Shown: positions 1 through 27,288 of the stretch, in pieces
Position numbering within the stretch: position 1 is the first letter of the stretch
How the letters are laid out: each line of letters begins with the position of its first letter
Virus record (IMG/VR): IMGVR_UViG_3300046507_000082
Coordinates: 1-27,288 of that record
DNA from: a virus
DNA: 27,288 nucleotides
Direction: 5' to 3' (one strand)
Notes under the pieces: generated by a model
What the model was told of the DNA's origin: nothing
Databases searched by the model: none
The model's input: only the letters and a program-made list of their open reading frames with translations
Program-made: the position numbers and the translations under genes

Positions 1-870
1 AAGGCCATCAAGCGCCGGGATCTGGCTGAGTGGTACATGGATTGGGCAAATGGCGGCAAGGTATCCATGGCGCACGCCTTCATCGCCCAAATCCGGACCC
101 TCTGCGGTTTCGGCGCCAGCATGCTCGAGGACGAGGAATGCGAGCGTATCTCGCTGGTGCTCCATCGGATGCGGTTCGCGAACAGCCCGCCGCGCACCGA
201 GCGGCTTATGGCGCCTCAGGTCAATGCGATCCGCAAAGCCGCCCGTGAGCACTTCGGCTGGTATTCGCTGGCCTTGGCTCAGGCCTTCCAGTTCGAGTGC
301 ATGTTCCGGCAACGTGACTGCCTAGGGGAATGGGTTCCAGAAACCGAGCCGGGCGAGAGCGATGTTCGGCACAACGGTCAAAAGTGGTTCCGTGGAATCC
401 GCTGGGAAGAGATCAACGACAAGTGGATTTTGAAGCACAAGACCAGCAAGCGACAGAAGGAAATTCAGTGGAACCTTGCCGCCGCCGAGATGGTGATGGA
501 GGAATTGGCCATCCTGGTCGAGATGCCCATCGACCAGTTAAGCCGGGGACTGTTCCCGGCAAGCGGACCGATCATCATCAACGACGTGACCGGCCTCCCC
601 TGGAGCGCGAACGAGTACCGGAGAAAATGGCGCAAGGTCGCTGATCATGTCGGCGTCCCCAAGGGGGTGTACAACATGGATTCGAGAGCCGGCGCAATCA
701 CCGAAGCGACCGAGGCGGGCGCCGATCTTGAGCACGTCAAGCACGCGGCGACGCACAGCGACATTTCGCAGACGCAGCGCTACAGTCGAGGCGCGACGGA
801 AAAGATCGCCAGCGTTCAGAAATCGCGGATTGAATTTCGCAATAAAGAGAAGTTCAAGAACCACGACTGA
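1..870 (+). CDS. Tyrosine recombinase (phage integrase), C-terminal part, 5'-truncated by window edge
   Basis: The open frame starts at base 1 with no start codon of its own, so the N-terminus lies to the left of the window. It should catalyse integration and excision of the prophage through a 3'-phosphotyrosine intermediate. The C-terminal catalytic motifs are visible: DSR with Arg at 685-687, a THSDIS box with His at 754-756, and QRYSRG with the nucleophilic Tyr at 781-783. An upstream FRQRD segment near 305-320 may carry the first Arg, and a TSK segment near 445 the Lys. The usual H-x-x-R His is Met here (MDSR). That deviation also occurs in a phage integrase subgroup I remember from rhizobial genomes, so the enzyme may well be active. 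It is the only recombinase seen. Its position at the left edge suggests that an attachment site lies just outside the window. Confidence 0.9.
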   Translation, partial: KAIKRRDLAEWYMDWANGGKVSMAHAFIAQIRTLCGFGASMLEDEECERISLVLHRMRFANSPPRTERLMAPQVNAIRKAAREHFGWYSLALAQAFQFECMFRQRDCLGEWVPETEPGESDVRHNGQKWFRGIRWEEINDKWILKHKTSKRQKEIQWNLAAAEMVMEELAILVEMPIDQLSRGLFPASGPIIINDVTGLPWSANEYRRKWRKVADHVGVPKGVYNMDSRAGAITEATEAGADLEHVKHAATHSDISQTQRYSRGATEKIASVQKSRIEFRNKEKFKNHD

Positions 871-905
871 TCAACACTTCTGAGCAGCCACTAGCGGAGA
901 GAAAC

Positions 906-1118
906 ATGAATTTGAGCGATGTCGCCAAGGTCTGGCTCAAGGCCGCGGCGGTTGCCTACCCCGAGCCCGTAACGATTTCCCCCAAAACAAAACCGGAAAC
1001 GGTTGCCCTGCTGGAATTGCGGGAGCGCGATTTGATAGAACAATACGATATGTGGCCGAACGGGGATCGCCGCTGGTTGGTTACGCCGGCCGGGCGCGCA
1101 GCGCTCCCCCAGTCGTAA
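906..1118 (+). CDS. Small hypothetical protein (70 aa)
   Basis: This short gene lies 35 nt after the integrase on the same strand, with a purine-rich GGAGAG ribosome site about 4 nt before the ATG. The product is soluble-looking and mixed alpha/beta: an N-terminal helix (DVAKVWLKAAA), a charged helix near residues 37-46 (ELRERDLIEQ) and a C-terminal RRWLVTPAGR stretch. That last segment resembles the wing of a winged-helix or MarR-like fold (a W-L-V-T-P-x-G pattern), so a small DNA-binding role is conceivable. This is inference only and I do not recognise the family. It probably belongs to a + strand accessory operon with the next two genes. Confidence 0.6.
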   Translation: MNLSDVAKVWLKAAAVAYPEPVTISPKTKPETVALLELRERDLIEQYDMWPNGDRRWLVTPAGRAALPQS

Positions 1119-1128
1119 ACAGGGAACG

Positions 1129-1350
1129 ATGATGATGAAAATTGAAGGCCGAATTCGGCTCGACCATGATGAAATCAGGCAGTTGATTGCTGAGCACATC
1201 AGCAACTGTTACGGCATCCAAATGACCTCAGAAGGGGTCAGCCTATGGCCTGATGCGGATGGCTACGCTCCTCCGAAGTGCTGCGCCAGTATCGATGTCA
1301 GCGCCCACACGAAGGTGAATGGCTACCCGCAGACGCCACCCAGCACATAA
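1129..1350 (+). CDS. Small hypothetical protein (73 aa)
   Basis: It follows the previous gene by 10 nt and begins at one of three consecutive candidate codons (ATG ATG ATG AAA... with a GGGA purine run just upstream), so the exact start is uncertain by two codons. The N-terminus (KIEGRIRLDHDEIRQLIAEH) looks like a beta strand followed by an amphipathic helix. A middle segment ends in two adjacent cysteines (PPKCCASIDV). No signal peptide or membrane helix is seen. No family is recognised. The spacing suggests co-transcription with its neighbours in the + strand accessory cluster. Confidence 0.55.
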   Translation: MMMKIEGRIRLDHDEIRQLIAEHISNCYGIQMTSEGVSLWPDADGYAPPKCCASIDVSAHTKVNGYPQTPPST

Positions 1351-1363
1351 GCGAGGAGTCGTT

Positions 1364-1681
1364 ATGACAGAAGCCGTGCCACTTAAGGATTGCCCCATCG
1401 GCCTGTTCACAGCCGCCGAAAGCGGAGAACTATGCCTCAAAACTGAATACGGCAATAACGAGGGGCGGATCGACGCCTACATCGTTTCGTCTGGCGAGTT
1501 CTTTTGGGGACGGCAGCCTCAGACGATCGCCAGCCAGCGCGAACAGCTTGTCCGCCCCGTTGACGTGGATGTCGTTCCGCTGGTTCGCTGCGAGTACTGC
1601 GGCGGAGATGGGAGCGACGACGACGGCGAGAACTGCCCCGAATGCGAAGGCGTGGGCTGGGTGCGCACAGTTGGGCAATGA
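1364..1681 (+). CDS. Hypothetical protein with a C-terminal zinc-ribbon-like motif (105 aa)
   Basis: The ATG at 1364 was chosen over the upstream in-frame ATG at 1319 because it has a GAGGAG ribosome site 5 nt away (1353-1358) and does not overlap the previous gene. The C-terminal end carries two CxxC pairs about 11 residues apart (CEYCGG...CPECEG), the pattern of a DnaJ-type half zinc ribbon. The spacer between them is unusually acidic (DGSDDDGEN). The first 70 residues contain no recognised domain. A structural zinc and a role in binding nucleic acid or protein are reasonable inferences, but the function is unknown. It is the last gene before the convergent ribbon-helix-helix gene. Confidence 0.6.
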   Translation: MTEAVPLKDCPIGLFTAAESGELCLKTEYGNNEGRIDAYIVSSGEFFWGRQPQTIASQREQLVRPVDVDVVPLVRCEYCGGDGSDDDGENCPECEGVGWVRTVGQ

Positions 1682-1693
1682 GCGTGGATGAGC

Positions 1694-1891
1694 CTAGCCC
1701 TTCGCCCGTTCTCGCCTCTTAAGCTCCCGGTCGATAGCTGCTCGGATCAGGTCGAGCCGATCCTCCCCCTCCTCTAAGGCCGCGTCCATGCGGGCCTTAG
1801 CCCCCTCGGGGAGGGTCAGGTTGATGTTCTCGCTCCAAAGCTTCTTGCGTCCCACGCGGCGGGGAATATCGCGTACATGAATTTGAGTCAA
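1694..1891 (-). CDS. Ribbon-helix-helix (CopG/Arc-like) transcriptional regulator, TTG start
   Basis: This 65-residue protein has the layout of an RHH DNA-binding protein. A beta strand (residues 23-28, NINLTL) is followed by a helix (PEGAKARMDAALEEGE), a short turn, and a second helix (DRLDLIRAAIDREL) with a basic tail. RHH proteins bind as dimers with the strand in the major groove, usually at their own operator. The start is TTG at 1891, with AAAGGTG about 6 nt upstream on the minus strand; no ATG is available in that part of the frame. The gene is divergent from the one at 1972. The intervening 80 bp holds a perfect inverted repeat, so autoregulation and control of the + strand gene are likely. 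No toxin partner is evident, so an antitoxin role is not supported. Confidence 0.72.
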   Translation of the reverse strand: MTQIHVRDIPRRVGRKKLWSENINLTLPEGAKARMDAALEEGEDRLDLIRAAIDRELKRRERAKG

Positions 1892-1900
1892 TCGGCACCT

Positions 1901-1943
1901 TTATCGTGTACATGCTATTGACACCGTATCATGTACACGATAA
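1901..1943. promoter_or_regulatory. Operator: perfect 14-bp inverted repeat
   Basis: The arm TTATCGTGTACATG (1901-1914) is repeated as its exact reverse complement CATGTACACGATAA (1930-1943), with a 15-bp spacer. Each arm has an internal GTGTACAT/ATGTACAC core, so each could itself bind an RHH dimer. A related half site, CGTACATGA, lies at 1872-1880 inside the start of the regulator gene. The position between divergent genes and the overlap with a promoter make an operator the natural reading; the regulator at 1694-1891 is the obvious ligand (inference). Confidence 0.75.
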
Positions 1944-1946
1944 AAC
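1918..1946 (+). promoter_or_regulatory. Candidate sigma70-type promoter for the gene at 1972
   Basis: A perfect TTGACA (1918-1923) lies between the two operator arms. A TAAAAC or ATAAAA hexamer near 1940-1946, 16-17 bp downstream, is a weaker -10 candidate and overlaps the right arm. A repressor on the two arms would cover both promoter elements. Confidence 0.5.
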
Positions 1947-1971
1947 GCAACCGTCAGCAACGGAGGCGACC

Positions 1972-2226
1972 ATGTTTGATCAGACCCTTATGACCTGCCG
2001 GTTTTGCAAAGAGTCCTCTTTCGATACCGACAAGATGGTGAAGTACGGCGTTCGTCACTACGCACACTTCAAGTGCTACCTCGACGCTGGCAAGAGCTTG
2101 GACGATCTGCATAGCTGGCAGGTCGGACAATTCCCCTACCGCCTCCTAAAGGAGCGCGGGCTGGCCAGCTTCGCTAAGAACGTCGCCAAGGGCATGGCAA
2201 CAGCCAAAACGCTGGGGCTGACCTGA
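1972..2226 (+). CDS. Small zinc-finger-like phage protein (84 aa)
   Basis: The ATG at 1972 has a strong GGAGG (1962-1966) five bases upstream. It is preferred to the in-frame ATG at 1906, which would put the operator inside the coding region. Near the N-terminus the protein carries CRFC (residues 9-12) and, about 20 residues later, HYAHFKC, giving a C-x2-C...H-x-x-H-x-x-C arrangement typical of a small zinc site. The rest is helical and basic at its end. It resembles small conserved proteins I remember from rhizobial prophages, with no known function. It is divergent from the RHH gene and its promoter lies in the shared operator, so it is probably repressed in the lysogen. Its stop overlaps the next ATG (TGATG). 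Confidence 0.7.
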   Translation: MFDQTLMTCRFCKESSFDTDKMVKYGVRHYAHFKCYLDAGKSLDDLHSWQVGQFPYRLLKERGLASFAKNVAKGMATAKTLGLT

Positions 2227-2438
2227 TGCCGCGAGGCGAGAACCTTCACTGCGCATTTCGGACGGGGACGCGGCGTTATACGTCGCGGCCTCCGGCCAGT
2301 TGCCGTGCGGCCCGAGCCGCTTGGGACTCCTTCGCTAAGGATGGTCCTGTCGTCTGGTTGCAGTTGCTTGACGGTCTATGGGGCGCGGAGCGGCCTAACG
2401 GTGATCTGGACTGCTTAGAGAATGTGGGGCTTTACTGA
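2226..2438 (+). CDS. Small hypothetical protein (70 aa)
   Basis: The ATG overlaps the stop of the upstream gene in a TGATG, and its own TGA overlaps the next ATG in the same way, which argues for a real, translationally coupled gene. The first 30 residues are Arg/Ala-rich and low in information. The second half (WDSFAKDGPVVWLQLLDGLWG and an acidic end) looks more like genuine protein. No motif is recognised. An alternative is that only the coupling signals are real and the frame is spurious. Confidence 0.45.
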   Translation: MPRGENLHCAFRTGTRRYTSRPPASCRAARAAWDSFAKDGPVVWLQLLDGLWGAERPNGDLDCLENVGLY

Positions 2439-2560
2439 TGCTAGACCCGGCTCCGATCAGAAACCACAAATGGGACGAGGCAGTTTGCGCAACGTTTTTA
2501 TCAGTCGTGCTTCTCGGTCCCGGCCTGTTCGGACTATTCTGTGCATGGATGGGCTGGTAA
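2438..2560 (+). CDS. Very small membrane protein (40 aa)
   Basis: Translation from the ATG at 2438 gives 40 codons and a TAA at 2558-2560. The N-terminal 15 residues are polar (MLDPAPIRNHKWDEA). They are followed by a single hydrophobic segment of about 20 residues (TFLSVVLLGPGLFGLFCAWM), long enough to cross the membrane, and then only GW. The start is coupled to the previous gene by a TGATG overlap. It is the last + strand gene before the convergent SGNH gene. The function is unknown; exclusion of other phages or membrane anchoring would be pure speculation. Confidence 0.5.
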   Translation: MLDPAPIRNHKWDEAVCATFLSVVLLGPGLFGLFCAWMGW

Positions 2561-2590
2561 CCTCATCCCCGCTGCCCCTGAGGCAGCGCG

Positions 2591-3913
2591 CTACAGCGCG
2601 AACCGCTTCCGAGCCTGGATCGTCCGCCAACGAACCGTAGCCGTTCCAGCCCCTGATCCGATCGCATAAAGCCGCATCGACAGGAACGCGCCGCCGCCCT
2701 TCACCGTCACTGGATAGGACGGCGTTTTTAAGTAGTAGGTGCCGCCAGTCGTGGAGATCGGATTGTTGTCCAGCGGCTTCAAGTCCGTCAAATTCCAAGT
2801 GGTCGAGCCGTCGCTATATTGGAGATCCATTTGGACACCAGCAAGAACGGCGCCGCTGTCAACAACAACAACGCCAACGCCCTCCAGGAAATCCCCGATG
2901 CTGATGTTGCCTATCACGGCGTCTTGCCGAATGCGACAAATGTCGCCGGCAGCGCCGAATGTGCAGGCCATGATGCATTCATTGCCCGGAGAACCGTCCG
3001 CTGGCGTGCCAGTCGAGACAACACTAGTTTGCGTACCTCCACCGCCTGTACGGTCTACCGTCCAGCTTCCGGGGACAGTACCCGTGACGCCGAGCGAACC
3101 GGAGCCAGAGCCGCCCGATGTCGTCATGAACAGCGGATTCAGAAGCAGGTTGTTCGTGGTGATACTGGTGATTTCGTTGACGTCTGCTGGCAGATAGGGA
3201 ACGGTTGGGAAGTTAGCCGTGAAGAAGGCCGCGAGGTTGCGGCCGACGATCTCGGCACCCTTGTTGGACATATGGGTACCGGAGCCCGTGGCTTCAGCCG
3301 CATAACCTGACTTGAATCGGAGAGTGGAAGTTGTGGATGCTGCGGGGTCATGCATCTGCGACCAGAGGTCATAGATGAGGACGCCAGGCGCCGACCTTGC
3401 AAATTCACGCAGCCGCTGATTGAGATTGATGCAGGCGGCGATCTGAGCCGTGCCGAAGACCTCAGCGCCGCACTCCAGGTTGATGATGACGCGCTGGCCG
3501 CCGGCCCTTAGAAACTGCTGAGCCGCATATTGGATGTTCTGGAAGCAGATCTGTGCGACGTTAGAGGTCGTAACGGAAACACCCTGGTTAGGGCCAACCG
3601 TGTTGACGGTCGTATACCCGACGCCAGAATTGTTGACATCGTTAACACCGATCTGAATCCATAGCGTTCCAGCTCCGGAAGCGATCGTGGCCGCAAGGCG
3701 CGCAAGCATAGTGTCTGATTGATCGCCAGAAAGACCGCCGTTATAGACGACATCGAACGGCTTCTTGGCGATGGAATTGGCTATGGTGAAGTGCGTATAG
3801 CCGCTGAAACCGAAGTTGTTGCCGAGGCTCTGATAGAACCGAGCCACTCGGCTGTCGCCAAGCGAGGCCAACGCATAGATCGGCTTCAGTGCGGAAATAA
3901 TGTTGATGCTCAT
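2591..3913 (-). CDS. SGNH/GDSL-type hydrolase, probable virion-associated esterase/deacetylase (440 aa)
   Basis: The N-terminal ~230 residues show the SGNH blocks: GDS at residues 19-21 (Ser21 as nucleophile), NGGLSG near 58-63 (Gly block), GVND at 89-92 (Asn block) and THMSNKGA with His214. The Asp that usually precedes the His by three residues is not in its normal place, so the triad may be relayed differently or be a dyad. The second half is Gly/Ser/Thr-rich and strand-rich (residues ~240-440), like a beta-sandwich or carbohydrate-binding module. Phage proteins of this kind usually strip acyl groups from surface polysaccharide. There is no signal peptide, which fits assembly into virions. 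It starts 1 nt after the stop of the repeat protein and is the last late gene. A terminator lies upstream of the pair. Confidence 0.8.
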   Translation of the reverse strand: MSINIISALKPIYALASLGDSRVARFYQSLGNNFGFSGYTHFTIANSIAKKPFDVVYNGGLSGDQSDTMLARLAATIASGAGTLWIQIGVNDVNNSGVGYTTVNTVGPNQGVSVTTSNVAQICFQNIQYAAQQFLRAGGQRVIINLECGAEVFGTAQIAACINLNQRLREFARSAPGVLIYDLWSQMHDPAASTTSTLRFKSGYAAEATGSGTHMSNKGAEIVGRNLAAFFTANFPTVPYLPADVNEITSITTNNLLLNPLFMTTSGGSGSGSLGVTGTVPGSWTVDRTGGGGTQTSVVSTGTPADGSPGNECIMACTFGAAGDICRIRQDAVIGNISIGDFLEGVGVVVVDSGAVLAGVQMDLQYSDGSTTWNLTDLKPLDNNPISTTGGTYYLKTPSYPVTVKGGGAFLSMRLYAIGSGAGTATVRWRTIQARKRFAL

Positions 3914-3914
3914 A

Positions 3915-4106
3915 TCAGCTAAGTCCTGTTGCTACGGTGATGCGCTGTTCCACGCCGTTGTTGTCGGTCACCGTCACGAATTGCTCGGCGCCGTTGTTGT
4001 CGGTGACTGTTAGGAATTGCTGGCCAGCTGGCGGCTGTTGACTGTTGCCCCCGCCCCCGAGATGGCCAAAGCCCCTCCCCAGACTTCCCATTCGTCCAAA
4101 AGACAT
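3915..4106 (-). CDS. Small Gly-rich protein with TVTDNNG tandem repeats (63 aa)
   Basis: A Gly-rich head (residues 1-21) and a QQPPAGQQ linker lead into two 12-residue repeats, TVTDNNGAEQFV and TVTDNNGVEQRI, plus a degenerate third (TVATG). A GGAG ribosome site lies 6 nt before the ATG, directly after the T-run of a terminator hairpin. Asx-Gly repeats like these often form short beta-turn ladders, so a small virion or fibre accessory protein that pairs with the adjacent SGNH hydrolase is possible (inference). No catalytic motif is present. Confidence 0.65.
   Translation of the reverse strand: MSFGRMGSLGRGFGHLGGGGNSQQPPAGQQFLTVTDNNGAEQFVTVTDNNGVEQRITVATGLS
3953..4024 (-). repeat. Two tandem 36-bp coding repeats
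   Basis: The unit beginning CGCCGTTGTTGTCGGT recurs exactly 36 bp later (3953 and 3989) with a few substitutions, and encodes the 12-residue repeats of the small Gly-rich protein. In-frame expansion or contraction by slippage is possible. Confidence 0.8.
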
Positions 4107-4115
4107 GCTTGCTCC

Positions 4116-4143
4116 AAAGAAAAAGGCCCCCGCGAGGGAGCCT
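4116..4143 (-). terminator. Rho-independent terminator (minus strand)
   Basis: Read on the minus strand, AGGCTCCC-TCGC-GGGGGCCT forms an 8-bp stem (one G-T pair) with a 4-nt loop, followed by TTTTCTTT (the stem's final T extends the run). It lies 24 nt after the stop of the DUF4406 gene and just before the ribosome site of the repeat-protein gene, so it should end most late transcripts before the last two genes. Confidence 0.75.
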
Positions 4144-4167
4144 GGTCAGGTCAGATTGTTGGTGGGG

Positions 4168-4449
4168 TTAGAGGCGGATGATCTTCAATTTGAGATAACG
4201 CGCCAACAGATACTCAATACGCGCGCCACCGCTGCGCCACCAGCCTGGGAGCAACGCAATCGCTTCCGCCTCAAGACAGAGTTGCGGCAATAGGTGCGCC
4301 ATGATCCGGTTGAGCGGAGTGCCTTCTAGGTTGGCGGCGGCGGGGTTGTATACGGAATAACCCTGCTTGCGGAGGTCGTCTGCGGCCTTGGCAAAAACCT
4401 CGAAGTAGTTCGGCCGACCGGAGATCTTGCCAGCCAGATACACTTTCAT
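4168..4449 (-). CDS. DUF4406-family protein (nucleoside deoxyribosyltransferase-like fold)
   Basis: The protein begins MKVYLAGKISG, continues with a helix that ends in GYSVYNPAA, and has LLPGWWRSGGARIEYLLA near its C-terminus. This is the order of motifs in DUF4406, a Rossmann-like family related to nucleoside 2-deoxyribosyltransferases. The conserved glutamate after the S-x-G-A segment is present. The start at 4449 is favoured over the longer frame (from 4530) because the upstream membrane-protein stop overlaps this ATG as ATGA. At 93 residues it is close to the usual family length. A role in nucleotide or modified-base metabolism, or in nucleotide sensing, is possible but unproven. A terminator follows. 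Confidence 0.78.
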   Translation of the reverse strand: MKVYLAGKISGRPNYFEVFAKAADDLRKQGYSVYNPAAANLEGTPLNRIMAHLLPQLCLEAEAIALLPGWWRSGGARIEYLLARYLKLKIIRL

Positions 4450-4592
4450 CGCGAGGCTGCCCACAAACCTAAATTCGAGAAGGCGTAGCCTACAAATACC
4501 GCTGCCATTGCAGTCTTTCCAGACATCCACAAATCAGCGGAGATGATAGCATAAATGCCGCCGACAAGTAAGATCAACCACGGCGCCATCAT
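4446..4592 (-). CDS. Small two-helix membrane protein (48 aa)
   Basis: Reading the minus strand from ATG ATG at 4592/4589 gives 48 codons. They encode two hydrophobic segments (APWLILLVGGIYAIISA and TAMAAVFVGYAFSNLGLW) joined by a short polar turn (DLWMSGK). Its start overlaps the stop of the 88-aa gene (ATGATG) and its stop overlaps the ATG of the DUF4406 gene (ATGA), so coupling on both sides supports it. Small proteins of this shape are common in rhizobial prophage late regions, without assigned function. A holin- or antiholin-like activity cannot be excluded, because the lysis cassette lies a few genes upstream. Confidence 0.65.
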   Translation of the reverse strand: MMAPWLILLVGGIYAIISADLWMSGKTAMAAVFVGYAFSNLGLWAASR

Positions 4593-4855
4593 TCTTCTCT
4601 GAACCTCGTGCGAGCGCCGCCAGTGGCGCGCGGGTCAACCGTTGACTTGAACTGAAGCTTCCCGTTGACCACCCTGAAATCAGTTTTGTGGACTAAAGCG
4701 CATCCACAGCACTGCTCTTTGAAACCTCTCCATGGGACTTGGACCCACTCGCCATCAATGACCTGATAGTATCCTCGCTTGGAGGATGGTTTTTCTTTTG
4801 TATGTTTTCTCTTGCGGGGATTACCCGAAGATTCCACGGGACGTGAAGGCCGCAA
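4589..4855 (-). CDS. Conserved small phage protein with paired cysteines (88 aa, TTG start)
   Basis: The core from about residue 26 (KRGYYQVIDGEWVQVPWRG, then CCGCALVHKTDF and a VVNGKLQFK strand) resembles a small protein found in many proteobacterial phages. Its pattern is a W-x-Q strand, C-C-x-C-x-L-V-H and an Arg-rich tail. The closely spaced Cys and His could hold a metal. No ATG lies before the core. TTG at 4855 has AGGAAA about 8 nt upstream; GTG at 4837 is an alternative. The first half overlaps the 3' end of the HNH gene by 163 nt in another frame. The stop overlaps the next gene (ATGATG). Confidence 0.68.
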   Translation of the reverse strand: MRPSRPVESSGNPRKRKHTKEKPSSKRGYYQVIDGEWVQVPWRGFKEQCCGCALVHKTDFRVVNGKLQFKSTVDPRATGGARTRFREE

Positions 4856-5403
4856 GAGTTTTTTCCTTTCAGAGGATAGATGTGATCAACATGGTGCTTG
4901 ATGCCAGTTTCTCGTTCGACACGCTCACGCTCAGCATAAATTGCCTCGAACTGCTCACGATAAAGGCCAGCCCATGGCGGCGTAGCCATCAACTCCCTGG
5001 CTCGACGCGCAGCATTTAAGGCGTAGATTTTATGCTTGTTTTGGGCTGCCCAGACTTTTCGCTTCGCTTTGAAAAGCTCGATGTTATCCCAATAGTATTT
5101 GCGAAGACGGGCCAACGTCTTGTCGCGGAACTTCGCCTTTGACCTCTCGCTTGATGCCCTGCGCTTGTCCTTGTTAGACCGCGCCCACGCGAGAAACTTG
5201 GCCTTATATTCTGGCTGGTGAACTCTCTTGCGTACGAAGACCAACTCGCAGGCAAGGCATTTTCTGTCTTTGGCGTCACGGTTCGAAAGATGCCCGTGGA
5301 TACACGGCTTGCCCGTAAAATAATGCGGGGCACCCGTTCTAAGCGCTTCTTGACGATTGGATGGCACGCCAAACCAAGGCGTGCTAGGAGTCGATTTAGC
5401 CAT
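4693..5403 (-). CDS. HNH endonuclease (236 aa), probable homing-type enzyme
   Basis: The N-terminal part carries a C-x-H-x-H (residues 34-38) and CLAC (49-52) cluster, a likely zinc knuckle. A long Lys/Arg-rich helical region follows (60-140). The C-terminal HNH motif is HHVDHIYPL (170-178), HVPWNL (187-192) and RENIQKKN (198-205), with the expected His-Asp-His and Asn residues for a beta-beta-alpha-metal nuclease. AGAGG lies about 6 nt before the ATG. HNH genes of this type insert between phage genes as homing elements. Its last third overlaps the conserved 88-aa gene, and a strong hairpin lies directly upstream. A packaging-linked HNH is less likely because the terminase is 20 kb away. Confidence 0.82.
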   Translation of the reverse strand: MAKSTPSTPWFGVPSNRQEALRTGAPHYFTGKPCIHGHLSNRDAKDRKCLACELVFVRKRVHQPEYKAKFLAWARSNKDKRRASSERSKAKFRDKTLARLRKYYWDNIELFKAKRKVWAAQNKHKIYALNAARRARELMATPPWAGLYREQFEAIYAERERVERETGIKHHVDHIYPLKGKNSCGLHVPWNLRVIPARENIQKKNHPPSEDTIRSLMASGSKSHGEVSKSSAVDAL

Positions 5404-5432
5404 ACTGACCTCTGCTTAGGTTGGCTTGGTTA

Positions 5433-5467
5433 GGACTGGTGCGTCGCTTCCAACGAAGCACCAGTCC
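5433..5467. other. Strong hairpin in the 65-bp gap between phosphoesterase and HNH genes
   Basis: GGACTGGTGC (5433-5442) and GCACCAGTCC (5458-5467) are perfect 10-bp inverted arms; after one mismatch the pairing continues for 3 bp (TCG/CGA) around a 7-nt loop. Neither strand has a T-run after it, so it is not a standard intrinsic terminator. It may stabilise RNA, or mark the insertion point of the HNH gene. Confidence 0.7.
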
Positions 5468-5468
5468 G

Positions 5469-6407
5469 CTAAACTCTTAGCACATCTCCTCTAAACTGGA
5501 CATGCTTTTCATCCCAGACAGAGCAAAGCTCTGGCTGCATCATGCGACCGTCCTTGAACTTGAGAACAGCAAAGCCGCTCACCCAGTTCTTCGGGCCGTC
5601 TTCCGTGTAGTCGATAAACGCCTTGTGGTCGGGATCAGCTACGCACCCCGTATCGATGCCGTATCTGGTGCCGTTGTAGTCCGTGTATGGCGTGACCTTC
5701 TGGGAATGAAGGTGGCCCGTCACCATCGACTTGCCGGCGCCAACCGTGTTGTTGTGAGTGGCGTGAACGCCGCCCTTCCAGCGATGCTTGCAGACGACGC
5801 TATCGTTGATCCAGACAGACCATCCCTTTTCCCAAATTGGGAAATGGTCGGCCAGATGGATGCCCTTGATATTGCGGTATTCGCTGGCGACGGTTGCAAG
5901 CCGCGTCTCGAAACGGGCGTCGTGATTGCCCAAAGTCCAGATCTTGCGGCAGCCGCGCGGGAGGCACTTCACAATATCGTCGAGGTGATCCTGTGCCGCC
6001 TCGATCTCCTCAACCGGAGAAGGAGCGCTTTCCCATCCGATCGGCGGGTGACGGCTGATCTTCGGGAAGTCGAGAACGTCACCGTTTAGAATGACCGCCG
6101 CCGGCTTGAGGTCTTTGCATAGCTTTTTGAAAGCCCGGAGCGCCACAGACTCAGCACCAGGCCAAATATGAAAATCAGAGCCAATAACCACAACGCCGTT
6201 CTTAACGTCCAGCTTTGCGCGGTGTGGGTACTCCTTGACCATATCATGCTTAGTCGGGGCCGTAATCCTACCATGCACAGCCTCTAATCGGCGCCGCCGC
6301 TTGTAGACGTTGTGTTCTTGGACCCCTAAAATCTTGGCTGCTTTTGTGGCCCCCACTGCATCGAATAACGCGATGAACTCTTGATCCGTCGTCGTTGCAG
6401 CGGACAA
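5469..6407 (-). CDS. Calcineurin-like metallophosphoesterase with N-terminal helix-turn-helix (312 aa)
   Basis: The metal-ligand blocks of the family appear in order: SDFH (residues 77-80, D-x-H), NGDVLDF (108-114), LGNHDARFE (159-167) and GHLHSQ (231-236), with a further His segment near 207-218. Such enzymes bind two metals and cleave phosphoesters. Residues 8-45 (from a DQEFIALFDAVGATKAAKILG segment to YKRRRR) look like a DNA-binding helix-turn-helix, which suggests a nucleic-acid substrate. The start is TTG at 6407, directly after the TGA of the upstream gene, with GGGGGTG as ribosome site; the next ATG would remove the HTH. The target could be host or phage DNA or RNA (inference). Confidence 0.83.
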   Translation of the reverse strand: MSAATTTDQEFIALFDAVGATKAAKILGVQEHNVYKRRRRLEAVHGRITAPTKHDMVKEYPHRAKLDVKNGVVVIGSDFHIWPGAESVALRAFKKLCKDLKPAAVILNGDVLDFPKISRHPPIGWESAPSPVEEIEAAQDHLDDIVKCLPRGCRKIWTLGNHDARFETRLATVASEYRNIKGIHLADHFPIWEKGWSVWINDSVVCKHRWKGGVHATHNNTVGAGKSMVTGHLHSQKVTPYTDYNGTRYGIDTGCVADPDHKAFIDYTEDGPKNWVSGFAVLKFKDGRMMQPELCSVWDEKHVQFRGDVLRV

Positions 6408-6842
6408 TCAAACACCCCCATTTTGAACGAAACAATAAACAGCGCCGCCGCTGCTCAAGAACACAATGGCGTGGCCGGTTGGATTGCCACGGTCCCACTT
6501 CAACTTGCGGTCTGGAATCTCGATTTCTGTCCCGATCGCAACCGGGGGCCGATGCAACGGTTCATTCGGCCTGTCATCCGTGATTGTGCAGAAGGTCTTT
6601 CCATCGCGGACGTGTATGGCATCGCACCAGTAAGCGTCTGCCTCGCCGCAGCAAGATACGGTCGGGTTGTCGGGCTGCATCAGGGTTTGATACCACTCCC
6701 TGACGGAGGGATCGCCGCCTTCCCACTGCCCGAGGTCTCTCGCGTGCGCTTGGCTGACTAAAGACGAAACCAGAAAGACAAGCGCGAGAATGCAGGCCAG
6801 GATAAAGATCACCCAGCCCGCGCCGCCTCTATCGAATTTCAT
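6408..6842 (-). CDS. Exported or membrane-anchored Cys-containing hypothetical protein (144 aa)
   Basis: The ATG at 6842 overlaps the upstream stop as ATGA, which decides it against the longer frame. Residues 10-30 form a strongly hydrophobic segment (GWVIFILACILALVFLVSSL) followed by SQAHARD, which looks like a signal peptidase site (A-x-A) or a membrane anchor. The outer part contains five cysteines after CC (VSCCGEADAYWCDAIHV, FCTI, YCF), consistent with periplasmic disulfides. It resembles unassigned proteins of rhizobial prophages. A role at the envelope, such as superinfection exclusion or lysis control, is possible from context only. Confidence 0.7.
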   Translation of the reverse strand: MKFDRGGAGWVIFILACILALVFLVSSLVSQAHARDLGQWEGGDPSVREWYQTLMQPDNPTVSCCGEADAYWCDAIHVRDGKTFCTITDDRPNEPLHRPPVAIGTEIEIPDRKLKWDRGNPTGHAIVFLSSGGAVYCFVQNGGV

Positions 6843-7093
6843 ATGTTCTCGTATCTGTCGAGTTGCGAGCAAGGGCCGAAGCCCTTGGTCCAGACGATGT
6901 GAGGAAGTCCGTACTGATCGACCGCTTGCGCGCGATACGAGATCCAGCAGTAGTCTGCGCTCTTGGCCGGCGTATGCTTCACGTCGAACTTGATGCTGTA
7001 GAGAAGCAGCATCGTCGCCAGCATGGAGGCCAAACCCAAGCAAAGCGCCGGGCTCTTTAGCTCCCGGACAAGCTCCTTAAGCTCATCCATCAT
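6839..7093 (-). CDS. Single-pass membrane protein (84 aa)
   Basis: The start is placed at the ATGATG of 7093/7090, which overlaps the TGA of the upstream gene; the longer frame to 7144 would run deep into that gene. An acidic/basic N-terminal helix (MMDELKELVRELKSP) leads into one membrane segment (LCLGLASMLATMLLLYSI). A 45-residue tail contains two cysteines (YCWISY and GPCSQ). No known family is recognised. The gene is coupled on both sides within the post-lysis string of small membrane proteins. Confidence 0.65.
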   Translation of the reverse strand: MMDELKELVRELKSPALCLGLASMLATMLLLYSIKFDVKHTPAKSADYCWISYRAQAVDQYGLPHIVWTKGFGPCSQLDRYENI

Positions 7094-7269
7094 TTGCGCT
7101 GCTTCACCTGGTGAAGTTTGACAACGATTTGCAGGCACAGCCACAGAACGCCGAGTATCGGCAGAACCAGAGCCGCGACATCAGAAACTTCATGCAATGC
7201 GGGCAGCCACCAAGGGCTTGCGATAGCGGCGATAGCCCCGGTGTCAGTCACCATTTCTCCGTGTGTCAT
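7090..7269 (-). CDS. Small membrane protein, second holin candidate (59 aa)
   Basis: The ATG at 7269 overlaps the stop of the o-spanin candidate as ATGA. An internal ATG at 7254 with a close GGAG is an alternative start. A short polar and Ala-rich N-terminus is followed by WWLPALHEVSD, then one long hydrophobic helix (AALVLPILGVLWLCLQIVV) and a basic tail (KLHQVKQRK). One helix with a positively charged cytoplasmic end fits class III holins or pinholins. The better holin candidate by position is the gene at 8333, so this could be an antiholin or a second holin. Confidence 0.6.
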   Translation of the reverse strand: MTHGEMVTDTGAIAAIASPWWLPALHEVSDVAALVLPILGVLWLCLQIVVKLHQVKQRK

Positions 7270-7670
7270 TTGGAAGGCTTGTGCCTCAGGAAGCGGTCGT
7301 ACCATCTCTTGCGAAAGGTCGTCGGCTTGGGATCGTCAGCGCATGTGCGGCCTTCGCTCATGGCCTTGTAGCGCTCGGCTCCAAAGCACGCGTATGGATC
7401 GGTCGCTACCGGCTTTGGATTGAGAGACGCCGGGCGCTTGGCCGGCCTCTTCCATCCGAAGCCGGCAACGCCTGCCTCCGTAGTCTGGTCGATCCACTTC
7501 TGATCGTATTGGGTCTTGCCGAGCACCTGATATTTTGGTGCTACAAAGCTGGAGCTAGCGCCCTTCAGCGTGGCGAAGCTGTCGTTAGTTACACACCCCG
7601 CCAACAGAGTCCCACTGCTTGCCAGCAGCATAACAGTCGTCAACGGTTTTGATCGCGTCTTTAACGGCAT
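7266..7670 (-). CDS. Probable outer-membrane spanin lipoprotein (Rz1-like, 134 aa)
   Basis: The protein begins with a lipoprotein signal: basic N-region (PLKTRSK), hydrophobic core, and lipobox LLAGC with the lipidated Cys at about residue 24. The mature part has a Pro/Lys-rich middle (KRPAKRPASLNPKP), as in Rz1-type spanins, but at about 110 residues it is longer than most. The ATG at 7670 has GAGAG 6 nt upstream; the ATG at 7685 is possible. The start lies inside the Rz-like gene in another frame (86-nt overlap), the classic arrangement of embedded spanin pairs. Together they would fuse inner and outer membranes at the end of lysis. Confidence 0.68.
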   Translation of the reverse strand: MPLKTRSKPLTTVMLLASSGTLLAGCVTNDSFATLKGASSSFVAPKYQVLGKTQYDQKWIDQTTEAGVAGFGWKRPAKRPASLNPKPVATDPYACFGAERYKAMSEGRTCADDPKPTTFRKRWYDRFLRHKPSK

Positions 7671-7845
7671 TCGCTGCTCTCTCATCCTTTGCTGCAACGG
7701 CTGCAATTGCTTTATTCCAGCCGACGTTTTCGTAATGGACCTTAAGAAAAATGAACCCGCCACCAATTGCGGATGTAATCAAACCAGCGATAATGAGGCG
7801 CGTCAGGTATGGGGCTACGATCTGCTTTAGCAGCGCGATTAACAT
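7585..7845 (-). CDS. Probable inner-membrane spanin (Rz-like, 86 aa)
   Basis: The N-terminus holds a membrane segment (residues 10-35, LTRLIIAGLITSAIGGGFIF). A periplasmic helix follows (YENVGWNKAIAAVAAKDERAANAVKDAI) and ends with two cysteines (DDCYAAG...GGVC). The topology (N-in, helical, Cys near the C-terminus) is that of an i-spanin. It directly follows the endolysin and overlaps it by 104 nt, with an AAGGA about 10 nt before the ATG. The o-spanin candidate starts within it. The identification rests on topology and position, since spanins share little sequence. Confidence 0.7.
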   Translation of the reverse strand: MLIALLKQIVAPYLTRLIIAGLITSAIGGGFIFLKVHYENVGWNKAIAAVAAKDERAANAVKDAIKTVDDCYAAGKQWDSVGGVCN

Positions 7846-8326
7846 CTTCAGTCAGTCCTTCCAGGCAAAGATTGCGCTCTGCGTTTCGCCGATTGGTGAG
7901 GCCCTTAACCACCCGCCCTTGCGCGTGGTTGTAGGCAAGCATCGCATCGCATGCGCCCTTGGCATTGCCAGCGTTGAGGCGGCTCGCGATCTTTGAATGG
8001 CAGAATGCGGACGAGCCGACGTTGTAGGCAAACGAGATGAAAGACGCCCGCGTCTTGTCTGAGACCGGGACCTTGATGCACGGACTGATCTCTGCGGCAT
8101 ATTCCGGCAAGCGTTTGGCGAGCATGTCCGAGCACTGCTGAGGAGTGAACTTCTGTCCCGCCTTAACGTTGCCCTTCGTCTCCCCGTAGCACCAAGTCAC
8201 CGGCCGTCCGGTCCCAATGGTGTCCACCTTCGCCGTGGTCCAAAGGCCTTCCCATGGCTGGATGAAGCTGCACGCAAGGATGATCGCGCCGGCACCAGCG
8301 GCACCAGCCTTATGAATTGTTTTCAC
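7742..8326 (-). CDS. Phage lysozyme (GH24 endolysin), probably SAR type (194 aa, GTG start)
   Basis: The GH24 catalytic triad is readable: E26 in QPWEGL, D35 in AKVDTIG and T44 in VTWCYGET, spaced as in T4 lysozyme with a three-residue insertion between D and T. It cleaves the glycan strands of peptidoglycan. The first 22 residues are hydrophobic and Gly/Ala-rich (AGAAGAGAIILACSFI), like a signal-anchor-release segment, so it may be secreted by Sec and activated on release; a Cys in it (C19) could take part in isomerisation. The GTG at 8326 starts 6 nt after the holin candidate's stop. The final 34 residues lie entirely in the overlap with the i-spanin gene. Confidence 0.88.
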   Translation of the reverse strand: MKTIHKAGAAGAGAIILACSFIQPWEGLWTTAKVDTIGTGRPVTWCYGETKGNVKAGQKFTPQQCSDMLAKRLPEYAAEISPCIKVPVSDKTRASFISFAYNVGSSAFCHSKIASRLNAGNAKGACDAMLAYNHAQGRVVKGLTNRRNAERNLCLEGLTEDVNRAAKADRSPIPDAPHYRWFDYIRNWWRVHFS

Positions 8327-8332
8327 GATTGA

Positions 8333-8551
8333 TCAGTCTCTCGTTTGAGCCACGAATCGGGCGATAAGCGCGGCGAAGGACACGAGGCCGGCAAGGGCTG
8401 CGAACAGGCCGCCCGGAATCGGGGGCTGCCAGTTGAGGGCGATCAGAACCTGGATAGCCACCTCAAGGCCCGACAGGAGGCCGGCGAGCATAATCAGCCG
8501 GACTGACCAAGCCTTTCGGACCAGCCATTGCCATTCGTCTACGAGGCGCAT
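8333..8551 (-). CDS. Putative holin, small multi-pass membrane protein (72 aa)
   Basis: A short basic N-terminus (DEWQWLVRKAWSVR) precedes two or three hydrophobic segments: LIMLAGLLSGLEVAIQVLIAL and GGLFAALAGLVSFAALIARFVA, separated by a NWQPPIP turn. The pattern K/R-AWSVR followed by LSGLE and a P-P-I-P turn recurs in small proteins next to endolysins in many proteobacterial prophages. It is directly upstream of the lysozyme (6 nt). Controlled membrane permeabilisation, or SAR-endolysin release by depolarisation, is the likely role. The ribosome site is weak. The family assignment is from memory and context. Confidence 0.7.
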   Translation of the reverse strand: MRLVDEWQWLVRKAWSVRLIMLAGLLSGLEVAIQVLIALNWQPPIPGGLFAALAGLVSFAALIARFVAQTRD

Positions 8552-8557
8552 TTTTGA

Positions 8558-8586
8558 TTGATGAACCTGGGGTTGAGGAGTAGAAT
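8558..8586 (+). promoter_or_regulatory. Candidate sigma70-type promoter for the isolated + strand gene at 8611
   Basis: TTGATG (8558-8563) and TAGAAT (8581-8586) are separated by exactly 17 bp. The -10 box matches the consensus at five of six positions and the -35 at four. They lie directly before a + strand small gene that is otherwise surrounded by minus-strand genes. Confidence 0.5.
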
Positions 8587-8610
8587 TGGCTCACTAAGGG
8601 AGCGAGGATA

Positions 8611-8730
8611 TTGGAACAAAAAGCACAACTTCGCGGCGCCGCACTCGTCGGAGCACTTATCTTGCTTGCTTGTCTATTTGCGCCGGTTGCGGTGATGATG
8701 TTTCATGTTTGGCAGACCGGGGCGCAGTAG
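8611..8730 (+). CDS. Very small membrane protein on the opposite strand (39 aa, TTG start), possible moron
   Basis: From TTG at 8611 the frame reads MEQKAQLRGAALVGALILLA and continues through CLFAPVAVMMFHVW to a TAG at 8728-8730. GGGAG lies 8 nt before the start and an in-frame stop at 8581 excludes a longer form. A charged N-terminus precedes one membrane helix of about 25 residues. The gene fills the 182-bp gap between the holin candidate and the tail-collar gene, on the opposite strand, with its own promoter candidate and a stop 3 nt from the convergent fibre gene's stop. That is the layout of a moron expressed from the prophage. No family is recognised. Confidence 0.5.
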   Translation: MEQKAQLRGAALVGALILLACLFAPVAVMMFHVWQTGAQ

Positions 8731-8733
8731 CGC

Positions 8734-9732
8734 CTAGATGATGCGGAGCAGCTTGTTTGCGACAATCGTCGGCTGAAGTATCGCATGAGCGACGCTGCCG
8801 CCGGCGGTATTGATTGAAATCCCCGTTGTTGCAGACCCCACCGAAGCCGAGGCCAGAAGCTTACCACTGCCGGTCGAGTCAGAGCCACTCCCGGTTGTGA
8901 ACACATTGGCAGGACTTGGGGATAGTGAGTGAGTATGGCCGGGGTCGGTAACGCCGTGGCTGTGCGTTGGCATTTCGGTGGAGATTAGAACGTGCGTAGA
9001 TGATCCACCAGCAGAGCCGAGATTGGCTCCGACGATTGTCCCGCTGTCAGTAACCACGGAGCCAATGCGGCTGGCCGCAGAGCCACCCATATCATCCTTG
9101 CCGGCGATGACGCGGCCACGAAGATCGGGGATGTTGAAGGTGGTTGATCCGTCGCCAGTCCCAAAAGTGGTGCCGAGCAACGCAAACAGGGCGGCGTACG
9201 TAGTGCGCGAAATAGCCTGACCAAACGGAAAGACAAAGTTGCTATTGGGCGCGGTCGTTCCGAAATAATCAATTGTCGCGCCTACCGGCACGGTAAAGGG
9301 AAGCTGGTAGAAATTTTTCAGACGGAAGCGGTTGCTGCCATCAAGAACGAGTTCATAGGGCGTACCAGCGATCAACGTGCCAGTTGGGACGATCGTCCCC
9401 GCCGCATCCGTGATGATCGGGCAAGCACCGAGGCCATCCACATTGAGCGTTGGACTGGCGCCGTTCGTAGCGTGGGGATAGATCGTCAGATGCTGCGCTA
9501 CCAGATGCGCAAGCGTGTCAAAGCCCTGGTTACTGGTGACGGTATAGGCGGTCGATGTGCCCCCCGTCGCGAGATTGGCACCGCTCATGTCGTCGCGATA
9601 CTTCGCGGCAGCAGCCATCAGTGCACGGGCTGAATCGTTCACACTCGATGGTGCTTGGCCTTCAGCAAAATTTATCGTCGGGTCTGCGGTTGCATTGGCC
9701 GACGCCGTCTGAGACCAGAGATAGACCGGCAT
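8734..9732 (-). CDS. Tail fibre protein with phage tail-collar domain (332 aa)
   Basis: The N-terminal ~60 residues (MPVYLWSQTASANATADPTI, then a SSVNDSARALMAAAAKYRDD segment) are typical of the virion-attachment part of podoviral fibres. Residues ~150-215 form a tail-collar (PF07484-type) domain: IDYFGTTAPNSNFVFPFGQ, then TTYAALFALLGTTFGTGDGS and FNIPDLRGRVIAGKDDMGG. The C-terminal part has H-x-H repeats (MPTHSHGVTDPGHTHS) that often coordinate metal in fibre trimers, and ends in a strand-rich tip (QPTIVANKLLRII). It should mediate host-surface contact. The ATG overlaps the upstream HNH stop (TAATG), so it is coupled to a mobile gene. Confidence 0.85.
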   Translation of the reverse strand: MPVYLWSQTASANATADPTINFAEGQAPSSVNDSARALMAAAAKYRDDMSGANLATGGTSTAYTVTSNQGFDTLAHLVAQHLTIYPHATNGASPTLNVDGLGACPIITDAAGTIVPTGTLIAGTPYELVLDGSNRFRLKNFYQLPFTVPVGATIDYFGTTAPNSNFVFPFGQAISRTTYAALFALLGTTFGTGDGSTTFNIPDLRGRVIAGKDDMGGSAASRIGSVVTDSGTIVGANLGSAGGSSTHVLISTEMPTHSHGVTDPGHTHSLSPSPANVFTTGSGSDSTGSGKLLASASVGSATTGISINTAGGSVAHAILQPTIVANKLLRII

Positions 9733-10232
9733 TATGCAGCCCTCGCAAATTCGCCAAAGAGATTTTCAGCCGCAGCGACGTAGGCGGCATGAGCCTCTTC
9801 CTTCGTCGCGAAATGTCCGAGATGACGGCTTTTGCCATCTTTGCCGATCGAGGCCTGCCACGGCTTGCCGTACGCTTCGCCAGCCCGGTAGCGCGAGACG
9901 CCCTTGAACCCGGAGACGTTCGACTTGATGACCCCAATGTTGGCTTGGTTCTGCGATTTCGTCGCAAGCCTGAGATTCGTCCAGACGTTGTTGTGCTTGT
10001 TGAGATCGCGATGATCAACGAAGGGCTCCGGCCACTCTCCGGTTATGTAGAGCCATGCGAGATGATGCGCGCGGTAGGAGCAGTCATCTATGTTGATGAC
10101 GATGTACGTCCGTTTTCTGCACCCAGCGATATCGCCAGTCTTCTTGCCGCCTCGGTCAACCAGCCAAAAGAAAAGCCCCGTTTCGGGGCTGTATTCGAGC
10201 AGTTCTTTCAGACGTTCTTGAGTTAGCTTCAT
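9732..10232 (-). CDS. HNH homing endonuclease with C-terminal AP2 domain (166 aa)
   Basis: The N-terminus has the YSPETGLFFW motif (residues 14-23) common to this HNH group. The HNH block follows: RAHHLAWLYITGEWP (54-68), VDHRDLNKHNN (72-82) and NLRLAT (86-91). An AP2-like DNA-binding domain begins near GFKGVSRYR (108-116) and ends with FATKEEAHAAYVAAAENLFGE. The HNH cuts DNA and the AP2 gives specificity; such genes are free-standing homing elements in phages. It sits between the transglycosylase and the tail fibre, starting 3 nt after one and overlapping the other by 1 nt. A terminator-like hairpin lies in its own 5' coding region. Confidence 0.87.
   Translation of the reverse strand: MKLTQERLKELLEYSPETGLFFWLVDRGGKKTGDIAGCRKRTYIVINIDDCSYRAHHLAWLYITGEWPEPFVDHRDLNKHNNVWTNLRLATKSQNQANIGVIKSNVSGFKGVSRYRAGEAYGKPWQASIGKDGKSRHLGHFATKEEAHAAYVAAAENLFGEFARAA
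10166..10190 (-). terminator. Terminator-like hairpin inside the HNH-AP2 coding region
   Basis: On the minus strand AGCCCCG-AAA-CGGGGCT is a perfect 7-bp stem with a 3-nt loop, followed directly by TTTCTTTT. It meets the usual pattern of an intrinsic terminator but encodes residues S15 to F22 of the HNH protein, a conserved motif of that family. Confidence 0.6.
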
Positions 10233-10235
10233 AGA

Positions 10236-10937
10236 TTATCCTCGCGGGAAAACGGGAGCGCGGAAGGCACTCTTGAGGGCGGAAAGGGCAACCGGCTTAC
10301 GCGGCGCGTAGAAGATCGGGGGCGCCTGCATGTCGGGGATCTGGGCGAATGCGGGGGGCGCTTCTGGAGCCTGCTGGGGCGGCGCGAAGACGGGGGCAGA
10401 TGGCAGTTGCGGGGTGATCGCCATGGGCGGCTGAGGGGCGCTAGGCGGGCTAGCGGGGCTTGCCTGTGCGGTCTGTGGCTGGGGGCTACTTCCGCCCATC
10501 TTCCGGTCGGCCCACGCCTGTAGCCCGCTGGCGGTCATCCCACGCAGGAACGGATTGGCCTTAACGGCGGCGTCTCCGAGGACGGATTCCACGGGCGCGT
10601 TTGGGTCCGCCTGGAGCACCTTCACTGCACCACCAGGGCCGGCGAAATGGGCGAGATAGGTCGAGCCGGGGGTTACAGGAACTCCGGCCTTTGATAGGAT
10701 GGCCTGGTTCTGGTTGGCGTAGGCTTCCGTCATCTCACGCGAAAGCTGCGGGTCGGTTTTCAGGGCCAGAAGATCGGCGTCGGACTTGCCCTGCGCCAGA
10801 TCAGGCCTAACTTGCTTGATGGTCGAGAGCCATGTGCTGTCGATGAACTGCCCGAGACCCGACGCAGACGAAGTAGGATTGGTGGCGTTAGGGTTGCCGC
10901 CGCTCTCTACGCCAATGATGGAGTCTACCAAGCCCAT
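10236..10937 (-). CDS. Virion lytic transglycosylase-like protein (233 aa)
   Basis: Residues 1-110 are a lysozyme-like SLT fold: the catalytic Glu11 in IIGVESGGNP, SASGLGQFIDSTW (23-35), and a YLAHFAGPGGAVKVL segment near 95-109. Residues 145-205 are Pro/Ala/Gln-rich and disordered. The protein ends with PVALSALKSAF and APVFPRG. There is no signal peptide, as expected for an enzyme carried in the particle that opens the peptidoglycan during DNA entry. It follows three ejection-type proteins. Its C-terminal motif is similar to that of the 523-aa ejection protein, which suggests a shared docking tag. Its ATG overlaps the ATG of a + strand gene across a CATG. Confidence 0.83.
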   Translation of the reverse strand: MGLVDSIIGVESGGNPNATNPTSSASGLGQFIDSTWLSTIKQVRPDLAQGKSDADLLALKTDPQLSREMTEAYANQNQAILSKAGVPVTPGSTYLAHFAGPGGAVKVLQADPNAPVESVLGDAAVKANPFLRGMTASGLQAWADRKMGGSSPQPQTAQASPASPPSAPQPPMAITPQLPSAPVFAPPQQAPEAPPAFAQIPDMQAPPIFYAPRKPVALSALKSAFRAPVFPRG

Positions 10938-11118
10938 GTGGTGGTTATTCCAATCCCTGATCGTTTTCGGGGTGATTTCGTCGAATATCTATTTCGAGTG
11001 GACGCCGAACAAAGGTCTGGCAGCGATGCTTGGCGGAGGCTTCGCCCTAATCGCGACGCTTATCTGGAACGACGTTGCCGAAATACGGGCGCGTAAGAAG
11101 CGCGGGACGCAGCGCTGA
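10936..11118 (+). CDS. Small two-helix membrane protein on the opposite strand (60 aa), possible moron
   Basis: From the ATG at 10936 the product is MWWLFQSLIVFGVISSNIYF, then EWTPNKG, then a second membrane segment (LAAMLGGGFALIATLIW) and a basic tail (RARKKRGTQR). The SNIYFEWTPN turn resembles a conserved motif in small phage membrane proteins I remember. A longer in-frame start at 10786 would be wholly antisense to the transglycosylase and is rejected. The ribosome site is weak (GGAG 13 nt upstream). Its end overlaps the 3' end of the convergent 523-aa gene by 72 nt. It fills an otherwise empty gap on the opposite strand. The function is unknown. Confidence 0.58.
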   Translation: MWWLFQSLIVFGVISSNIYFEWTPNKGLAAMLGGGFALIATLIWNDVAEIRARKKRGTQR

Positions 11119-12618
11119 GAGCGCCACGTTCAGTCGCGGCGGCAGGATTGCCGGGTTGGCTTGCCCCAGCGGAGACCGGCGCCGGATAGCCTCGGCAGCG
11201 CGCTCGGCCTGCTTCACGACAGCCCGGTTATTGAACATCTTGGCAGCACGACCGGCCGCAGCGCCAGCAAACGCACCAGGAAGACCGCCAGCTTCATAGC
11301 CAGCCGTGCCGCCGGCAAGCATTCCAAGACCCCCGCCCCCACCCAGCAGGTTTGCGACATGGCGAACGAGGTTCTGGCTTGCTGTGCCCCTGACGATCTT
11401 TTCGAGATCGGCCTTGGTCTCAGCCGAAAGATATTTGGCCTCGTTGCTCAGCAGGTAGTTTGTCACCTGCTGCCTGATCTTGTTTCCGACGTTCATGCCG
11501 GAGTGTTCGCCAGCGGCGCGGAGGTCAGCCCGAGCCAGGCGCTTGTCCAAAGCCTCCGTTGCCTTGGCTGCCGAGTAGTTCTTGTCGGCCTCACGAATCT
11601 TCGCCATCGTGCCGGGCGAGTTCTGCTCAATCGCGTTCTCGATCTTGCCAAGGGCGACAAAGGCGCCGGCCTTGTTGGCGTCGGGCGCACCGAGCAGGCC
11701 CTTCACACTTTGGCGAGCAGCAACGAGATCGGCCACGTCAGCCGCGCCCGCAGTCGCAGGAGACCTGATTTCGTCCACGGCGCTGTGGATGCTCTGAGCC
11801 GTCGAGGGACGAATGCCCTTGTTGTTGAGCGTGGTCGTGATGTCGTCGGCGAGGTTGTCCAGCGTCGATTGGTGGATAGGCGTCGCGACGTTCCGGCTCG
11901 TCATGGCGTCGTACGCGTTCGTCGCCTCGGACTTGACGTCCGTAAGAGCTGGGGTGGCCGCCTTTAACGCGCGGGCCTCCGACATGGCGTTGATGGCCTT
12001 GGAAGCCCCAGCGCCGCCCAACAGGGCGCCAGCAGCGCGGGCATATGGTTCGGCCGCCGTTCCCTGCGTCAGCGCTCCAGCACCCTCGCTGGCGAGCGCA
12101 GGAACGGCAACGCGGCTTGCAAACAGCTTGCCGGCCGTCTTGAGCAATCCAGGTCCGGCCAATTCGGGGTCGGCCATGGCCGGCAAAAACTCAGCGCCGG
12201 TCTTGAGCACCTTCCCGACGCCAGTTTGCGGCTGGTAGTCCGGCGAGACGATCGGGTCGGTAACCGTCGATTGGATATCCTGAGAAGTCGGAGCGTTAGC
12301 GAGAAGGCCAAGACCGGGAATGACCTTGGACGCCGCCGAAGCCGCAGACTTGATGCCGGACGTGTCGAAGCCCAGCTTCGAGCCGGCGAGATCAAGTCCT
12401 TTGGTAGCAAGTTCGCGAGCATCGCCGCCCATGCCGAGCGTACCGATTGCCGCGCTTCCGAGACCGGAAGCAACCGACTTCGCAGCGTCCTCGCCCATGC
12501 TGGGACCGTGATAGGCTGCCATCAATTCAGCATCGGACATCTTGCTGACATCAGGCGCCGTTGCATGGCCGTATAGAGCCTGCAACTGGCTATCCGAAAG
12601 CGCCGAAAGGTCCGTCAT
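11047..12618 (-). CDS. Large Ala/Gly-rich internal virion (DNA-ejection) protein (523 aa)
   Basis: The N-terminus has two short related helices, LSDSQLQALYGH and MSDAELMAAYHG. A long Ala/Gly-rich helical body follows, with several segments that could insert into membrane (for example residues ~455-485, GGGGGLGMLAGGTAGYEAGG and GAFAGAAAGRAAK). The C-terminus reads LNVALSALRPALLTRPYF, similar to the end of the transglycosylase. Size, composition and position among the Gln-rich proteins and a transglycosylase match the set that podoviruses carry inside the head and eject to make a channel for DNA. No catalytic motif is seen. The ATG overlaps the upstream stop (ATGA). Confidence 0.72.
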   Translation of the reverse strand: MTDLSALSDSQLQALYGHATAPDVSKMSDAELMAAYHGPSMGEDAAKSVASGLGSAAIGTLGMGGDARELATKGLDLAGSKLGFDTSGIKSAASAASKVIPGLGLLANAPTSQDIQSTVTDPIVSPDYQPQTGVGKVLKTGAEFLPAMADPELAGPGLLKTAGKLFASRVAVPALASEGAGALTQGTAAEPYARAAGALLGGAGASKAINAMSEARALKAATPALTDVKSEATNAYDAMTSRNVATPIHQSTLDNLADDITTTLNNKGIRPSTAQSIHSAVDEIRSPATAGAADVADLVAARQSVKGLLGAPDANKAGAFVALGKIENAIEQNSPGTMAKIREADKNYSAAKATEALDKRLARADLRAAGEHSGMNVGNKIRQQVTNYLLSNEAKYLSAETKADLEKIVRGTASQNLVRHVANLLGGGGGLGMLAGGTAGYEAGGLPGAFAGAAAGRAAKMFNNRAVVKQAERAAEAIRRRSPLGQANPAILPPRLNVALSALRPALLTRPYFGNVVPDKRRD

Positions 12619-14162
12619 TTCAGCAGACCGCGCTTGCGCATTTCAGCTTCGATAGCTGATTTGTCCACGCCGGCCGACGTAGCTTGAGACCCACCATTCC
12701 CCTTTAGCCAACCATCAATACGCTCAAGCACCTTCTGGCCTTCCGGCTTGATGACAGGACCGGCCCTTTCAGCAGCCATCGGGCCAATCGCAGCCACGCG
12801 CTTTTCTTCGAGAGCCTGGAGTGAGCCATGGAGCAGCTCCGAGAGCTTCGCGATCTGGGCCTTCTGCTGATCAGGCGACATATTCTCGGAAAGGTTCTGC
12901 TCCCAGTGCCGGATTTCCGAGTCCGAGAGGTTGGCGCCTTTGAAGACCTTGGACATCTCTTCGGCTACCGCGTGGGCGTTCGTGCGGAATGCGCCGGGCT
13001 CTCCGCTTCCTCGAACCTCTTCGTTGAAGGTATTTCCAACGCGGTTAAAAAATGGAACCGCGCCGTTCTTAAGGTTGTCCATCGCGTCGAGCAGCGATCC
13101 GACATGCGCCAACGTCTGGTTCGCGGCGCGGACCATTTCGGAACTCTTGCCGGAGGTGAAGTCCTTCGCACCGGCAGCACGCGCGCCCCAGCTCGTCGCG
13201 TCAAACGACGGATCAACCGAATGCGCCGCGTCGATCAGGGCAAGCGTCGCAGGGTTACGCATTGCGGCACCCGTAGGAAGCGGCTGACGGCCCTCGATCA
13301 TGGCCTTGACCATCGGCGCAATCTGCTTGGGCAGGTACTCATAGAGAGCCTCGCCCTGCACGCCTGAAGCCTTCGCCCGCTCCATATCGGCGAGCGGAGA
13401 CGATGAACCGGACGCTTGCCCCTGTGCATTGATGGGCTGGCCGTTGACGGTCTGATCGCGCTCGTTAATGAAGCCGTACTTCTTGCCGGCGAATGGATCT
13501 TCGCTGACGACGCCGTACTTTTCCTTGTTGGTCAGCGCCTCGGTGAGGATCGTTTTCCCAGCCTCCGGGTTCATCACGGCAAGCATGGCCTTAGAGGATG
13601 CCTCTTGCGGAGACATGCCGCTACTTTGAAGGGTTTGGCGAACGGCCTGATACTGCGCATTCAGGTTCTGTTGCGAGGGGCTCTGCATCCCCATTGCGCC
13701 ACCGAGCCCACCGAGAATTGCACCAATCGGGCCCGTGTGAGCATTGTTGAGGAAACCCCTGACACCCGCACCAAAGCCACCCCCAGCGCCTCCTAAAGCG
13801 GGAGGAAGTTGTTCGGGCTGCTGAGGAGGCGCCTGTTGCTGCGCCTGCTGCGGGAGTTGTCCCTGCGCCGGCTGAGCATTCGGAGGCGTCATGGCCTGCT
13901 GCGGCTGGAACTGATCCGGGTTGCCAATGCGCGGCATCTGATAGCCGCCGACCGCGATGGAATTGCTCGGCTGGGTCGGCGCGTAAGTCGCCGGATCGAA
14001 CGTCGCGCTATCGAAGGATCGACCGGAGCCGGGCTGCTGCGGGAAGCCGGCGCTCGGTTGATAGGTATTCTGCTGCATAAGGGAGTTCTGCAACAGATCT
14101 AGCAAGCCGCCGTTTTGTCCGCCGTAGGTGGACGGCTGCAATAGTGAGTCAAGCAGCCCCAT
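12615..14162 (-). CDS. Gln/Pro-rich internal virion protein (515 aa)
   Basis: Residues 1-125 are low-complexity and Gln/Pro-rich (for example GLLDLLQNSLMQQNTYQPS and QQAQQQAPPQQPEQLPPALG). A Gly-rich hydrophobic stretch follows (~127-160). From about residue 160 the protein is largely helical, with an ordered C-terminal domain (DLSEN... replaced here by WEQNLSENMSPDQQKAQIA, then a helix ending RVAAIGPMAAERAG). It lies between two other proteins of the same type and is assigned to the ejection apparatus on composition and synteny; sequence identity to a named family is not claimed. It starts directly after the preceding TAA. Confidence 0.68.
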   Translation of the reverse strand: MGLLDSLLQPSTYGGQNGGLLDLLQNSLMQQNTYQPSAGFPQQPGSGRSFDSATFDPATYAPTQPSNSIAVGGYQMPRIGNPDQFQPQQAMTPPNAQPAQGQLPQQAQQQAPPQQPEQLPPALGGAGGGFGAGVRGFLNNAHTGPIGAILGGLGGAMGMQSPSQQNLNAQYQAVRQTLQSSGMSPQEASSKAMLAVMNPEAGKTILTEALTNKEKYGVVSEDPFAGKKYGFINERDQTVNGQPINAQGQASGSSSPLADMERAKASGVQGEALYEYLPKQIAPMVKAMIEGRQPLPTGAAMRNPATLALIDAAHSVDPSFDATSWGARAAGAKDFTSGKSSEMVRAANQTLAHVGSLLDAMDNLKNGAVPFFNRVGNTFNEEVRGSGEPGAFRTNAHAVAEEMSKVFKGANLSDSEIRHWEQNLSENMSPDQQKAQIAKLSELLHGSLQALEEKRVAAIGPMAAERAGPVIKPEGQKVLERIDGWLKGNGGSQATSAGVDKSAIEAEMRKRGLLK

Positions 14163-15035
14163 TTAGCCACCCCCAAACGAGATCGGACCTTTGGGAATGA
14201 AATTCCCGATGCCCTGTGCAATCTTGAGGAACTGATCGGCACCGCTCATCTGCTGCGTGCCCTGCGACTGTCCCGTGGACTGCGAACCGAGCCCGGCAAT
14301 CGGAATGCCGATCTGTGCGAGCATGCCAAGGTTCTGGATGGGAATGCCAAGGCGCTGGGCCTCCGCAGCAAGCGTATTCGTCGCGCCGGAGTTGAGAGCA
14401 TCCTGACCAGCGCCGATCGCACTGACGCCCGCGCCCTTGTTCGCAAGACCCTGCTGGGTCAGGCCAGTCAAGAGGCCGCCCGTGGTATTGCCGGCGTTGT
14501 AGAGGTTGCCGGCCGCGCCCTGCTGGTTCTGGACGTTCTGATTGTACTGGGCCGCGATGGTCGGAGCGAGGCCCTGCGTGAGGCCACGCCCGAGAGCCAT
14601 CGAGTTCGCGCCCGAGAAGTCACGGCCAGCCGCCGCAAATGCGCCGTTGGTGCTGTTGGTGATATCGGACGTTGCCGTGTTGATCGCGTCCTTGAAGCCC
14701 GGCGTGTTGTACGGGTTGTAGTCCGTGTTCGAGGCGAGCGGCTGCGTCTGCGCCTGATATTGCTGATAGGCGTTGTTGATGTTGCCAGCCTGATCCGTGG
14801 CACCCCCGCCATTCAATAGGCTGGAGGTGTAGTTCTGCACGGCGGGTGCATATTGGCCGACGTTCGAGCCGTTCTGCTCGATGGTATTGAGCGCATTCGT
14901 CTGTGCGCCGGTAATCCCGGTCTGCGGGAGCAGGCCGTTCAACTGGCCCAAGATGCCGGTAATAGCGCCCTGTGCCGGCTGCCAAGGGGCAGTCGTAGAG
15001 CTCTGCTGCTGCGTCGAAGAGGACTGTCCGCCCAT
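14163..15035 (-). CDS. Gln/Gly/Asn-rich internal virion protein (290 aa)
   Basis: The protein is low in charge and rich in Gln, Gly, Asn and Ala throughout. It begins MGGQSSSTQQQSSTTAPWQP and ends in a short Pro-Gly tail (IPKGPISFGGG). A motif region near residues 100-150 (NPYNTPGFKDAINTATSDI and AAGRDFSGANS) is the most specific part and recurs in proteins I remember from proteobacterial podoviruses. It is probably the third of three DNA-injection proteins. The ATG overlaps the stop of the GNAT-like gene (TAATG). Confidence 0.65.
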   Translation of the reverse strand: MGGQSSSTQQQSSTTAPWQPAQGAITGILGQLNGLLPQTGITGAQTNALNTIEQNGSNVGQYAPAVQNYTSSLLNGGGATDQAGNINNAYQQYQAQTQPLASNTDYNPYNTPGFKDAINTATSDITNSTNGAFAAAGRDFSGANSMALGRGLTQGLAPTIAAQYNQNVQNQQGAAGNLYNAGNTTGGLLTGLTQQGLANKGAGVSAIGAGQDALNSGATNTLAAEAQRLGIPIQNLGMLAQIGIPIAGLGSQSTGQSQGTQQMSGADQFLKIAQGIGNFIPKGPISFGGG

Positions 15036-15421
15036 TATAGCACCTTTTCCAAAACAACATGCTCAACGCGATATCCGTCAAGCACTCGCGTCCAGCCTTT
15101 TCGGCCAAAAATTCGCATCTTCGTGCAACCTTCGTCTTTTGCGTATTGCTCAATCTTTGCGAACAGCGGCAACCAGCGCTCGCGGTCATAACCAGCGCAT
15201 GCCACCAACACGCAAACATTTCGGGATAGCTTCGTGGTCGCGGCAGCGAGAACTTCGCCTTCCCATGCGATCCACACCAACTGCGCGCCGTTCAGAACTT
15301 CGGCCTCGACATCCTCGAAAGCGCTCAGTCCCGTTCGCTCGATCGCAGCCTTGATCTTGTCCTTGACGTGCGGCCACATCTCGTTGACGCGCGCCGGATC
15401 GACGCAAAAGAGATCAGCCAC
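15035..15421 (-). CDS. GNAT-like small virion-cluster protein (128 aa, GTG start)
   Basis: The fold suggested by the sequence is that of an acetyltransferase: strands around LVWIAWEGEVLAAATTKLS and VCVLVACAGYDRERWLPL, a helix (LFAKIEQYAKDEGCTKMRI), and a final strand (YRVEHVVLEKV). A canonical Q/R-x-x-G-x-G/A acetyl-CoA loop is not obvious, since AGYDRERW stands in that place, so catalysis is uncertain. Small GNAT-like proteins are frequent at this point of podoviral late regions, and T7 gp13 is a possible counterpart. The start is GTG at 15421, overlapping the previous gene by 8 nt. Confidence 0.7.
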   Translation of the reverse strand: MADLFCVDPARVNEMWPHVKDKIKAAIERTGLSAFEDVEAEVLNGAQLVWIAWEGEVLAAATTKLSRNVCVLVACAGYDRERWLPLFAKIEQYAKDEGCTKMRIFGRKGWTRVLDGYRVEHVVLEKVL

Positions 15422-15737
15422 TTATCGACCAAAGGAAAGTTCTTCCGGTCGTCGCGCTGTTGGCGTGGGTAATCGTAAAGCTTCCGTTAGTGACAGCCGA
15501 AACGTATAACGTGCCGTTGCCGACTTCTGTTGCCGCATTGGCTGTCGTAGCTGTCAGTGTCGGCGTAGAGCCCGCCGCAATGGTCCCCGTCTGGGTCGGC
15601 GTGACCGTCGTTGTCGCGGCCGATGGCGTCAGCGTCACGGTCCCCGTTGCGTTCGACCGCCCCGCCGCGAGCTGCTGAATGGCAAGAACGATCTTCTTAA
15701 GATCGGTCTCGGTGATGCCGGGCACGAATGCTGTCAA
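15414..15737 (-). CDS. Small strand-rich structural protein (107 aa, TTG start)
   Basis: A short helix (TETDLKKIVLAIQQLAAGRS) precedes a Thr/Ala-rich beta region (TGTVTLTPSAATTTVTPTQT) and a last strand set (NGSFTITHANSATTGRTF). The QQLAAGRSNATGTVTL and FTITHAN segments recur in small tail-region proteins of related prophages, as I remember them. The product is probably a virion or fibre accessory protein with an Ig-like or jelly-roll core. TTG at 15737 overlaps the upstream TGA (TTGA). No enzyme motif is seen. Confidence 0.68.
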   Translation of the reverse strand: MTAFVPGITETDLKKIVLAIQQLAAGRSNATGTVTLTPSAATTTVTPTQTGTIAAGSTPTLTATTANAATEVGNGTLYVSAVTNGSFTITHANSATTGRTFLWSISG

Positions 15738-17200
15738 AGGACACCGTTCGTTGTCACGTCGGGGACAATACCGGCCGAGAACGTCCAGTTTGTCCCAGCC
15801 GGAATCCGGAGCTTGAACCTTGCATATCTGGCATCGCGCATCATATCGAAACGGCCAGTCCGCGCGCTGATCAAGACCTCGTTGGTGTAGATCGCCGTAG
15901 CCTGCTGAGTATCTCGATAGAGCAGCGATCCATAAGCCGTCGCAGCGTCAGTGATCGGACGGAAGCCCCTGACCGTAATCCTCTGCTCGTCCGTCCCCTG
16001 CTCTGCACTTTCAAGCGTTGCCTCAAGAGGTGAACCAGCGAAGAAGCCGAGCACATGAGACGAGTTGAACTGAGCGATTTGCGGCTGAACAGCGGTAGCG
16101 TAGGAATCCAGCGAGAGCGTCAGCGCATCAATCGACGAGGAAATTGTATCGAGGTTTTCAAGCGTCAGGCCGGTTTGCGAGATGCCAACCAGATATTCGC
16201 CCGTGACTGAAAGGGGAAAGAACCGATCCAGCAAATAGTCATAGCCAAGGATCTTGTCGAAGTTCGCTGGATTAACACCGTTGGCTGACCGGTACGCCCA
16301 ATAGACCTTAGTCGAGCGCGGATCGGCCGCGCCCTGGAAAAGCTCGAGATGGCCCTTGTCGAGATCGGCCAAAAACGTCCGGTCAACCTTCTCGCGCCCG
16401 ATCTGCTCGGGAACACCACCTGGTACAATCTTGTGGAAGCCCTGGCCCGCGTAAAAGAAGATGATCTCGCCGGCCTTGACGATCGAATAAGGCGCGTACA
16501 GCCCCTTATCCTGAGTGATGCGGTCGATCTGGAAGATGATCGGCGAACCAGCCACATAGGACATGCGACGGATCGCCTGGTCCTGGAAGATAATCCCGGC
16601 CTCGCCACCAGCTACACCACGAACAATGCCGCCGTCCGGGAAGTCCTGGAAGTCGCTCGAATTAACGCCGCTCGTCCACGTCGTCGTTGCGTTCAAACCC
16701 GACCACTGGATGCGGTAGGGGTTGGACAAAAGACCGGAGAGCACGAGGAAGCGGCCGACAACGCTGATATACGCTGCCTGAGGAGGTGACCCGGCGCAGT
16801 TCGAGAAGGCGGTTGCCGACGACAGATCGAACACCTGCAACACAGCATTGGCCTGCGTCGCGAAGACGAGGTTGCCGAACTGGGCAAACTGCCATTGAGC
16901 AGACGCCGTAAGAGCCGAATATGTGCTTGCGCCAAGCGAAACGTCAGTCCAAGTGAAATCGGTGTTGTTCAGCTTATAGAGCTTGGTCGAGGTGCCGGCG
17001 AAGGTGACAACCGTTCCATCAGACTTCAGGGCGTAGAAGGCGCCGCGACAGGCAGCCGGGAGGGCTTGCGTATAGGCTGAGAACGACGGGAACGGTCCAT
17101 ACCCATCCCCGCGCGGGGTAACGTTCAGGATGTTGTGGACGCTCGTTCCTTCGTAGTCCGAAGTATCCGGGCGCCAATCACCCCATTGGAGGAGCGGCAT
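15734..17200 (-). CDS. Beta-propeller tail protein, nozzle/plug candidate (488 aa)
   Basis: The protein begins [18 protein letters not shown] and contains repeated strand blades with small turns (ALKSDGTVVTFAGTSTKLY, GNLVFATQANAVLQVFDL, VGRFLVLSGLLSNPYRIQW). This is the pattern of propeller proteins that form the tail nozzle (T7 gp12-like) or tail stabiliser (P22 gp10-like). The second half includes KVYWAYRSANG and a C-terminal beta domain. It would close the tail below the adaptor and hold packaged DNA. Its place just after the fibre/esterase genes and before the ejection proteins fits. The start overlaps the previous stop (TAATG). Confidence 0.75.
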   Translation of the reverse strand: MPLLQWGDWRPDTSDYEGTSVHNILNVTPRGDGYGPFPSFSAYTQALPAACRGAFYALKSDGTVVTFAGTSTKLYKLNNTDFTWTDVSLGASTYSALTASAQWQFAQFGNLVFATQANAVLQVFDLSSATAFSNCAGSPPQAAYISVVGRFLVLSGLLSNPYRIQWSGLNATTTWTSGVNSSDFQDFPDGGIVRGVAGGEAGIIFQDQAIRRMSYVAGSPIIFQIDRITQDKGLYAPYSIVKAGEIIFFYAGQGFHKIVPGGVPEQIGREKVDRTFLADLDKGHLELFQGAADPRSTKVYWAYRSANGVNPANFDKILGYDYLLDRFFPLSVTGEYLVGISQTGLTLENLDTISSSIDALTLSLDSYATAVQPQIAQFNSSHVLGFFAGSPLEATLESAEQGTDEQRITVRGFRPITDAATAYGSLLYRDTQQATAIYTNEVLISARTGRFDMMRDARYARFKLRIPAGTNWTFSAGIVPDVTTNGVL

Positions 17201-18033
17201 TAGAACGGCGCTCCGCTGGCGTGCATGGCGTTATAGACAGCGGTCGCAGCGTTCGGGGCGCCCGTATCGCTCCAGTGCGTGTTGTCACCCTGCCTGTTCG
17301 CGCCGGTCAAAGCATCCATGTCGCCACCGGACCAAAAGGTCGTGTTGTCCACGATCCCGGTTTGCGCCCCTTGGATGGTCGCATTCACCACGCCGTTCAA
17401 AAGCGTCTGCTTGGGGACGAAGAAGCGGCCGGAGAAGCCGGCGGCAACAGCAGTTGAGCGGATCGTATTGAGAGACGCCTGGTAGGACGCCGCGCTCGTT
17501 CCCGTGTCGTTTTCCCCCTGCCCCCACCAGATCGCAAAGGTTACGTTCGTCACAGCCGGCGTGATGCCCTTAGCTGCCAGCCTGCGCATCGAGACTGGAA
17601 TGCGGTCTGCAAGTGTGCCGCCCGTGGCCCATTGCGCCGCCGTCGTTCCACCAACGGCACTGTCTATCAGAATGACGCGACTGAACTGGCCGCCAGTGAT
17701 CAGCTTGTCCGCAACCTGCGGGCAGAGATTGCCGCGCAGAGGTACGTCTTCATTCCAACACCCGAGTAGCGAGCCGTCTACTGAGTAAAGGCCGCCATCG
17801 TAGATGTTCATCTGGTCGATAACGCTTGCGTTCGTTGGCGCAACCAGCGTCGGGACGATATTCGTCATGTTGCTCTGACCAGCAAGGATCAGAACAAGGT
17901 TCTTGACGCCTGTGTTGATCGTGGCCGATCGAGCTGACAGGCCTTTTGTCTCACGATGGAAAACCCTGGCCTGCGACACCGTAAAGCTGTCATCCAGCGT
18001 GAACGGGTCAGGCGGCGAAAAGCCTCGGCTCAT
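17200..18033 (-). CDS. Sialate-O-acetylesterase-like SGNH hydrolase (SASA type, 277 aa)
   Basis: The catalytic blocks are complete: [11 protein letters not shown] (Ser54 in GQSN), [10 protein letters not shown] (169-177) and DNTHWSD (Asp250-x-x-His253). This pattern belongs to the SASA/CE6-like carbohydrate esterases, which remove acetyl groups from sugars. About 40 N-terminal residues before the domain probably link it to the particle. There is no signal peptide. It is coupled to the tail fibre by an ATGA overlap, which fixes the start at 18033; a longer frame reaching 18453 is antisense-like overlap with the fibre. It is probably part of the host-recognition machinery, acting on capsule or O-antigen. 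Confidence 0.83.
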
Positions 18034-19556
18034 GCGCGGAACCTGATCGACATACCAGTTTGGGCGAAGGTGGTACCGGCGGTGCCGATAGAAGTGAGCG
18101 CCGTCGTGGTCGAATTTAATTCGAGCGCATTGAAAGTATGAAAACCTAACCCAGGCGTTCCGTCGTAGAACGCGGTAATCGGCGACAAATTCGTGGAATC
18201 TGGTGAATAAATAAACCGTCCGCTTGGCGCGGTCGTTGAGTCCAAACCAATTCCAACGGCCGCCTGAGATGATGCCCCCGCTCTTATAGACGACAAAAGG
18301 ACGAGTGAAATACCGTCTTCGTCCAGCCCGCGAAGGACCGAGATTGCATAGGTTGCTTGACCATTCTGCGACCGCCATGTGTTGGCAACGGCATATGTCC
18401 AGCTCGCAGTGCTCATGCCGACAAAGCCGGAAACATCCACGCGGTTGTAGCAATTCCAGACGTTGAAGACGCCGGCAGTTCCGTTTGTCGAAACGGCGGG
18501 GAAAATGTAGTCAATCGTGGATGAACCATTGCTACCGATCGTGCCAACATAGGTCCCGCGCGAGGCTGCCGGCCCGTTGGTGATCGAGGCATTGTTCAAA
18601 TAGATGCCGTTGACTAGGACAAGAGCCGTACCGGCTGAGCGGGCTGTGGCGCTTGTCCAAGCCGGACCACGCGAAACGCGGATCGTGCCGGAGTCATTCC
18701 AGATGAACACATCGTAGTAGGACGTGGCTGCGACAGCCGCAGGCGATTTGGTCGCGTCGGTGGTGACAAGCGAGATTTCGCCGCCCGTGATCAGCGTCGG
18801 GACGAAGTTGGCACCGTCGTAAATCGGCGCGTAGCTTCCAGCATAGGCTGTGTAATAAACGGTCGTCGCACCGGCAACGCTCGTCGTCATGACCGGCGTG
18901 CCGCTAGTCAAGGTCAAACGGCCGCCAGGCAGAATTGGGATAGCAAGCGCGCCGGTTTGGCCGTTAACGGAAGTAACGCCTCCACCAGGAGACGCCCACG
19001 TCCCGTCACCACGCCAGAACGTCGAGGAAGAAGCCGCCGTGCCAGAGTTCAGATTGTTGACGGAAAGGTTCCCGGTCACGCCCGTCGAGAGCGGCAATCC
19101 TGTGAGATTTGTTGCAGTACCAGAAGCCGGCGTTCCAAGAGCGCCACCAACAAAATAGGCCGCACCCGTCCCGGCCTCGTCGGTCAATGCCGCACGCAGA
19201 TTCGCACTGTTTGGGGTGGCGAGGAATGTCGCGACACCCGCACCGAGGCCCGTAACACTACCAATAGCAGGCGTGACGGTTACGTTAGACGCAGCCGTGG
19301 CGAGGCCCTTAGCGTTGAAGGTAACCTGAACCGTCTGGGTCGCGCTGCCGAACGTTCCGACGTTCGCATTCACCGTCGCGAGCGTGGTTGCAGCGGAGCC
19401 GGGCGAGGTGGTAACGTCGCCGGTCAGTGCCGGCAACTGCGTCGTGTCAACCGAACCCGTGACTGCGTGGTCAGCGTCCCACGATGGGCCATCCACCAAC
19501 ACATTAGGGTTAGCCGCAGCGCCGGTCAGCGTTGCATGCTTGACGGTAAGTGTCAT
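18030..19556 (-). CDS. Tail fibre / tailspike-like protein (508 aa)
   Basis: The N-terminal 220 residues are typical of phage fibre shafts: [40 protein letters not shown], and [19 protein letters not shown] followed by [15 protein letters not shown]. The [15 protein letters not shown] motif is common to these shafts. From about residue 220 the protein is a strand-rich receptor-binding part with no recognised enzyme motif. The start at 19556 (ATGA overlap with the 57-aa gene) is preferred to the codon at 19568. The catalytic partner is likely the coupled SASA esterase. The Gly/Thr-rich repeats make it a candidate for recombination with other prophages. Confidence 0.82.
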
Positions 19557-19726
19557 TCGGCCGTCCAAATCTCGGATTGAATGGTCTTGCCGTCCCAGAT
19601 GCCGCCCGTCTCGCCAGTGTCGAAAATAGGCCGACGATCGAACACAAAGGGGTCAAACACGCGCACGGCCTGCGTCTCCGCAGTCCACGTCTCGCTCTGC
19701 TGCGTCTTCGGCGTCCACGTCGTCAT
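19553..19726 (-). CDS. Small tail-region protein rich in T-W-T motifs (57 aa)
   Basis: This small frame is closed by ATGA overlaps at both ends: its ATG at 19726 overlaps the adaptor's TGA, and its TGA overlaps the fibre's ATG at 19556. The sequence shows an internal repeat, [19 protein letters not shown] and, at the end, [10 protein letters not shown], with [18 protein letters not shown] between. It resembles tiny conserved proteins that precede fibre genes in other prophages, as I remember them. It is probably a virion component or fibre connector. No transmembrane segment is present. Confidence 0.7.
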
Positions 19727-20376
19727 GGTGTGGCACCCGTCGTGCGCATCGCCATCGGCCCCGAATTGAAGGTCGAGGTCATGCCGAGGGTGTTAAGGGC
19801 ATCAAGCGCGGACGAAAGACCGGCCGCCCACACCTGGATGCGTGCGTCTTCCTTGATGTAGGGGGCGGATTCGAGCAGAGTGCCGTATAGGTACAGATCC
19901 GGCGCAAGCGTCAGCAGCCAGTTAGTCGAGTTGGTCGCCAACGCTGGAATGTTCTGCCGGTACACCATTTCGATGGTGTAGTTGCTGTCAGGGGTTGGCG
20001 CTAATTCGATCTCTGACCCAAAGATCGTGAAGAACTGCGGCTGCCCCACGGCGTTACCGATTGACGATCGATATTCGTCAAGCTGCGTGCCTGATTTGAA
20101 ATCCAGATGCGGCTTCCCGCTGACGCTCGACAGCCTGATACGCCGCATTGACTGGAAGTCAGCCGGGAGAGAGATGAATTCAGGTTCAGTCGTGGTCGTG
20201 TCCGCCGTCGTGGTCGAGCGCTGCTCCATCTGCCGCACGAACAGCGAGCGGTTCATCTTGGCTTCGAAAAGTTGGATGAACGTCGGGACGCGGGCAATCA
20301 GCGTCGTGTCCTGATCTCGAGCAAGGTACTCGACGGCTGTTGATTGCAGCGAGGTATAGTCGGTGATTGTGCTCAA
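19723..20376 (-). CDS. Head-to-tail adaptor / tail tubular protein A-like (217 aa, TTG start)
   Basis: The N-terminal helices (DYTSLQSTAVEYLARDQDT, LIARVPTFIQLFEAKMNRSL) followed by EFISLPADFQSMRRIRL and IGNAVGQPQFFTIFGSEIEL are those of the adaptor family that includes T7 gp11 and P22 gp4. It forms a ring below the portal. The conserved LAPTPDSNYTIEMVYRQNIP strand is followed by a helical C-terminus with LLTLAPDLYLYGTLLESA. The start is TTG at 20376, overlapping the previous stop (TTGA). Length is normal for the family. It is followed by the fibre genes and then the nozzle candidate. Confidence 0.82.
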   Translation of the reverse strand: MSTITDYTSLQSTAVEYLARDQDTTLIARVPTFIQLFEAKMNRSLFVRQMEQRSTTTADTTTTEPEFISLPADFQSMRRIRLSSVSGKPHLDFKSGTQLDEYRSSIGNAVGQPQFFTIFGSEIELAPTPDSNYTIEMVYRQNIPALATNSTNWLLTLAPDLYLYGTLLESAPYIKEDARIQVWAAGLSSALDALNTLGMTSTFNSGPMAMRTTGATP

Positions 20377-20702
20377 CTACCGAACCCCATCCAGCCGACG
20401 ATCAATGCCGGCTTATCCGTGCGCAGGTATGCCCATTCCGGGTCTTGAAGTTTCTTCTTCACGATCGCGTCGAACTCAGGCGTGAATAGCCGCAGATCTT
20501 CGTTCCCGCGCGCATGTTCTTCATTCAACCACTTGATCAGCGTCACGTTGGGGATCTCGGCAATTTCCTTCATCCCGTCCGTTTTTGTCTGGTCCAGCGT
20601 CCGCAGCAGCTTGTTGCGCTCAAGGATCGGCTCGACATCCTGAACGGTCTCGATAGCTAGGTCTTGGCCATTGCTATCGAGATGGATGCGAGTTTGCAGC
20701 AC
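20373..20702 (-). CDS. Conserved hypothetical protein of the head-tail region (109 aa, GTG start)
   Basis: The sequence is soluble and charged: HLDSNGQDLAIETVQDVEPI, a basic helix (LERNKLLRTLDQTKTDGMKE), then WLNEEHARGNEDL and a C-terminal AYLRTDKPALIVGWMG strand. It resembles small proteins found between capsid and adaptor genes in related prophages, where the function is not known. The GTG at 20702 overlaps the upstream TAG (TAGTG). It might be a completion or assembly factor, or a small non-structural protein. Confidence 0.68.
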   Translation of the reverse strand: MLQTRIHLDSNGQDLAIETVQDVEPILERNKLLRTLDQTKTDGMKEIAEIPNVTLIKWLNEEHARGNEDLRLFTPEFDAIVKKKLQDPEWAYLRTDKPALIVGWMGFGS

Positions 20703-20995
20703 TAGACGACCTCTGACAGATAAGCGGTCCCGGTGCTTGTTCCGTCACGCGCGATAACGGCGATGGTCTCGCCGCCCTGCACGGTGATGTGCAACGGATT
20801 GGACGCAAAGATCACGTTATCCGTCGTCACCGCAGTTTGGGCGCCGACACCTTGGCGGAAGCAGATGTCAACCGTAGCGCCCAATTGGACCTTGTAGACC
20901 TCGGATGAGACAGCATTGGTGAATGACGCGGTTGTGCCGCTCACCGCCGCCGTCTGGGGCTTCTGATACCTGCCAACTCCAATGTATTGCGTCAT
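20702..20995 (-). CDS. Small strand-rich head protein, possible capsid decoration (97 aa)
   Basis: The protein is rich in Thr, Val and Ala and lacks Lys/Asp-rich helices. The recognisable parts are SSEVYKVQLGATVDICFRQG, TDNVIFASNPLHITVQGG and ETIAVIARDGTSTGTAYLSE. These strands suggest a single beta-sandwich of the type used for capsid decoration or as fibre base. It follows another beta-rich small gene by 5 nt. A function is inferred from position only. Confidence 0.62.
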   Translation of the reverse strand: MTQYIGVGRYQKPQTAAVSGTTASFTNAVSSEVYKVQLGATVDICFRQGVGAQTAVTTDNVIFASNPLHITVQGGETIAVIARDGTSTGTAYLSEVV

Positions 20996-21000
20996 TGGGG

Positions 21001-21372
21001 TTAGCCCATGAGAAGGTTGATGCCGAACGTGGCAGCAATCGACGCGCCAGAAGCGCCCGAAGGGGTAAACTTGATGACGTCGCCTTCAGCAACATAAGTC
21101 GGGATCAGGGGGACCCAACTCGCAGCCGTACCAGCCGCAGCACCCGCCACAGGAAGCGTTCCGGCCAGGTTCGTATTCGTGGTGCCGTTGATAGCGACCG
21201 CAATTGCACAGTCAGCAGTCGTAATCGCGCCGTGCGGGGTAACGCTCATGGTGCCGATGCGCCCGGTGAAAGGCGCGCGCCAATAGGTCGAGACAGGCGT
21301 GCCGCCGATCGACGAGCAGTAGACGGTATTGAACGATTCTTTAAGAACCGGGTGATTGCCGGGAATGGCCAT
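21001..21372 (-). CDS. Strand-rich protein after the capsid gene, possible decoration/head fibre (123 aa)
   Basis: The sequence (FNTVYCSSIGGTPVSTYWRA, IGTMSVTPHGAITTADCAIA, then WVPLIPTYVAEGDVIKFTP) is strand-rich, with a Gly/Ala/Thr-rich C-terminus and no charged helix, as in decoration or head-fibre proteins. GGAG lies about 8 nt before the ATG. It is separated from the capsid gene by a hairpin, so its level may be set independently of the capsid. Two cysteines (CSS and DCA) are present. No enzyme motif is seen. Confidence 0.62.
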   Translation of the reverse strand: MAIPGNHPVLKESFNTVYCSSIGGTPVSTYWRAPFTGRIGTMSVTPHGAITTADCAIAVAINGTTNTNLAGTLPVAGAAAGTAASWVPLIPTYVAEGDVIKFTPSGASGASIAATFGINLLMG

Positions 21373-21405
21373 TCAGTTTCTCCAAAAGAAAATAGGCGGA
21401 TGAAA

Positions 21406-21427
21406 GGGGCCGGCGTTAACCGGCCCC
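21406..21427 (-). terminator. Hairpin after the major capsid gene (partial terminator)
   Basis: A perfect 8-bp stem, GGGGCCGG / CCGGCCCC with a 6-nt loop, lies 7 nt after the capsid stop. On the minus strand the downstream tail is TTTCATCC, so only three T residues follow. It may act as an inefficient terminator or stabilise the capsid mRNA 3' end. Confidence 0.65.
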
Positions 21428-21434
21428 GATGTCA

Positions 21435-22400
21435 TCAGGTGGGAACGGTGTTATCGAACACGCCGCCGCTCGCCTTTTCGTTGCGCGCGACCAGGACGTA
21501 CTCAGACAGCATCATGCGGCGCTCGGAGTCGCCGGTCTTCGCCAACGGCAGGTTGACCATGCTGCGTCCGTTCAAATGAGCCTGCGCCCACTTGTCCATC
21601 TGGAGTACCAGCACGTCACGGGTGCGCATGAAGCGGTTCGGAACAACCGTGAGGGTGCCGAAGTCCGATTCATAGGCCGTGACAGAGGCCACGATCTTCT
21701 GGGTCTTGGTCTCCTCGATCGGCGAAGCGCGGCCGGTGAAGGTCGAGAACGCCTGCTTGTTGCCGCCGCCGAGCATGATGGTCCCCGGCTTGCCGCCCTG
21801 GGTCCAGCACTTCTGAAGAACGCTTTTCAGACGCTGTTCCGTGAACGCGATCTGCGTGCCATCGGTACGGGTGCCCGTGCCGTCAGCCGCAGCCGGATCA
21901 GCGGCGCCGCCGGCCGTGCCCTTGTCGGTGTTGGTCTTGATCCAGGACAGGATCGAGGCCGAGACACGCGCGGTTGCGTCAGCGCCAGTGTTCTTCGCCT
22001 GGTTCGAGCCGACCATCTGGGATTCGATGTCGGTTTTCAGTTCCAGACCGGCCAACATGGCCTGGTTGGCGAGTTCGTTCGGAACGCCGGCAGTCTGAAC
22101 TGCCTGCTGGGTGCCGGTCACGCGAACCGTCTTGGTCGAGATCTGGCAGATATTGCCGAGACGAACGCGGGGAGTGACGGCCTTGGTGGTGGCGTCGTCG
22201 CCTTCGAGCTGGGCGTTCGACGTGGAGGCAGCGGCGAGAGCCTGGGTCTGCCATTCGTGGTTGACGCCGGTTGCCTTCTCACGATCGATCGACGACATGA
22301 ACGGCGTATCGGTCGGAGAAATGCGGTAGATGATGTTGGAGAGGTCTTCGCGGTTGCCGATCGCCTCATAGGTGGCGAGGGTATTGCTGGGAAGTGCCAT
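21435..22400 (-). CDS. Major capsid protein (SU10/DUF5309 type, 321 aa)
   Basis: The N-terminus contains the hallmark GNREDLSNIIYRISPTDTPF of the DUF5309/SU10-like capsid group (residues ~15-34). HEWQTQALAAAS, then NICQISTKTVRVTGTQQAVQ and LKTDIESQMVGSN follow. The C-terminus has VPNRFMRTRDVLVLQMDKWA. These proteins take the HK97 fold and form the icosahedral shell. The 321-residue length is usual. AAGGA lies 6 nt before the ATG, the strongest ribosome site in the late region, fitting high expression. A scaffold gene precedes it by 9 nt and a hairpin follows. Confidence 0.88.
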   Translation of the reverse strand: MALPSNTLATYEAIGNREDLSNIIYRISPTDTPFMSSIDREKATGVNHEWQTQALAAASTSNAQLEGDDATTKAVTPRVRLGNICQISTKTVRVTGTQQAVQTAGVPNELANQAMLAGLELKTDIESQMVGSNQAKNTGADATARVSASILSWIKTNTDKGTAGGAADPAAADGTGTRTDGTQIAFTEQRLKSVLQKCWTQGGKPGTIMLGGGNKQAFSTFTGRASPIEETKTQKIVASVTAYESDFGTLTVVPNRFMRTRDVLVLQMDKWAQAHLNGRSMVNLPLAKTGDSERRMMLSEYVLVARNEKASGGVFDNTVPT

Positions 22401-22409
22401 TGTCGTTCC

Positions 22410-23477
22410 TTATGATGCCCGGCGAGCGGACTGTAACGCGTACAGTTCTTCCGCCTCCTTCATGGTTAGCTCGGGCTTGCGGTTGAGGGCTTGGAGTCGC
22501 TCGGATGCGTCGGAGCCTGCGGGGCGTGACGTTCCGGGCTTCTGAACGGGTGGAAGAGGCTTTGCGGCAAGAGCCTTCGGGGCCTTCTGGATGTCCCGCA
22601 GCTTCACGGCATCGGCGAGGAGTCGCTGCACGCGATGGTCGAAGATCGAAAGCTTCGTCTTGCCATTCGCGAGGTCGGCGAGTTCGCTGTCCTTGAAACC
22701 GAGTTCCGGGAGCAATTCAGTTGCGACGCGCTTGGTCAGCACTTCGCCCTTGGCCTTGTCCGCAAGATCGGGAATAAACTCCGCCGCCTTTGCATTCTCC
22801 TCCTGGACATGCTTCGCCCAGTTGGATTGCTCGGCGCCGGCTCTCTCCGCGCTCACACGATCGCTTTCCGCTTTTGCGGCCTGCAAGCGCATCTGCTGCA
22901 CCTGCCATGCCTGGAAGCGGAAGGGGTCTTCAGCCTGAAGTTTCACCACATCATCCATCGTCTTGATGTCGGCGAAGGCGTTCTGCTGTGCGCTCTGGAG
23001 TTCCTGCATCAAGGCCGGTAGACTGGCCTCGTACTGTTGCCTTACCTTTTCCGCCGCTTCGCGCTCGGCCTGCACGGCTTTGCGTTGTTCAGCGATTTCG
23101 TTCTGACTGCGGCGAAATGCCGTGTCCCGCTCCTGTTCGCGAGTGTGCAGGTATTCCTGCGTCTCACGAGGCAAGGATTGGAAACGTTCCTTTTCGGCCT
23201 GAGTCCAAGACCTCGGCGGCTCGATGGGCGGCTGTTCGGCCGGTTCGGCTGCGTCGGGTTCTTCGCTGGGGACCGTTTCCGGGTCAGCGTTGGCTTGCGC
23301 CAATTCGGGTTCTGCGGTCGCGATTTCCGCGCTCTCGGCAGGCTGTTGTTTGCGCTTCTCCTGAAGCTCGGAGAAATAGGCAGCGGCTTCATTGACGGAA
23401 TTGAAGCTCTCGGGAGCGTCTGCGGGGAGGTCAACGGAAGACATCCCCTCGACGGGCGAGGCGGTTTCGGTCGTCAT
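22410..23477 (-). CDS. Scaffold-like protein, acidic and coiled-coil-rich (355 aa)
   Basis: The N-terminal third is acidic and Pro/Glu-rich (ATAEPELAQANADPETVPSE). It is followed by long predicted coiled coils (residues ~100-165, QAEKERFQSLPRETQEYLHT and AVQAEREAAEKVRQQYEASL). The C-terminal portion is basic with a final helix (PELTMKEAEELYALQSARRA). An acidic start, a coiled-coil middle and a basic C-terminal helix for capsid binding are typical of scaffolding proteins, and the position just before the capsid gene agrees. AAAGGA precedes the ATG by 6-7 nt. No protease motif is seen. Confidence 0.78.
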   Translation of the reverse strand: MTTETASPVEGMSSVDLPADAPESFNSVNEAAAYFSELQEKRKQQPAESAEIATAEPELAQANADPETVPSEEPDAAEPAEQPPIEPPRSWTQAEKERFQSLPRETQEYLHTREQERDTAFRRSQNEIAEQRKAVQAEREAAEKVRQQYEASLPALMQELQSAQQNAFADIKTMDDVVKLQAEDPFRFQAWQVQQMRLQAAKAESDRVSAERAGAEQSNWAKHVQEENAKAAEFIPDLADKAKGEVLTKRVATELLPELGFKDSELADLANGKTKLSIFDHRVQRLLADAVKLRDIQKAPKALAAKPLPPVQKPGTSRPAGSDASERLQALNRKPELTMKEAEELYALQSARRAS

Positions 23478-23492
23478 AAATTGTCCTTTTGG

Positions 23493-23792
23493 TTAAACTT
23501 CGTGCCAGTGCTTCTTGCGCTCGGCAGCGTCGGCGAGGGCCTTCAATTCGGCCGCCGCCAGGTTTCCGTTGCTCACAACGGAATTCAGATGATCGCGGAC
23601 CTTGCCCACGATGTTGATTGCGAGGAACAGCTTCTCACGGGCCGCCGTATCGTCGATCGTGGTTGCGCGCCACGCCTTGATATAAGCCTGCTCCAGCCCC
23701 GTGAATGCTTCATCAAGCAGCTCGTTTCCGAGCAACGCCTGCGCTCTGGCGGCCTTCGCTGCGGCCTTGGAGAGGGCGTCTTCGTCGATCAC
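23493..23792 (-). CDS. Small helical phage protein between portal and scaffold (99 aa, GTG start)
   Basis: The protein is nearly all helix: ALLGNELLDEAFTGLEQAYI, then WRATTIDDTAAREKLFLAIN and VGKVRDHLNSVVSNGNLAAA. The A-W-R-A-T-T...R-E-K-L...V-G-K-V-R-D-H-L pattern recurs in small proteins at the same locus of many podoviral prophages, with no known function. The GTG at 23792 overlaps the portal stop (GTGA). It might be an assembly factor for portal or scaffold. Confidence 0.72.
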   Translation of the reverse strand: MIDEDALSKAAAKAARAQALLGNELLDEAFTGLEQAYIKAWRATTIDDTAAREKLFLAINIVGKVRDHLNSVVSNGNLAAAELKALADAAERKKHWHEV

Positions 23793-25513
23793 TTCGGAGC
23801 CTTCGGTTTGTTCGCGGCTTTCTCAGCCAGCACCAGCTTCTGTTCATGCGACTGCTGGTCGTGTGCCATCTGCATGTCGTGCTTGTGCGCGTCTGCAACA
23901 ACACCTATCACGGTTTCCGCGACCTTTGCATGGTGCTGCTGCTGATCGTTGCGCGCCTTGCGCTCGGCCTCAACCGCCGCAATATGCGCGTCGATAATCT
24001 TCAGCTTGGCATCCATCTCAGCTTTGAACTGAGCCAACTGGGCCGCATCCTTGGCCTTCTGCTGGTCGAGCTGAGCCTTGAGCTGCAATTCCTGCTGGTC
24101 GTTCTGAGCCTGCGCCTGGATCGCCAACACCTTGGGATCAGGCGGCGGCTGGACCGGAGGGTGCAACGGCTGACCCGTCTGCGGGTCTTTCGCGCTCGGA
24201 TCGTTGAAGAACTTATCGGGGTTCTTGTGCCCCATGATCTTGGTCAGTTCGGCAGCCGTGTTATACAGCTCCTTGTCGCCGACCAGATTAGACTTGCCGC
24301 CGGCAAGCATTTCCTTCTGGACGTTGGCGATCGCCATCGTCTGGGCAAACTGCTGAGCCTTGCCACCGTTGCCGAGGCCGACATTGATCGTCATATCGTT
24401 GCGAGTTTTCCACTGCCTCGGATCGACAGCAATCCACTTGTTGCGAAGACGAACGGTCTGCGCTTCCTGCCCGTGCTTCCTGATCGTGCCATGCAGCAAC
24501 GAGAAGATATCCCGCACGCCTTCCGACATGATGCGGGCAATCAGCTTCATCCGCATCTGCGAGGCTGAAAACACCTGCGCAACAGCGGTAGCCGTCTGGT
24601 TCTGAAGTGCGTTGGCGTCAATGCCCTGCCCTTGCCGGGTTACGCCGGTTCGGACTTCAAGCTCGGCATCGAGGTATTGCAGCATGGGATAGACGCTGCC
24701 GGTGATGTCGGGAACGACCTGCCAGTTAAGTCCACCTGCGGTCTTAGTGCGGACAACGCCACCTGGGCGGCTGACCAGTAGATCATCCAGAGTATTAGGA
24801 CCGGCATTCTGTTCGGCCACCTCGACGCGCGGATTATTGTGCAGGTACAGGTTATCAAGCGCGCCACGCTTCAGCGCCGTCTTCTCACGCTGCGCCGGCA
24901 TCACCAGATCAGCAATCGACCGGCCAAAGAACCGATGCGTGATGGGAACAGGCGTGGTCGCAGCGAACGGAATCGCGTCGAACGGCGTAATCGCGGGCTT
25001 GCCGTCCCGCTTCAGGATCTGGCCGCGCTCGCCACCCGTGACGACCTGGTACAGACAAGGGCGCCCGTTGCCCTCGTAATCCATGCGGATATAGTGCTCA
25101 GTAATCCTGACCAAGCGCGCGGCTGAATTGGTGCTGTCAGCCCCGATCGTGAAATAGTGCTCCTGAACGCTGTCACGCGTCAGTGTCTCGACTTCGGTGT
25201 TACCCTCGTAGCTCGATAGGCCCTTGACGGCTTCCTTATCAAAGCCCTCGGAGATCAGTTGGGCTTCAGTCTTGGTGACAACCTCGTGGAAGCAATAGTT
25301 GCAGTCAGCGATGCTGCGGGCGCCGCGCTCGATACCGAATTCCTCGGGAGGAACGCCCATCACGCGGGCTTGGGCAAGCTTCTTGGTGGTGATTACGGTG
25401 ACATCGTGCGTCACGGGTGCCGGCTGCGCGGGCATTGGAGGAGATTGCATCGCGGGCGCCGGCATCTGAGGCTGTGGAGCACCAAGCATCGCTGGCGGCG
25501 TCATCGCGTCCAT
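23789..25513 (-). CDS. Portal protein, C-terminal piece (574 aa)
   Basis: A Pro/Met-rich leader (residues ~3-33, TPPAMLGAPQPQMPAPAMQS) precedes VTHDVTVITTKK, VPPEEFGIERGARSIADCNY and CFHEVVTK. These belong to the middle (wing) of SU10/P22-like podoviral portals. The stem and clip follow (for example FFGRSIADLVMPAQREKTAL, LDNLYLHNNPRVEVAEQ), and RQGQGIDANALQNQTATAVA, the signature of this family. The last 130 residues form a charged coiled coil, normal for podoviral portals (barrel). The N-terminal portal domain is missing and is found in the separate gene at 25665. The ATG overlaps the stop of the 51-aa ORF (TGATG), with GAGG 10 nt upstream. Confidence 0.82.
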   Translation of the reverse strand: MDAMTPPAMLGAPQPQMPAPAMQSPPMPAQPAPVTHDVTVITTKKLAQARVMGVPPEEFGIERGARSIADCNYCFHEVVTKTEAQLISEGFDKEAVKGLSSYEGNTEVETLTRDSVQEHYFTIGADSTNSAARLVRITEHYIRMDYEGNGRPCLYQVVTGGERGQILKRDGKPAITPFDAIPFAATTPVPITHRFFGRSIADLVMPAQREKTALKRGALDNLYLHNNPRVEVAEQNAGPNTLDDLLVSRPGGVVRTKTAGGLNWQVVPDITGSVYPMLQYLDAELEVRTGVTRQGQGIDANALQNQTATAVAQVFSASQMRMKLIARIMSEGVRDIFSLLHGTIRKHGQEAQTVRLRNKWIAVDPRQWKTRNDMTINVGLGNGGKAQQFAQTMAIANVQKEMLAGGKSNLVGDKELYNTAAELTKIMGHKNPDKFFNDPSAKDPQTGQPLHPPVQPPPDPKVLAIQAQAQNDQQELQLKAQLDQQKAKDAAQLAQFKAEMDAKLKIIDAHIAAVEAERKARNDQQQHHAKVAETVIGVVADAHKHDMQMAHDQQSHEQKLVLAEKAANKPKAPK

Positions 25514-25668
25514 CAGCTAGTCGCCTCGCTCGGCTCTTTCGCATCTTCCTTCGGTTCAGGAAGCGGCCCCTCCAGATTGGGGTGATTATCAGGCTGCAAA
25601 TATTTAAGCCTAACGATCCTTCCATTTAAGCGGTCTTCAAGGCCACGCGTCCGATAGAAATACGTCAC
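25513..25668 (-). CDS. 51-aa ORF between the two portal pieces (GTG start)
   Basis: The GTG at 25668 overlaps the TGA of the portal N-terminal piece (GTGA) and has a clear GGAGG seven nt upstream. The TGA overlaps the ATG of the portal C-terminal piece (TGATG). The product starts VTYFYRTRGLEDRLNGRIVR, continues with LKYLQPDNHPNLEG and ends in an acidic PKEDAKEPSEATS. The N-terminal piece ends in a similar acidic tail with EATS; this similarity comes partly from a shared GAGGCGAC that serves as ribosome site for the next start. No family is recognised. It could be a small inserted gene or a bridging part of the portal. Confidence 0.62.
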   Translation of the reverse strand: MTYFYRTRGLEDRLNGRIVRLKYLQPDNHPNLEGPLPEPKEDAKEPSEATS

Positions 25669-26249
25669 GACGTCGCCTCCGTCTCTTCCTTCTTCTCGTC
25701 AGCTTCCGGCTCATTGTTGACCGTGTGTTCCACGATCTTCATGGCCCCATCAGACTCGGCCACGTCCTGCACCAGCCTCATGAACTGCTCCTCGGACAGG
25801 TCGTAATAGGTCTCGCGCTGCTCTTCCTCGCGCTCCTCCCACCACACCTTGACGATGCCGACCTTGGACAACAGCGCGTCCTTGACAAAGCCGTACAACA
25901 CCATGAAACCAGGATTGTTCTGCATGAACACATGGTTCACGTAGTCGGTTTCCTGCTGCGCTGCTTCCTCATCCTCAGGACCGACAGGCTCGAACCGGAC
26001 AACCTCATCCGACCCAGCAAAGATGTCCATCAACGAAGGCATCAGGCCTTCAATGGTGTCTGCAACGTCCGTAGAGACGGCCCTGGAGCGCCCTTCCTGC
26101 GCCGGCATGTCCTGTGACATGTCGCCGAGATAATAGGCCATAGCCTTCGCGCGGTCTTCCATGAGCTGGGCGGCGGAGATCGCAGCAAGCGCATTGGCCC
26201 GCTCAGAACCGAGCATGGCCTGCACGTCGAGCGTAGACATCTTAGCCAT
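25665..26249 (-). CDS. Portal protein, N-terminal piece (194 aa)
   Basis: The sequence carries the start of a podoviral portal: RAKAMAYYLGDMSQDMPAQE, GRSRAVSTDVADTIEGLMPS and LMDIFAGSDEVVRFEPVGPE. It continues with QQETDYVNHVFMQNNPGFMV, LYGFVKDALLSKVGIVKVWW and an acidic end (EADEKKEETEATS). In related phages the same segments continue in one frame into VPPEEF and the stem region, which here lie in the next-but-one gene. The combined length of the two pieces (768 aa) suits a single portal. The ATG overlaps the terminase stop (TGATG). Confidence 0.8.
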   Translation of the reverse strand: MAKMSTLDVQAMLGSERANALAAISAAQLMEDRAKAMAYYLGDMSQDMPAQEGRSRAVSTDVADTIEGLMPSLMDIFAGSDEVVRFEPVGPEDEEAAQQETDYVNHVFMQNNPGFMVLYGFVKDALLSKVGIVKVWWEEREEEQRETYYDLSEEQFMRLVQDVAESDGAMKIVEHTVNNEPEADEKKEETEATS

Positions 26250-27288
26250 CAGGCCACGCCCATCTGCGGATAGTTGATGGCGCGATTAAAGCCCGTGTTC
26301 ACAATCTTCGTATCCAATGTCATGGCGAGGTAGCGGAACGCGTCAGCGGCATGTGAAGTCCAGTCATGAACCGGACGCGGCTTCAGCGCTTGCAGCTTGT
26401 CGTCGTATTCGGCGCGGTACAGCTTCAAGGCATCGATACCGCGTGAGCATTTCTTGGCGTCGAACCAGCAACGAGGTATGACCGTGCGAACGGCGTTGAT
26501 GCCGTCCTCGACACGGTGCATTGACGCGACGGTCAGATTCTTCAGGCCCAAGCTTTCGAGAACCTCAAGCCTGGATTTGCCAGTCCCCAATTCCTTCGCT
26601 TGGGCGTCATGCGGGACGATGTGACCAGCGTAGAGATACGGGCGCTGATTGATCTCGCGGACGTAATGTCCAAGGTCAACACCCGACGCCTCGTAATAAT
26701 CCACAATGTGAATTTCACGCCCAATGACCTGCGCAAACCAGATTGCGGTACTATCGCGTATTCCAAGGTCCCAAGCTGTGTAAACCTGAGCAGTAGGCTC
26801 ATGCGGCACCCCTGTAATGCGCGACGGCTTGTCGTTCTCAGCCTGGTTCATCAGTCGCCCGTAGTAGGCACCGATAACCGCAGCATCGAAGCTGCACTCG
26901 TATTCCTGAGCAAACTGCTCTTCCGACATCTGCGTGCGTTGCAGCGCAAGCTCGTCCGAAGAAGTGACACCAGTCTCGGACGCCTTCAGGATCAGCCTGA
27001 ACCAACCCGGCAACTCAGCGCCGGTATCGTCCCGGTCTATCTTGTAGAACCAGTCCCTGCCCTTGGGCGTTCCGATGAAGGTTGCCCATCCCTGATAATC
27101 TGACAGAGTTGGCAATATAACTTCGGGCCAAGCCCTTGGATCGATCTGGGCGGGCTCGTCAAGAATGACGCCATCGTTATAGCCGCCTCGGAGCCGATCG
27201 TAATTGTCTGCGCCGTATAGTCGAACACGAGCACGGTTAGGATACTCAACCGTCAGCTCCGACTCGCTGATTTGAATGCCAGGAATCG
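26249..27288 (-). CDS. terL: Terminase large subunit, C-terminal part, 5'-truncated by window edge
   Basis: The frame is open to the right edge, so the start and Walker A region are outside. Near 27156-27179 it reads DGVILDEP, the Walker B with catalytic Asp-Glu. FIGTPKGRDWFYK (near 27040-27080) is the coupling motif. The nuclease domain begins at YTAWDLGIRDSTAIW with the first catalytic Asp and ends with HAADAFRYLAM (second Asp). The enzyme cuts concatemers and pumps DNA into the head through the portal. The TTG at 27115 is an artefactual start because the ATPase motifs continue upstream. The gene is coupled to the portal piece by TGATG. Confidence 0.9.
   Translation of the reverse strand, partial: IPGIQISESELTVEYPNRARVRLYGADNYDRLRGGYNDGVILDEPAQIDPRAWPEVILPTLSDYQGWATFIGTPKGRDWFYKIDRDDTGAELPGWFRLILKASETGVTSSDELALQRTQMSEEQFAQEYECSFDAAVIGAYYGRLMNQAENDKPSRITGVPHEPTAQVYTAWDLGIRDSTAIWFAQVIGREIHIVDYYEASGVDLGHYVREINQRPYLYAGHIVPHDAQAKELGTGKSRLEVLESLGLKNLTVASMHRVEDGINAVRTVIPRCWFDAKKCSRGIDALKLYRAEYDDKLQALKPRPVHDWTSHAADAFRYLAMTLDTKIVNTGFNRAINYPQMGVA

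Follow-up and report, generated by a model that had tools for sequence, protein, structure and literature searches.

A portal gene split in a Bradyrhizobium-phage clade probably encodes a portal subunit of two polypeptides

Introduction

DNA enters the virus head through a ring, the portal, which is among the most conserved machines of tailed phages. In the SU10_portal family (PF23899), the members with solved structures, namely the portals of PaP3 (7SXK), Pa223 (9NWM) and SU10 (7Z44), are single polypeptides. The splitting of phage genes has been described for other proteins: in phage Aeh1, nrdA is split by mobE, and the T4 topoisomerase gene is split by mobA (PMC2988022). In T4, the start of mobE overlaps the stop of nrdA, which suggests translational coupling (PMC2988022). 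In phi29-like phages of Gram-negative bacteria, the tail knob protein is split, and this split has been linked to a fragment that encodes Ig-like domains (PMC11476376). A search of open-access full texts for split or two-gene portals and for papers on Bradyrhizobium portals returned no description of such a portal.

Here we analyse the portal locus on the minus strand of an IMG/VR virus record of 27,288 bases, hereafter the window. On the basis of sequence comparison, we propose that the portal of this lineage very probably consists of two polypeptides that arose by ancestral gene fission, are started separately and fold into one protomer.

Results

The portal locus of the window

The minus-strand order of terminase, portal N-piece, 51-aa ORF, portal C-piece, 99-aa ORF, scaffold and SU10-type capsid (Table 1) contains the gene order expected for SU10_portal phages (terminase, portal, scaffold, SU10-type capsid). 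The single-polypeptide form usual for this family is absent from the window, in which the portal occupies two ORFs in different frames that together make a single pass over the 593-position profile. The 5' end of the terminase ORF lies beyond the contig edge, and this ORF overlaps the start of the portal N-piece. An earlier note, made from the sequence alone, had described a portal in two pieces with a 51-aa ORF between them, and the coordinates, the GTGA and TGATG overlaps and the GGAGG and GAGG sites were all confirmed. The comparison with homologues that the note had suggested shows that the SU10, PaP3 and Pa223 portals are continuous, with the window N-piece matching the PaP3 and Pa223 portals and the C-piece matching all three. 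No RNA family was matched over positions 23600-27288, and the DNA of the junction region had no match among phages. Elsewhere in the window, positions 2591-3913 (minus strand) encode a phage lipase-like protein (phrog_6102).

Table 1. Features of the window, ORFs occupying the portal junction of relatives and examples of proteins with the shared C-terminal tag
Feature	Locus	Coordinates	Strand	Evidence or remark
Terminase large subunit, C-terminal part	Window	26249..27286	-	PHROG phrog_2 terminase and phrog_2472
Portal N-piece, 194 aa	Window	25665..26249	-	PF23899 positions 3-171, E 1e-54; PaP3/Pa223 portal match
GTGA, overlap of N-piece stop and 51-aa ORF start	Window	25665..25668	-	Sequence; GGAGG 7 nt before GTG
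51-aa orphan ORF, GTG start, in the portal junction slot	Window	25513..25668	-	No family match
TGATG, overlap of 51-aa ORF stop and C-piece start	Window	25511..25515	-	Sequence; GAGG 10 nt before ATG
Portal C-piece, 574 aa	Window	23789..25513	-	PF23899 positions 163-591, E 8e-129; PaP3 7SXK, Pa223 9NWM, SU10 7Z44
99-aa ORF overlapping the C-piece end, function unknown	Window	23493..23792	-	phrog_8161, E 1.5e-5
Head scaffolding protein	Window	22410..23477	-	phrog_3927, E 3e-18
SU10-type major capsid protein	Window	21435..22400	-	PF17236, E 3e-93
Slot ORF, 32 aa	L030			One base short of overlap
Slot ORF, 48 aa	L181
Slot ORF, 53 aa	L166
Slot ORF, 61 aa	L090	9816-10001		Weakly like Acb2/Tad1 (anti-CBASS) hairpin, E 1.8e-4, below the Pfam cut-off
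Slot ORFs, 66 and 67 aa	L035, L203			Related to each other
Slot ORF, 108 aa	L106			Matches uncharacterised phage families
Slot ORF, 155 aa	L144
Slot ORF, 158 aa, HNH endonuclease	L146	1089-1565		PF13392, E 1.4e-7; phrog_1872, E 4e-32; overlaps at both ends
Tagged protein	L041	7184-8338
Tagged protein	L085	6130-7239
Tagged protein	L094	8190-9341
Tagged protein	L109	8466-9500
Tagged protein	L114	8835-9947

The split across relatives

Nearly all of the 80 viral contigs nearest to the window by N-piece end this ORF at ~190 aa, with the C-piece in an ORF of its own. In 157 loci with both pieces, a sample of viral contigs found by N-piece or C-piece, isolate genomes and phages that favours near relatives, the portal was split with a short link in 67, split with an insert in 78 and continuous in 12 (145 of 157 split). 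The spacing between the pieces ranges from a 1-nt overlap up to ~8 kb; 49 of the 106 distinct split loci have no insert and 57 have ~0.1-8 kb between the pieces.

A quick maximum-likelihood tree of 116 distinct portals contains a Bradyrhizobium-phage clade of 106 rows, of which 48 are split without an insert, 57 are split with an insert and one (L098) is continuous; the split point is identical in 105 of the 106. The continuous portal of L098, a row that comes from a metagenome-assembled genome, shows that the split is not essential. The continuous portals outside the clade are those of the sister rows L108, L211 and L212, of the Microcystis phage L117 and of L121, L122, L124, L127 and L128, and the other Hyphomicrobiales portals in the tree are continuous. 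Beside L108, outside the main clade and among continuous relatives, L213 carries a split portal (L213:5001-7294) that is possibly an independent fission; alternatively, the sister group may have been re-fused.

Genome searches gave a similar distribution. A portal match was found in 54 of 266 Bradyrhizobium genomes, and in at least 35 of these 54 the N and C parts matched separately. Among 397 genomes from the order, the 11 near-full-length matches were continuous and four matches were split, all of which recurred in the Bradyrhizobium search; in 385 genomes of the class, all 12 near-full-length matches were continuous, and the sole split belonged to the Bradyrhizobium query genome. The split is thus the rule within the Bradyrhizobium-phage clade, whereas the gene is continuous in wider relatives; it is ancestral to the clade and is not an error or a product of decay. 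The earlier note had considered a portal of two polypeptides unusual for this phage group, which holds in comparison with continuous portals of the SU10/PaP3/Pa223 type and other alphaproteobacterial portals but not within the window's own clade. To judge by the relatives of the window, its host is presumably Bradyrhizobium-like.

Position of the cut

On the PaP3 portal, the match of the C-piece starts at residue 180 and that of the N-piece ends at ~191; the cut corresponds to PaP3 residue ~180, directly before the KKKR strand of PaP3 and Pa223. In Pa223, KKKR stands at a place structurally similar to that of the P22 trigger-loop motif; in P22, the matching KRRR belongs to the wing 'trigger loop' (226-277), which is mobile between procapsid and virion, and altered KRRR beside the hairpin harms ring assembly (PMC13386823). 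The cut is located at the tip of the wing-domain hairpin that matches this loop and, because changes to KRRR harm the P22 ring, a cut at the hairpin is not obviously harmless. In an AlphaFold model of the continuous L098 portal, which is weak overall (mean pLDDT 66, pTM 0.35) but reaches 77-86 in the blocks holding the strands that flank the joint, these strands span 170-178 and 198-217 and the joint falls in the loop 179-197. A fold search with this model placed the Pa223, PaP3 and SU10 portals on top with low TM-scores, so that it adds little beyond the sequence match.

Occupants of the junction and the origin of the split

The 51-aa ORF of the window has no Pfam or PHROG match, no relatives in viral contigs or plasmids and only chance-level matches in 150 genomes. 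Because shuffled bases leave its frame open in ~9% of cases (~3% for the frame meeting the C-piece start), the ORF by itself argues little; it gains weight from nine other ORFs in relatives, which lie in the slot with the same end-to-end junctions. Smaller inserts often consist of one ORF that fills the slot end to end, and ~10 such small coupled ORFs, including the 51-aa ORF, are mostly unrelated to one another (Table 1). Well supported branches of the tree show at least 13 changes between presence and absence of an insert, and the portal junction is a spot that has repeatedly gained unrelated extra genes in viruses of the soil bacterium Bradyrhizobium.

The nearest relative, L002, is the sister of the window portal (support 99) and has no insert, which makes a recent gain of the 51-aa ORF, probably after the split, the simplest reading. 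The earlier note had offered, as one possibility, that a small insertion broke the locus; this places the events in the wrong order, as the split occurs without an insert in L002 and in 49 of the 106 distinct split loci. The end of the 51-aa ORF repeats the EATS-coding stretch (GAGGCGAC) that closes the N-piece, which suggests that junction sequence was duplicated upon its arrival. The ORF is presumably translated.

With regard to the origin of the split, the insertion of a homing endonuclease gene may have divided the portal, after which most lineages would have lost or replaced the endonuclease. Such a scenario bears on the origin alone and agrees with a portal of two polypeptides. As is typical of such fissions, there are homologues without the split, and the two fragments are both conserved; mobE and mobA provide a precedent for the splitting of functionally critical phage genes (PMC2988022), and the HNH endonuclease gene of L146 fills the slot precisely, overlapping the portal piece on either side. 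However, one HNH endonuclease among ~60 inserts is also expected of a passive slot, and an endonuclease between the fragments is absent from the window (Pfam and PHROG searches) and is present in one relative, L146. L146 moreover stands on a recent branch next to an insert-free sister, so that its endonuclease was not itself the cause of the split. We consider a homing origin conceivable but rather unlikely.

Translation of and selection on the two halves

Among the 49 distinct junctions without an insert, 38 have a 1-nt overlap (TGATG or TAATG), nine have a 4-nt overlap and two are spaced; start and stop thus overlap by 1 or 4 nt in 47 of the 49, and a Shine-Dalgarno-like tetramer precedes the C-piece start in 37. 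Pairwise dN/dS, a simple Nei-Gojobori estimate by script, had medians of 0.11 (N-piece) and 0.20 (C-piece) for insert-free pairs and of 0.07 (N-piece) and 0.18 (C-piece) for pairs with links >400 bp. As these values are low even with links >400 bp, both halves are under purifying selection though they lie kilobases apart.

Programmed -1 frameshifting or other recoding at the junction would join the frames into one portal polypeptide. At insert-free junctions, the C frame indeed lies at -1 with respect to the N frame and overlaps it, as at known frameshift sites. However, four loci without an insert have a C frame that opens no more than 4 nt ahead of the N-piece stop, which leaves too little room for a slip and refutes frameshifting as a general mechanism. 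A slippery heptamer occurs in only 1 of the 47 overlaps, and the window would need two separate shifts. The same follows from the 57 of 106 distinct split loci with ~0.1-8 kb between the pieces, because purifying selection persists on both halves even where foreign genes separate them by kilobases. We therefore regard frameshifting as highly improbable. The junction features fit termination-reinitiation and, as far as sequence can tell, exclude frameshifting as the general route. The reading of the earlier note that the portal parts are separately translated appears well supported by the clade-wide split, the overlaps and the selection on both halves.

Decay, assembly and a particle-releasing relative

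That the portal gene has decayed or been mis-assembled, through sequencing errors or in a dying prophage, is hardly credible. C-pieces are truncated or interrupted in L115, L282 and L299, and some chromosomal copies carry partial duplicates of both pieces. However, the same split occurs in ~100 independent viral contigs and isolate genomes, including the published phage ppBeUSDA76-2, and the junction overlaps are conserved. Selection is not relaxed (median dN/dS of 0.07-0.20 across relatives), neighbouring ORFs are not broken and, in the window, the ORFs for scaffold, capsid and tail proteins are open, as is that for the terminase up to the contig edge. The earlier note had named frame-restoring indels or a plainly decayed prophage as outcomes that would count against its reading; instead, many independent assemblies share this layout, and the relatives are not plainly decayed. 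Post-translational ligation of the pieces, through a split intein or a comparable form of protein splicing, would explain how function is kept with separate genes but has a negligible probability, since the N-part of an intein has ~100 residues, the N-pieces extend only ~5-30 residues past the last shared strand, the C-pieces have a short Pro-rich leader that leaves no room and no splicing family was matched (Pfam, PHROG). An intron at the portal junction was ruled out, as the inserts shrink to zero length.

In ppBeUSDA76-2 (OP596614), the N-piece (19031-19585) meets the C-piece (from 19585) at a TGATG junction with no insert. The published account describes this prophage as one of two USDA 76 regions enriched in virus-fraction reads, reports both siphophages and podophages by electron microscopy of USDA 76, and presents ppBeUSDA76-2 as a podophage whose particles are released spontaneously, more rarely than those of the co-resident siphophage of the same strain (PMC10127595). 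The virus-fraction reads and the podophage images indicate that split-portal particles are made and carry their own DNA, which speaks to release only. The C-piece of this phage (L116; OP596614.1:19585-21246), which is most of its portal, is unannotated in GenBank; such a portal can therefore be missed by annotation.

Larger inserts and a shared C-terminal tag

Many of the larger inserts encode, directly before the C-piece, proteins with unrelated N-termini, a Pro-rich middle and a common C-terminus near AGGLLGLIQDYMRNN. This C-terminal tag (consensus AGGLLGLIQDYxRNN) is common to 49 proteins with diverse N-terminal domains, many of which degrade cell walls; most of the 49 lie within the portal junction. 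In the 44 tagged proteins scanned, PHROGs identified transglycosylases, M23 endopeptidases and endolysins, Pfam found M23 in four and PADLOC found no defence proteins. In seven whole genomes, a model of the tag matched only in or near the portal-bearing prophage, and it had no match in three of the seven (L097, L107 and L111), in which the portal is split with little or no insert. The window contains no larger tagged cargo; its transglycosylase at 10236-10937 (minus strand) belongs to phrog_4067, which some of the tagged cargo matches as well, but lacks the tag itself.

In L109, an ORF with an Ivy lysozyme-inhibitor domain (L109:7446-8261, E 4.6e-15) lies just upstream of a tagged transglycosylase-like protein, and the two are possibly an effector and immunity pair; the domain begins at residue 154 of the ORF, so that the true start may be internal. 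A partner ORF precedes the tagged ORF with a 4-nt overlap in L055, L064, L078, L085, L099 and L114. Incomplete additional copies of the portal N-piece or C-piece lie around the inserts of L083, L085, L093, L101 and L102, as if cassettes had been added by recombination. Tagged ORFs are also found upstream of the N-piece, near or inside the terminase region (L009:3308-4249, L014:3825-4796 and L074:3257-4183), which is possibly a second insertion site. It seems to us doubtful that the split is put to use, with the junction as a cargo slot whose AGGLLGLIQDYMRNN-tagged proteins would be recruited to the head or the two-chain portal for delivery together with the particle.

Discussion

Our analysis suggests that, in an ancestor of the clade that infects Bradyrhizobium, the portal gene underwent fission at the tip of the wing-domain beta-hairpin and gave rise to two adjacent genes on a shared message, with each piece translated from its own start. 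At insert-free junctions, the ribosome that finishes the N-piece would probably restart at the overlapping start of the C-piece by termination-reinitiation. The two pieces would then join non-covalently across the hairpin into one protomer, and a ring of 12 protomers would probably contain 24 chains. As the junction would now be an ordinary gene boundary, extra genes could enter it without destroying the portal; the 51-aa ORF may be a recent occupant of this slot that has kept start and stop overlaps on both sides.

A subunit apparently made of two chains and cut at the loop that moves during P22 maturation would offer a natural way to test which covalent links the ring requires. A two-part portal would allow separate expression and mixing of its parts, and the locus illustrates how a structural gene can turn into an insertion slot for accessory genes.

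Compared with known systems, the junctions resemble translationally coupled overlapping genes in their 1- and 4-nt overlaps (TGATG, GTGA and TTGA), mostly with Shine-Dalgarno-like sequences upstream; they differ in that the clade of the window couples two halves of what is elsewhere one protein. The two pieces resemble the SU10_portal family in that they cover its profile once and in order, between the terminase and the scaffold and capsid genes, whereas here two genes encode the protein, with the cut in its wing hairpin. As in the nrdA gene of Aeh1 and the topoisomerase gene of T4, a functionally critical phage gene lies in separate coding regions (PMC2988022); in contrast to those splits, the present one affects a structural ring protein, is clade-wide, mostly lacks an endonuclease and offers a slot used by many unrelated genes. 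The split tail knob of phi29-like phages is likewise a structural protein encoded as two genes for its N- and C-terminal parts, but it is a tail knob and not a portal (PMC11476376).
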